Positions 1-51,889 of a DNA stretch of 51,889 nucleotides are shown in pieces (position 1 is the first letter of the stretch; each line of letters starts with the position of its first letter). The notes below the pieces were generated by a model. The model was not told the DNA's origin and ran no database searches. It saw nothing but the letters and a program-made list of their open reading frames with translations. The position numbers and the translations under genes were made by a program. This stretch comes from Endozoicomonas arenosclerae (GTDB taxonomy: Bacteria; Pseudomonadota; Gammaproteobacteria; Pseudomonadales; Endozoicomonadaceae): assembly GCF_001562015.1 (NCBI RefSeq), contig NZ_LASA01000102.1:1-51889 (forward strand). Reading direction: 5' to 3'.

Positions 1-1549
1 GGACAGTGATGGTGCTTTCGTTGGTCTCAGTTACTTCTACGAGTATCTTGGTAATCCGGCATTGAGCCAATCCATTGGAAACACTCTAAAAACCGGAACC
101 ATTGTCACGACGATTGTCGTTAGTATTGCCTTTCTGTTTTCTTATGGACTTACTCGTACCCGCATGCCTTTCAAACCTGTCTTCAAGGTCTTGGGTATGC
201 TGCCTATTCTGGCCCCTTCCCTGCTGCCAGCCATCAGTATGATTTATCTGTTTGGCAATCAGGGCGTGGCTGTAGATCTGTTATTTAGCCATTCCATATA
301 CGGTTTGCCAGGTATTGTGCTGGGTCTGGTTTTCTGGACTTTCCCCCATGCCCTGTTGATTCTTACTACGGCTCTTTCTACATCGGATGCCAGACTCTAT
401 GAAGCTGCACGCTCCATGGGCACTTCACCCTTTAAAACCTTCACAACCGTCACACTTCCTGCTGCCAGGTTTGGCCTGATCAGCACGATAACCGTGGTCT
501 TTACTCTGGTGGTGACTGACTTTGGTGTTCCCAAGGTGATTGGTGGCCAGTACAACGTCCTGGCCACCGACATCTATAAACAGGTGGCGGGTCAGCAAAA
601 CTTTGCCATGGGGGCTGTCATCAGCATCCTGCTATTGGTTCCAGCCCTTCTGGCTTTTGTGATCGACAACAGGGTTCAGAAAAAACAGAAAGAACTGTTT
701 GGCGCACGTTCAGTTAACTACCAGCCCGAAAAGAACCCGGCGAAAGACACACTCTTCTTTGTTCTTTGCAGCCTGATCTCACTGGCGATTCTGTCGGTGA
801 TTGGCATAGCCATTTATGGTTCCCTGGTCACCTTCTGGCCCTGGAATATGGAGCTATCCTGGAACAACTATCAGTTTGAAAAGTTCAGTGCCAATGGCTG
901 GGAGCCTTATTTCAACTCCCTGGAAATGGCTTTCTACACCGCCATTATTGGTACCCTGATCATTTTCATCACCGCTTATAATGTGGAAAAAAGTAAACTG
1001 CCTCCGATCATCAGAAGCTTTATTCACATCATGGCCATGCTGCCTATGGCTGTGCCAGGCATGGTGCTGGGTCTGGGCTATATCTTCTTCTTTAATCAGG
1101 CGGGCAATCCTCTGGGGATCTTCTATGGCACCATGGCGATTCTGGTGATCAATACAGTGGCTCACTATTTCACAGTGGGGCATCTGACGGCTTTAACCGC
1201 GCTGAAGAAATTGCCTGCAGAAATTGAACAGGTCGCCGCTTCCCTGAAGATTCCACAGTACAAGGCGTTTTTGAAAGTCTCACTGCCGGTATGTACGCCT
1301 GCTTTACTGGATATTGCCATCTACCTGTTCGTCAACGCCCTGACAACCACGTCAGCCGTCGTTTTCCTCTACTCTACCGATACCATGCTGGCTTCGGTTT
1401 CTGTTCTGAATATGGAAGACGCTGGGCAGACAGGTCCGGCAGCCGCCATGGCAGTCCTGATACTGGTGACCGCAGCCTGCGTAAAAATGGGCCACATGGC
1501 TCTGGGCAGGTTTTTGCTCAATCGCACGCAACGATGGCAAATGGCCTGA
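1..1549 (+). CDS. ABC transporter permease, 2-aminoethylphosphonate type (5' end outside window)
   Basis: Inner-membrane permease of a binding-protein-dependent importer, with two fused BPD_transp_1 halves. The reading frame is already open at base 2, so the N-terminus lies upstream of the window; the TTG at 62 is internal. About ten hydrophobic segments are visible. Each half ends in an EAA loop that docks the ATPase: EAARSMGTSPFKTF about 114 residues after base 62, and EQVAASLKIPQYKAF near residue 385 of that frame. The duplicated permease layout and sequence style match the putative 2-aminoethylphosphonate permeases (PhnV/TIGR03262-like), but related iron(III) permeases share this architecture, so the substrate is an inference. 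The next gene is a secreted phosphodiesterase, which would fit uptake of a phosphorus compound. Confidence 0.8.
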   Translation, partial: DSDGAFVGLSYFYEYLGNPALSQSIGNTLKTGTIVTTIVVSIAFLFSYGLTRTRMPFKPVFKVLGMLPILAPSLLPAISMIYLFGNQGVAVDLLFSHSIYGLPGIVLGLVFWTFPHALLILTTALSTSDARLYEAARSMGTSPFKTFTTVTLPAARFGLISTITVVFTLVVTDFGVPKVIGGQYNVLATDIYKQVAGQQNFAMGAVISILLLVPALLAFVIDNRVQKKQKELFGARSVNYQPEKNPAKDTLFFVLCSLISLAILSVIGIAIYGSLVTFWPWNMELSWNNYQFEKFSANGWEPYFNSLEMAFYTAIIGTLIIFITAYNVEKSKLPPIIRSFIHIMAMLPMAVPGMVLGLGYIFFFNQAGNPLGIFYGTMAILVINTVAHYFTVGHLTALTALKKLPAEIEQVAASLKIPQYKAFLKVSLPVCTPALLDIAIYLFVNALTTTSAVVFLYSTDTMLASVSVLNMEDAGQTGPAAAMAVLILVTAACVKMGHMALGRFLLNRTQRWQMA

Positions 1550-1567
1550 ACGTCACAACTCAAATGC

Positions 1568-1588
1568 GGGCGGTGATTCTCACTGCCC
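1568..1588 (+). terminator. weak hairpin after the permease gene
   Basis: A 9-bp stem (GGGCGGTGA / TCACTGCCC, one G-U pair) with a TTC loop lies 18 nt after the permease stop. It is followed by A-rich sequence and no U-run, so termination is uncertain. Confidence 0.35.
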
Positions 1589-1678
1589 ACACAAAAAATT
1601 TCACATTCACTAAACCAAACAGCAACATCAGCGCTCTACTGTAGAATCTTTTCCATAACAACAATAAGGAATTTGATC

Positions 1679-2983
1679 ATGCGCCGGCTTATCACACTGA
1701 TCTGGATAATGCTGCCTGCAATGGCTTTTGCCAGTGTCAATCAACAACACATGTCGAGTGACGCTTACTACGAATTCTCCAAAAAACGTTCAGCCATACA
1801 GCTGGGCCCAAGACCTTACTATCTGGTTGACGATATGGATGCAGGCCCTCTGAAAGAAACCCTGCAAGCCTGCAGCAAAATCAAGCGATTCCGAAAGTCT
1901 GACTTTTCAATCGGCCATCGTGGTGCACCCATGCAGTTCCCTGAGCACACCAGAGAATCTTACGAAGCAGCGGCTCGTATGGGCGCTGGTATTCTCGAAT
2001 GTGACGTGACTTTTACCCAGGACAAAGAGCTGGTTTGCCGCCACTCCCAATGCGACCTCCACACCACCACCAATATTCTGGAGACCGAACTGGCACAGCA
2101 ATGTTCAGAGCCTTTCAAGCCCGCTACTTTTGACGAAAATGGCAACCTGCTGGAGCCGGCTTCAGCCAAGTGCTGTACCAGTGATATCTCTCTGGAGCAG
2201 TTCAAAACCCTTAAAGGGAAAATGGATGCGTTCAATCCCAAAGCCAAAACAGTGGCAGAATATTTGGATGGAACAGCGAACTGGAGAACGGATCTTTATG
2301 CCAGCCGTGGCACCCTGATGACTCACAGGGAAAGTATCCAGCTGTTCAAAAAGCTCAGGGTTAAGATGACACCTGAGCTGAAGTCTCCCAGTGTTTCCAT
2401 GCCTTTTGATGGCTTCAGTCAGGAAGATTATGCCCAGAAGCTGATTAATGAATATCGGGAAGAAGGCGTGTCCGCCAGAAAGGTTTGGCCTCAGTCGTTT
2501 AATCAAAAGGATGTTGAGTACTGGATCGATAACAACCCTCGCTTTGGCCGTCAGGCGGTTTTTCTGGATGACCGCTACGGAAATCCGGACTTCAACCACC
2601 GTGATCCCAAAACCTGGTCTCCTTCCATGGAAGAGCTGGCCAACCGGGGCGTACAGATCATTGCTCCGCCCATGTGGATGCTGTTGGATGTTGAAAATGG
2701 CAAAGTAGTTCCCTCACTCTACGCGCATGCTGCCAGAGAAGCTGGACTGGACATCATCACCTGGACGGTTGAGCGCTCAGGTCCCCTGACCAATGGTGGC
2801 GGCTGGTACTATCAAACCCTGAATGGCCAGAATCCTCCTGAGGGTTCCAGCCAGAGCGTTATCAACAATGACGGTGACATGATGACCGTCATTGATGTTC
2901 TGGCGATGGAAGTCGGTGTTCTGGGGATTTTCTCCGACTGGCCGGCAACCACCAGTTATTACGCTAACTGCATGGGTATATAA
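1679..2983 (+). CDS. secreted glycerophosphodiester phosphodiesterase family protein
   Basis: Predicted to hydrolyse glycerophosphodiesters to glycerol-3-phosphate and an alcohol outside the cytoplasm. The N-terminus [19 protein letters not shown] is a signal peptide. The GDPD signatures are present: [14 protein letters not shown] around residues 80-93 (catalytic His and metal-binding Glu), LECDV followed by [11 protein letters not shown] (second His), and the later TPELKSPS metal site. At 434 residues it is longer than E. coli GlpQ (about 358) because of an N-terminal extension and insertions. ATG 1679 is chosen over the upstream TTG 1673 because AAGGA ends 8 nt before it. It follows the importer permease by 129 nt in the same direction, so cleavage and uptake could be linked; that is inference. 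Confidence 0.85.
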
Positions 2984-2991
2984 ATATCCTG

Positions 2992-3020
2992 AGTGCCTGG
3001 TGATGTTACTACCAGGCACT
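2992..3020. terminator. intergenic hairpin between convergent genes
   Basis: A perfect 10-bp stem (AGTGCCTGGT / ACCAGGCACT) with a 9-nt loop sits between the GDPD stop and the convergent minus-strand gene, overlapping the latter's TAG stop. There is no U-run on either side, so it could be an mRNA 3' stabiliser or a weak bidirectional terminator. Confidence 0.4.
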
Positions 3021-4046
3021 GACGCCTTCAGGGATATTATGCTGAATGGCCTCCATACTTTTTAGAGGCCTGCTATTACTGACATCCAGGCGAACAGTCT
3101 CATTAATAATTGTTTTGAAGAGATCCGAAAGCACTATTGACGGCATTAGATCCAGTTCAAAAATCAATCTCACTGCCTGTTGTTGATTTGAGCCATATTG
3201 AATACTCCCCTGATTAATAGGCTTTGATTCCGAACTGCTTCCCCAATTGCAGCACCAGCAACACAGCGACCAAAAGCACGAACCACAGCCTGAATCAACT
3301 ACGGTATCCGGATCAGGGTCGTCATCATCGTCATGCTTTCTGCTCTCCGGTTTCTCTTGATCAGGCAGAAGCGCTAATAACCTTTTCAGATCATCTTCGG
3401 GCCGCTTTATATAGTAGGTCAGTACCATCTCACCAATTCTTATAGCGACTCGGATCGTTTTCTGATCCCACTCCGATAGCGTTATAGTTATCCTTTCAGA
3501 AGTTTGTGCAGAAGAAAGCAAGGTGTAAGTCAGAGCATTAATCGTTCTCCTACCCTTGGAAAAACTGCCAATTTCTACAGAGGTTGAAAGAGTGTGACTG
3601 GCAAAGGCTCTTTCTAAGTCTGTTGACGTAGCTGAGTCATTAGCCATTACAAAAGCCGCCACAATGACTGCCAGATACAAATCAGTGGGTAATAGGAAAA
3701 ACCGCTCACTCCCTGACAGAGGAATACTTTCTACTGATACCAATAAGTTAGTACTCAATATCCCCTGAATAAGAATAGGGGAGGGAGCTTCTTCCACAGG
3801 GAGCGCCCCATTATCCACCTGAAGGTTATTTTGGGGAACGACAAGAACCAGAGCGCCATTTTCATCAAAGGAGAATTCAAAAGAAAGGATATTAAATTCA
3901 TCCATGACTTTATATTGCTCGCTACTCAGCTCCCCCTGATTAGACTGAATAGCCAGACAAACCTTTGCAAAGAACACCGTCATGCCCAATGTCAGGGCTA
4001 GAATAATCACTAATCTGCAAGCAACAGCTTGGCTCGCTAACAACAT
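3009..4046 (-). CDS. hypothetical membrane/secreted protein with acidic and Cys-rich cluster
   Basis: Not recognised. A 345-residue product with an N-terminal hydrophobic segment (residues about 10-32, signal peptide or anchor) and a second hydrophobic stretch near 120-140 (LYLAVIVAAFVMA). Around residues 240-270 there is an acidic run (DDDDDPDPD) followed within about ten residues by CGSCFWSLCCWCCNW: six cysteines and three tryptophans in fifteen residues. The cluster could be lipidated, metal-binding or disulfide-linked; no family is recognised. ATG 4046 has AGGGA 5 nt upstream. It converges on the GDPD gene and diverges from rep. Confidence 0.6.
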   Translation of the reverse strand: MLLASQAVACRLVIILALTLGMTVFFAKVCLAIQSNQGELSSEQYKVMDEFNILSFEFSFDENGALVLVVPQNNLQVDNGALPVEEAPSPILIQGILSTNLLVSVESIPLSGSERFFLLPTDLYLAVIVAAFVMANDSATSTDLERAFASHTLSTSVEIGSFSKGRRTINALTYTLLSSAQTSERITITLSEWDQKTIRVAIRIGEMVLTYYIKRPEDDLKRLLALLPDQEKPESRKHDDDDDPDPDTVVDSGCGSCFWSLCCWCCNWGSSSESKPINQGSIQYGSNQQQAVRLIFELDLMPSIVLSDLFKTIINETVRLDVSNSRPLKSMEAIQHNIPEGVSAW

Positions 4047-4184
4047 ACGGATCCCTGATCTTTTTAAAATAATAGAATCAGTATTAATCAGTTTGCTGCA
4101 CTTTCAAGTACACAACGGTACAGCCAGATTCCTGATATACTGGCTCTCTCAGCTCAAGACATTGAAACGACATCGAAGCTACCC

Positions 4185-6197
4185 GTGCATAGACTCAACG
4201 ACCGACAAGCCGAAGCCGTAAAGTATATTGATACCCCCTTGCTGGTTCTGGCAGGTGCGGGCAGTGGCAAAACCAGTGTAATCACCACCAAGATTGCTTA
4301 CCTGATTCAGGAATGCGGGATTAATGCCCGTAATATCATTGCGGTTACCTTTACCAATAAGGCCGCACGGGAAATGAAGGAGCGTGTCGGCAAACTGGTT
4401 AAGGGCCGAGCGTCTCATGGCTTGACGGTTTCAACCTTTCACAACCTGGGTCTGAACCTGATCCGCAAGGAATACAAGACGCTGGGCTACAAACCGGGCT
4501 TCTCGATCTTTGATGCCCAGGATGCCCATGCCCTGATTGGTGAGCTGATGCAGCGGGAAATGGGCTCAGACGAAGAGAGTGTGGACGCTGTCCAGCACAT
4601 TATTTCCAACTGGAAGAACGATCTGATTCTGCCTCCACAAGCACTGGCTAATGCCCGCCAGCCTAACGAACAACTGGCAGCCCGGGTATATGAACACTAT
4701 AACCGCACTCTGAAAGCTTTTAATGCTGTAGATTTTGACGACCTGATTCTGCAGCCGGTTATGCTGTTCCGCGAACACCCTGAAGTGCTGGAACGCTGGC
4801 AGAAAAAAACGCATTACGTGCTGGTCGACGAATATCAGGATACCAATGGCGCCCAGTATGAGCTGATCAGCCGACTGGTGGGAGATCGAGGCAAACTGAC
4901 GGTTGTGGGCGACGACGACCAGTCAATTTACGCATGGCGTGGCGCACGTCCTGAAAATCTGGCGTTGCTCAAGGAAGACTACCCAGCTCTTCGAGTCATT
5001 AAACTGGAGCAAAACTATCGATCCACCAGCCGTATCCTGAAAGCGGCTAACACCTTGATAGCCAATAACCCTCACGTGTTTGAGAAAACTCTGTGGTGTG
5101 ACTTGGGGATGGGCGACATCATTCGGGTCATACGTTGCCGTAATGATGAAATGGAATGCGAACGCATTGCCACCGAGATCCTTACCCAAAAGCTGAAAAA
5201 TGACACCCACTGGAGAGACTATGCCGTGCTCTACCGGGGTAATTTCCAGTCTCGCCTGCTGGAAATGAAACTTCAGCACCACCAGATTCCCTATCACATT
5301 AATGGCGGCACCTCATTTTTCTCCCGCTCTGAAGTCAAGGACATCATGGCTTACCTGCGACTGCTGGTGAACCAGGATGATGACAACGCTTTTCTGCGTG
5401 TAGTGAATGTGCCTCGCCGTGAGATTGGTCCCTCTACCCTTGAAAAACTGGGGAATTATGCCGGCACTCATAACTTGAGTCTTTACGCCGCGTCCCAGGA
5501 AATGGGGCTTCAGGAAGATCTTTCTGCCAAATATGTCGAGAAACTGCGCAGCTTCACCGAATGGATGGACTCAGTCTCACGTCGTTGCCAGAGCGACGAT
5601 GATCCTATTGCCGCCGTCCGTGAAATGATTGATGACTGTGGCTACGATAACTGGCTGATGCAAACGACGGCCACACCTGCTGGCGCTGAAAAAAGAATGG
5701 GGAATGTTTCGTTCCTGATCGACTCTCTGCAGCAGACTCTGGAACGAGGTGATGAAGACGCTACGGTAGAGGACGCCATTGCCCGCTTGATTCTCAGAGA
5801 CATGATGGAGCGCCAGGAAGAGGAAGAAGACAACGACAAGGTTCAACTGCTCACCCTGCATGCTTCCAAAGGTCTGGAATACCCTTACGTATTCATGATG
5901 GGGATGGAAGAAGACCTGCTACCTCACCGCACCAGCATTGAGGAAGACAATATTGAAGAAGAGCGCCGACTGACTTATGTGGGTATCACCCGTGCCAGAA
6001 AAACCCTGACCATGACTCTGGCGGGTCAACGAAAACAGTATGGCGAAATTATTGATACCACACCCAGTCGATTCCTGGATGAACTGCCTCAGGAGGATCT
6101 GGAATATTCAGGGTTTGGGAAAAAGGCGACCCAGGAACAGAATGCTGTAACCGGTAATGCCGCATTGGCTATGCTGCGAAGTCGTTTGAGTGAATAA
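4185..6197 (+). CDS. rep: ATP-dependent DNA helicase Rep
   Basis: Superfamily 1A 3'-5' helicase that unwinds DNA and clears protein blocks ahead of the replisome. Motif I is LAGAGSGKTSV (about residues 22-32), Ia is VTFTNKAAREM, motif II is LVDEYQDTN, motif III VVGDDDQSIYAWRGARPEN, motif IV KLEQNYRST, motif V LTLHASKGLEYPYV and motif VI RRLTYVGITRA. Length (670) and sequence follow E. coli Rep (673) from the first residues (RLN..Q.AV) to near the C-terminus, which favours Rep over UvrD or PcrA. The start is GTG 4185, set by homology; only a weak GAAG lies upstream. It ends in a strong bidirectional terminator. Confidence 0.97.
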   Translation: MHRLNDRQAEAVKYIDTPLLVLAGAGSGKTSVITTKIAYLIQECGINARNIIAVTFTNKAAREMKERVGKLVKGRASHGLTVSTFHNLGLNLIRKEYKTLGYKPGFSIFDAQDAHALIGELMQREMGSDEESVDAVQHIISNWKNDLILPPQALANARQPNEQLAARVYEHYNRTLKAFNAVDFDDLILQPVMLFREHPEVLERWQKKTHYVLVDEYQDTNGAQYELISRLVGDRGKLTVVGDDDQSIYAWRGARPENLALLKEDYPALRVIKLEQNYRSTSRILKAANTLIANNPHVFEKTLWCDLGMGDIIRVIRCRNDEMECERIATEILTQKLKNDTHWRDYAVLYRGNFQSRLLEMKLQHHQIPYHINGGTSFFSRSEVKDIMAYLRLLVNQDDDNAFLRVVNVPRREIGPSTLEKLGNYAGTHNLSLYAASQEMGLQEDLSAKYVEKLRSFTEWMDSVSRRCQSDDDPIAAVREMIDDCGYDNWLMQTTATPAGAEKRMGNVSFLIDSLQQTLERGDEDATVEDAIARLILRDMMERQEEEEDNDKVQLLTLHASKGLEYPYVFMMGMEEDLLPHRTSIEEDNIEEERRLTYVGITRARKTLTMTLAGQRKQYGEIIDTTPSRFLDELPQEDLEYSGFGKKATQEQNAVTGNAALAMLRSRLSE

Positions 6198-6215
6198 TAA
6201 AATTACACGGTAAGA

Positions 6216-6242
6216 AAAAGGGGCTGACGACCAGCCCCTTTT
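6216..6242. terminator. bidirectional intrinsic terminator (rep / 6253 gene)
   Basis: An 11-bp perfect stem AAAAGGGGCTG / CAGCCCCTTTT with loop ACGAC provides a U-run on both strands. It lies 18 nt after rep and 11 nt beyond the stop of the convergent minus-strand gene, so it serves both. Confidence 0.9.
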
Positions 6243-6252
6243 CAAACAGCTC

Positions 6253-7647
6253 TCAAGCATCGCCTACCGCTGGCTTCTCTTTTTTCTTCTTGAGCTTAAA
6301 GCCATTCTTCTTCAGCAGTTTGATACCGGCCTGAGCCAGAAACTGTCGGTAATGCAGTGGCTTCATCCAGACAATCCGTTTTTGATCTTCTTCACTGAGA
6401 ATTTCGGTAAGGGCTTGTCTCAAACGTAAAACCTGACCAACGGGGAATTCTCCCACCATAAACAAGGGGACATTGGCACCCTCTTTGGTTTTGGCAACGC
6501 CTTCCTCACCCAAAGCATCCACTACTCGTTTGATAGCCGGGATAAATGTGCTCTTTGCACATTCTGTCAGCTTTTGCTGACCCTCGTTCCAATCTTGCTC
6601 TTTCACACCTTCTGGTACTATTTCCTGCTGCAACACCCAGAATCCAAGATAGCCAGCCTCATTCTTTTTAGACTTCTCACGGACAAAAAGATGATTAAAG
6701 TCCCTATGCGGCAAGGTGTTATTCAACCTTTCCTGCTCAGCGACGCTGTATCCCAAATCAGGCACATAAAGATAGGCACCCTTTTCCACCTGGCCATACA
6801 CATCAACGGTGGGCATGGCATTCATTGCTTTAAGCGCAGGAGCAATGTGTTTTAAATCAGGGTTATCAAAGTCAGCAGCGGTGCAACTCTCAGGCAGGTG
6901 AGAGAAAAAGTCCTGCTGCATCTTGATACCATACTGATATGGCCCACCCTCACTATTGAAAGTGACCTGATCATCCTCAAGGACACCATCACGAATCTTA
7001 TGACCCGTGGCATAAGTCGTTAGCTGAATGAAATCCAGATCTCTTGTTTCTGCATCTTCTCCGGCCTTTTGCTTGGCTACTTTACCGATCAACCGATAGT
7101 CTGCATCCATTTGCACCAGTCTATCCCTGGGAGCAATGAAGTGACGGAGCTTGAGCACCTTCTTCATATTCTTTCGAATATACTGCCCCTTGGTCATGGA
7201 TTTGCCATTAACCGTCAGAGTCTTACCCTGATTATCCTTAAAGCCTGCAATACCAATATAAACAGCATTCAATCGGATCTCGTCTGCATCTTCCAGATCC
7301 GTCCAATAAAACTTTGCCGACTTTCTCAGGTTATCCAGAGCGTTGGCGAAGAGGATCGTTTCTGAATCACGGCCTTGAAGCGAACCTGTATGCCCCATGC
7401 CGGTTACAGACCCATCATAATAATCTTCTTCGCCGGGTTCTCTGCTATAACTGACATGCACTGGCGACGCTACCGAGCTGGCCAATACTTTTGCAGGCTC
7501 ATTGGCCGAAGCCAGAACCATGTTAACTTCGGCATTGCCTTCATAAACCACCAAGACCAGATTGTCAGAGATGGTTTTGGCTAATGCCAGCGAGGACAGC
7601 AAACTGAGTGAAAGCAGGGCTATTTTGCCCATGACCCTGAACTTCAT
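6253..7647 (-). CDS. hypothetical secreted protein with Lys-rich C-terminus
   Basis: Not recognised. The 464-residue product starts with a signal peptide (MKFRVMGKIALLSLSLLSSLALA). It has no further membrane segment and ends in a strongly basic tail (LLKKNGFKLKKKKEKP). The mature part is mixed alpha/beta in character, with many charged residues and only two cysteines (in ESCTAADF and LTECAKS), which could form one disulfide in the periplasm. ATG 7647 has a strong AAGGAG 8 nt upstream. The gene stands alone, between rep (convergent) and argO (same strand, 145 nt upstream). Confidence 0.7.
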   Translation of the reverse strand: MKFRVMGKIALLSLSLLSSLALAKTISDNLVLVVYEGNAEVNMVLASANEPAKVLASSVASPVHVSYSREPGEEDYYDGSVTGMGHTGSLQGRDSETILFANALDNLRKSAKFYWTDLEDADEIRLNAVYIGIAGFKDNQGKTLTVNGKSMTKGQYIRKNMKKVLKLRHFIAPRDRLVQMDADYRLIGKVAKQKAGEDAETRDLDFIQLTTYATGHKIRDGVLEDDQVTFNSEGGPYQYGIKMQQDFFSHLPESCTAADFDNPDLKHIAPALKAMNAMPTVDVYGQVEKGAYLYVPDLGYSVAEQERLNNTLPHRDFNHLFVREKSKKNEAGYLGFWVLQQEIVPEGVKEQDWNEGQQKLTECAKSTFIPAIKRVVDALGEEGVAKTKEGANVPLFMVGEFPVGQVLRLRQALTEILSEEDQKRIVWMKPLHYRQFLAQAGIKLLKKNGFKLKKKKEKPAVGDA

Positions 7648-7692
7648 CGGATCAACTCCTTTTTTTTAATACAGCGTTGACTAACAAGACTC

Positions 7693-7707
7693 CATCACCA
7701 GGTGATG
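7693..7707. promoter_or_regulatory. perfect palindrome upstream of the 6253-7647 gene
   Basis: CATCACC-A-GGTGATG is a 7-bp perfect inverted repeat around a single base, 46 nt before the start codon of the minus-strand gene. Size and position suit an operator; no regulator family is recognised. Confidence 0.3.
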
Positions 7708-7792
7708 AAAACGTGCTTACCAAAAAAAGTACGTGATCTTCAAAGTAGCCAATGTACTGCCACTCAGACTTAGAATTACTTAGACAGAAACG

Positions 7793-8410
7793 TTATAAAA
7801 TATTTACAAAATCCATTCGCATCAGGCTGAAAGCCATGCTCCACATGATCAGACAGATGGCCAGATCAATGATTTTCCAAGCTACAGGGCGGGATAACAG
7901 GGGGGCCAGTTTCACTGCACCCAGTCCTAACCCATAGAACCAGATGATTGAGGCAGTTGTTGCCCCTAGTACAAAATAACCACGCATATCGCCGAACTGA
8001 GCACCGATACTGCCCAGTAAAATAACGGTATCAAGATAAACGTGCGGATTAAGCAGCGTCACAGCCAGAGTTGAAAGCACCAGGGCACGCATTGAACTCT
8101 GAGCCTTTCCCTCCGCCTTCAAGCGCTCTGTCTTAAAGCTGCGACGCAGCGACATCAAACCAAAACCGGTCAGGTAAATCACGCCTGCCCAGCGAGCGGC
8201 TTCAAGCAGAGTTTCATTACTCTGTATCAGGGTGCCCAAGCCAAGCACACCCGCCAGTATCAATAAGGCATCACAAATAGCACAAATAGTGGCCACAAGG
8301 ATTGGCGACTCCCGACGCAATCCCTTGGCAAGGAGAAAAGCATTCTGACTGCCAATGGCAATGATCAGGCCACCGCTCAATAGCAGGCCATCAAGGTAGA
8401 TCTCAAGCAT
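7793..8410 (-). CDS. argO: LysE/ArgO family basic amino acid exporter
   Basis: Inner-membrane exporter of arginine (or lysine) that protects against over-accumulation. The 205-residue protein has about six transmembrane segments. It carries the family signature IGSQNAFLLAKGLRRES near residues 19-33 and LAVTLLNPHVYLDTVILLGS in the middle, both close to E. coli ArgO and Corynebacterium LysE. The start at 8410 matches the E. coli N-terminus, although its ribosome-binding site (TAGGA, 2 nt away) is poor. It is divergently transcribed from a LysR regulator of the ArgP/LysG type, the classic arrangement in which the regulator, bound by its amino-acid effector, activates the exporter. Confidence 0.9.
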   Translation of the reverse strand: MLEIYLDGLLLSGGLIIAIGSQNAFLLAKGLRRESPILVATICAICDALLILAGVLGLGTLIQSNETLLEAARWAGVIYLTGFGLMSLRRSFKTERLKAEGKAQSSMRALVLSTLAVTLLNPHVYLDTVILLGSIGAQFGDMRGYFVLGATTASIIWFYGLGLGAVKLAPLLSRPVAWKIIDLAICLIMWSMAFSLMRMDFVNIL

Positions 8411-8604
8411 TTCCTACTGCTCTCTTGTTATAGGTTTATGCATACCGGCCAGTTGAAACAGGTGGCCAACACAGAAACACTTCATCAAGTGACAAATCCG
8501 TGCTGATTAAACAATAATGTGTAGCATTAATAAAAATCATATAGCTAACACTGCATTAGAAAAATTAATGATGGGTAGCTCTGTTAATCAATGGCTGTAT
8601 CACA
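8411..8604. promoter_or_regulatory. argO-argP divergent promoter region
   Basis: A 194-bp AT-rich intergenic stretch between divergent argO and argP. By analogy with known ArgP/LysG systems it should hold the regulator's binding site and both promoters. No single -35/-10 pair stands out enough to place them. Confidence 0.5.
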
Positions 8605-9495
8605 ATGTTCGATTACAAATTACTGGATGCTCTGGCGGCGGTGATAACCCACGGCTCTTTTGAAAAAGCAGCTCAGGTTCTCGCAATAACCCAATCAGCG
8701 GTTTCACAGAGAATCAAACTGCTGGAACAACGCATTGGCCGACCCTTATTAATCCGCACTTCCCCGGTAAAACCTTCACCCATAGGACGCCAGTTACTGC
8801 GCCATGCTCAGCAGGTACAGTCGCTGGAAAGTCAGCTGATGGAAACCCTGTCCGGGGAAAAAACAACTCAGTGGCAGACCGTCAGGCTGGCCGTGAATGC
8901 AGACTCTCTGGCCACCTGGTTGCCCTCTGTGCTGAAAGAGTTATTTCAGCATAAAATCCTTACCGAGCTTATTGCCGATGATCAGGATGTCACCACCCAC
9001 TATTTGAAGGAAGGAGAGGTGATGGGTTGTATTTCTTCTTCTGCACAGCTTATTCAGGGATGCCGCTGTGATTTCCTGGGAGAAATGGAATACATAGCGG
9101 TAGCGACACCGGATTTTTACCGGACCTTCCATGAGCAACCTTTTTCCGAGATACCCACTGTCCATTTTGGCCGCCAGGATGAACTTCAGAATCGTTTCCT
9201 GAAAAAGTACTTTCAACTGGAACCCGGACAGTTTCCCGCTCATGTTTTACCTTCTGTGGAGGCTATTCTTAACGCTGCCAGAGAAGGCATCGCCTACGGT
9301 ATTGTGCCCAGAATGCAGGCGCACTCCTACCTCATCTCGAATGAACTGGTTGAAATGACACCTGGAAAGTCGCTTAACGTGCCCCTCTATTGGCACTACT
9401 GGCAGCTCGAAACCGCGGTACTGAAAAAAGTCCGCACGGCATTAACCGCTGAGGCTGGAAAACAGCTCCTCCAACAAGAGGCCCCGTCGGTGTGA
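8605..9495 (+). CDS. argP: LysR-family transcriptional regulator ArgP
   Basis: DNA-binding regulator of the ArgP/IciA/LysG branch. The N-terminal winged helix-turn-helix covers residues 1-60 (LDALAAVITHGSFEKAAQVL, then ITQSAVSQRIKLLEQRIGRPLL, typical of ArgP). The effector-binding domain follows, with the ArgP-like segments LAVNADSLATWLP near residue 95 and GIAYGIVPRMQA near 230. Length 296 matches E. coli ArgP (297). Start is ATG 8605. The divergent argO neighbour strongly supports the assignment; expected effectors are arginine and lysine. Confidence 0.92.
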   Translation: MFDYKLLDALAAVITHGSFEKAAQVLAITQSAVSQRIKLLEQRIGRPLLIRTSPVKPSPIGRQLLRHAQQVQSLESQLMETLSGEKTTQWQTVRLAVNADSLATWLPSVLKELFQHKILTELIADDQDVTTHYLKEGEVMGCISSSAQLIQGCRCDFLGEMEYIAVATPDFYRTFHEQPFSEIPTVHFGRQDELQNRFLKKYFQLEPGQFPAHVLPSVEAILNAAREGIAYGIVPRMQAHSYLISNELVEMTPGKSLNVPLYWHYWQLETAVLKKVRTALTAEAGKQLLQQEAPSV

Positions 9496-9725
9496 GCGTT
9501 TGCCATACGGTTGAGTAATGAGACATACGACTCACTACCAGCTATCCATGCAGCCCCTCCTGGACAACGGCTTGCAGTCAACCCCTCTTTATGCGAAATT
9601 CATCAACGCTTAACAAAAAAGCAACATTGATCGCTTTTAATGGCACCCCAATGACTGACTGCAGTTGATCGAGTAGTTCAAGACAGCCATGAAGAATAAT
9701 TAAAATAATGTGGAGTTCTATAGAA
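9496..9725. other. intergenic region before the microprotein candidate
   Basis: This non-coding stretch after argP contains no convincing ORF on either strand and no clear intrinsic terminator. It becomes AT-rich from about 9690 and ends in a plausible ribosome-binding site (GGAG at 9712-9715) for the small ORF that follows. Confidence 0.5.
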
Positions 9726-9818
9726 ATGGTTGGCCCCAAACCCGATGCAATCAGCCTTCTGCTAGTCACTTTTGCCCTAGCTGTTTTGACAACCGTTGCC
9801 ACCGCAGCACTGGTCTGA
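9726..9818 (+). CDS. candidate 30-residue single-span membrane microprotein
   Basis: ATG 9726 to TGA 9818 encodes 30 residues: a short N-terminus MVGPKPDAIS, then an uninterrupted hydrophobic stretch (LLLVTFALAVLTTVATAALV) long enough to cross a membrane. GGAG lies 10 nt upstream. Organisation resembles known bacterial single-span microproteins such as E. coli YnhF, but no homology is claimed. It is convergent with fau, whose stop is 40 nt away. An ORF this short could be chance; the ribosome-binding site and the unbroken hydrophobicity are the only support. Confidence 0.45.
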   Translation: MVGPKPDAISLLLVTFALAVLTTVATAALV

Positions 9819-9857
9819 AGACTGATTTTGGTAGGCCAGGGAATGGCTTACTGAAAG

Positions 9858-10430
9858 CTAACCGTAAAACGCCTTATCTGTCGCCACCCCCTTCATCGGA
9901 ACATCCCAGTCTGCTACCGGAATGGCCTCTACCTTCTGACATTCATGCGCCAACCCAATTAACATTGGCTTTTTCCGCTTCTTCAAGAAAGCAAATGTCC
10001 TGTCATAAAAGCCACCGCCCATACCCAGACGGTTCCCTTTTTCATCAAAGCCCGTCAGCGGCATAAGTACCAGATCCAGAGACTCAGCCTTAACCGTTTT
10101 TTCACGATCCAGAACCGGCTCAGGAATGCCGAAGCGGTTATCCTGCAACGGGTGATCAGGCCTGAATAACTGAAAGTGCATTTTGTCCGGATCTTCCTGA
10201 TCGAGTACGGGCAGATAACAGAACTTATCCTTCTTCCAGATCTCGCGGGCAATCAACACCGGATCAATTTCACCATCACTGGCCAGATAAAGGGCGATAT
10301 GCTGACTCTGTTTAAAAGCATCCAGTCCACATACGACAGATGATAGATGCTCTGCAGCCTCCAGCTGTTGTTCAGAGGACAGGGATTGACGATTGGAGCG
10401 TAACTGCTTGCGAAGACTGGCTCGATCCAT
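9858..10430 (-). CDS. fau: 5-formyltetrahydrofolate cyclo-ligase
   Basis: Converts 5-formyltetrahydrofolate to 5,10-methenyltetrahydrofolate using ATP, in cytoplasmic one-carbon metabolism. The 190-residue protein has the family features: RKQLRSNRQSLS at the N-terminus, IALYLASDGEIDP, the C-terminal LVLMPLTGFDEKGNRLGMGGGFYDR (ATP and substrate loop, about residues 120-144) and PMLIGLAHECQKV. The usual gammaproteobacterial neighbours are zapA and 6S RNA (ssrS); here the upstream neighbour is ssb, and a 6S RNA was not found in the gap. Confidence 0.95.
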   Translation of the reverse strand: MDRASLRKQLRSNRQSLSSEQQLEAAEHLSSVVCGLDAFKQSQHIALYLASDGEIDPVLIAREIWKKDKFCYLPVLDQEDPDKMHFQLFRPDHPLQDNRFGIPEPVLDREKTVKAESLDLVLMPLTGFDEKGNRLGMGGGFYDRTFAFLKKRKKPMLIGLAHECQKVEAIPVADWDVPMKGVATDKAFYG

Positions 10431-10559
10431 CTGCTATGACACCAAACTAAGTTCTGTTCAAACAGCATTGTCACCTGATGCCGGGGAATACTCAATCAGA
10501 AGTCAGCTACTCGGATCAAAATCTCATAGTCAGAGATGCATCAAACAGCTCGCATTGAG

Positions 10560-10600
10560 ACCTACAGTTATCAAATCTCGCAATTTTGGTAACTGTAGGT
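10560..10600. other. long hairpin in fau upstream region
   Basis: An 11-bp perfect inverted repeat ACCTACAGTTA / TAACTGTAGGT, extendable to 16 bp with one G-U pair, with a 9-nt loop. No U-run follows on either strand, so it does not look like an intrinsic terminator. It lies about 130 nt before fau on the minus strand. Confidence 0.6.
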
Positions 10601-10720
10601 TCCACACAGATAGTCACCTCAGAAATCATGGATTTATCTATAGAAGTGGAGGCTGGATTATGATCTGGCCCTTGAAGTCATTGACTTCTTTCAGCTCAAT
10701 CATTCTGAAGCGGATCCCCT

Positions 10721-10744
10721 CTTCGACAAGCTCAGGGTGAACGG
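10721..10744. repeat. REP-like dispersed repeat, copy 1
   Basis: CTTCGACAAGCTCAGGGTGA plus ACGG. The same core recurs as an inverted pair downstream of uvrA (20500-20550). Similar CTTCGAC.AGCTCAGGGTGA elements are, to my knowledge, common intergenic repeats in several gammaproteobacteria. Confidence 0.6.
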
Positions 10745-10794
10745 AATCCGTATAAAAATAGGGAAGTAATTTCGAGACAAATCCTTTGTCAAAA

Positions 10795-10826
10795 CATAAA
10801 AGGCCCGAACAATCGGACCTTTTATG
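10795..10826. terminator. intrinsic terminator of ssb
   Basis: A 14-bp stem CATAAAAGGCCCGA / TCGGACCTTTTATG (one G-U) with a 4-nt loop lies 33 nt after the ssb stop on the minus strand. U-rich tracts occur on both sides, so it may act in both directions. Confidence 0.88.
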
Positions 10827-10858
10827 TTTTTCGTCTACTTTTTCAGATGATATGAAAA

Positions 10859-11473
10859 TCAGAACGGAATATCGTCATCAAAGTCATCAAAACCACCAGC
10901 CGGTGCAGCCTGAGGTTGTTGCTGAGGCTGCTGTTGTGGTGCTGGGCGGCTCTGGGGCTGTTGCTGTTGTGGCGCACCACCATACTGCTGTTGTGGAGCT
11001 GCAGCTGGAGCCTGCTGTTGCATAGGCTGCTGAGGCGCTGAACCATACTGCTGCTGAGGAGCAGACTGTTGAGCGGCTCTTGGCTGGAACTCACCACCAC
11101 CGGCAGGGGCACCCATGCCTTCCTGACGGCCGTCGAGCATTTGCAGCTGGCCACTGAAGCCATCGACAACAATTTCCGTCGTGTACTTGTCCTGACCGGA
11201 CTGGTCCTGCCACTTCCGGGTCTGCAGTTTACCTTCGATGTAAACCTTGGAACCCTTGCGCAGGAATTGCTGAGCGATTTCAGCCAGCTTGCCGAAAATG
11301 ACAACACGGTGCCATTCGGTCTTTTCCTGAGGCTGGCCGGTGTTACGATCTTTCCAGGACTCACTGGTTGCCACACTCAGGTTGGCTACAGCGCTGCCAT
11401 TAGGGCTAAAACGGACATCCGGATCATTGCCCAGGTTGCCGATCAGAATGACCTTGTTAACACCTCGTGCCAT
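10859..11473 (-). CDS. ssb: single-stranded DNA-binding protein
   Basis: Tetrameric SSB coating single-stranded DNA in replication, repair and recombination. The OB fold spans residues 1-112 ([53 protein letters not shown]). A long Gln/Pro/Ala-rich disordered linker (about residues 120-188) follows, and the acidic tip DDFDDDIPF recruits partner enzymes. Length 204 exceeds E. coli SSB (178) because of the linker. GGAG lies 6 nt before ATG 11473. A 12-bp perfect palindrome ACCTGATCAGGT (11571-11582) lies between it and the MFS gene. No good LexA box was seen upstream. Confidence 0.97.
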
Positions 11474-11589
11474 CAGTTTCTCCAGTATTTTTTAACATGA
11501 ACAATTTATCATCCCGCCGAGGTGATGAAAAACAGTTCCAGCCACTCTGGGCTGTCTCATTTGTTTAAGCACCTGATCAGGTACTTCTG

Positions 11590-12930
11590 TCAGCACTCGC
11601 CAAACTGGCGCAGTGCGGTCATGTCCACTATTTTCCTGTCTACCTTAAGATAGGCGGTTCTTTCACTATCCAGGACAGTGACTTCCTCAACCCCCGGAAT
11701 AATGGCCAGTTCCCTGCCAATGGCACGGGCATCCAGGCTCACGGACGAGTCGAGGGCCATAACCATACTGCTGACATAGGGGGGTTGTTTCATGGTAACA
11801 GACAATAACCACCATAGTGCAGTAGGGATTGCACAAACCATCATGACACCGGTCGCACCCCAGTACTGCAAAGCCAGTCCTCCCAGACTGCCACCCAAAG
11901 CTGCACCCAGGAACTGACTGGTTGAGTATACGCCCATGGAGGTGCCACGGGTTCCGGCCGGTGATAACTTACTGACCAGAGAAGGTAGTGTAGCTTCCAG
12001 AAAATTAAAGGCCGCAAAGAACAGGAATATACCTACCAGAACACTGTCTACCTGCCACATGCCTGCTATGGCAGCCAGTAAAACCGTTACCGCCCCTACA
12101 AAACACTGCTTCAGGCGACGCTTGGATTCACTGAAAATAATGACAGGGACAATCATTACAAAAGACACAGAAAGAGCAATCAGATAAACCCAGCCGTGAT
12201 TCTCACGGGCCATGCCCAGTGTGTCCTCAAGCATCTGCGGCAGAAATACGAACAGAGCCATCAGAGTGAAGTGCAGGGTAAAAATACCTGCCATCAGCCT
12301 CAGCATTTCCGGATTACGCACTACGTTACCAACGTCTTTGACACTGACCTTGGTATTTAAATCCGTTCGGGTGACTACAGGGGTTGGCACCAGGAACAGC
12401 AAAATCATTATGCCCAGCCCAGCCATGACAGCATTACTGCCAAACAGTCCACCCAGTCCCCACCAGCTGGCGAATAAAGGCCCCAGAAGCATGGCTATGC
12501 AGAAGGAAAAGCCGATACTGATACCAAACACTGCCATAGCCCGGGTTCGGTATTGTTCTCGGGTCAAATCAGCCAGGAGAGCTGTGATAGCACCCGCAAC
12601 AGCACCCGCGCCTTGCAGAACCCGACCAAAAATTACGCCATAGATAGAGTCGGCCTGGGCCGCCACCAAACTGCCCAGCATAAAGATCATCATGCCGGCA
12701 ATGATCACCGGCTTGCGTCCAAACCGATCAGACATCCAGCCAAAGGGAATTTGCAAAGCGGCCTGGGTCAGCCCATAAGCACCAATGGCAAAGCCGGCCA
12801 GAGCCGGAGTAGCTCCCTGCAGGTCTTCAGAATAAAGGACCAGAACAGGCAGTACCATAAACAGGCCAAACATCCTGAAGACAAACACCAGTGACAGTGA
12901 GACCGTTGCTTTAAGTTCCTGCGGAGACAT
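11590..12930 (-). CDS. MFS transporter, YajR type with C-terminal ferredoxin-like domain
   Basis: Twelve-helix major facilitator, probably a proton-driven drug or metabolite exporter. Motif A (GWMSDRFGRKPV) is near residues 63-74. The second-half counterpart is degenerate. After the last helix a soluble domain of about 60 residues (SVSLDARAIGRELAIIPGVEEVTVLDSERTAYLKVD) resembles the YAM/ferredoxin-like domain of E. coli YajR. The gene lies upstream of ssb on the same strand, 116 nt apart, the arrangement often found beside uvrA in Pseudomonas relatives. Substrate unknown. Confidence 0.88.
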   Translation of the reverse strand: MSPQELKATVSLSLVFVFRMFGLFMVLPVLVLYSEDLQGATPALAGFAIGAYGLTQAALQIPFGWMSDRFGRKPVIIAGMMIFMLGSLVAAQADSIYGVIFGRVLQGAGAVAGAITALLADLTREQYRTRAMAVFGISIGFSFCIAMLLGPLFASWWGLGGLFGSNAVMAGLGIMILLFLVPTPVVTRTDLNTKVSVKDVGNVVRNPEMLRLMAGIFTLHFTLMALFVFLPQMLEDTLGMARENHGWVYLIALSVSFVMIVPVIIFSESKRRLKQCFVGAVTVLLAAIAGMWQVDSVLVGIFLFFAAFNFLEATLPSLVSKLSPAGTRGTSMGVYSTSQFLGAALGGSLGGLALQYWGATGVMMVCAIPTALWWLLSVTMKQPPYVSSMVMALDSSVSLDARAIGRELAIIPGVEEVTVLDSERTAYLKVDRKIVDMTALRQFGEC

Positions 12931-13030
12931 TCCTGACTTCTTTTTTAAAATTTCAAGCGGCTCATTTTATCAGGAAACCGATAAGATGTGAGGAGATATT
13001 CCCCGGATGTAGGCGAATAGGCTTTCGACT

Positions 13031-16000
13031 TTATGATATAGGCCCGCTGGGAAGGGAAGGATATGACTTATTCTGATGAATAATACCCTCGGCAATAGAC
13101 AGCGTTTTCATGCAGTTACTCTGGGCCAACAGGAACCAGCCACTGAAAGCAGCCAGTTTAGGGTGAGGATTTTTAGTGCTGCACATAAAACCGGTTTTTT
13201 TTAGCTGGTGAAGACGCTTCTCCAAAAAAGTTTTCCTTTGTTTTTCGGGCAGTGGCTGGGGATAAACCCAGGAAGGCACTTCCCTTTTCTGAACATGCTC
13301 AACCCAACCAGGGTGTTCACCCGTCTCACACCAGTAACACAACTCTCTTGCTGCCTGACTGGCAATACCATGATCTTTTAATGCAGTACGCAAACGTTCA
13401 CGAGCTGGACTGCCTTCGGGCATCCCAAAGGCTTCTCCATAAAGTGTCGTATACAGCACCAGTAATTCATTCTCAACTTCTTCCGATGCTCTGGAAAAAC
13501 CTACTGGATCCCGGCTGTTAAGCTCTTTTGTCAGAATGCGAGCCAACAGCATTTCCAGTGCCAGCATGTTGTTTGCCAGTTCATTCATGGCAACAGCACT
13601 GACAGCCTCTTCATTTTCCATATCAAACCCTAGCTCTGTTGTAACAGGGGATAGTTCAGAATGCTTTCGAATTTCCGCAAAATCCCTCAACACTACCGGG
13701 AAAGGAGACATGTTCGGGTATTCAGTAGCGGGACCTGTCCAAGAATTGAAAGACCCCTGAGAGCAATAGCCAGATAATTGATTGAGTGTCATGTACTTTC
13801 TGGAATCACTCTCATAAGTGGTATGAAACGCAGGTAAAGCATTAGGCACAGAAAAACCGTTTCTGAACAAAACTCCAATGTCATGCGCCGCTACCCTTAA
13901 TGCTTTTAATGCGTTCTCCCTGCTCAGTCCTTCCTCACCAGAAGTCTCATGAGCATAACGATGATACAACTCTCCTGGCTTTGTCTGGAAAAGATAAGCT
14001 TCACAGGTATCACGCTCTGAATCTAACGCAACCCTTGATTGTAAAGCAGCTCTATCTTCTTCTGACAAAGCCACACTGGCCAAAAACTCCGACGCATCGG
14101 GCAACACAAAATTACCCACAGGTTCCGGTAACTTGCTATGCAAATCCATCCCGTGTCTGCCATTGGACTCTTTAAACAACACCTGCTGTTCACGTAAAAA
14201 CTGAAGAACGCCGGCTTCTCTTGTCAATTCTTCCAGTGGTTCATCGGTGCCGTCCGTTCCCCGCTTTCTGAGTTTTATTCGGGGCACGGTATCTTCAAGT
14301 CCAGGGACCTCACCTTGATGATAAAGGCTTCTTCCATAAAGCCCGGTAATACCATCAGGTTCTTTGAAGCCGTCGGTAAAAGCTTCAGGTACAGACCCAA
14401 GCTTTTTGGGATCTTTATAAACATGCTGATCAAGACAACATTGATAATCCCTTTCCTGGTCGCTGTCGGGTTTCGGAATGGCAACCCTGAATCCCACTGT
14501 CTGCAGGAGACTTGTCCATGGGTAACTGGCATCTATACCCTGACCTAATGGGTAAAGCTGAGTGGAAAGGAACTGCTCCTGAAACCAGACTTTGTGCTCA
14601 CCATGAATGTAACTCTCAAGCTGATCAGAGAGAACATCAGGGGGTAAAACCGCAAGAACTTCTGAAACGACTTCTGGCTTAATGCCCATTACAGGCAACT
14701 GATTAAGCAAAGCAGCAAGATTGTCAACATTAAGGGGCTCAAACTGTTTCACCCAGCTCAGAAAAGGCGCTAAAGCATGATTTCCTTCAGACTTTTGCCA
14801 GATTGGCATTGAGTAATTGAGGCGTTTTTTCTGCAACGCCTTTTCAGGAATAATGCCGCCCGCCAGCAGACCCAGAATCAAGAGTGGTATGCAGTCATGG
14901 TCAACTAACGGCTCTTCTTCCAGCAGATGCTCCAAACAAGCCGAGATCTGTTGAGGCCTTGAATGTTCAAAAAAGAAACCGTACAGGCGCAACTTCTGCC
15001 GCTGCTTTATTTTTCCGTTTGCATAAAGTTCGTAAGTTCTACTCTGCCCTTCAAGAGGCGTTTTACCTTGTGCATTGGTTAATGATGCATACCTTTCCAG
15101 ATCATGTTCCCTGATCAATTTCAGTAACAGGTCCGAACCTTCTTCGATCTTATCAATACACAAGTAATGTAAGAGGGAATTCCCCGTATCAGTTTCAATA
15201 GCTCGTAGTGAAGACAAAGCATCCGAGCATGCAGTTTGAATAGCCTCGACAACTTCCGGATAACCCTGAGTAAACGCACACCAGAGTATAAATGGCAGCA
15301 TATCTTTTGGTATCTGAGCCATGAAGTCTGGCAACAATGAAGGCTGCTCAATCAGAAGATGGAAGATGTTGTCCAACTCCTTTTTGTGATGGCTCATCCA
15401 TTGATGCATGCCATTTACCCGCTCTCCACAAAACCTTGGGTACTGCCCTTTCTGGTGCCAATCCTTCAACCTGGGAAGGATGAAGTGATTCCAGCAATAC
15501 TGCTCGGCAAACTCCGTTTTACAGTAAAGATCGCCTTGTCTCATTTTCGAAAAAATAACTTCCGACATGGTTTTCTGAAAAGAAGGCACCCCACCGACTT
15601 CGACCCCTTCATATTTGCACATTTCGGACTGCCACCAGTTAAAGAGCTCTGCTGGCTTAACACTCAATAGAGAAAATCCAAAAGCAGCTGACCTCATCTG
15701 TGGCTGAAGCTCACTCCCCCAAAGCTGCCTGAAAAGGTCCGGAGGTAAATAGACAGCACTTTTAACTGGACAAAATTCCTGATCCAGTGGAAGTCTTATT
15801 ACTTCTAATTGAGTCAGGAGACGAATCAGCGGCTCGGTTTCCTCCTGTATGCCTGATAGTTCGTCAAGAAACACAGACTGGACACTTTTAAGCCTGCAAG
15901 CCAGAAAAAGTTGATGTTCTTCTGCCAAATCAATGAGATGGGTTGGAGGACAAGACAACCAGTCTTTCAACTGACGAATATCACTGAGGTACTGGTTGCC

Positions 16001-16303
16001 AGCTTCTCCATACCAGATATCCAGTTGATCCGACTCGGAAACCCAAACTCGCAGACGTTCCAAAAGCTGCTCATAACTTTCCTGATCAAGCTTTCCTGCC
16101 TTCATGTCATCCATTAGTTGAACAATACCGGGAGAATTACCCACGGTATTAACTGAAAATTCACTCACTTTTCGAACGGATGAAGCCGTGCCTATATTCA
16201 GAGCAGGCAGGAATTTAGGGGGAGAAGAAGATGGGAGAGCCGAGCCTGCGTTATCAACAGACTTTCCCCTATCAACAGATTTGGCACCTTCGCATCCTTG
16301 CAT
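13031..16303 (-). CDS. large hypothetical protein with ankyrin-like segment
   Basis: Not recognised. A 1090-residue product without signal peptide or transmembrane segment, so cytoplasmic or exported by a non-Sec route. About residues 365-415 resemble a degenerate ankyrin pair (ETDTGNSLLHYLCI…, then SLTNAQGKTPLE). The rest has no recognisable motif; the C-terminal half contains long helical-looking stretches. The start is ATG 16303 rather than the longer TTG frame from 16336, because GGAG lies 8 nt before it. Large ankyrin-like proteins of host-associated bacteria are often effectors, but that is inference from type and size only. It interrupts the usual MFS-uvrA neighbourhood. Confidence 0.6.
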   Translation of the reverse strand: MQGCEGAKSVDRGKSVDNAGSALPSSSPPKFLPALNIGTASSVRKVSEFSVNTVGNSPGIVQLMDDMKAGKLDQESYEQLLERLRVWVSESDQLDIWYGEAGNQYLSDIRQLKDWLSCPPTHLIDLAEEHQLFLACRLKSVQSVFLDELSGIQEETEPLIRLLTQLEVIRLPLDQEFCPVKSAVYLPPDLFRQLWGSELQPQMRSAAFGFSLLSVKPAELFNWWQSEMCKYEGVEVGGVPSFQKTMSEVIFSKMRQGDLYCKTEFAEQYCWNHFILPRLKDWHQKGQYPRFCGERVNGMHQWMSHHKKELDNIFHLLIEQPSLLPDFMAQIPKDMLPFILWCAFTQGYPEVVEAIQTACSDALSSLRAIETDTGNSLLHYLCIDKIEEGSDLLLKLIREHDLERYASLTNAQGKTPLEGQSRTYELYANGKIKQRQKLRLYGFFFEHSRPQQISACLEHLLEEEPLVDHDCIPLLILGLLAGGIIPEKALQKKRLNYSMPIWQKSEGNHALAPFLSWVKQFEPLNVDNLAALLNQLPVMGIKPEVVSEVLAVLPPDVLSDQLESYIHGEHKVWFQEQFLSTQLYPLGQGIDASYPWTSLLQTVGFRVAIPKPDSDQERDYQCCLDQHVYKDPKKLGSVPEAFTDGFKEPDGITGLYGRSLYHQGEVPGLEDTVPRIKLRKRGTDGTDEPLEELTREAGVLQFLREQQVLFKESNGRHGMDLHSKLPEPVGNFVLPDASEFLASVALSEEDRAALQSRVALDSERDTCEAYLFQTKPGELYHRYAHETSGEEGLSRENALKALRVAAHDIGVLFRNGFSVPNALPAFHTTYESDSRKYMTLNQLSGYCSQGSFNSWTGPATEYPNMSPFPVVLRDFAEIRKHSELSPVTTELGFDMENEEAVSAVAMNELANNMLALEMLLARILTKELNSRDPVGFSRASEEVENELLVLYTTLYGEAFGMPEGSPARERLRTALKDHGIASQAARELCYWCETGEHPGWVEHVQKREVPSWVYPQPLPEKQRKTFLEKRLHQLKKTGFMCSTKNPHPKLAAFSGWFLLAQSNCMKTLSIAEGIIHQNKSYPSLPSGPIS

Positions 16304-16592
16304 ATCTATGACTCCAAAACAGCTCAGAGCCTCCAAACCGCCTGATTCCGACTCAAGCGATACAAAGAGGTTCTCAATACTGAAAATCCTGGGCAGCCAT
16401 TACCGGGAGATAATGGTTTGACAGGTGTTAGACCCAAAAAAAACACAAAAGTTTCTTCCACTTCCAACACTTTCCCATCAGTCAGCTATTTTTATTCGTT
16501 CCGATGAAGTCATCCCAAGGGACTCTGCCAGGTCACTACCCACAAAGGCAGGCTCATGACTCCAGAGCGATAAAAACAGAGGATTGATAAAC

Positions 16593-17543
16593 ATGACACA
16601 CCTTGTCAGAAACAGCAGTCAGTTCAAACTTCTCATGGCAGCGGTACTGGCTCTCGTCCTTGTGATCCCAAAACCCGCTGAAGCCAACAATGGCAGGCTC
16701 TATGTATCCCTTGGGGTTGCCTTAGTCTTACTCATCACAGGAGGTGCCGTCTGGCACAACTCTGGCTCGTCTCCGGATGACCCCGAGTTTGCCGATGACG
16801 GCGACTCTCAAGAACACACTCTTCAGCTCCCCCTGATTACTTATAAGAAAGAAGCGGAGTTAAAAGCTCACCAGCATCCAAGTGACATCAGGCTCGCTCC
16901 TTTTGTGGATGCAAAAAACAAAATCGTTGAGTACAAAGGAACCCGGACTCAACTGAGAGCGAAAACCGAAACAGCCATTTGCGAGCCCATCACACGGGTT
17001 AAAGGTATCGATGGAACCCTGTTAAAAGACATCCATGATCAATGTCATCAATGGTTTCTAAAAAACAGAATGATCTTTCCCCATGAGTTCAGTGGCATCG
17101 ACTTGCATAAGGCTGTCAATGTCGTTTTACCTGAGCTGATCTACAGCGCTAACAAACTGACTCTGATGCCATTCCAGGCAACCCTGAAGTCCAGCATTGA
17201 AAGCAAGGAAACGCCTGATATGAGCTACTACCAGATAAGCCTTAAAGGCTTCGAGGCCAGTGAGTTTTTCAAGACCTGTTATCACTATCCAAAAGCCCCC
17301 GGCATGATCCCTCCCATGGTCGATGCCAAAGGCCGTCTGGTATACCAGCTTCCCAAACAGGGAGTCACTCATCTCCATCACGATGGGCATAAAGAATTTT
17401 TCATAGCTACGGATATTTCCAGCAATCAGACTAAAGCCTACTTCTGGAAATTGGGTGCCCCATGGCCAGCTCCTCCAAAGCCGGTTTATCTATCTGCTGC
17501 AGAGGGTGAACCTCAACCTGTTCATGTGCCGACTCATGAGTAA
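16593..17543 (+). CDS. hypothetical membrane-anchored or secreted protein
   Basis: Not recognised. The 316-residue product begins with a hydrophobic export signal (LLMAAVLALVLVIPKPAEA). A second hydrophobic span follows (VSLGVALVLLITGGAVW, about residues 43-59), so it may be an inner-membrane protein with a large periplasmic domain. The domain has two cysteines in the middle and one later, and ends in a Pro-rich tail (PWPAPPKPVYL). ATG 16593 is chosen over TTG 16584 because AGAGGA lies 9 nt upstream. It is divergent from the large ankyrin-like gene and 124 nt upstream of uvrA, on the same strand. Confidence 0.6.
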   Translation: MTHLVRNSSQFKLLMAAVLALVLVIPKPAEANNGRLYVSLGVALVLLITGGAVWHNSGSSPDDPEFADDGDSQEHTLQLPLITYKKEAELKAHQHPSDIRLAPFVDAKNKIVEYKGTRTQLRAKTETAICEPITRVKGIDGTLLKDIHDQCHQWFLKNRMIFPHEFSGIDLHKAVNVVLPELIYSANKLTLMPFQATLKSSIESKETPDMSYYQISLKGFEASEFFKTCYHYPKAPGMIPPMVDAKGRLVYQLPKQGVTHLHHDGHKEFFIATDISSNQTKAYFWKLGAPWPAPPKPVYLSAAEGEPQPVHVPTHE

Positions 17544-17667
17544 TACATTCATGGATAAACACAGATAGGAACCCTCAACTCCCAGGTTCTTTAACATCCA
17601 CTACATTTCCAGTCGTGGGATGCTTTATACTCCCCTGTTTGCTCTTCAACAGCATCGGGTGATACGG

Positions 17668-20493
17668 GTGGATAAAATAACGGTACAGGGTGCACGCACC
17701 CATAACCTGAAGAACATTGATCTGGATATGCCCCGGGACAGTCTGATTGTCATCACGGGTCTGTCCGGATCAGGGAAGTCGTCTCTGGCCTTCGATACCC
17801 TTTACGCTGAAGGCCAGCGTCGCTATGTTGAATCACTCTCTGCCTACGCCCGACAGTTTCTTTCGATGATGGAGAAGCCGGACGTTGATCATATTGAAGG
17901 TCTGTCACCGGCCATATCTATAGAGCAGAAGTCCACCAGCCATAACCCTCGTTCAACCGTCGGCACCATCACTGAGATATACGACTACCTGCGACTGCTT
18001 TTTGCCAGAACCGGTACACCTCGCTGCCCCAAGCATCACTTACCCCTGGAAGCGCAGACTGTCAGCCAGATGGTGGATCAAGTCCTGGCCCTGCCCGAAG
18101 GCACCAAACTGATGCTGTTAGCCCCTGTCGTCAGAGACAGAAAAGGTGAGCACCTGCATGTATTCAGTGAACTGAGAGCACAGGGTTTTATTCGTGCCCG
18201 CATTGATGGCATTGTCACTGATCTGGACAACCCACCTGAGCTGGACAAAAAGAAGAAACACACTATTGAAGTGGTCGTGGATCGTTTCAAGGTGAGAGAA
18301 GACCTGCAACTTCGCCTGGCAGAATCCTTTGAAACCGCCCTGGAGCTAACCGACGGCCTGGCCGCCATCAGCTTTATGGACGGCGACCAGGAAGACATTG
18401 TTTATTCTGCCCGGTTTGCCTGCCCTTCCTGTGGTTACAGTATTAATGAGCTGGAACCCAGAATGTTTTCCTTCAACAACCCAGCGGGTGCCTGTCCTAC
18501 CTGTGACGGTTTGGGGGTAAAACAGTTCTTTGATGAAGACCGTATTGTTCAACACCCTGAACTGACGCTTGCAGAAGGTGCTATCCGGGGCTGGGACCGA
18601 AGAAGTGTTTATTACTTTCATCTGTTGAAATCATTAGCCGCTCACTTTGGCTTTGATATTGATACCGCTTTTGATGATCTTTCGGCAGAGCAGCAGAATA
18701 TTATCCTGCACGGCTCTGGCGAAGAGCAGATCGATTTCAGCTACGTTAATGACCGGGGTGATGTCTACAAAAAACGTCATCGTTTTGAAGGCATTATTCC
18801 CAATTTCGAACGCCGTTTCCGTGAGACTGAATCCCAGTCCGTGCGGGAAGAGCTGTCCAAATACCTGAGTACCCAGCACTGTCCAAGCTGCAAAGGTACT
18901 CGTCTGCGTCAGGAATCCAGACATGTCTTTATCCAGGAGGAAGCATTACCTGATCTGGTCAAACTGCCGGTAGAACGAGCCCTTTCCTATTTTGAGGAAC
19001 TCAGCCTGCCCGGTCAGAAAGGGGAAATTGCCGAAAAAATCCTGAAAGAGATCTGCGATCGTCTGAGTTTTCTGGTGAATGTAGGACTCAACTACCTGAC
19101 CCTTGATCGCAGCGCTGATACGCTTTCAGGCGGTGAAGCACAGAGAATTCGTCTGGCCAGTCAGATTGGTGCGGGTCTTGTAGGTGTCATGTACATTCTG
19201 GATGAACCCAGCATTGGCCTGCATCAACGGGATAACGAACGACTGCTGAACACACTGACCCGCCTTCGTGATCTGGGTAATACAGTCATTGTCGTAGAAC
19301 ATGACGAAGATGCTATTCGTATGGCTGATCATGTGATCGATATCGGCCCAGGGGCTGGCGTTCATGGTGGCGAAATTATTGCCCAGGGAACACCCGCTCA
19401 AGTCATGGATAACGAAAAATCCGTAACCGGGCAATATCTCACGGGCGCCAAAAAAATTGCAGTGCCCGAGCAGCGTACACCTGTGGATAAAAAGAAGCTG
19501 CTGAAACTCAGTGGCTGCACCGGAAACAACCTGAAGAATGTCAGCCTTGAGATTCCAGTGGGCTTGATGACCTGTGTGACCGGTGTTTCCGGCTCGGGTA
19601 AGTCAACACTCATCAATAGCACGCTCTACCCTATTGCAGCCCATGCCCTGAACGGCGCCACCACATTAACGGCATCCAAACATAAAAAGATCAGCGGCCT
19701 GGATCATTTCGACAAATGCATCGACATTGATCAGAGCCCTATCGGGCGTACGCCAAGATCCAACCCTGCGACCTATACCGGTATATTCACAGCTATTCGT
19801 GAACTGTTTGCCGGGACCCAGGAAGCTCGCTCCCGTGGTTATAAACCAGGTCGTTTCAGCTTTAACGTCAAAGGCGGTCGTTGCGAAGCGTGCCAGGGTG
19901 ATGGGGTTATAAAAGTTGAAATGCACTTCCTGCCGGATATTTACGTGCCGTGTGACGTCTGTAAGGGTAAGCGATATAACCGAGAAACCCTGGACGTAAA
20001 ATACAAAGGCAAGAATATTCACGAAGTGCTGGAGATGACCGTTGAGGAAGCCCTTGAGTACTTTGAGCCGATTCCTGCCGTCAAACGCAAGCTGCAAACC
20101 TTGATGGATGTGGGTCTCTCCTACATTCATCTGGGACAGAATGCGACAACCCTTTCTGGTGGTGAGGCTCAACGAGTCAAGCTGGCCAAGGAACTCTCCA
20201 AACGGGATACCGGTAAGACCCTTTATATTCTGGACGAGCCGACAACGGGTCTGCACTTCCATGATATCCAGCAATTACTGGTGGTTCTGCACCGACTGAG
20301 AGATCACGGTAATACGGTGGTTGTCATTGAGCACAATCTGGACGTCATCAAAACGGCGGACTGGATTGTAGATCTGGGACCGGAAGGCGGCGACGGTGGA
20401 GGCCAGATCATTTCCGAAGGTACACCGGAAACTGTGGCTGAGAGCAAAGTGTCCCATACCGGACACTTCCTGAAACCCATGCTGGCCAGCTAA
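17668..20493 (+). CDS. uvrA: excinuclease ABC subunit A
   Basis: Damage-recognition ATPase of nucleotide excision repair, loading UvrB at lesions. Walker A of the first ATPase is GLSGSGKSS near residue 30. The first zinc module is [13 protein letters not shown]…CPTC, and the first signature [18 protein letters not shown] precedes [10 protein letters not shown]. The second half repeats the set: [28 protein letters not shown] with [14 protein letters not shown], then [18 protein letters not shown] and [11 protein letters not shown]. From GTG 17668 ([17 protein letters not shown]) the 941-residue product matches E. coli UvrA (940, [17 protein letters not shown]); the frame extends upstream to ATG 17620, which lacks a good ribosome-binding site. 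No clear LexA box was found. Confidence 0.97.
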
Positions 20494-20499
20494 GGAATA

Positions 20500-20550
20500 G
20501 CCCTGAGCCCGTCGAAGCCCCATACCACGATCCTTCGACCAGCTCAGGGT
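20500..20550. repeat. REP-like dispersed repeat, inverted copies 2 and 3
   Basis: CCCTGAGCCCGTCGAAG (20501-20517) and CTTCGACCAGCTCAGGGT (20533-20550) form an imperfect palindromic pair 8 nt after the uvrA stop. Both arms match the element at 10721-10744. Such pairs could act as 3' mRNA stabilisers or mobile REP units. Confidence 0.65.
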
Positions 20551-20573
20551 GAAAAGCCTAAACCCTCCCTCTT

Positions 20574-20613
20574 ATATCGCCTGATTCATTTGAATGACAG
20601 GATCAGGCGATAT
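20574..20613. terminator. hairpin downstream of uvrA
   Basis: A 12-bp perfect inverted repeat ATATCGCCTGAT / ATCAGGCGATAT lies 80 nt after uvrA, extendable inward by a T-G and a C-G pair. No U-run follows, so it is either a transcript-end structure for uvrA or an operator-like palindrome for the next gene. Confidence 0.35.
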
Positions 20614-20682
20614 GTACTCAAACTTGCTATTGAATTAACTTACCCTATCCGTTTAGCTACAACCTTGTAGCTTAATCATTTA

Positions 20683-21483
20683 GTGACTAGCCTCTTACCC
20701 AGTGGCTTGGCCAATCTGGCGCGTCCATTATCCAAACAGCTTTCCTTTTTCGGGCCGAACAGTCTTATGAATCTTGGTTTAGCAGAACTGTTGCTGACCA
20801 GCACTCTACTTGCAACTCCCATTTGTGCCTACGTTAACCAATTGAGTGAATACATAGACAATCTTCTTGTTCAGGGAGAGAAAGTGGTCATTCTATTGAT
20901 CAATATGAAGCCGGAAAGTATCAGTGGGGTCGATGAGGACCCCAGAATAGACTGGGAACCCAAAGCGGCGGTCAGAGCTCAAAAAAAACTGCTTAACGAA
21001 TTTCTCACCGACAGTAGTGTCTATTTTGTTGATATGGATCTCAGTTCCAACCCGACTACCCCGGTTTGGGATCTGGAAAGCCTGCTCCGGATCAAATCAC
21101 GGGAGTTTTATTATGAACAGATTGGACACACCATCGAGTACGAAGACTACGTTGTTTTACAAACTTACGACGAATACGTGAAATGGCTAGGCTCTGACTT
21201 TGAAAAGTTTCTAACCTCTAATGATATCAACACAGTGGTACCCATAGGTTGTAACAGGGATAATGCAGTAGTGGATATCGCCACCGCCAGCGCACAGAAA
21301 CGCCGAGTCATTGTCGACAGTTCTCTGAATATTCTCAGTACTGATAAAAACCCAGCCCCATCCTACACAGAACGCCTTGATGAGTCGGAAGCCGCATGGC
21401 ATGACCTGGCCGAAAAGTATCCGGATAAAATCGTCAATATCAAAAGCGTCCCCTCCGGCGAGGTCTGTGTTCTTCCGAAATAG
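20683..21483 (+). CDS. hypothetical protein with isochorismatase-like fold, catalytic Cys missing
   Basis: A weak match to the cysteine-hydrolase (isochorismatase) fold: a first strand VVILLINMKPE where the family has LLID.Q, and a later VVPIGCNRDNAVVDIATASAQKRRVIVDSS resembling the family core G…TD.CV..TA.DA...G..V.V..D. At the position of the nucleophilic cysteine this protein has Ala (RDNAV), so hydrolase activity is doubtful. The start is uncertain: GTG 20683 has no clear ribosome-binding site. ATG 20767 would give a signal-like N-terminus (MNLGLAELLLTSTLLATPICA). Converges with the gene at 21503. Confidence 0.45.
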   Translation: MTSLLPSGLANLARPLSKQLSFFGPNSLMNLGLAELLLTSTLLATPICAYVNQLSEYIDNLLVQGEKVVILLINMKPESISGVDEDPRIDWEPKAAVRAQKKLLNEFLTDSSVYFVDMDLSSNPTTPVWDLESLLRIKSREFYYEQIGHTIEYEDYVVLQTYDEYVKWLGSDFEKFLTSNDINTVVPIGCNRDNAVVDIATASAQKRRVIVDSSLNILSTDKNPAPSYTERLDESEAAWHDLAEKYPDKIVNIKSVPSGEVCVLPK

Positions 21484-21502
21484 TCTTCAGACCGGACTGC
21501 TG

Positions 21503-22345
21503 TCAAACCTCCGGATTTCGAATGGCAGAGAACTCAACAGGAAGATCTTCCAGCAGGTCGTAAACAGGCTGGCTGTCCTCAGTGTAATAGTTAACCGTAG
21601 ACGTCAACGCCGAGTGGCTGGTTGAAACCGATTGTAGATAATGAGTCACCCGGACTCTCAGGCTCACTTCCTGATTGAAATCCCCCGTAGGCGTTCGATA
21701 AACCGCCTGACTGGCTAAGGGCAGATTACTGATAGCAGTACCATCGTTATTGGTCACTGCACTCAAGGTATCGTACTCCAGAAAATCCGTTGAAGACGGT
21801 TTGATCACCAAACTCTTCGGACCCGTATAAAGCCCTTTGGGTGTGCTGCTCAGGTTATAGTCATGATTGACTTCATCGTCTGCCGAATTGTTGGCCACCG
21901 TAAAATCGGCCACTGTCTGGGAAGTACTGGTTGTTGAGCTGTTTGAAACACCAATAGACAGAGAAGGACCTGAGCCACTCACGCTCGCGCCCGCCGTCAC
22001 ACCCAGGGTTTCGCTCGTAGAAAAGGTAGTTTCACTTGAAGTTGTGCTGGGATAATCCTTTTCCAGTAACGGGTTATTCCCAAAACCATCCACACCAATG
22101 TAAACATGCACCTTCTCGGTATACCAACCTCTGTGAGTCTCGGTGTTGTAAACCATATCGCCGGTAAGACTGGCAGCCACGGTACTGTTTAGCAGGGAAA
22201 TAGTCAGAAATTTACTATCAATGCCATCAAAGCATTCCAGTTTGACTGAGAGCTGCAGGGTAATCTCGGGCTCCTGCCCATCAAAGCGATCATCCGTTCC
22301 CTTCAGAGAGAACTTATAGAGTTGGGTGTTTGAGTCTCCGCTCAT
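21503..22345 (-). CDS. possible beta-pore-forming (leukocidin-like) protein
   Basis: A 280-residue product rich in Ser and Thr. Its centre (TSETLGVTAGASVSGSGPSL, then GVSNSSTTSTSQ, about residues 105-140) alternates small/hydrophobic and polar residues around a turn, like the stem hairpin of leukocidin/aerolysin-type toxins. It is flanked by beta-rich sequence. No signal peptide is seen. ATG 22345 is used because GGAAGG lies 8 nt upstream; the longer TTG frame is unlikely. The gene follows the secreted 616-residue gene by 62 nt on the same strand, so the two may be co-transcribed. The toxin-like reading rests on pattern, not on a conserved motif. Confidence 0.4.
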   Translation of the reverse strand: MSGDSNTQLYKFSLKGTDDRFDGQEPEITLQLSVKLECFDGIDSKFLTISLLNSTVAASLTGDMVYNTETHRGWYTEKVHVYIGVDGFGNNPLLEKDYPSTTSSETTFSTSETLGVTAGASVSGSGPSLSIGVSNSSTTSTSQTVADFTVANNSADDEVNHDYNLSSTPKGLYTGPKSLVIKPSSTDFLEYDTLSAVTNNDGTAISNLPLASQAVYRTPTGDFNQEVSLRVRVTHYLQSVSTSHSALTSTVNYYTEDSQPVYDLLEDLPVEFSAIRNPEV

Positions 22346-22407
22346 AATCAATGCCTTCCGTGGTCATGACTTTATTAGAATGATCTATTTCCCATAGAGA
22401 CTCAATC

Positions 22408-24258
22408 CTATATAACACTGGCCTCTCCTGCTTCATCCGATCGCAAGGGAACAGCGGGGGCAAAGACACGCTGCCAGAAATTGATCATTCTCCGCATCTC
22501 ACTCAACTGATGCCTGTGCCCCTGGTCTTCATACCAATCATTGAAAGATCCACTTCCTCCAGGCCCAACCACTTCTTCATTGACCAGAAGATAAGCCAGA
22601 TAAGCCTGAGCCATCACCAGATCATAACGACCTGAACGCTCATTTTGACCCCGAAATGCCGCTCTGACCAGCATGTCCCAGAGGCCTGCAGCTCTACTGC
22701 CCCCTTCCCTCATCAACAACCCCAGATCAACAATAGGGAACAGAGCCCAAGCGTCTTCACCCCAGTCTACGGTCCTGATGGTTTCCAGAGAAACATCATC
22801 CCGATATTCAAACAGTCTTGTGACATGTTCGAGAAATTCTTCAGGTAGGGTGGCCGTACCTGAAGCCCAGCCCGCAAGACTTCCTCTGACGGTTTGATAG
22901 AGTTGATAAAAAAACGTCCGTTCCTGATTCATGAGCCGGTTAAGAAAATAGACATGCACCAGGTCATGAAGTGTACCCAACCAGCTGCCGGCATAACGAC
23001 CATCAGGATGAGTGATGCTGGTGTGTATCAGTGGGTGGAAGATCGCAATGGGATGAACGTTTCTGTCTCTGAGATTCAAGAGCTGCGCAATATCAGGCTC
23101 GCCATAAAATGGAGCCGGATTCATCCACTCACTCTCCGGTAAACCAGAGGCGTGCCCCAACAAGTAAGAGTAAAGCGAATAGGAAGGCACATAAATGCTG
23201 ACCAAACTTTCATGAGACTCTGTATCTATGAAGAGGTAACCAAAGTCTCTGGCATAAATCATCCATTCAAAGTTTTCGATCTGGGCCTGCATATCCGCTT
23301 GATAAGTATATTGACTGGCATGTTCGTCCTCATCCCAAACATTCAGATACTGCCTGAGCCATCTTGAAACATCCGAACTCAACACGACTTGCGTGAAATG
23401 TCGCTGACCCGAAGTAAGTTGAGACAACAGGTGTGAGAATCGCCCCAAACGCTGGCCGAGATAGGCTAGATAGCGCTGCGCTTCAACCGATGAACCAGAC
23501 ACTTCCCTATGGAGCAATTGGACATCAGAATCTGCATGGAAGTGATGATTAATCTGCAACCACATTTGAATTTCCATGAAGTCCGTTTCAGAAAACGTGC
23601 TGTCATTTATGTACAGATACAACAGGGTGTTGAAAGACTGAATACCCTGAAAGACATCTGCAGACCAATCTCCATCCTCGTAAGCCCGCCTCATCTGCTC
23701 TGCCAGCGGGCCAAAGTACGATGCATTATTGATCACCCAGCTCATGAGAAACTCTCGGGTCAGCTCCGTCACATAATCCAGAATGTGTAGCCTTGCGTTT
23801 CCAGCGGTTTGTTCACGCCAGTCAAGATAGACCGGAGGCAAAGGATCGTCTTGATTACTCTCTCCACTTTCAGAACCATTGGGGAACAATGACTGCTCTG
23901 AACTGCCAACCGATTGAGTATGATGATCACTATTGTTGCTGGTAGGCAAAACCGTACCATTACCCAATGCAGCACTGATCAGAAGAGCAATAAAATCAAC
24001 CAGAAACCCGGCATCTGCCAAACCTATAGATACAGGACCCATACCGGGCGGTCTTTTACCGGGCTGAAAGGGAAACTCATCGCCCCCACCACCCGTAGTG
24101 ACCAATGAAGCATTAGCGCCCTGTTGATAACCTGGAAAAGCCGTCAGTGGCACAGTAATGGAGTAGCTGTCATTTATAGCTGAATGCACGTCCGTACAAA
24201 AAACCAGCAAAAACAACAGTAAAAACTCTGCTGCAGGAATCCTTCTTGGAATAAACAT
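22408..24258 (-). CDS. hypothetical secreted protein, 616 residues
   Basis: Not recognised. A signal peptide (AAEFLLLFLLVFCTDVHSA) is followed by a Gly-rich segment (TTGGGGDEF), a hydrophobic patch near residues 80-100, a low-complexity Ser/Asn linker and then a Trp/Tyr-rich, probably helical domain. HDLVH (around residue 430, in TLHDLVHVYFLNRL) could bind a metal, but it is not the HExxH of zinc proteases. ATG 24258 has no clear ribosome-binding site. The pore-former-like gene lies directly downstream on the same strand. Confidence 0.6.
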   Translation of the reverse strand: MFIPRRIPAAEFLLLFLLVFCTDVHSAINDSYSITVPLTAFPGYQQGANASLVTTGGGGDEFPFQPGKRPPGMGPVSIGLADAGFLVDFIALLISAALGNGTVLPTSNNSDHHTQSVGSSEQSLFPNGSESGESNQDDPLPPVYLDWREQTAGNARLHILDYVTELTREFLMSWVINNASYFGPLAEQMRRAYEDGDWSADVFQGIQSFNTLLYLYINDSTFSETDFMEIQMWLQINHHFHADSDVQLLHREVSGSSVEAQRYLAYLGQRLGRFSHLLSQLTSGQRHFTQVVLSSDVSRWLRQYLNVWDEDEHASQYTYQADMQAQIENFEWMIYARDFGYLFIDTESHESLVSIYVPSYSLYSYLLGHASGLPESEWMNPAPFYGEPDIAQLLNLRDRNVHPIAIFHPLIHTSITHPDGRYAGSWLGTLHDLVHVYFLNRLMNQERTFFYQLYQTVRGSLAGWASGTATLPEEFLEHVTRLFEYRDDVSLETIRTVDWGEDAWALFPIVDLGLLMREGGSRAAGLWDMLVRAAFRGQNERSGRYDLVMAQAYLAYLLVNEEVVGPGGSGSFNDWYEDQGHRHQLSEMRRMINFWQRVFAPAVPLRSDEAGEASVI

Positions 24259-24514
24259 AGTTTTGAGATTATTTTTCTGAATAGGGTTATATAGTCAAGG
24301 AATTAGCTAACCGCAAAGGCTCAGGGGTAACCGGTAGACTTTCACCCTTGTTCAAACTCTCATTAGTGACGTTTACACATTGAAGCCGGGGGCCCAATGA
24401 AGGATGATTCACCCCTTGAATTTTCACCTTGAAAAACAGTGACCACTGTCGTTTCACTACAAAGACAATTACTGTTTTCAGGTATAGCGGGTTAAGCACT
24501 TTAAGGAGTTCACC

Positions 24515-24949
24515 ATGTGGGGCAAGAACAGCTCAGAAAACAGCCCGGTCAGTAGCAGCAGAAACGACGATACCATCACCCTGATTGCTGCAGGTACTGA
24601 AGTAGAAGGCGATATCCGTTTCAGAGGCATTGTCCATGTTGAGGGCCGGATCAAGGGTAATGTCAGCTCCAGTGACGGTAAACTGCAACTGATCTCCGGC
24701 AGCAGTGTTGACGGGAATATCCAGGCGGCCCACGTAGTAATTAACGGTCGTGTAACAGGCGACGTTTACGCCACTGAAAAGCTTGAACTGTCCGCTAAAG
24801 CGCATGTTGAAGGCAACGTATACTACGACGTCATGGAAATGGTGGCCGGTGCGGCGATCAACGGCAAGATGGAGCGTATGCACAAGAGTGGCGAATTGCT
24901 TCCCAACCACACGGAAGAAGAGGAAATCAAGCAGCTAGAGTCTGCCTGA
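24515..24949 (+). CDS. bactofilin family protein
   Basis: Polymer-forming cytoskeletal protein (bactofilin/CcmA, DUF583) expected to assemble into membrane-associated filaments. The central domain (about residues 20-125) shows the regular right-handed beta-helix pattern: AAGTEVEGDIRFRGIVHVEG, GNVSSSDGKLQLISGSSVDG, NIQAAHVVINGRVTGDVYAT, LELSAKAHVEGNVYYDV. Short charged tails lie at both ends. Length 144 is typical. AAGGAG lies 6 nt before ATG 24515, and a terminator follows. No peptidase partner lies next to it. Confidence 0.93.
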   Translation: MWGKNSSENSPVSSSRNDDTITLIAAGTEVEGDIRFRGIVHVEGRIKGNVSSSDGKLQLISGSSVDGNIQAAHVVINGRVTGDVYATEKLELSAKAHVEGNVYYDVMEMVAGAAINGKMERMHKSGELLPNHTEEEEIKQLESA

Positions 24950-24956
24950 TTCCCCA

Positions 24957-24987
24957 AGAGGAAAGGGTCTTCTCTTTCCTCTCTTTT
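24957..24987 (+). terminator. intrinsic terminator of the bactofilin gene
   Basis: A 9-bp stem AGAGGAAAG / CTTTCCTCT with an 8-nt loop, followed by CTTTT, starts 7 nt after the bactofilin stop. Confidence 0.7.
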
Positions 24988-25010
24988 CTGCCCACCAGCA
25001 CTTGCTGCAA

Positions 25011-26375
25011 CTATCTACCTGCCCGACGCAGTGAGGAAGGCGTAAAGTCCCGACTCCTGGCGGTACGTGAGAAGTCGATTGCCTTGGGTTCTTCGTTCAT
25101 CAACCAGTCAACGAAATATCTGCGCGCAATCAGATCGTAGAGCGTGCCCAGTGAGTACCAGCTCATCATCGGCTTGCTGAAAAAGGCCATGTGCCCCTCC
25201 CCTACACGCCATAAGTTACCCCGCTCATCGTAATGGTCGACATGGGCAATCTGCCAGGTATCTTCATCCACATAGAAAACACGTTTGGCATAAATGTGTC
25301 GCTCACTTTCTTTCAAGGTAGCTTCTACAACCCAGACTCTATGAAGCTCATAGCGGGCATGTTCCTGGTTGATATGACCTTTTTTAATGATGTCAGAGTA
25401 CTTAAGATCACGAGAGGCCACCTGATAGGCATTGTAAGGAATCAGCATTTCCTTCTTACCCATCAGCTTCATGTTGTAACGATCTGGTGCACCGTTAAAC
25501 ATATCGATGTTATCGGATGTACGCATACCTTCAGAGGCAAACGCCGGACCATCATAAGCAATGGTAGGGGCTCTTCTCACACGACGCTGGCCTGCATTAT
25601 AAACCCAGGCACCTCTTGGCTCTTTGATATGATCCAGAGGCTCTCGAACCAATTGAACATTACCAGTCATTCGCGCGGGGGCTGTGACTTTACGGGTATA
25701 GAAGTAAAGCAGGTTATCCGCATCAAAACTGCCACGGTCCAACAGGTAGTCTGGCCAAACGAGCTTGTCCTCTACTTTAATCAGACTGTAACTGCCGTTG
25801 GTTTGCACTGGCGCAAGAATACTGCCCCACTGCATACTGCCACCCTTGAAGCGGTTAATATGATTCCAGTAAACCTCAAGCCCGTTGGCAGGAATGGGGA
25901 AAGGAACATTGCCCTTGAAGCCCACCACGCCATTACCCTTGTTGGCCAGTTCCGCACTGACCGCATCGACCTTGGCGTTCTCATAGAGTTCTTTTGAATA
26001 GGCTGCTGTCCTTCGGGTTTTATAGACAGGCATTTTGTAACTGTCAGGAAAAGCTTTGAATAACGCTTTATGACCCTCTGTCAGCAGCTCCTTATACTGA
26101 TCCATGTTCTTGCTGGTAATGACATAGAGCGGCTTGTCCTGAGGGAAAGGATTCTTCAGGAATCCCTGCTCATCCATTGTGTTCACGACTTGACCGTCCC
26201 AGGCCGGAATACTGCCTGAACCGTTGGCAGACTTTTCTGCCCCCACTGGAGTCAAAGTAACTCCGAGCTTGGCAGCATCCGCCTGAGATACTTTGGCCAT
26301 AGCAACGGGCGATGTTGACAGCAGACAGGCGCTCACAAGCAGCGAAAAGATCTTGTTTGTTTTCAATACGTTCAT
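25011..26375 (-). CDS. DUF1329 family envelope protein
   Basis: Exported protein of the DUF1329 family, related to the LolB/outer-membrane lipoprotein sorting fold; exact role unknown. A signal peptide covers about residues 1-27 (SLLVSACLLSTSPVAMA). Family features include AAKLGVTLTPVGAEKSANGSGSIPAWDG after the signal, GSFDADNLLYFYTRKVTAPARMTGNV mid-protein, GQRRVRRAPTIAYD, and RVWVVEATLKESERHIYAKRVFYVDEDTWQI. Length 454 is normal. It starts 12 nt after the upstream DUF1302 gene with AGGGA 8 nt before the ATG, so the two form an operon, as is common for this pair in Pseudomonas and other marine bacteria. Confidence 0.9.
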   Translation of the reverse strand: MNVLKTNKIFSLLVSACLLSTSPVAMAKVSQADAAKLGVTLTPVGAEKSANGSGSIPAWDGQVVNTMDEQGFLKNPFPQDKPLYVITSKNMDQYKELLTEGHKALFKAFPDSYKMPVYKTRRTAAYSKELYENAKVDAVSAELANKGNGVVGFKGNVPFPIPANGLEVYWNHINRFKGGSMQWGSILAPVQTNGSYSLIKVEDKLVWPDYLLDRGSFDADNLLYFYTRKVTAPARMTGNVQLVREPLDHIKEPRGAWVYNAGQRRVRRAPTIAYDGPAFASEGMRTSDNIDMFNGAPDRYNMKLMGKKEMLIPYNAYQVASRDLKYSDIIKKGHINQEHARYELHRVWVVEATLKESERHIYAKRVFYVDEDTWQIAHVDHYDERGNLWRVGEGHMAFFSKPMMSWYSLGTLYDLIARRYFVDWLMNEEPKAIDFSRTARSRDFTPSSLRRAGR

Positions 26376-26387
26376 AATATCAGTCCC

Positions 26388-28148
26388 TTAAAAGCTGACC
26401 CCGAAGCTGATAGCCGCGTAATCCCTGTCTTTGGAGGTGTTGTATTTCCCTCCCCAGAAAGTGTTGTAGGAAATACTGGCGGTGTAGGTGTTCAGATAGT
26501 CTGCTGCCAGACTCATACTGAGTGCCTGACGGTCTTCCAAAAAGACACCTGTCGCAGAGTAACCATCAACATCATGTGCAAAGGCCACTTTTGGTGTCAG
26601 GTTTACTCCGGCAAACACATTGCTGTAATTCAGAGCAGCTAACAGACGATAGCCCCAGGCTCCGGAAGTTACGTAGCCATTCTTTGTACAATCATTGCCT
26701 GATGCAGGGCTGAAGGGAGGTACTGCGGCATTACAGCCTTTACCGATACCAAAAGCGGGGGCTCTGCCGTATCGAACTTTGTCAGTACTGGGGAGATCAC
26801 CTGTATGGGAGTAACCCACTTCGCCGAGCAGGGTAAGACGGCTGGCACCAAGAACCTGATCAAAAAAGCGGGTAACGGTTACCTGGGCCTGAGAGACAGG
26901 CAAACGATCAAAGCCAGAGAAAGACTTTCCTGGAGCAAGTCTTCCCGGAATAAAGCCAGTACTTCCACCGGTCACTGCATCGAACAACAAGTCGGTACTG
27001 TTTAGTCCCACAGGTTGATCAGGACGGTGGCTGATTTCACCGGCTACTGAGTAATCCCCCACAGAGGTACTGAAGCTGAAGCCATAGACTTCTATATCTT
27101 CCGGAAACTCCATGGCGTAGACGGCAGGGCTGACACCAGGATTGAGGGCTACGCCTCCAAAGAACGGAATACGACTGTGATAGTTTATGTAATAAAGACC
27201 AAATTCTGTATCGTTCAGCTCAGGTGAGAAATAGCGAAAAGCCAAACCATACTGGCCTGAATCTCCGGGCTCCCTGTCCTTGACTCGGGACATAAAGCCC
27301 TGATCATTGGGTACGGCTAAAGCCTGTTCGTCGGAGCGTGCATAACCACTCAATGTCAACTTGTCACAACCACTGGCCACCACATCACTGCTGGAAAAGA
27401 AGGAGCCACAACCGTCGACCACCGTTTTTTCCCACTTCAGTTGGTAGAAGGCTTCCATGGTGAAGTTTTCAGAGAGGCTGAAGTTACCATATATCATGTT
27501 GACGGGCCTTAGCCCTTCCTTGATCTCAGCACCTGGACGGCGAAAGGCATTCAGATCCACGGGGTTAATGGTATTGATACCGTCTCTGATAAAAGTACTT
27601 TCACCCCAGCTGACAACCTGCCTTCCAAGGCGCAGATCCATCAAAACTTCACCGAGCTCAAACTCACCGTAAACATAGGCATCAAGGATTTCGGCACCGG
27701 AAAACTTGGCCGGATCATCAAAGGAGCTGTCGTCCAGCTTCTTGTCTCGCTGGGTGTTGCCATACCCCGTGGGAGCATGACCATGGTTTACATTTCCATC
27801 TTTTAGACGACGGTCATACCAATATTTTCCACGGATGAAAGCACCATAATTGCGATAGTTGAGGCTCAGCTCATGAACACCTTTAAAAATTTCGGAAAAG
27901 CTATCGCCCTTATCAAAGTTAAGACGTCCATCGTCCATCGTACTGCTGAATGCTTTACCGCCATTTCCTATGGCAATCAGATCATCACTGGCCTTCTCAG
28001 TACTCCAGCTGGCACCAATGGAGAGCTGGGAAGTCAGTTGACCGTCAATTTCCCCATGACTGAACTGAACGGCACTGGCCGTTGCTGAAAGGCAACAGCC
28101 CAGCACGACTCCGTATGAAAAGAGAGGGGGTCTTGTTCTTTTTTGCAT
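26388..28148 (-). CDS. DUF1302 family outer-membrane protein
   Basis: Predicted outer-membrane beta-barrel of the DUF1302 family. Signal peptide residues about 1-27 (VVLGCCLSATASAVQF); the next segment (HGEIDGQLTSQLSIGASWST) is the family's N-terminal strand. Further markers are LRLGRQVVSWGESTFIRDGINTINPVDLNAFRRPGAEIKEGL around residues 185-225 and a closing SISYNTFWGGKYN…DRDYAAISFGVSF with terminal Phe, as in barrels. Length 586. First gene of an operon with the DUF1329 gene. In other species this pair often sits beside an RND-type transporter; none is present here. Confidence 0.9.
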   Translation of the reverse strand: MQKRTRPPLFSYGVVLGCCLSATASAVQFSHGEIDGQLTSQLSIGASWSTEKASDDLIAIGNGGKAFSSTMDDGRLNFDKGDSFSEIFKGVHELSLNYRNYGAFIRGKYWYDRRLKDGNVNHGHAPTGYGNTQRDKKLDDSSFDDPAKFSGAEILDAYVYGEFELGEVLMDLRLGRQVVSWGESTFIRDGINTINPVDLNAFRRPGAEIKEGLRPVNMIYGNFSLSENFTMEAFYQLKWEKTVVDGCGSFFSSSDVVASGCDKLTLSGYARSDEQALAVPNDQGFMSRVKDREPGDSGQYGLAFRYFSPELNDTEFGLYYINYHSRIPFFGGVALNPGVSPAVYAMEFPEDIEVYGFSFSTSVGDYSVAGEISHRPDQPVGLNSTDLLFDAVTGGSTGFIPGRLAPGKSFSGFDRLPVSQAQVTVTRFFDQVLGASRLTLLGEVGYSHTGDLPSTDKVRYGRAPAFGIGKGCNAAVPPFSPASGNDCTKNGYVTSGAWGYRLLAALNYSNVFAGVNLTPKVAFAHDVDGYSATGVFLEDRQALSMSLAADYLNTYTASISYNTFWGGKYNTSKDRDYAAISFGVSF

Positions 28149-28496
28149 GGTTCCGGCTCTTTATTGTTATTTTAACGAACGCTCACTCGATAGAAAGTAT
28201 AAGAAAAAGAGGCCCTTAGTCAACACTCCCCGTACAAGAGTAAGTTCCCATGGCTTTTTTGACTGCCCTTATAGAACTACAAGAAACCCCTACCAGAGCC
28301 CTATGATCCCACGGTGATAGCGGATGCTCCGTGATCAGACTTTATGAAAAAATTCGGCCTGAGTTTCATTGTGCCTTTTCAGTATTCCCTGTGACTCAGA
28401 GGCTGAAACACTTTCACGAAAAAAAAGCCAGGACCCCATTTGCAGTTGATTCACTGACTGGAAGTGGCGGTATCGGTCTACCCATGAGGATGTTCC
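28149..28496. other. intergenic region between the DUF1302 gene and the KamA-type gene
   Basis: This 348-bp divergent promoter region has no convincing ORF. An interrupted inverted repeat (TGATC..CACGG … CCGTGATCA, about 28302-28336) is the only structure noted, and could be an operator for either gene. Confidence 0.4.
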
Positions 28497-29864
28497 TTGA
28501 TTGACTCTACGCCCACAGAAACCCTGATAGCTTCTTCCGACAGCTCCGATCGCCCCTATAAAGTATTTACTGAAAGAAACATCGACAGTATTGAGCAGTT
28601 TCGGAAGCTGCCTGAAGCCATGCAGTTTGATATCAAGGTCGTGGCCAGCGTCATGCCTTTTCGTGTCAACGAATATGTCATTAATGAATTGATCGACTGG
28701 AATAACATCCCTGCTGATCCCATATTCAGACTGATGTTCCCTCAGAAGGAAATGCTGAAGGCTGCAGACTTCAATCTGATGGCACAACTACACGAAGCTG
28801 GGGAAAGTCGCGAAACCATCAAGAAGCTGGCTCATGAGATTCAACTGGGCATGAACCCTCACCCTGCGGGTCAACAGGTGATGAATGCACCTATGCTGGA
28901 AGGCGAGCCTGTCCAAGGCATGCAGCATAAATATAGGGAAACTGCCTTGTATTTTCCAAGTCAGGGCCAGACTTGTCACAGTTACTGCACTTTCTGTTTC
29001 CGCTGGGCCCAGTTTATTGGCGACAATGAACTGAAAATGGCTTCCACAGATGCGGCCACCATGCACGCCTATCTGAAAGCTCACACTGAAATCACCGACC
29101 TGCTGTTTACCGGTGGCGATCCACTGGTCATGAAGACCAAGATTCTCAAGGCTTACCTTGAGCCTCTGCTGGAACCTGAGTTTGACCACATTCGTCACAT
29201 TCGTATTGGCTCAAAAACACTGACCTTCTGGCCATACCGTTTTGTCAGTGACGATGACGCTGAAGAGTTACTCGAACTGTTCAAGAAAATTGCAGACTCT
29301 GGCAAGCACCTGGCTTTCATGGCCCACTTTGACCACTATGCAGAACTGAAGACCGATATCTGTAAAGAAGCCATCAAGCGAATTCGTGCTACCGGAGCCA
29401 ACCTTCGCGCCCAGGCACCACTGACACGACACATCAATGATGACGCTTCTGTCTGGGTTGAAAACTGGAAGACCCAACTGTCTCTGGGCATCATCCCTTA
29501 TTACTTCTTTGTTGCCCGTGACACGGGAGCCAAGCACTATTTCGAAATCCCACTGGCTCGTGCCTACAACATTTACCAGGAAGCCATTATCCAGATGTCT
29601 GGCCTTGGTCGTACCGTGCGTGGACCTTCCATGAGTGCAGGCCCAGGTAAAGTGGAAATCACAGGTATTACAGAAGTGAATGGCGAGAAAGTATTTGTTC
29701 TTCGCTTCCTCCAAGGGCGTAACCCTGAGTGGTGTTATAAGCCTTTCTTCGCCAAGTATGATGAAGAAGCGACCTGGCTGGATGACCTTAAACCTGCCTT
29801 TGGTGAAGAAAAGTTCTTCTACGAAGATGAATACAAGGCTATGTGCCAGGCTCGCGGACTTTAA
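28497..29864 (+). CDS. KamA family radical SAM aminomutase
   Basis: Radical SAM/PLP enzyme of the lysine 2,3-aminomutase family. The [4Fe-4S] motif CHSYCTFC is at residues 160-167 (CxxxCxxC). It is followed by GGDPLVMKT (about 206-214), the typical GGDPL turn. SAGPGK (380-385) occupies the position of the PLP-lysine loop. Length 455 is longer than EpmB (about 340) and the gene does not sit beside efp, so it is not the EF-P modification enzyme. The substrate-carboxylate and amine-binding aspartates of the clostridial enzyme are only partly matched, leaving the substrate open. The start is TTG 28497, 6 nt after GAGGA. Confidence 0.85.
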   Translation: MIDSTPTETLIASSDSSDRPYKVFTERNIDSIEQFRKLPEAMQFDIKVVASVMPFRVNEYVINELIDWNNIPADPIFRLMFPQKEMLKAADFNLMAQLHEAGESRETIKKLAHEIQLGMNPHPAGQQVMNAPMLEGEPVQGMQHKYRETALYFPSQGQTCHSYCTFCFRWAQFIGDNELKMASTDAATMHAYLKAHTEITDLLFTGGDPLVMKTKILKAYLEPLLEPEFDHIRHIRIGSKTLTFWPYRFVSDDDAEELLELFKKIADSGKHLAFMAHFDHYAELKTDICKEAIKRIRATGANLRAQAPLTRHINDDASVWVENWKTQLSLGIIPYYFFVARDTGAKHYFEIPLARAYNIYQEAIIQMSGLGRTVRGPSMSAGPGKVEITGITEVNGEKVFVLRFLQGRNPEWCYKPFFAKYDEEATWLDDLKPAFGEEKFFYEDEYKAMCQARGL

Positions 29865-29886
29865 GTTTTAATCGTTACTAACAAAG

Positions 29887-29921
29887 AAAGTCATTTCACT
29901 CTTCAAGGTGAAATGACTTTT
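29887..29921 (+). terminator. intrinsic terminator of the KamA-type gene
   Basis: A 13-bp perfect stem AAAGTCATTTCAC / GTGAAATGACTTT with loop TCTTCAAG ends in a short U-run, 22 nt after the stop codon. Confidence 0.88.
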
Positions 29922-29978
29922 ATCCATGAAAGTACAAACCCGTTAACTTGAACACCGATAAGTATATTCCGAATTAAT

Positions 29979-30025
29979 TTGATCCAGATCAAAACTTGAT
30001 AGGTGGATGTACGTATACTGAAATT
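29979..30025 (+). promoter_or_regulatory. FNR/Anr-dependent promoter of sRNA unit 1
   Basis: TTGATCCAGATCAA (29979-29992) is a perfect FNR/Anr box. A -10 TATACT (30014-30019) follows after 21 bp, putting the box centre about 40 bp before the predicted start near 30026, the class II activator position. An imperfect dyad ATAGGTG…TACGTAT lies between box and -10, and a related ATAAGTAT half lies just upstream of the box. Confidence 0.8.
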
Positions 30026-30186
30026 GTGAGCGCGATTGGCAGCAACGAGTTAATAAGAATAATTCAGCGAGTTACGAGCCACGCCAGACAATTCAAACAG
30101 CTTCAAGTATGGAACCAAGAATAATAAGCGGGATCAGTCACAAAGCCAGCCAGTAGAAACCGGGTTTGAGGGAACCCGGTTTTTTT
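30026..30186 (+). ncRNA. predicted small RNA, unit 1 of four
   Basis: About 161 nt from the predicted start to the end of the terminator U-run. It contains a GGAACCAAG stretch shared with unit 2, then GCCAGCCAG just before the terminator (30157-30186: AAACCGGGTT, loop TGAGGG, AACCCGGTTT, U-run). A 32-codon GTG frame opens at the predicted 5' end but is not conserved in the other units, so I treat the RNA as non-coding. Expected to accumulate under oxygen limitation or nitric oxide through FNR/Anr/Dnr; targets unknown. Confidence 0.7.
30157..30186 (+). terminator. terminator of sRNA unit 1
   Basis: A 10-bp stem AAACCGGGTT / AACCCGGTTT with loop TGAGGG, then U7. It lies 24 nt beyond the stop of the convergent minus-strand gene and might slow its transcription too. 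Confidence 0.92.
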
Positions 30187-30209
30187 ATTTACAAACTTAT
30201 ATTTCGACA

Positions 30210-30953
30210 CTACTTGAGCGTATTGTCGTGACCATTTATAAGTTTCAGCGGCTGATTATGCCGAGTATTAAGTACATAGTCGTCTAGATTCTTTATATTT
30301 CTCTTGCACTTTTCCTCAGTTCCCCGGCGAGCTTCTTCACCCAGAGACTGACATACCGTATTCACTATCTCAGATTTAGAGAACAAAGCTTTCAGCTCGT
30401 CAAAAATCTGGTATGGATAGACCAGTGTTTTACCTACATGTACCTTACACATCAGTACAATTTCAACATAGCCAGGCTCTGCCCCTATATAACAGGACAG
30501 TGGACCGAGAGAATGATATTTCAACGACCAGCTGGTTATCTCATTCATTGGCGGCTTGCCATTCCAGTTAAACTGAACAACCTCCATATCCGAACCTGCT
30601 TCACTTTCATAATCCTCACAAACAGAAGCATCTTCAGGCTTGTCATTGGGCATTAATGTCAAGTCATAGACTTTTGCATCTCGACTGAAAAAATATTCAA
30701 GGGAGCCATCTGTAAAGGGCGTTTCAGCAGTAACCTCATCTTTCTGAACCCTTTCACCTATCGTCACCCTCCCGTGAAATACATCCCCCTGTAACGGCAA
30801 AAAACCAAATACATAGGTATGAAGGCCTGAAGAGCCAAAACGTTTCTGACACTGATTCAGAGAGCTTCCCTGAGAATTCTCGGGAACGGGACTGGCAAAG
30901 GAAGCACAAGAAGCCAGAAATGAAGCTGTGGCGATGAATTGAATGAGTTTCAT
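30210..30953 (-). CDS. hypothetical lipoprotein
   Basis: Not recognised. A 247-residue product with a short signal and lipobox LASC at residues 13-16 (Cys16 followed by Ala, which favours the outer membrane), so probably a lipoprotein. If the lipobox is not used it is still secreted (SFAS cut). Five or six cysteines in the mature part could form disulfides. Its position between the first and second sRNA units, on the opposite strand, interrupts the array. The ribosome-binding site is weak (AGGTAG). Confidence 0.6.
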   Translation of the reverse strand: MKLIQFIATASFLASCASFASPVPENSQGSSLNQCQKRFGSSGLHTYVFGFLPLQGDVFHGRVTIGERVQKDEVTAETPFTDGSLEYFFSRDAKVYDLTLMPNDKPEDASVCEDYESEAGSDMEVVQFNWNGKPPMNEITSWSLKYHSLGPLSCYIGAEPGYVEIVLMCKVHVGKTLVYPYQIFDELKALFSKSEIVNTVCQSLGEEARRGTEEKCKRNIKNLDDYVLNTRHNQPLKLINGHDNTLK

Positions 30954-31225
30954 CAGTTTACTACTACCTGGTGGCTGAAACTTTCATCAGACTAGACAGC
31001 TTTTTCAAGATAGACAGTTTTGAATTCAATAATTTGCAATGGATGCACAAACGTAGTTCTCACTTGAGGTCGGTCTGCTTGTTACATGCCTCAGAGCAGG
31101 AAAAATTGTCTGACAAGGATAAATAACAACAAACAGGCATATTCACAAATAAACGAAAACGGATGAACATAGGCGAATCCCATGCCAACTATTATGCGAA
31201 TAACACCTACACACGAACAAAAATA
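30954..31225. other. intergenic stretch between the lipoprotein gene and sRNA unit 2
   Basis: A 272-bp AT-rich region upstream of both the minus-strand lipoprotein gene and the plus-strand unit 2. No ORF with support on either strand. ATAACACCTA near 31199 faintly resembles the dyad halves flanking the other FNR boxes. Confidence 0.4.
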
Positions 31226-31273
31226 TTGATCTGCGTCAATCTCTCGATAAGCGTTGTTACGTATAGTAGAAAC
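31226..31273 (+). promoter_or_regulatory. FNR/Anr-type promoter of sRNA unit 2
   Basis: TTGATCTGCGTCAA (31226-31239) matches the FNR box with one mismatch in the second half-site. A -10 TATAGT (31262-31267) follows after 22 bp, so the box centre is about 41 bp before the predicted start near 31274. The spacer holds the dyad ATAAGCG…TACGTAT. Confidence 0.72.
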
Positions 31274-31408
31274 CACAGGAGCGAGGGCGAATGTAGAATA
31301 AAAACAATGTCATAATAAAAAATGATACAAGGAACCAAGTATAAAAAGCATAACACTTGATGTAGCCAGCCAATAAAAAAACCAGGTTTGAGGGGACCTG
31401 GTTTTTTT
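31274..31408 (+). ncRNA. predicted small RNA, unit 2 of four
   Basis: About 135 nt. It shares GGAACCAAGTATAA with unit 1 and the pre-terminator element TAGCCAGCCA with all units. The 3' terminator (31377-31408) has loop TTGAGGGG. Only trivial ORFs (ATG TAG, ATG TCA TAA) occur, which argues for a non-coding RNA. The stem changes to ACCAGGT/ACCTGGT relative to the ACCGGGT of the others, a compensatory change that preserves the hairpin. Confidence 0.7.
31377..31408 (+). terminator. terminator of sRNA unit 2
   Basis: An 11-bp stem AAAAACCAGGT / ACCTGGTTTTT with loop TTGAGGGG and a seven-U tract. Confidence 0.93.
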
Positions 31409-31534
31409 ATGCCTGTTTCTTATGTATCTATTAAACAATTAATTAACTTGATAATCGAAACCTCTGCCTGCCTCTAACGAATTTCATCCCAACCAGTGCC
31501 CAATTCAAAAATAAGTATTCATACTTAGCATTTA

Positions 31535-31582
31535 TTGATCCAGATCAAAATTAAGATAAGTGCTTTTACTTATAGTGAAACC
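31535..31582 (+). promoter_or_regulatory. FNR/Anr-dependent promoter of sRNA unit 3
   Basis: A second perfect TTGATCCAGATCAA (31535-31548) lies 22 bp before a -10 TATAGT (31571-31576). The spacer dyad ATAAGTG…TACTTAT (31556-31573) has a companion upstream of the box, TAAGTAT-TC-ATACTTA (31512-31527, a perfect 7-2-7 palindrome). The box centre is about 41 bp before the predicted start near 31583. Confidence 0.82.
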
Positions 31583-31727
31583 ACAAACAAAGCGGTCAGC
31601 AATAAAACGCTGTCCAAGCAGTCAATCAGTTTGTTCTATCAATGCATGAGTGGAGTAGCCTATACGTTCAAAAGTCAGAGCCTTAGCCAGCAGAAAAAAC
31701 CGGGTTTGAGGGGACCCGGTTTTTTTT
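31583..31727 (+). ncRNA. predicted small RNA, unit 3 of four
   Basis: About 145 nt. The body is largely unlike the other units except for AGCCTTAGCCAGCAG directly before the terminator (31694-31727). An in-frame ATG near 31641 gives only a 14-codon frame, which is not shared. Conservation confined to promoter, AGCCAG element and terminator suggests sibling RNAs with different targets, or fast drift of an inert body. Confidence 0.72.
31694..31727 (+). terminator. terminator of sRNA unit 3
   Basis: A 12-bp stem AAAAAACCGGGT / ACCCGGTTTTTT with loop TTGAGGGG and an eight-U tract. Confidence 0.94.
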
Positions 31728-31747
31728 CGTCTATTGAAAAGCATCAA

Positions 31748-31815
31748 AAACCAATAGGTATTACCACCTACCTTTTATTGATTTAGATCAAGAAACCAAT
31801 AGGCACTATCACCTA
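31748..31815. repeat. direct repeat flanking the unit 4 FNR box
   Basis: Two 23-bp copies (31748-31770 and 31793-31815), each AAACCAATAGG followed by a variable hexamer and CACCTA, agree at 20 of 23 positions and bracket the FNR box. Each contains the TAGG…CCTA dyad, so the duplicated unit looks like a regulator site. Confidence 0.7.
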
Positions 31816-31825
31816 TATTAGAACC
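31778..31825 (+). promoter_or_regulatory. FNR/Anr-dependent promoter of sRNA unit 4
   Basis: TTGATTTAGATCAA (31778-31791), a perfect FNR/Anr box with a different central tetramer, lies 22 bp before a -10 TATATT (31814-31819). Start predicted near 31826. The dyad TAGGCACTATCACCTA fills the spacer and overlaps the -10. Confidence 0.8.
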
Positions 31826-31958
31826 CAAGAGCTCAACAAGCACTGTCGTTCACAAGAAAAACAATAAAATCAGCAAACTGAAAAATAAGGAGAAGTCTTA
31901 TAAGAAGCAAAGCCATAGCCAGAAAGAAAACCGGGTTTGAGGGGGCCCGGTTTTTTTT
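31826..31958 (+). ncRNA. predicted small RNA, unit 4 of four
   Basis: About 133 nt. It carries AAGGAG mid-body without a start codon at useful distance, then AAAGCCATAGCCAG and the terminator (31927-31958). The U-run overlaps the stop codon of the convergent permease gene, so the two transcripts can be complementary at their 3' ends. Confidence 0.7.
31927..31958. terminator. terminator shared by sRNA unit 4 and the permease gene
   Basis: A 9-bp stem AAAACCGGG / CCCGGTTTT plus a T-G pair, loop TTGAGGGG and eight U. The permease stop TAA (31957-31959) overlaps the U-run; on the minus strand the stem is followed by TTTTC, so it probably acts in both directions. Confidence 0.88.
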
Positions 31959-33255
31959 ATTTTATTAACTGTGAAACCAGAAATCCTGCCACCACAATCA
32001 TGCCAACAATCACCACAAACAAATCATTTCTTGGCTTACGGTAATGTCTAAGCTTCTTGGACTTATAGAGACCCATAACTGGAATAAAGAATAAAATAAT
32101 CGCCATCATGGGCGCTACTATCGCATCCAGTATCATCAAGACACTCCAGTTACCCACACCAGCAATCCAGCAACCCATTGCTACGACTAACAGACTTAAC
32201 CGACGAGGCCGACCTGAAGGAATCGTTAAATGACCCGGTCTGAACTTTTCCAGGCCAACACCAATGAAACCATTCAATACTTCAATGGTTCCAAGAAAGA
32301 AGCCAAAGAAAGATGTCAGAATGGCAATAAATGCAATCACAGGCGCCAGAGTAGAGAAAAATCGATTACCAGGCTGATTAGCCAATACTGAGAGTGTGGG
32401 TAAATTTTGAAGCCTTGCCTGTTCAATCTGCTCAGGAGTCAAAGCCAGTACACAAGACAGCACAAAAAAAAGGGTAATAAGAAGCAATATAATTGAGCTT
32501 TTGAAATGAATCTGATCAGTTTTGGCAATACAACGATGCAAATCCGGGATTTCACGGCGATAAGATTGCGCAAAGGATGAACAGACAGGCGCATGATAAA
32601 AAGAAAATACCAGTACAGGTAAAGTCAGCAAAAAGGTTTTTACCGTATCGACAAGAGTCACTTCCTGCGTAAGAAACTCCATTCTCCATTGCGGGATCAA
32701 ATACAGCCCCATGCACAGAAGAACCACCGTTAAAGGGAAGACCAGACTACTGATCAGCTTCAACAGTCTTTGCTCAGAGCCACAGAACAGCATGATCATG
32801 CCTGTTACCAGCAAAAAAACCAGCAACGGGCGACTTACACCTTCGACCATTCCCAATTGATGGACAATGAAACTTTCGGTGACATTGGTAATACCAATGC
32901 TATAGAGCAGGAGTACCGGGAACATTGAGAGAAAACAGATCAGCATTAGCCATTGGCCGGCTTTTTCGCCAAAGTTCTCTCTGACCGTGCAACTGATATC
33001 ACTGTCTGGCGTTTTTGAAGACAGGCAAAAGCGTGTCAGCCCTCTATGGGTAAGAAAAACCATTGGCCCGCTTACCAGAGCCATCATCAGAAGAGGCCAC
33101 ACGCCACCGCTGCCCGCAGCTATGGGCAAATAAAGCAGGCCTGCTCCTATACCGGTACCTATATGGCTAAACATCCAGCCAGTATCTCTGGCCGTCCATT
33201 CTGAAGTAGAGTTTTTATCAACAGATCGTTTGGCTTCGATACCCTGATTAGACAT
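31957..33255 (-). CDS. HAAAP-family amino acid permease
   Basis: Inner-membrane proton or sodium symporter of the hydroxy/aromatic amino acid permease family (SdaC/TdcC/YhjV relatives); probable substrate is serine, threonine or a similar amino acid. The 432-residue protein has about eleven membrane spans. The first carries the family's unwound-helix motif SHIGTGIGAGLLYLPIAAGSGG (residues about 30-51). Later motifs are PVLVFSFYHAPVCSSFAQSYRRE and SFFGFFLGTIEVLNG. GAGGA lies 3 nt before ATG 33255. It converges on the sRNA array. E. coli tdcC is FNR-influenced; whether this gene is oxygen-regulated is not shown by the sequence. Confidence 0.88.
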   Translation of the reverse strand: MSNQGIEAKRSVDKNSTSEWTARDTGWMFSHIGTGIGAGLLYLPIAAGSGGVWPLLMMALVSGPMVFLTHRGLTRFCLSSKTPDSDISCTVRENFGEKAGQWLMLICFLSMFPVLLLYSIGITNVTESFIVHQLGMVEGVSRPLLVFLLVTGMIMLFCGSEQRLLKLISSLVFPLTVVLLCMGLYLIPQWRMEFLTQEVTLVDTVKTFLLTLPVLVFSFYHAPVCSSFAQSYRREIPDLHRCIAKTDQIHFKSSIILLLITLFFVLSCVLALTPEQIEQARLQNLPTLSVLANQPGNRFFSTLAPVIAFIAILTSFFGFFLGTIEVLNGFIGVGLEKFRPGHLTIPSGRPRRLSLLVVAMGCWIAGVGNWSVLMILDAIVAPMMAIILFFIPVMGLYKSKKLRHYRKPRNDLFVVIVGMIVVAGFLVSQLIK

Positions 33256-33543
33256 AGATCCTCAGACAGCTGAACATGATTGCCTATGCAGTATAGACAG
33301 CAAAAAGACGTCAGGGTTTTGGTCAAAGAGGCCAGCTCGACAGAGCTACCAGATTTAACAGACTCAAATTTGTTAGCACGTATGGAATGAGGTGGATGTG
33401 AGGCAGGTTAAATCGACTTCAATAATGATGGTTTTATGAGACATCCCCCTGTAACTGCTCCACAGCTCGTGGATCCTGCTTCGCTCACACTTCTACATTG
33501 TATAGTCGTACGCTTGAGGGATACATTACGTCCATCTAAATAA
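33256..33543. other. intergenic region between the permease gene and rplQ
   Basis: Non-coding: the frames seen here lack a ribosome-binding site. It must hold the permease promoter (minus strand). No operator-like repeat stands out. Confidence 0.45.
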
Positions 33544-33572
33544 AAAAAACCGGACACAAGGTCCGGTTTTTT
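33544..33572 (-). terminator. intrinsic terminator of the alpha operon
   Basis: A 12-bp stem AAAAAACCGGAC / GTCCGGTTTTTT with loop ACAAG lies 17 nt beyond the rplQ stop on the minus strand. Confidence 0.93.
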
Positions 33573-33588
33573 TATAGAAGAGTAAAAC

Positions 33589-33975
33589 TTACTCTTCAGT
33601 AGCTTCCGCTTCAGCAACTGGACGATCCAGCAGCTCAACGATAGCCATAGGTGCATTATCACCCTTACGGAATCCGCACTTCAGGATACGGATGTAACCG
33701 CCTGGACGCTCTTTGAAGCGAGGACCCAGTTCAGAGAACAGCTTACCAACAGTCGCTTTGTTACGGAGACGATCGAACGCCAGACGACGATTAGCTACGC
33801 TATCTTCCTTAGCCAGGGTGATCAGCGGTTCAGCAACACGGCGCAGCTCTTTAGCCTTAGGCAGTGTTGTTTTGATTACTTCGTGCTCAACCAAAGAAGC
33901 AGTCATGTTCTTGAACATCGCCTTGCGATGAGAACTGTTCCGGTTGAGCTTGCGGCCACTCTTACGATGACGCAT
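33589..33975 (-). CDS. rplQ: 50S ribosomal protein L17
   Basis: Last gene of the alpha operon. The 128-residue protein starts [20 protein letters not shown], the universal L17 N-terminus that lies near the exit tunnel, and contains [21 protein letters not shown] in the middle. It ends in a short acidic tail (EAEATEE). It follows rpoA by 74 nt, and a terminator closes the operon. Confidence 0.98.
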
Positions 33976-34049
33976 GGCACAAACTTCCTCATTCTACCAT
34001 TTGCCTTCCACTCACTCTTTTGGAGTGAGTGAAGAAGCTAATGGCTGCT

Positions 34050-35051
34050 TTAAGCAGAAATCTTGTCGTCGCCCTTCAGACTGGCTGGAGGCCAGTTGTC
34101 GAGACGCATACCCAGGCTCAGACCACGGGAGGCCAGAACGTCCTTGATTTCAGTCAGGGACTTCTTACCCAGATTCGGGGTCTTGAGCAGTTCAACCTCA
34201 GTGCGCTGGATCAGGTCACCGATGTAGTAGATGTTCTCTGCCTTCAGGCAGTTAGCACTACGTACGGTCAGTTCGAGATCATCCACAGGGCGCAGCAGGA
34301 TCGGATCAACTTCATCCTCTTCCTTAACTGGCTCTGGCTCAGCCTCACCTTCCAGATCAACGAATACTGCCAGCTGCTGCTGCAGAATAGTTGCAGCACG
34401 GCGGATGGCTTCATCCGGATCCAGAGTACCGTCGGTTTCCAGATCAAGAACCAGCTTGTCAAGGTCGGTACGCTGCTCAACACGAGCACTTTCAACGACA
34501 TAGGAGACGCGGTAAACAGGGCTATAGGTGGCATCCAGTTGCAGACGGCCAATAGCACGGGTCTCTTCTTCATCCTGATGACGGCTGTCAGCAGACTCAT
34601 AACCACGGCCACGAGCTATTCTCAGCTTCATGTTCAGGTCGCCTTTCTCATTCAGATTGGCGATCACATGATCCGGGTTAACGATTTCAACATCGTGGTC
34701 CAACTGGATATCCGCAGCAGTCACAGGGCCAGCACCTTTTTTGGTCAGGCTCAGTGTTGCTTCGTCACGGCCAGTCATGCGAATAGCAAGACCTTTGAGG
34801 TTCAGCAGGATGTCAATAACATCTTCCTGAACACCTTCAATCGCACTGTATTCATGCTGTACGCCGTCGATTTCTACTTCCGTCACGGCACAGCCGGGCA
34901 TGGAAGAAAGAAGGATACGACGCAGAGCATTGCCCAAGGTATGTCCAAAACCACGCTCAAGCGGTTCCAGAGTTACCTTAGCACGCGTCAGGCTAATTTC
35001 CTCGACATCAATGTGTCTAGGAGTTAGAAATTCAGTAACCGAATTCTGCAT
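34050..35051 (-). CDS. rpoA: DNA-directed RNA polymerase subunit alpha
   Basis: The alpha subunit assembles RNA polymerase and contacts activators and UP elements. N-terminal domain (residues about 1-235) includes [26 protein letters not shown], the dimerisation/assembly signature. An acidic linker ([14 protein letters not shown]) leads to the C-terminal domain with [23 protein letters not shown] and [24 protein letters not shown], the DNA and activator contact surface. Length 333 is typical (E. coli 329). An activator at -41.5, as proposed for the FNR sites in this window, would contact alpha. Confidence 0.99.
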
Positions 35052-35082
35052 GGATGTTACACCCCACCTAACTGTCTATCCC

Positions 35083-35703
35083 TTACTTGGAGTACAGCTC
35101 GACGATCAAGTTTTCGTTGATGTCAGCTGACAGGTCACTCCGCTCGGGCAGCACCTTGAAGGTACCTTCCTTCTTGCTGGAATCAACTTCAACCCAGGTA
35201 GAGAACCCACGCTGAGCGGCCAGCTCCAGTGCTGCATTGATACGCAGCTGGTTTTTCGCTTTTTCGCGAATAGCGACAACATCGCCTGGCTGAACCTGGT
35301 AGGAAGGAATGTTTACAGCCTTTCCATTTACCAGAATTGCCTTGTGGCTTACCAGCTGACGTGCTTCGGCACGGGTGGAACCGAATCCCATGCGGTAAAC
35401 TACATTATCAAGGCGAGCTTCAAGCAGTTGCAAGAGGTTTGAACCTGTTGCACCTTTCTTGCGATCAGCGGCCTTGTAGTAGTTACGGAACTGCTTCTCC
35501 AGAACGCCGTAGATACGACGAACTTTCTGCTTTTCACGAAGCTGAACACCGTAGTCGGATAAACGACCACGACGCTGTCCGTGTTGACCTGGAGGAATTT
35601 CTGCTTTGCACTTTGACTCGAGTGGGCGCACACCGCTCTTCAGAAAGAGATCGGTGCCTTCACGACGAGACAGTTTGCACTTAGGACCAATGTATCTAGC
35701 CAT
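35083..35703 (-). CDS. rpsD: 30S ribosomal protein S4
   Basis: Primary 16S rRNA-binding assembly protein and, in E. coli, translational repressor of the alpha operon. 206 residues, [20 protein letters not shown] at the start, followed by the S4 RNA-binding domain ([31 protein letters not shown]). Its four-cysteine motif is absent, as in other proteobacteria. It lies 31 nt upstream of rpoA and follows rpsK by 16 nt. Confidence 0.98.
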
Positions 35704-35719
35704 TTATACCGACTCCTGC

Positions 35720-36109
35720 TTATACACGACGCTTTTTAGGCGGACGACAACCGTTGTGGGGGATCGGGGTAACATCAGTGATGTTAGTGATCTTGTAACC
35801 ACAAGCGTTCAGAGCGCGTACAGCGGATTCGCGGCCAGGACCAGGTCCTTTCACGCAGACATCCAGATTCTTCAGACCGTATTCAGCAGCAGCTTGGCCT
35901 GCACGCTCAGCAGCAACCTGGGCTGCAAACGGCGTGCTCTTACGAGAACCACGGAAACCGGAACCGCCGGCTGTGGCCCAGGCCAGAGCGTTGCCCTGAC
36001 GATCGGTAATGGTCACGATAGTGTTGTTAAAAGAAGCGTGGATGTGAGCTACACCGTCAACAACCTGCTTTTTAACCTTCTTACGTGAACGAGTACCTGG
36101 CTTTGCCAT
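35720..36109 (-). CDS. rpsK: 30S ribosomal protein S11
   Basis: Platform protein of the 30S subunit that contacts mRNA in the exit region. 129 residues with [20 protein letters not shown] and [21 protein letters not shown], then the basic [13 protein letters not shown]-terminus. 52 nt after rpsM. Confidence 0.98.
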
Positions 36110-36161
36110 ATCAGAATAAATCCTGTTTCATAAGAACGGTATAACCATTCTTAATTGATAC

Positions 36162-36518
36162 TTACTTACGAATAGGCTTGCGAGGACCCTTACGGGTGCG
36201 AGCATTCGTCTTGGAACGCTGACCACGAACCGGCAGACTGCGACGGTGGCGAATACCACGGTAGCAACCCAGGTCCATGAGGCGCTTAATGTTCATGCTG
36301 ATTTCACGACGCAGATCACCTTCAACGTCCAGCTTGGCGATTTCACCACGCAGGGACTCCAGTTGCTCTTCGCTCAGATCAGCGATTTTGGCTTCTGGCT
36401 TAACGCCAGTGGATTCGCACAGCTGCTTAGCTGTGGTCTTGCCGATGCCGAATATGTAGGTCAACGAGATAACAGCATGTTTGTTATCCGGAATGTTGAC
36501 GCCAGCAATACGGGCCAT
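36162..36518 (-). CDS. rpsM: 30S ribosomal protein S13
   Basis: First gene of the alpha operon; head protein of the small subunit that contacts P-site tRNA and forms bridges with the 50S. 118 residues starting [20 protein letters not shown], with the helix-hairpin-helix [14 protein letters not shown] and the basic C-terminal [25 protein letters not shown] lies 8 nt before the ATG. Confidence 0.98.
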
Positions 36519-36798
36519 TCAATCGTCTCCGTTTGTTTCTCCGTGAGTTCATCCTAGTCTGGAAAGACAGGGACATTTTGAGTTCACGGTTATTTTCGCC
36601 TGTAGACTTCTTTAATTAACTTTTCAGTCAATTATGCGACGTTTATCTACTTCGCTATCTATAGGCAGATAACGTTGGGCGAGACCAGTACCTGAAGATA
36701 CTGAAAAAGAATGCTGAAAAGCATGCTTCCCAACCCATTGTTAGATGCTTACACAACTAACAGGTCGAAAGGCGGAAATTTTAATCCCACCTACGACA
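36519..36798 (-). promoter_or_regulatory. alpha operon leader region
   Basis: 280 nt between the rpmJ-proximal hairpin and rpsM, without an ORF. In E. coli the mRNA leader here folds into a pseudoknot bound by S4. On the minus strand two small stems are seen just before rpsM: CCGTGA…TCACGG and GTCT-TTCC-AGAC. I infer a leader of the same role; no E. coli-like pseudoknot could be verified, and no promoter could be placed with confidence. Confidence 0.4.
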
Positions 36799-36837
36799 AA
36801 ATACAACCGCTCATGATACTCATGAGCGATTGTATTT
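36799..36837 (-). terminator. long hairpin between spc and alpha operons
   Basis: An 18-bp near-perfect stem (AAATACAATCGCTCATGA paired with its complement through one U-G, 3-nt loop) lies 63 nt after rpmJ on the minus strand. The trailing U-tract is short (about four), so it may only partly terminate spc transcription or protect its 3' end. Confidence 0.6.
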
Positions 36838-36900
36838 GTCTGTAGCCTTATGAGGTCAGACCATAACAGCCCGGAAAATTCCGAAAGACCTCATACACAA

Positions 36901-37014
36901 TCAGCCTTGACGCTGTTTGTGACGTGGCTCAACGCAGATCACACGAACGGTGCCCTTGCGCTTGATAATCTTGCAGTTACGGCAGATTTTCTTAACCGAC
37001 GCACGTACTTTCAT
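36901..37014 (-). CDS. rpmJ: 50S ribosomal protein L36
   Basis: A 37-residue protein read directly: [20 protein letters not shown], then [17 protein letters not shown]. Cys11, Cys14, Cys27 and His33 form the zinc site of the C+ form of L36. Last gene of the spc operon, 31 nt after secY, with GGAG (GTGGAG) 8 nt before the ATG. It is the smallest gene in the cluster. Confidence 0.97.
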
Positions 37015-37045
37015 TATTCACTCCACAATCGTTGCAGAACCGGTG

Positions 37046-38371
37046 TTAGCGGGTCAGGCCACCACCACCGTAGCCCTTAAGATTGGATTTCTTCAGCAGT
37101 GACTCGTACTGATGTGACATCAGGTGAGACTGCACCTGAGCCATAGTATCCATGACGACCACTACTACGATCAGCAGACTGGTACCACCCAGATAGAAAG
37201 GCACGTTAGCCGAAACTACCAGGAACTGTGGCAGCAGACATACCGCTGTCATATAGATAGCGCCAAACATGGTCAGACGAGTCAGGACACCATCAATGTA
37301 ACGGGCAGACTGTTCACCAGGACGAATACCCGGGATGAAAGCCCCTGACTTCTTCAGGTTATCTGCAACGTCCTTCGGGTTGAAGACCAGTGCAGTGTAG
37401 AAGAAGCAGAAAAAGATGATACCTGCCGAGAACAGAACTATGTTCAGCGGCTGGCCTGGGCCAAGCGCCAGTGCAATATCCTGAAGCCATTCCCAACCTT
37501 CACCCTGACCAAACCATTGTGCAATGGAAGCAGGAAACAGAAGAAGGCTGGAAGCAAAGATAGCAGGAATTACCCCAGCCATATTTACTTTCAGTGGCAA
37601 ATGACTGCTCTGTGCCGCAAACACTTTACGACCTTGCTGACGCTTGGCGTAATTGACAGTTATACGGCGCTGACCGCGTTCAATGAACACAACGAACGCG
37701 ATAATTGCGATTGCTAATAAGGCAATTGCGAGCAATGCCAGAATATTGATGTCACCCTGACGGGCGGACTCGAAAGACCGCCCAATCGCACTAGGTAGAC
37801 CAGCGACAATACCTGCAAAAATCAGGATAGAGATGCCGTTACCAATCCCGCGCTCAGTAACCTGCTCACCCAGCCACATCATAAAGACAGCACCGGTTAC
37901 GAAGGTTACAACAGCCACTACGTAGAAGCTGATATCAGGATTGAACGCTACGCCCTGGTTGGCCAGACCTACGGTCATACCCATACCCTGGACGAACGCC
38001 AGCAACACTGTCAGGTAGCGAGTATACTGGCTGATCTTGCGTCGACCTGATTCACCTTCCTTCTTCAGCTGCTCCAACTGCGGACTGACCACGGTCATCA
38101 ACTGAATGATGATGGACGCCGAAATGTAAGGCATGATTCCCAGAGCCAGTACCGACATACGCTCCAGTGCACCACCGGAGAACATGTTGAACAGGCCAAG
38201 AATAGTGCCTTCATTTTGTTGAAACATCCGTGCCAGAGCATCAGGATTGATGCCCGGTACAGGAATGTGAGCTCCGATCCTATATACCAGGATCGCCAGA
38301 AATACGAATTTGAGGCGAGAGATTAACTCGCCCAACCCGCTTTGATTCCCAACAGGTAGTGTCTTAGCCAT
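37046..38371 (-). CDS. secY: protein translocase subunit SecY
   Basis: Channel subunit of the SecYEG translocon in the inner membrane, exporting signal-peptide proteins and inserting membrane proteins. 441 residues with ten membrane spans. Signatures: [17 protein letters not shown], the plug/TM2 region [17 protein letters not shown] and the cytosolic loop [19 protein letters not shown]. Its start directly abuts the rplO stop, so translation is probably coupled. Confidence 0.98.
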
Positions 38372-38806
38372 TTAGTCCTCGATCTTACCACCAGCAGCTT
38401 CGATCGCGGCGCGAGCGCCCTTGGTAGCTGCCACACCTTTCAGTGTTACGGCCTTGTTCAGTTCGCCGGACAGTACCACTTTCGCACGCAGGATGCTACC
38501 GTTGATCAGGTCCGCAGCCTTCAGAGCAGCCAGATCGATCACATCGGATTCAACCTTGGCCAGCTCGTGCAGACGAATTTCAGCAGTAAAGCGCGCCTTG
38601 CGTGAAGTAAAACCGTACTTCGGCAGACGACGTTGCAGAGGCTGCTGACCGCCTTCGAAACCTGGTCTTACAGAACCACCGGAACGTGACTTCTGACCTT
38701 TGTGACCACGGCCACCAGTCTTACCCAGACCAGAACCGATACCACGGCCAACGCGCTTACGCTCTTTACGACTGCCTTCAGCAGGACTCAGAGTATTCAG
38801 ACGCAT
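38372..38806 (-). CDS. rplO: 50S ribosomal protein L15
   Basis: Late-assembly 50S protein, 144 residues: [20 protein letters not shown], then [20 protein letters not shown], the flexible Gly/Arg/Lys-rich extension threading into 23S rRNA. It is one base after rpmD and abuts secY. Confidence 0.98.
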
Positions 38807-38807
38807 G

Positions 38808-38990
38808 TTATTCTCCTTCGACCTTAACGAGGTAAGATACCTTGTTGATCATGCCGCGAACGGAAGGAGTATCTTCCACTTCAACCGTGTGGTTGATGCG
38901 ACGCAGACCCAGGCCACGGACGCAAGCCTTGTGGCTTTCGAGGCGACCGTTAGTGCTCTTAACGAGCTTCACTTTGATCTTCTCAGCCAT
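38808..38990 (-). CDS. rpmD: 50S ribosomal protein L30
   Basis: Small 50S protein, 60 residues: [55 protein letters not shown]. Three nucleotides separate it from rpsE. Confidence 0.97.
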
Positions 38991-38993
38991 GAC

Positions 38994-39503
38994 TTACCCC
39001 AGAATATCTTCTACAGACTTGCCACGCTTGGAGGCAATGTCTTCAGGAGAACGCATGTCGCGCAGACCCTTGAAAGTTGCATTAACAACGTTCACAGGGT
39101 TGGTAGAACCGTAGCACTTGGCCAGTACGTTATGTACGCCAGCTACTTCCAGAACGGCACGCATAGCACCACCGGCAATTACACCAGTACCCGCAGAAGC
39201 AGGCTGCATGTATACCTTGGAAGCACCGTGACGGGCTTTCACAGGGTACTGCAGGGTGTCACCGTTCAGGTCTACCTGAATCATGTTACGACGGGCAGCT
39301 TCCATAGCTTTCTGGATAGCGACCGGCACTTCACGCGCCTTGCCACGACCAAAACCTACTTTACCTTTACCATCACCAACAACGGTCAGGGCTGTGAAAC
39401 CGAAGATACGACCACCTTTCACCACTTTGGCTACACGGTTAACCTGTACCAGCTTTTCAATCAGACCTTCGTCGTTTTGTTGCTTACGCTCATCTTTCGC
39501 CAT
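38994..39503 (-). CDS. rpsE: 30S ribosomal protein S5
   Basis: 30S protein at the mRNA entry tunnel, affecting decoding accuracy. 169 residues with [20 protein letters not shown], the S5 RNA-binding motif, the loop [20 protein letters not shown], and the C-terminal domain [20 protein letters not shown]. Follows rplR by 11 nt. Confidence 0.98.
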
Positions 39504-39514
39504 GATGCCTACCC

Positions 39515-39865
39515 TCAGAATTCCAGACCGGCTTCACGGGCTGCATCGGCGAGAGCCTTAACACGACCGTGATACTTGTAACCGGAGCGGTCGAAAGCGA
39601 CCTTGGCAACACCAGCTGCTTTAGCGCGCTCAGCAATCAGAGCACCCACTTTTTTAGCAGCATCAACGTTACCGGTAGCTTCGCCACGCAGCTCCTTCTC
39701 AACGGTGGAGGCAGAGGCCAGCACCTTGTCACCCTCAGGGGCAACCACCTGCGCATAAATATGACGCGGTGTGCGATGAACGCTTAGACGGTTAGCGCCC
39801 AGTTCACGCATCTTCATCCGTGCACGGCGGGCACGACGCAGGCGAGCAGAATTTTTATCAATCAT
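39515..39865 (-). CDS. rplR: 50S ribosomal protein L18
   Basis: 5S rRNA-binding protein of the central protuberance, 116 residues: [40 protein letters not shown], and C-terminal [20 protein letters not shown]. Follows rplF by 14 nt. Confidence 0.98.
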
Positions 39866-39879
39866 GATCTCACCCTACC

Positions 39880-40413
39880 TTACTTTTTCTTGGCTTCTTT
39901 GCGACGAACGTGTTCGTCAGCATAGCGGACACCCTTGCCTTTATATGGCTCTGGGCGACGGAATTCACGGATTTCCGCTGCAACCTGTCCAACCAGCTGC
40001 TTGTCGATCCCTTTGATCAGGATCTCAGTCTGGCTTGGAGTTTCCGCTGTAACACCTTCCGGCAGACTGTAGTCAACCGGATGGGAGAAGCCCAGGTTCA
40101 GATTCAGGCTCTTGCCCTTGGCCTGCGCACGATAACCTACACCAACCAGCTTCAGTTTCTTTTCGAAACCAGCGGTCACACCGGTAACCATATTGTTAAC
40201 CAGCGCACGTGTAGTACCAGCCAGTGCACGAGAGTGCTTAGCACCGTCACGGGCTTCGAAAGTCAGGACGTTTTCTTCCTGCTTTACTTCAACATTGGAG
40301 TGAATGCTCAGCTCCAGTTGACCTTTGCCACCCTTGACAGCGATGTGCTGACCATTCAGCTTGATCTCAACACCGGCAGGGATTTCTACAGGGCTTTTTG
40401 CTACTCGAGACAT
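39880..40413 (-). CDS. rplF: 50S ribosomal protein L6
   Basis: 50S protein next to the factor-binding site and the sarcin-ricin loop. 177 residues, [20 protein letters not shown] at the start and the C-terminal signature [20 protein letters not shown]. Follows rpsH by 12 nt. Confidence 0.98.
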
Positions 40414-40425
40414 CTCACCCCTCCC

Positions 40426-40818
40426 TTAAAATACGGTGCAAAGAATTTCGCCACCAACACCGGCTGCACGAGCAGCACGATCGGTCATTACACCTTTGTT
40501 GGTAGAAACGATGGCAATTCCGAGACCGCCTTTAACTTTAGGCAGACCTTCTTTACCGGCATAAGTACGAAGACCTGGACGGCTAGCGCGCTTCAGGTTT
40601 TCAATAACTGGTTTGCCTTCATAGTATTTCAGGTCAATGATCAGAGTCTTCTGAACTTCGCCTTCAACACGTGCATCAGTAATATAACCTTCTTCCTTCA
40701 GTACTTTGGCTACAGCAGCCTTTACTTTGGAAGAGGGCATTTCGACAGATGCATGTTCTGCCATTTGGGCATTACGGATACGAGTTAGCATATCTGCTAA
40801 CGGGTCCTGCATACTCAT
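40426..40818 (-). CDS. rpsH: 30S ribosomal protein S8
   Basis: Primary 16S rRNA-binding protein; in E. coli it also represses spc operon translation. 130 residues, [20 protein letters not shown] at the start and [20 protein letters not shown] with GGEILCTVF at the end. Follows rpsN by 29 nt. Confidence 0.98.
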
Positions 40819-40847
40819 TATCTATCTCTCCAGAAGATCAATCGCGC

Positions 40848-41153
40848 TTACCAGCTGGCCTTAACCAGACCTGGAACGTCACCACGCATAGCTGCTTCAC
40901 GCAGCTTGATGCGGCTCAGGCCGAATTTACGCAGGTAACCGTGAGGGCGACCTGTTATACGGCAGCGGTTACGCAGACGAGATGAGCTGGCATCACGTGG
41001 CTGCTTCTGCAGTGCTACTACAGCTTCCCACTGCTCATCTTCTGAGCTGTTTGGGCTGCTGATGATCGCCTTCAGCGCAGCGCGCTTCTCTGCAAACTTG
41101 GCAACGGTGCGCTGACGCTTCAACTCCCGCTGCTTCATGGATACTTTTGCCAT
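40848..41153 (-). CDS. rpsN: 30S ribosomal protein S14
   Basis: Head protein of the 30S subunit. 101 residues, the long zinc-free form: [60 protein letters not shown]. The CxxC pairs of the zinc form are absent. Confidence 0.98.
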
Positions 41154-41168
41154 GGGCTCGTACCTTAA

Positions 41169-41708
41169 TCAGTTACGGAATGGGAAGTTGAAGGCTTTCA
41201 GCAATGCACGGCCTTCGTCATCAGTCTTGGCTGTAGTAGTCAGGGTAATATCCAGACCACGCAGAGCGTCGACTTTATCGTAATCGATTTCCGGGAAGAT
41301 AATCTGCTCTTTGACACCCATGCTGTAGTTGCCACGGCCGTCAAATGACTTCGGGCTGATGCCACGGAAGTCACGAACACGAGGCAGAGCGATGTCAACC
41401 AGACGCTCCAGGAATTCGTACATACGTTCGTCACGCAGGGTCACTTTAACACCGATTGGCCAGCCTTCACGAACCTTGAAGCCTGCAACGGATTTACGTG
41501 CCTTGGTAACTACTGCTTTCTGACCGGCGATTTTTTCCATGTCAGCAACAGCGTTTTCGATGACCTTCTTGTCACCGATCGCTTCACCTACACCCATGTT
41601 CAGAGTGATCTTGGTGATTCGAGGAACTTCGTGAATATTGCTCACACCCAGCTCTTCTTTGAGCTTAGGCAGGATCTCTTCACGATATTGAGTCTTGAAG
41701 TTTGCCAT
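41169..41708 (-). CDS. rplE: 50S ribosomal protein L5
   Basis: 5S rRNA-binding protein that contacts P-site tRNA and the S13 bridge. 179 residues: [40 protein letters not shown] and the C-terminal [20 protein letters not shown]. Follows rplX by 11 nt; in E. coli S8 represses translation at this start. Confidence 0.98.
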
Positions 41709-41719
41709 TATGCCACCCC

Positions 41720-42037
41720 TTACGCGTCAACCGGCTTACCGGTAGACTTGAACACGCGCTGCTTTTTGCCATCTTCAGAGATAGCAGTGCCAACGCGATC
41801 AGCCTTGTCGGTTTCTGTGTTCAGGATTGCAACGTTAGAAGCCTGAATAGGCGCTTCTTTTTCAACGATGCCACCAGGGGTGCCCAGCATTGGGTTAGGC
41901 TTCTGATGTTTCTTGATCATATTGATACCAGAAACAATCAGCTTGCCATCGGCACGAACGGTTTGCACTTTGCCGCGCTTACCTTTGTCCTTGCCAGCTA
42001 TGACGATAACTTCGTCGTCACGACGGATCTTTTTCAT
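41720..42037 (-). CDS. rplX: 50S ribosomal protein L24
   Basis: Early assembly-initiator protein of the 50S subunit. 105 residues with the KOW motif ([20 protein letters not shown]) and [19 protein letters not shown]. 11 nt from rplN. Confidence 0.98.
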
Positions 42038-42048
42038 TTCCTGCTCCC

Positions 42049-42417
42049 TTACAGTACTTCTGGTGCCAGGGAAATGATCTTCATGAATTGCTCACCGCGC
42101 AATTCACGAGTCACTGGCCCAAAGATACGGGTACCGATTGGCTGATTGCTTGCGTTCAGCAGAACGGCTGCATTGCCATCGAAGCGGATTACGGAACCGT
42201 CTGGACGACGAACGCCTTTTTTAGTACGCACTACAACTGCGTTCATCACCTGGCCTTTTTTGACCTTACCGCGAGGAATTGCTTCCTTAACGGTAACTTT
42301 GATGATGTCGCCGATGTGGGCGTAGCGGCGATGGGATCCACCCAACACCTTGATACACTGTACTCGACGAGCGCCGGAGTTATCGGCTACTTCGAGTTGA
42401 GATTCTGTCTGGATCAT
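42049..42417 (-). CDS. rplN: 50S ribosomal protein L14
   Basis: First gene of the spc operon; 50S protein forming an intersubunit bridge. 122 residues from ATG 42417: [20 protein letters not shown], then [24 protein letters not shown] lies 7 nt upstream, whereas the 15-residue longer frame from 42462 has no family similarity, so the internal start is correct. Confidence 0.98.
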
Positions 42418-42547
42418 GCTTATTCTCCAAGCCCAAACTGCAGACGGGTACCCGCCAGTCAAAGTAAGAGCGACCGGCCCGAAGACCGATCATTCGCTGC
42501 CAGTGCCTTTCAGCCCTGGCACTACTCAGACTCTAGGCACCGTGGCC
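42418..42547 (-). promoter_or_regulatory. rpsQ-rplN intercistronic region with three hairpins
   Basis: A 130-nt gap at the S10/spc junction, much longer than the other gaps in the cluster. On the minus strand it can form TGCCAG/CTGGCA (42498-42521), GATCGG/CCGGTC with a UUCG-containing loop (42472-42491) and the palindrome CGGGTACCCG (42445-42454). In E. coli the spc promoter is here. Function in this organism is inferred. Confidence 0.5.
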
Positions 42548-42811
42548 TTATATTTGAGTAGCACGCTCATCAATGGAAACCAGTTCAAATGTCTTGGACT
42601 TTGACATTGGACGTGTTTCCTTGATTGTAACAATGTCACCCATACGGCATTCATTGTTTTCGTCGTGAGCGTGCAACTTGGTGGACCGCTTAACGATCTT
42701 ACCGTAGAGCGGATGTTTAACACGGCGCTCAATAAGAACGGTGACGGTCTTGTCCATCTTGTCACTCACAACCTTACCGGTCAGAGTACGGACTTTCTTG
42801 TCTTCAGCCAT
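42548..42811 (-). CDS. rpsQ: 30S ribosomal protein S17
   Basis: 16S rRNA-binding OB-fold protein, last gene of the S10 operon. 87 residues: [20 protein letters not shown], then [20 protein letters not shown] and [18 protein letters not shown]. Two nucleotides from rpmC. Confidence 0.98.
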
Positions 42812-42813
42812 CG

Positions 42814-43005
42814 TTAAATACCTGCCTTCTCATTCAACGCCGTCTTAATACGGGCGATGTCGCGTCTGGTCTGCTTCAGCAGATGAGTCTGACTCAGCTG
42901 ACCAGTCGCTTTCTGCATGCGGTAGTTAAACTGGTCCCGCAGCAGTGTGATCAGCTCTTCGTTGAGCTGTTCAACAGTTTTTTCACGCAATTCAGCAGCT
43001 TTCAT
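42814..43005 (-). CDS. rpmC: 50S ribosomal protein L29
   Basis: 50S protein at the exit tunnel rim, docking site for trigger factor and SRP. 63 residues, [20 protein letters not shown] then [20 protein letters not shown], the same length as E. coli. The ATG at 43005 overlaps the rplP TGA by one base (TGATG), so translation is coupled; the GTG one codon earlier is too close to the GGAG to be the start. Confidence 0.98.
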
Positions 43006-43418
43006 CACATCACGCTCCGCTTAACGAAGGCAGTTTCCACTGGAAGCTTGGCTGCAGCCAGGGCAAATGCCTCGCGAGCCAGCTCTTCGGACACACCTTC
43101 CATTTCGTACAGGACACGACCCGGCTGGATCTGTGCTACCCAGTACTCAACACTACCCTTACCTTTACCCATACGAACCTCGAGAGGTTTCTTGGAGATC
43201 GGCTTGTCAGGGAAGACGCGAATCCAGATTTTACCACCACGCTTGATGTGACGAGTCATGGCACGACGAGCTGCTTCAATCTGGCGAGCAGTTATACGTC
43301 CACGACCCGTTGCTTTCAATGCGTATTCACCGAAGCTAACAGTGGAGCCGCGGTGTGCCAGGCCGCGATTGCGACCCTTTTGCTGCTTACGAAATTTCGT
43401 ACGCTTTGGCTGTAACAT
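43005..43418 (-). CDS. rplP: 50S ribosomal protein L16
   Basis: 50S protein close to the A-site tRNA elbow, 137 residues: [80 protein letters not shown]. Overlaps rpmC. Confidence 0.98.
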
Positions 43419-43429
43419 TACCGCGCTCC

Positions 43430-44122
43430 TTACTTCTTAGCCTGTCTCTTCTTAGGACGCTTGGCTGGCTCTTTTGGCTCCTCAGGAGCCATTCCGCCAA
43501 TCACTTCGCCTTTGAAGATCCATACTTTAACACCCAGGATACCGTAGGTAGTCAGGGCTTCATAAGCTGCGTAATCGATGTCTGCACGCAGAGTGTGCAG
43601 AGGTACGCGACCCTCACGATACCATTCGGTACGAGCAATCTCAGCGCCGCCTAAACGACCACCGATTTGCACCTTGATGCCCTTCGCGCCCAAACGCATA
43701 GCATTCTGTACAGAACGCTTCATGGCACGACGGAACATTACACGACGCTCCAGCTGACCAGCGATGGACTGTGCAACCAGCATTGCGTCCAGTTCGGGCT
43801 TGCGAACTTCTTCAATGTTGATGTGAACAGGTACGCCCATCATCTTGGTAACAGCCTGGCGCAGCTTCTCAACGTCTTCGCCTTTTTTACCAATCACGAT
43901 GCCTGGACGGGCAGTATGAATGGTAACGCGAGCGCTTTGAGCAGGACGCTGGATGTCGATGCGGCTAACGGAAGCATTTTTCAGCTTCTTTTGCAGGAAA
44001 TCACGAACTTCCAGGTCTGTAATCAGCTTGTCAGCGTATTCCTGACCTTCAGCAAACCATACAGATCTGTGGGGCTTTACGATGCCCAGTCGGATCCCAT
44101 TTGGATGAACTTTCTGACCCAT
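43430..44122 (-). CDS. rpsC: 30S ribosomal protein S3
   Basis: mRNA-entry protein with helicase role. 230 residues: [20 protein letters not shown], the KH domain [22 protein letters not shown]-type core (about 60-100) and C-terminal [12 protein letters not shown]-like region [20 protein letters not shown] Lys/Pro-rich tail ([17 protein letters not shown]) follows. Confidence 0.98.
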
Positions 44123-44133
44123 GTGATCGCTCC

Positions 44134-44469
44134 TTAGACCTCTGCAACCTTAACCGTGATATGGCAAGACCGCTTCAGAATGCGATCGGCACGGCCCTTG
44201 GCACGTGGACGGATGCGCTTCATGGTCATACCTTCGTCAACGAAGATAGTAGACACTTTCAGCTCATCGATATCCATGCCTTCGTTGTGCTCTGCATTAG
44301 CAATCGCAGATTCCAACACCTTCTTGACCAGCTCTGCAGCCTTTTTAGGACTGAATGCCAGCAACTCGAGGGCGTCGCCAACGGCTTTGCCTCGAATCTG
44401 GTCAGCAACCAGGCGCGCTTTCTGGGCAGAAATGCGAGCGCCTTTATGTATAGCAGCTACTTCTTTCAT
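44134..44469 (-). CDS. rplV: 50S ribosomal protein L22
   Basis: Exit-tunnel protein whose beta-hairpin lines the constriction where macrolides act. 111 residues: [40 protein letters not shown], and the hairpin [20 protein letters not shown]. Confidence 0.98.
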
Positions 44470-44480
44470 TTCTTACCCTC

Positions 44481-44759
44481 TTAGCGCTTCTTGGCCTTCT
44501 TGTCTGCAGCGTGACCGCGATAGGTGCGGGTAGCAGCAAACTCACCCAGCTTGTGGCCTACCATGTCTTCGCTAACGAAAACAGGCACATGCTGGCGACC
44601 GTTATGAACGGCGATGGTCAGACCTACCATGTTTGGCAGGATCATTGAGCGGCGCGACCAGGTCTTGATCGGACGCTTGTTGCCGCTTTCAGCCGCACCT
44701 TCGACTTTCTTCAGCAGGTGAAGGTCGATAAATGGGCCTTTCTTCAAAGAACGTGGCAC
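44481..44759 (-). CDS. rpsS: 30S ribosomal protein S19
   Basis: Head protein contacting tRNA, partner of S13. 92 residues: [60 protein letters not shown]. Confidence 0.98.
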
Positions 44760-44780
44760 TGTCGTATCCTCTCTCTAGGC

Positions 44781-45608
44781 TTACTTCGCGCTGCGACGAC
44801 GTACGATCATTTTATCCGTACGCTTATTGGAACGAGTCTTGCGACCCTTAGTCGGAACACCCCATGGCGTCACTGGGTGACGACCACCGGAAGTACGACC
44901 TTCACCACCACCGTGTGGGTGATCAACCGGGTTCATGGCAACACCACGAACGGTTGGACGCACGCCTCTCCAACGCTTGGCACCAGCCTTACCCAGAGAG
45001 CGCAAGTTGTGCTCACTGTTAGAGGCTTCACCCAGAGTTGCACGACAGTCAGCCAGAACTTTACGCATTTCACCGGAACGCAGACGCAAGGTAACGTAAG
45101 CACCATCACGAGCCACGACCTGAGCGGAAGTACCGGCACTGCGCATCATCTGCGCACCTTTACCTGGCTTGAGCTCAACACAGTGAACTACAGAACCCTG
45201 CGGAATATTACGCAGAGGCAGTGTGTTGCCTGGCTTGATAGGAGCATCAACACCAGAGTACAGCTCGTCACCAGCCTTCACACCTTTAGGTGCGATGATG
45301 TAACGACGCTCACCGTCCATGTATTTCAACAGGGCGATGTGAGCAGTACGATTTGGATCGTATTCCAGACGCTCAACGACAGCTGGAATGCCATCCTTGT
45401 TACGACGGAAATCTACGATACGGTAGTGCTGCTTGTGACCACCACCACGATGACGGGTAGTGATACGACCAGCGTTGTTACGACCACCAGTCTTGCTCTT
45501 CTTTTCCACCAGAGGCGCGTGTGGGCGACCCTTGTGAAGGTCAGGGTTTACAACCTTGACTACGAAGCGACGACCCGGAGAAGTCGGCTTGCACTTAATT
45601 ACGGCCAT
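44781..45608 (-). CDS. rplB: 50S ribosomal protein L2
   Basis: Core 50S protein needed for peptidyl-transferase assembly and subunit association. 275 residues: [40 protein letters not shown], and the conserved C-terminal [20 protein letters not shown] with the functionally important His. Confidence 0.99.
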
Positions 45609-45619
45609 CCTGTAACTCC

Positions 45620-45916
45620 TTATTCCGCGTCGGCAAAGTCAATCTCTTGACCCTGCGCCAGACTCACGTACGCTTTCTTCCAGTCTGAGCGTTTGCCCAT
45701 ACCGAAGCGAGTACGCTTGGTCTTACCTTTAACAACCGCTGTACGAACAGCGTCAACGCTGACTTCGAACAGCTGCTCTACCGCTTTTTTAATTTCAAGC
45801 TTGGTTGCGTCCTTGGCTACCTTGAAGACGTACTGGCCATGCTCTTCAGCAACCACTGTCGCCTTCTCGGAAATGTGCGGACCAAGCAGAACTTTATAAA
45901 TACGTTCCTGGTTCAT
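45620..45916 (-). CDS. rplW: 50S ribosomal protein L23
   Basis: Exit-tunnel rim protein that docks chaperones and SRP. 98 residues: [20 protein letters not shown] and [20 protein letters not shown]. Its first codon overlaps the rplD stop by 4 nt (ATGA-type coupling). Confidence 0.98.
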
Positions 45917-46515
45917 CCCAGCATCTCCTCGAATTTCTTGATGGCTGCAACAGTCATCACGACTTTCTCATGAGCGATCAGGCTGACAGGGTCAACGCCT
46001 TGTACGTCACGTGTATCCACATGCGGAATGTTGCGAGTAGCCAGATACAGATTCTGATCAACTTCATCAGAAACAATCAGACCGCTCTCGACATTCAGCT
46101 CTTTCAGCTTCGCTACCATCAGCTTGGTCTTAGGAGTGTCAACAGCCAGGCTATCAACAACAACCAGACGCTCCTGACGAACCAGCTCGGACAAGATAGA
46201 ACGCAGAGCACCGCGATACATTTTCTTGTTCAACTTCTGAGCGTGATCTTGTGGTTTAGCAGCAAAAGATTTGCCGCCCCCGCGCCACAATGGGCTACGG
46301 ATAGTACCGGCGCGTGCACGACCAGTACCTTTTTGACGCCAGGGCTTGCGTCCACCGCCGCTTACTTCGCTGCGGGTTTTCTGAGCACGAGTGCCTTGAC
46401 GAGCACCGGCCATGAAAGCAACAACTGTCTGATGAACCAGACTTTCGTTGAATTCAGTACCGAAGGTCACGTCAGAGACTTGAACCGTACCAGCACCTGT
46501 TACATTCAATTCCAT
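45913..46515 (-). CDS. rplD: 50S ribosomal protein L4
   Basis: 50S tunnel protein; in E. coli the feedback regulator of the S10 operon. 200 residues, [20 protein letters not shown] and [20 protein letters not shown] form the extended loop reaching the tunnel. The S10 leader here is short (see 47583-47652), so E. coli-style L4 attenuation is doubtful. Confidence 0.98.
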
Positions 46516-46527
46516 CGTCTAATCCCC

Positions 46528-47166
46528 TCAGGCGCGCGCTTTAACTGCAGCTTTAACGATAACGTCAGCACCAGTAGCACCAGGCACTGCACCCTTTACC
46601 AGCAGCAGGTTACGTTCAGCGTCAACGCGAACGATTTCCAGGGACTGAACGGTCACTTTCTCAGCACCCATATGTCCAGCCATCTTCTTACCTTTGAAGA
46701 CACGACCTGGGGTCTGACACTGACCGATGGAACCAGGAGCACGGTGAGACAGAGAGTTACCGTGTGTAGCGTCTTGCATATGGAAGTTCCAACGCTTTAC
46801 GCCACCCTGGAAGCCCTTACCTTTGGACTGACCAGTTACGTCTACTTTCTGACCCTGCTCGAACAGGTCAACTCCGATCAACTGACCCAGCTCGAAAGAA
46901 GCTGAATCGTCAACACGAAACTCCCAAAGACCACGACCGGCTTCAACCTTTGCTTTCGCAAAGTGACCAGCTTCTGGCTTGCGAACACGGCTGCTTTTCT
47001 TAGCACCAGTAGTCACCTGAACTGCGCTGTAACCGTCTACTTCCTGGCTTTTAACCTGGGTAATACGGTTAGGATCAACCTCAATTACAGTGACTGGTAC
47101 AGAAGCACCGTCTTCTGTGAAGATACGGGTCATACCGCACTTCTTACCGACTAATCCAATAGTCAT
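46528..47166 (-). CDS. rplC: 50S ribosomal protein L3
   Basis: Early assembly protein near the peptidyl-transferase centre. 212 residues from ATG 47166: [20 protein letters not shown], then the loop [20 protein letters not shown] with the methylated-Gln position. AGAGG lies 5 nt upstream. The 10-residue longer frame from 47196 ([10 protein letters not shown]) is not family-like and overlaps the ribosome-binding site. Confidence 0.98.
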
Positions 47167-47267
47167 TTGAACCTCTCTCGTGTACGGGGCTTTCACCCAC
47201 TATGGCCGCTCATTCCAGAGCGTTACACAAAAGTTTTGTGCACACTGAATGGCCGCCCGCTCCGTTA

Positions 47268-47652
<385 letters not shown>

Positions 47653-47681
47653 ATTCTACTAAGCACAAAACTTAAAGTCAA
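47653..47681 (-). promoter_or_regulatory. S10 operon sigma70 promoter
   Basis: On the minus strand TTGACT (47676-47681), a 17-bp spacer and TAGAAT (47653-47658) form a near-consensus promoter. Start predicted near 47646. Confidence 0.85.
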
Positions 47682-47901
47682 CACAAGTGCCAGATGAAAG
47701 ATCCCATCTTACTTGCTTCAGCCACCGCACACATATTAAAGACGGCATAATAGCGCATTAAATCCAACAAAGAGATAAGGAAAACTGCTGAGGAGAGTAG
47801 AGCAGGCCGCCAACACACCCTAAACATTTACGCTTAAAAATGAACGGCAGCACTGCAATATTTTTGTACGATAGAACTAAATAAAAAGACGGACGTTAGT
47901 A
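47682..47901. other. intergenic region between the SapC-family gene and the S10 promoter
   Basis: 220 bp of AT-rich sequence after the SapC-family stop. No ORF and no strong terminator for that gene were seen, so its transcripts may run towards rpsJ. Confidence 0.45.
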
Positions 47902-48600
47902 TCAACCTTGTTTTTTGACCAGCCGACTCAGCGCACCCACAGAATGTAAATGGGCATAAGTCCAGGCAAGCCAACCTGATTTAAACCAACTCGAAACAGC
48001 GGACTCAGGAATCTCGTTCAGTTTTTTCTCATCAATCACATAAAGGCCATCCAGCTTCAGCGGTTTTTCACCACCCGCCATGACCTTGAGATTAAAGGGA
48101 ACAAACAGATCAAACTCTTTACACTGATCACAGTAGCGACGAGTTTCCTTATACTGCCCCTCAAAACTACTTAAAAACTGAACAATATTATCCAGTACTT
48201 TTGTACCTTCACCCTCATCATTAAAAAGAAGATCACCTTCCTCCGACTGCAACTGACCCGCCTTCTGATCAAAACAAACCGTCCCATCATCAGTCAGTGC
48301 AAAAGGGTAGCGCCTGATAAAAGCAGGAACATAACTATCACCCCACTCACCCGATTCATCCAGCTGCTTATGCCCCCCATCCATCAATGAGAGCATCACC
48401 AGAGGAAAATACCCACCCTCTTCATCTTTACCGAAAAGAACTGGCATATCCCGACTAGCCTCAAAAAACTCAATTCCCGCCAGAGGCACGGAATTAACTT
48501 CTTTGGTAAAGGAATAATCAGGAGAAGCAGAAAATCGAAGAGTTTTGTGTACTTCGCGATTCAGAAGAGTCGGCTCGCTATAAAACAACAATTCAGCCAT
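47902..48600 (-). CDS. SapC family protein
   Basis: Member of the SapC family (PF07277 type), first described with Campylobacter S-layer genes but of unknown function elsewhere. 232 residues without signal peptide. Family-like segments are VPLAGIEFFEASRDMPVLFG, YFPLVMLSLMDGGHKQLDES, YVPAFIRRYPFALTDDGTVC and LLFNDEGEGTKVLDNIVQFL; a CDQCKEF motif (CxxC) lies near residue 160. GGA lies 8 nt before ATG 48600. It sits between tuf and rpsJ, where gammaproteobacteria usually have nothing or tRNA genes. Confidence 0.88.
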   Translation of the reverse strand: MAELLFYSEPTLLNREVHKTLRFSASPDYSFTKEVNSVPLAGIEFFEASRDMPVLFGKDEEGGYFPLVMLSLMDGGHKQLDESGEWGDSYVPAFIRRYPFALTDDGTVCFDQKAGQLQSEEGDLLFNDEGEGTKVLDNIVQFLSSFEGQYKETRRYCDQCKEFDLFVPFNLKVMAGGEKPLKLDGLYVIDEKKLNEIPESAVSSWFKSGWLAWTYAHLHSVGALSRLVKKQG

Positions 48601-48787
48601 GACAAAAGTCCATTTATTCTTATTGGGTTACTGCGCCCTAAGGCACAGCCATTCTTCCACACCCACAACGGATCTGCAAACACCTCACTCAGTACAACAC
48701 ATTGAACACCCGCTCTACACCCCACTCAATAACACACAACCCTTAACACCCTTACAACCGCTCACCTTAAAAGCCAACCACACACAT
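48601..48787. other. C/A-rich, G-poor spacer upstream of the SapC-family gene
   Basis: About 190 bp containing few G on the plus strand (about 48650-48787 is mostly C and A). No ORF with a ribosome-binding site. It must include the promoter of the SapC-family gene; none could be placed. Confidence 0.5.
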
Positions 48788-48789
48788 AA

Positions 48790-48817
48790 AAAAACCCCGG
48801 ACAAGTCCGGGGTTTTT
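48790..48817 (-). terminator. intrinsic terminator of tuf
   Basis: A 13-bp stem AAAAACCCCGGAC / GTCCGGGGTTTTT with a minimal loop and U-runs on both strands, 33 nt beyond the tuf stop. Confidence 0.94.
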
Positions 48818-48850
48818 ATAGGGTGGCTTTAGATTACCAGTGATTCAGTA

Positions 48851-50044
48851 TCACTCGATGATCTTAGCTACAACACCAGCACCTACAGTACGACCACCTT
48901 CACGGATAGCGAAGCGCAGGCCGTCTTCCATCGCTACTGGAGCGATCAGAGTAGCTACGAAGTTGATGTTGTCGCCTGGCATTACCATTTCAACGCCTTC
49001 TGGCAGTTCTACAGCACCGGTCACGTCAGTGGTACGGAAGTAGAACTGAGGACGGTAGCCCTTGAAGAAAGGAGTGTGACGACCACCTTCGTCCTTGGAC
49101 AGAATGTATACTTCTGCTTCGAACTTGGTGTGCGGAGTCACAGTTCCTGGCTTGATCAGACACTGACCACGCTCAACTTCTTCACGCTTGGTACCACGCA
49201 GCAGCGCACCAACGTTCTCACCTGCACGACCTTCGTCCAGCAGCTTACGGAACATTTCAACACCGGTAACAGTAGTCTTGGTAGTCTCTTTGATACCAAT
49301 GATTTCTACTTCTTCACCAACGGTGATGATACCACGCTCAACACGGCCTGTTACTACAGTACCACGACCAGCGATGGAGAATACGTCCTCGATAGGCATC
49401 AGGAACGGCTGATCAATAGCACGCTCTGGCTGAGGAATGTACTCGTCCAGGGTTTCTACCAGCTTCTTAACAGCAGTAGTACCCATTTCGTTGTCGTCTT
49501 TACCTTCCAGAGCCATCAGAGCAGAACCGATAACGATTGGAGTATCGTCACCTGGGAACTCGTACATGTCCAGAAGCTCACGAACTTCCATCTCAACCAG
49601 TTCCAGCAGCTCTTCGTCGTCTACCATGTCGGCTTTGTTCAGGAATACCACGATGTATGGTACGCCAACCTGACGAGACAGCAGGATGTGCTCACGAGTC
49701 TGAGGCATGGGGCCATCAGCAGCGGAACATACCAGGATAGCGCCGTCCATCTGAGCAGCACCAGTAATCATGTTCTTAACGTAGTCAGCGTGACCTGGGC
49801 AGTCAACGTGAGCATAGTGGCGGTTTGGAGAATCATACTCTACGTGAGCAGTAGAGATAGTGATACCACGCTCGCGCTCTTCAGGAGCATTATCGATCTG
49901 GGAGAAGTCTTTAGCTTCACCACCCCAAACTTCAGCACATACGCGAGTCAGTGCAGCAGTCAGAGTTGTTTTACCGTGGTCAACGTGACCGATGGTGCCG
50001 ACGTTTACGTGCGGCTTCGAACGTTCAAATTTTTCCTTAGCCAT
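48851..50044 (-). CDS. tuf: elongation factor Tu
   Basis: GTPase that delivers aminoacyl-tRNA to the ribosome. 397 residues. G1 is [10 protein letters not shown] (about 19-28), G2 in [17 protein letters not shown]3 [13 protein letters not shown]4 NKADMVDD and G5 GSALMALEG. Domains 2 and 3 follow, with [16 protein letters not shown] and [20 protein letters not shown]. Strong codon bias is visible, as for the ribosomal genes. It follows fusA by 97 nt and has its own extended -10 (TGC-TAGAAT, 50098-50103) in that gap. Confidence 0.99.
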
Positions 50045-50097
50045 TTCTCTTAACCTTTAAATATCAATGGTTCGGGGGTAGTGATACTTGACGCAGC

Positions 50098-50103
50098 ATT
50101 CTA
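50098..50103 (-). promoter_or_regulatory. candidate extended -10 of tuf
   Basis: TAGAAT on the minus strand preceded by TGC (extended -10 form); no good -35 at 17 bp. It could let tuf be transcribed apart from fusA. Confidence 0.4.
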
Positions 50104-50141
50104 GCACCCCACAAGGGATACCAGAACACTGTCAGCGTATA

Positions 50142-51889
50142 TTAACCCTGATTTTTAATGACCGCTTCAGCAATGCTGGCGGGCGCTTCGGCATACTCTG
50201 CGAATTCCATAGAGTATGTTGCACGCCCCTGAGTTGCTGAACGCAGATCTGTGGCGTAGCCGAACATTTCACCCAGCGGCACCTGAGCATTAATTGTTTT
50301 GCCTGAAGGGGTATCTTCCATACCCTGAAGAACACCACGACGACGACTCAGGTCACCCATCACGTCACCCATATAGTCTTCAGGTGTTACCACCTCAACC
50401 TGCATCATAGGCTCCATCAATACAGGTTGAGCCTGAGGAGCATACTTCTTCAGACACTGAGAAGCTGCGATTTTAAACGCCATCTCATTAGAGTCAACAT
50501 CATGATACGAACCATCGTACAAACGAGCCTTCAGACCCAGCAGAGGATATCCGGCGATAACACCGTTCTGCATCTGCTCTTCCAGACCTTTTTGTACAGC
50601 AGGGATGTATTCACGAGGAATAGCACCACCCACGATCTCGTTGATAAACTCAAGACCTTCTTCACCCGCAGCAGCAGGAGAAAGCTCAATAACAACATGA
50701 CCGTATTGACCACGACCACCAGACTGCTTGGCAAACTTGTGGTTAGCGTCAACAGTGCCTTTCAACTTCTCACGGTAAGCAACCTGTGGCTTACCAATGT
50801 TGGCCTCAACGTTAAACTCACGACGCATACGGTCAACAAGGATATCCAGGTGCAATTCACCCATACCGGAGATAATGGTCTGACCACTTTCTTCGTCGGT
50901 GTGAACGCGGAAAGAAGGATCTTCCTGAGCCAGCTTGCCCAGAGCGATACCCATCTTTTCCTGGTCAGCCTTGGTTTTAGGCTCAACAGCAACAGAAATT
51001 ACTGGCTCCGGGAACTCCATGCGCTCCAGAGTAATAACGTTATCCGTGGCACACAGAGTGTCACCAGTGGTTACGTCTTTCATGCCGATCAAGGCAACAA
51101 TGTCGCCCGCCAGGCACTGCTTGAGCTCTTCGCGATTGTTTGAGTGCATCTGAACCATACGGCCGACACGCTCACGCTTACCCTTAACAGGATTGTATAC
51201 GGTATCACCTGAATTCAGAGTACCGGAATAGCTACGAACGAAGGTCAACGTACCAACGAATGGGTCGGTAGCAATCTTGAATGCCAGGGAAGCGAATGGC
51301 GCATTGTCATCAGCTTCACGAGTCTCAACGGTTCCATCCTTATCGTCCAGAACACCTTCGATAGCCTTAACTTCTTTCGGAGAAGGCATGTACTCGATAA
51401 CAGCATCCAGAACGGCTTGTACGCCCTTGTTCTTGAACGCAGAGCCACCGAAGACAGGAATAATTTCGTTAGCCAGGGTCCGCGCACGGATACCAGCCTT
51501 GATCTCTTCCTCAGTCAGCCCACCTTCTTCAAGGTATTTATCCATGAGCTCTTCGGTTGCTTCAGCTGCAGCTTCAACCATGTATTCATGCATTTCTGCA
51601 CAAACATCAGCCATATCAGCAGGAATATCTTCATATTTGAAGGTCATTCCCTGGTCAGCCTCGTTCCAGATGATTGCTTTCATCTTAACGAGATCGACTA
51701 CACCCTTGAATTCGTCTTCTGCACCAATAGTCATCTGCATTGGTACAGCAGTAGCATTCAGACGCTCACGCAACTGATCGACAACCATCTGGTAGTCTGC
51801 ACCGGTACGGTCCATCTTGTTAACAAACACCATGCGAGGCACTTCGTATTTGTCAGCCTGACGCCATACAGTTTCAGTTTGCGGCTGCA
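50142..51889 (-). CDS. fusA: elongation factor G (5' part outside window)
   Basis: GTPase that drives translocation and, with RRF, ribosome recycling. The frame is open to the window edge (first codons read [20 protein letters not shown]), so about 120 N-terminal residues including the P-loop are missing. Visible markers: G4 [10 protein letters not shown], domain 2 with [20 protein letters not shown], domain 3 [20 protein letters not shown], domain 4 around [12 protein letters not shown] and domain 5 [20 protein letters not shown]. Ends 97 nt before tuf, the conserved str operon order. Confidence 0.98.

Follow-up and report, generated by a model that had tools for sequence, protein, structure and literature searches.

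A family of predicted FNR/ANR-controlled small RNAs in Endozoicomonadaceae that includes a four-copy array in Endozoicomonas arenosclerae

The window, which is the entire stretch of DNA analyzed here, is the 51,889-nucleotide contig NZ_LASA01000102.1 of Endozoicomonas arenosclerae. Four putative sRNA genes, termed u1 to u4, lie on its forward strand at positions 29979-30186, 31226-31408, 31535-31727 and 31778-31958. The locus is anchored on one side by a gene for a KamA-family radical SAM protein (28497-29864, forward strand) and on the other by an amino-acid transporter gene (31957-33255, reverse strand; Stp/TdcC-like, under family cut-offs). An initial annotation had described an array of four units, and a sequence scan of the window finds all four in place. 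However, only three are in tandem (31226-31958). The u1 unit is situated ~1 kb upstream, separated from u2-u4 by a reverse-strand ORF of 247 aa (30210-30953) that is outside the sRNA family and matches nothing in Pfam or NCBIfam at E 0.001. A fifth copy, of the syntenic core type, resides on another contig, so that the genome carries five copies in total: one core copy and the four in the array.

The units share a common plan, and most details of the architecture first proposed are reproduced. The FNR/ANR box TTGAT-N4-ATCAA is perfect in u1 (29979-29992), u3 (31535-31548) and u4 (31778-31791), and has one mismatch in u2 (31226-31239). It is followed after 21 nt by the -10 element TATACT in u1 (30014-30019), and after 22 nt by TATAGT in u2 (31262-31267), TATAGT in u3 (31571-31576) and TATATT in u4 (31814-31819). 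Given the inferred transcription starts, this spacing places the box near -41 of a sigma-70-type promoter in all four window units, which is the class II activator position. The predicted RNAs correspond to 30026-30186, 31274-31408, 31583-31727 and 31826-31958, with bodies of ~132-161 nt in which no ORF common to u1-u4 was found. All four carry AGCCAG 5' of the terminator (30144-30149 in u1, within AGCCAGCCAG; 31364-31369; 31685-31690; 31917-31922), as well as the sequence GG-TTTGAGGG-N2-CC. Each ends in a hairpin and T-run of the Rho-independent terminator type (30155-30186, 31373-31410, 31692-31727 and 31923-31958). In u2, one G-C pair of the stem is swapped for A-U, a compensatory change, and in u4 the T-run extends into the convergent transporter gene, covering its final two bases. 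The motif TTGAGGG(G), annotated as the terminator loop, is present, but in predicted folds its U and G/A bases pair weakly and GAGG alone is unpaired.

A scan for a box with at most one mismatch, a -10 with at most one mismatch at 21 or 22 nt, and a hairpin/T-run terminator, with thresholds chosen after the units had been seen, returns exactly four matches in the window, all of which are the units. The same scan produced no match in 100 random first-order Markov sequences with the length and dinucleotide make-up of the window. The FNR box alone, at up to one mismatch, is moderately enriched in the window (7 versus 2.38 expected).

The covariance search that had been proposed for the 3' module was conducted with models into which neither the FNR box nor the -10 was built. 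It yielded 35 accepted modules. These come from four genera and from 24 of the 37 Endozoicomonadaceae genomes searched; the other 13 have no detectable member. A box (at most two mismatches) with a -10 at 21-22 nt is present in 32 of the 33 distinct family promoters and in 23 of the 24 module-bearing genomes, the module of genome G014 having no FNR box. Two weak matches, in G024 (E 0.108) and G023 (E 7.7e-4), have perfect boxes and lie at the core locus, whereas 12 of the 47 family model matches (E 0.05-0.47) were set aside, with no box on the match strand in any of them. Absence of the four-unit form from all relatives had been put forward as a refutation. That form was indeed not found in any of the 36 further family genomes, yet the plan recurs widely in one or two copies. 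We therefore read the four-copy form as a local expansion, and not as an artefact.

Searches beyond the family gave no convincing member in the genomes covered. Model R1, applied to 145 genomes, produced 31 matches (E ≤0.1) in 27 non-family genomes, and none of the 17 inspected has a box. Model R2, applied to 390 genomes of the order (18 listed as family), produced three non-family matches (E ≤0.01), again without a box. Because the stricter filters in both of these large searches lose weak matches, more distant relatives could have escaped detection. A search at the kamA loci of 80 records, Parendozoicomonas callyspongiae among them, returned a single match up to E 1 (E 0.18).

In a literature search, no paper was found that treats Endozoicomonas, small RNA and FNR together. 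Three papers with both Endozoicomonas and sRNA contain one to three sRNA mentions each. At the Rfam gathering score, only Alpha_RBS is detected in the window, and likewise across seven family loci. Lowering the threshold to E 10 for positions 29900-32000 gives 14 matches, all below the gathering score, and FnrS is not among them. The best is Thr_leader with E 0.003 and 30.8 bits, against a gathering score of 55; it lies on the strand opposite the u2 terminator and was rejected. This Endozoicomonadaceae sRNA family, which has no Rfam match, is apparently undescribed.

Relationships among the copies were examined with a tree of 27 rows, from which G013 was dropped (double module) and which does not include G014, G017, G035 or the core copies of G023/G024. 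Within the limits set by such short and diverged sequences, the tree divides the array units into three lineages. The u1 unit, which retains the core block AAGCGGGA, groups with the core type at moderate support. The u2 unit groups with single-copy orthologues at the same locus in G025, G026 and G027. The u3 and u4 units are a pair found in this species' array alone, and no orthologue of u3 was found. The four units have one plan, but they are not simply the siblings of the initial annotation, and the array is composite. The body of u2 is 78-95% identical in the three other species, compared with 74-75% for adjacent coding DNA. By contrast, alignment of the paralogous bodies, where a common targeting sequence might be sought, is no better than that of shuffled sequence, although the promoter, AGCCAG and terminator are shared, in agreement with the divergence of bodies originally noted.

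The terminator stems covary. Double-change cells number 30, compared with 8.8 in shuffles, and the covariation score is 0.481, compared with at most 0.176 when the structure is slid. In two of five covariation measures there is no clear excess over shuffles: a double change is seen in 6 pairs versus 4.2 (33 of 500 shuffles), and pair types number 17 versus 15.1 (69 of 500 shuffles).

The genome encodes an FNR (the L188 protein; NF008365, 314 bits against a cut-off of 228), in which cysteines spaced C-X2-C-X5-C plus a central C were recognized by eye against the FNR spacing. NarL, a FixJ-like protein and a GacA-type regulator are also encoded. A second palindrome overlaps the -10 of every window unit: ATAGGT-N6-ACGTAT in u1 (29999-30016; 13/14 positions), a 12/14 match in u2 (31247-31264), ATAAGTGCTTTTACTTAT in u3 (31556-31573) and a 13/14 match in u4 (31799-31816). 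In addition, an upstream palindrome lies 6 nt ahead of the box in u3 (ATAAGT-N6-ACTTAG, 31511-31528) and in u4 (ATAGGT-N6-ACCTAC, 31754-31771).

When the upstream palindrome was scored 2-8 nt before the box, 11-14 of 14 positions matched at 5-6 nt ahead in u3, u4 and the core copies of G023 and G024, and also in G031, G032, G034, G035 and G036. Scores were 6-7 in u2, its three relatives and G004, and 8-11 in most core copies, where chiefly the left half is seen by eye. Because the pattern was derived from u3/u4 and the 18 rows are related, the combined P values do not represent independent tests; the four g8 rows, which were not used in the derivation, gave P values of 0.001, <0.001, 0.03 and 0.05. 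The palindrome ATARGTRNNNNYACYTAT occurs in six of 10 genus genomes, with one site each, versus nine sites for the reversed control, and only the window site (in u3) is accompanied by an FNR box; thus, taken alone, it does not mark a regulon, and support for the palindrome comes from its position relative to the box. The half-site of the palindrome TAAGTA-N4-TACTTA is compatible with the NarL heptamer. The palindrome as a whole resembles the FixJ site TAAGTAATTTCCCTTA (PMC4999443). The second palindrome in some of these promoters suggests a possible added input from a response regulator of the NarL/FixJ type.

The promoter plan, the covarying terminator, the recurrence in four genera and the conservation of the u2 body are computational observations. 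Together with the genomic FNR, they make FNR/Anr-controlled sRNA genes, as the initial annotation proposed, the best reading of the units from sequence. We consider it likely that they are FNR/ANR-activated, trans-acting sRNAs whose diverged bodies have different targets. When oxygen is low, each gene, with few exceptions, would use a class II FNR/ANR-dependent promoter of its own, and the intrinsic terminator would end the transcript. The body would then base-pair with mRNAs, probably with the help of an RNA chaperone, and the diverged bodies may select different mRNAs. A scan of 10 genus genomes for complements of the core block (GYTCCCGCTTC) gives 68 sites, versus 51 for the reversed control, and seven of the 68 are sRNA genes. 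Among 30 sites inspected (including four sRNA genes), six are close to an ATG with an open frame; by eye, no site was a convincing target.

An unlikely alternative is that the RNAs are decoys that titrate a CsrA/RsmA-type protein as oxygen falls, through the GGA motifs NGGA-AUAA, GCGGGA and the terminator GGGGA. Core-type units in all four genera do have two GGA sequences 18-21 nt apart, start to start, and most have a third at the terminator; a GacA-type regulator is available in the genome; and the G013 double module contains 11 GGA compared with 6.0 in mononucleotide shuffles. However, the total for 27 units (excluding G027b, where no terminator was detected) is 100, versus 86 in mononucleotide and 101 in dinucleotide shuffles. 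This count is within shuffle expectation, and GGA enrichment was therefore rejected as a sign of titration. Moreover, u4 has one GGA and u3 two, and the terminator GGA is predicted to be paired in most units (GGAN unpaired probability 0.04).

Independent promoters and terminators would suit short mRNAs for small proteins, and nine of 27 units (u1, G019-G022, G007, G010, G016 and G013) have a frame of 15-27 codons that starts at an ATG within the conserved block and whose peptides are alike, for example MEPRIISGISHKASQ and MDIITEAGTAKTASQ. This proposal is nonetheless very improbable. The other 18 units lack it, among them u2-u4, the source genome's core copy, G004, G009 and four examined g8 units, and the block is conserved as RNA even there. 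In G007, G010, G016 and G020 the frame stays open through the terminator, and a simple test on nine units of the family found no SD-like motif. Just as improbable for the family is that the units are left over from duplication of promoters and terminators and are transcribed without function. Paralogue bodies that differ as much as shuffled sequence would fit this idea, but it conflicts with a u2 body more conserved across species than adjacent coding DNA and with covarying stems; it may apply to u3 and u4, which have no known orthologue. Least probable is a cis function, by antisense action or termination, toward the convergent transporter gene: in u4 and in the G024, G025 and G026 single copies the terminator abuts or overlaps the transporter 3' end, and a broken transporter remnant (57% over 75 residues) adjoins the G027 unit, but u1-u3 have no such overlap, the G023 copy has no adjacent transporter match (none below E 3.8), and core and g8 copies sit at loci other than that of the array.

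If the units are indeed FNR/ANR-activated sRNA genes, one oxygen signal could switch on several different regulatory RNAs. Tentatively, the family might be viewed as an oxygen-gated RNA cassette, in which a fixed chassis is copied within and between loci and the body, once replaced or diverged beyond recognition, is subject to selection of its own; the array would be the youngest step. The chassis would consist of the FNR box, sometimes a second redox/nitrate operator, AGCCAG and the terminator with its GAGGGG motif. Were this true, a single oxygen switch would gain new mRNA targets through gene duplication. With u2 orthologues that have a conserved body, and paralogues that share switch and terminator, the family could serve as a test case for target gain by bacterial sRNAs and allows species with one, two and five copies to be compared. 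In Endozoicomonadaceae, which include symbionts of marine animals, there appears to be a regulatory RNA family under oxygen control.

Several known sRNAs invite comparison. FnrS of Enterobacteria is an anaerobic sRNA under FNR control that represses many mRNAs (as described in part in PMC8139620), and the window units would resemble it in their inferred FNR control in anaerobiosis. They differ from FnrS in having no Rfam match to it and in occurring as multiple diverged copies, and their candidate second operator is distinct from the ArcA and CRP inputs given for FnrS in the same account. In Pseudomonas aeruginosa, the anaerobic sRNAs PhrS and PaiI are ANR dependent and NarL and ANR dependent, respectively, according to passages of PMC5703892. 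The present units have no Rfam sRNA match at the gathering score; here, the copies have multiplied, and 32 of the 33 promoters have a candidate FNR box in the class II position.

Among multicopy sRNAs such as LhrC, Qrr and csRNAs, several separately promoted copies are under one regulator, which the sequence predicts here as well. The Listeria sRNAs LhrC1-5 have their own promoters and one regulator, with lhrC1-4 at one locus and lhrC5 elsewhere (excerpt of PMC4132741). In that excerpt, the LhrC copies are said to have "virtual sequence identity", whereas the bodies here cannot be aligned above shuffles and promoter and 3' module are shared; moreover, the regulator of the window units would be of the FNR type. 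DicF of E. coli accumulates in low oxygen and is present four times in an O157:H7 strain (PMC8139620, in part), but it has no Rfam match in the window, and an FNR-box array does not appear in that partial description. NgncR_162/163 of Neisseria are likewise sibling sRNAs, which control metabolism, and are two by name in the description available.

The four predicted small RNA (sRNA) units of the window, termed u1 to u4 (29979..31958), are real and lie at the coordinates assigned to them in the initial annotation, and their FNR boxes, spacing, and -10 elements agree with its description. A scan for promoter plus terminator on both strands of the 51.9 kb, with thresholds chosen after the units had been seen, recovers exactly these four and has no hit in 100 random sequences matched to the window in dinucleotide composition. 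The FNR box alone (≤1 mismatch) occurs seven times in the window versus 2.4 expected, a count that by itself would not be decisive. Units u2 to u4 follow one another in tandem, and u1 is set apart by a minus-strand ORF of 247 amino acids (30210-30953) that begins, by eye, like a signal peptide and matches no Pfam or NCBIfam family. Another FNR-like site, with one mismatch and without a proper -10, lies between u3 and u4 (31734-31747, plus strand) and probably occurs by chance.

The window's contig, C262, belongs to a genome of 6.45 Mb and 327 contigs (G000). The array is flanked by a KamA gene and, on the opposite strand, by a Stp/TdcC-like transporter gene. The KamA-family radical SAM protein (28497-29864, plus strand) scores under the cut-offs of all six NCBIfam families that it matches, and its closest titled relative among the matches listed is from Parendozoicomonas callyspongiae (Endozoicomonadaceae), with 79% identity. 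At least 590 stretches are related to it, and many of the best 80 are in Marinobacter and Halomonas.

Searching with a terminator-core pattern turned up relatives in other species and, on contig C279 of G000, a fifth copy. Covariance models of the 3' module (the conserved unit end, including AGCCAG and terminator) were built from 19 (R1) and 24 (R2) sequences and run on 37 genomes of Endozoicomonadaceae. The module is indeed present in relatives: 35 of 47 match rows were accepted, from 24 of the 37 genomes, and 12 were set aside. The accepted modules occur in all 10 genomes of the window's genus, and in 8 of 12, 5 of 6, and 1 of 3 genomes of the genera designated g5, g8, and g4.

Because the promoter was left out of the covariance models, it provides an independent test. 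An FNR box (≤2 mismatches) with a -10 at 21-22 nt precedes 34 of the 35 modules; boxes with two mismatches are those of G017, G032, and G034. The distinct promoters with a box number 32, with G013 and G017 each placing two modules behind one promoter. No FNR box accompanies the 12 set-aside rows on their own strand, nor the non-family matches that were fetched (17 of 31 from the R1 search, 3 of 3 from the R2 search). Promoters of this layout are rare: 64 were counted in 886,756 strand-bases, in loci that contain the promoters of the sRNA family itself, several of them repeatedly, and none in 105,110 strand-bases of non-family loci.

The one module without a box is a core-type copy in G014 (locus L249, about 5565-5666), where the promoter region seems to have been deleted or recombined, possibly as an assembly effect. 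The tandem modules behind single promoters (L181, 6359-6680, in G013; L248, about 7949-8155, minus strand, in G017) may represent an intermediate of module duplication.

The core copy, which in G000 is the fifth copy, resides upstream of genes for a TIGR01777-type epimerase and an ABC transporter ATPase in G000, G019, G022-G027, G004, G007, G009, G010, G013, G014, G016, and G017; these gene names were tested for G000 alone and assigned by eye elsewhere. The epimerase is seen only as a partial ORF in G023 and G024, and an epimerase motif is near the copy in G021 and G011 and was not found by the motif test in G020. The g8 copy adjoins, by eye, an SDR-type gene in G031, G032, G034, and G036. Genes that by eye are CcmE- or NapC-like lie near the core copy in G023 (L241) and G024 (L242), hinting at a link to nitrate respiration.

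The second locus has bactofilin/kamA genes on one side and transporter/rplQ genes on the other. There, G023-G027 carry a single unit each and G000 carries four; among the 37 genomes, the four-copy form was found only in G000. For G019-G022, no unit was found at the transporter loci retrieved, of which three include kamA. In G027 (L165, about 7450-7729), a broken transporter-gene remnant lies beside the single unit, which retains its FNR box and terminator.

A tree built from 27 sequences, each a promoter plus its unit, places u1 in the core clade (support 91/95, under the starred level), u2 beside the single units of G025, G026, and G027 (99/99), and u3 next to u4 (96/95). These groupings indicate that the array is composite, consisting of the locus orthologue (u2), a core-type copy (u1), and a pair known only here (u3/u4).

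Once the final 65 nt are trimmed off, alignments among the u1 to u4 bodies do not outscore those of shuffled sequence (z of -0.7 to 1.7), and the u1 body reaches z 2.4 against the G025 copy. The u2 body is 83% identical to its G025 orthologue (z 12.4). Across the three relatives, identity to u2 is 78-95% in the body, 69-84% in the 3' module, 69-74% from box to -10, 68-70% in the 40 nt before the box, and 28-45% further upstream. Because the left neighbors differ, this far-upstream DNA may not be orthologous, and the adjoining transporter coding DNA (74-75%, two species) is thus the fairer yardstick. By these comparisons, the u2 body looks like a selected part. No orthologue of u3 or u4 was found among the 37 genomes; therefore, the evidence for selection does not extend to them. 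Terminator stems change with compensation: 94.6% of cells are paired, double-change cells number 30 versus 8.8 in shuffles, and slid versions give far smaller values. Pairs with a double change (33/500) and the number of pair types (69/500), both weaker measures, are not clearly above shuffles.

FNR biology is well established, and the host genome encodes three HTH_Crp_2 proteins, one of which scores 314 bits against an Fnr cut-off of 228 and, by eye, carries the FNR cysteines, a cluster that the other two lack. In the most likely scheme, a drop in oxygen would lead FNR to acquire its cluster and bind at about -41, transcription of each unit would start, and the RNAs would end at the terminator hairpin and, by way of their bodies, target mRNAs in trans. 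The activation step is predicted from promoter anatomy and known FNR behavior, and body conservation suggests the action in trans.

Other roles for the RNAs were considered. A CsrA decoy should carry more GGA motifs than chance would give; no such excess was seen. The 27 units examined have no ORF in common. Nine of them (u1 and those of G019-G022, G007, G010, G013, and G016) share a short frame that opens at an ATG in a conserved block and predicts similar peptides; coding use is possible in these nine. For the trans-acting scheme, complementary mRNA sites were sought in a limited search: there were 68, versus 51 for the reversed control. Seven of the 68 are the sRNA genes themselves, and none of 30 sites fetched is a convincing target.

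In u3, u4, and seven other promoters of two genera, the FNR box is preceded at a distance of 5-6 nt by a palindrome, RTARGTR-N4-YACYTAY; the feature is not general, being absent from u2, its relatives, and G004. A similar palindrome overlaps the -10 in u1 to u4, between it and the box, and is absent from all four g8 promoters tested. Genome-wide, the pattern shows no association with other FNR boxes. The palindrome would suit a second operator, for activation at the upstream site and for repression over the -10. Its half-site fits the NarL heptamer, and NarL itself, a candidate binder, is present in the genome (301 bits, cut-off 250), next to a kinase-size ORF and, by eye, nap/ccm-like genes. 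GacA, a further candidate, is also encoded (308 bits, cut-off 280). Half-site and spacing resemble a published FixJ site, TAAGTAATTTCCCTTA (PMC4999443). A FixJ-like regulator scores 241 bits, below its cut-off of 255. Its gene (L261, 5534-6187, minus strand, contig C237) is followed by a separate short ORF, and none of the adjacent ORFs was recognized by eye as a kinase.

The units match no Rfam family. No literature joining Endozoicomonas, small RNA, and FNR was found in a search of largely open-access papers, and no sRNA array under FNR was recognized among the titles and abstract openings listed. FnrS, PhrS, and PaiI (PMC8139620, PMC5703892) resemble the window units in their dependence on FNR or ANR, which is predicted for the window units. 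The multicopy sRNAs LhrC (PMC4132741), csRNAs, and Qrr, and DicF, with four copies in an O157:H7 strain (PMC8139620), resemble them in copy number. What appears to be new is a separate family that joins an FNR-type promoter with multiple copies, in which the bodies diverge while switch and terminator stay.
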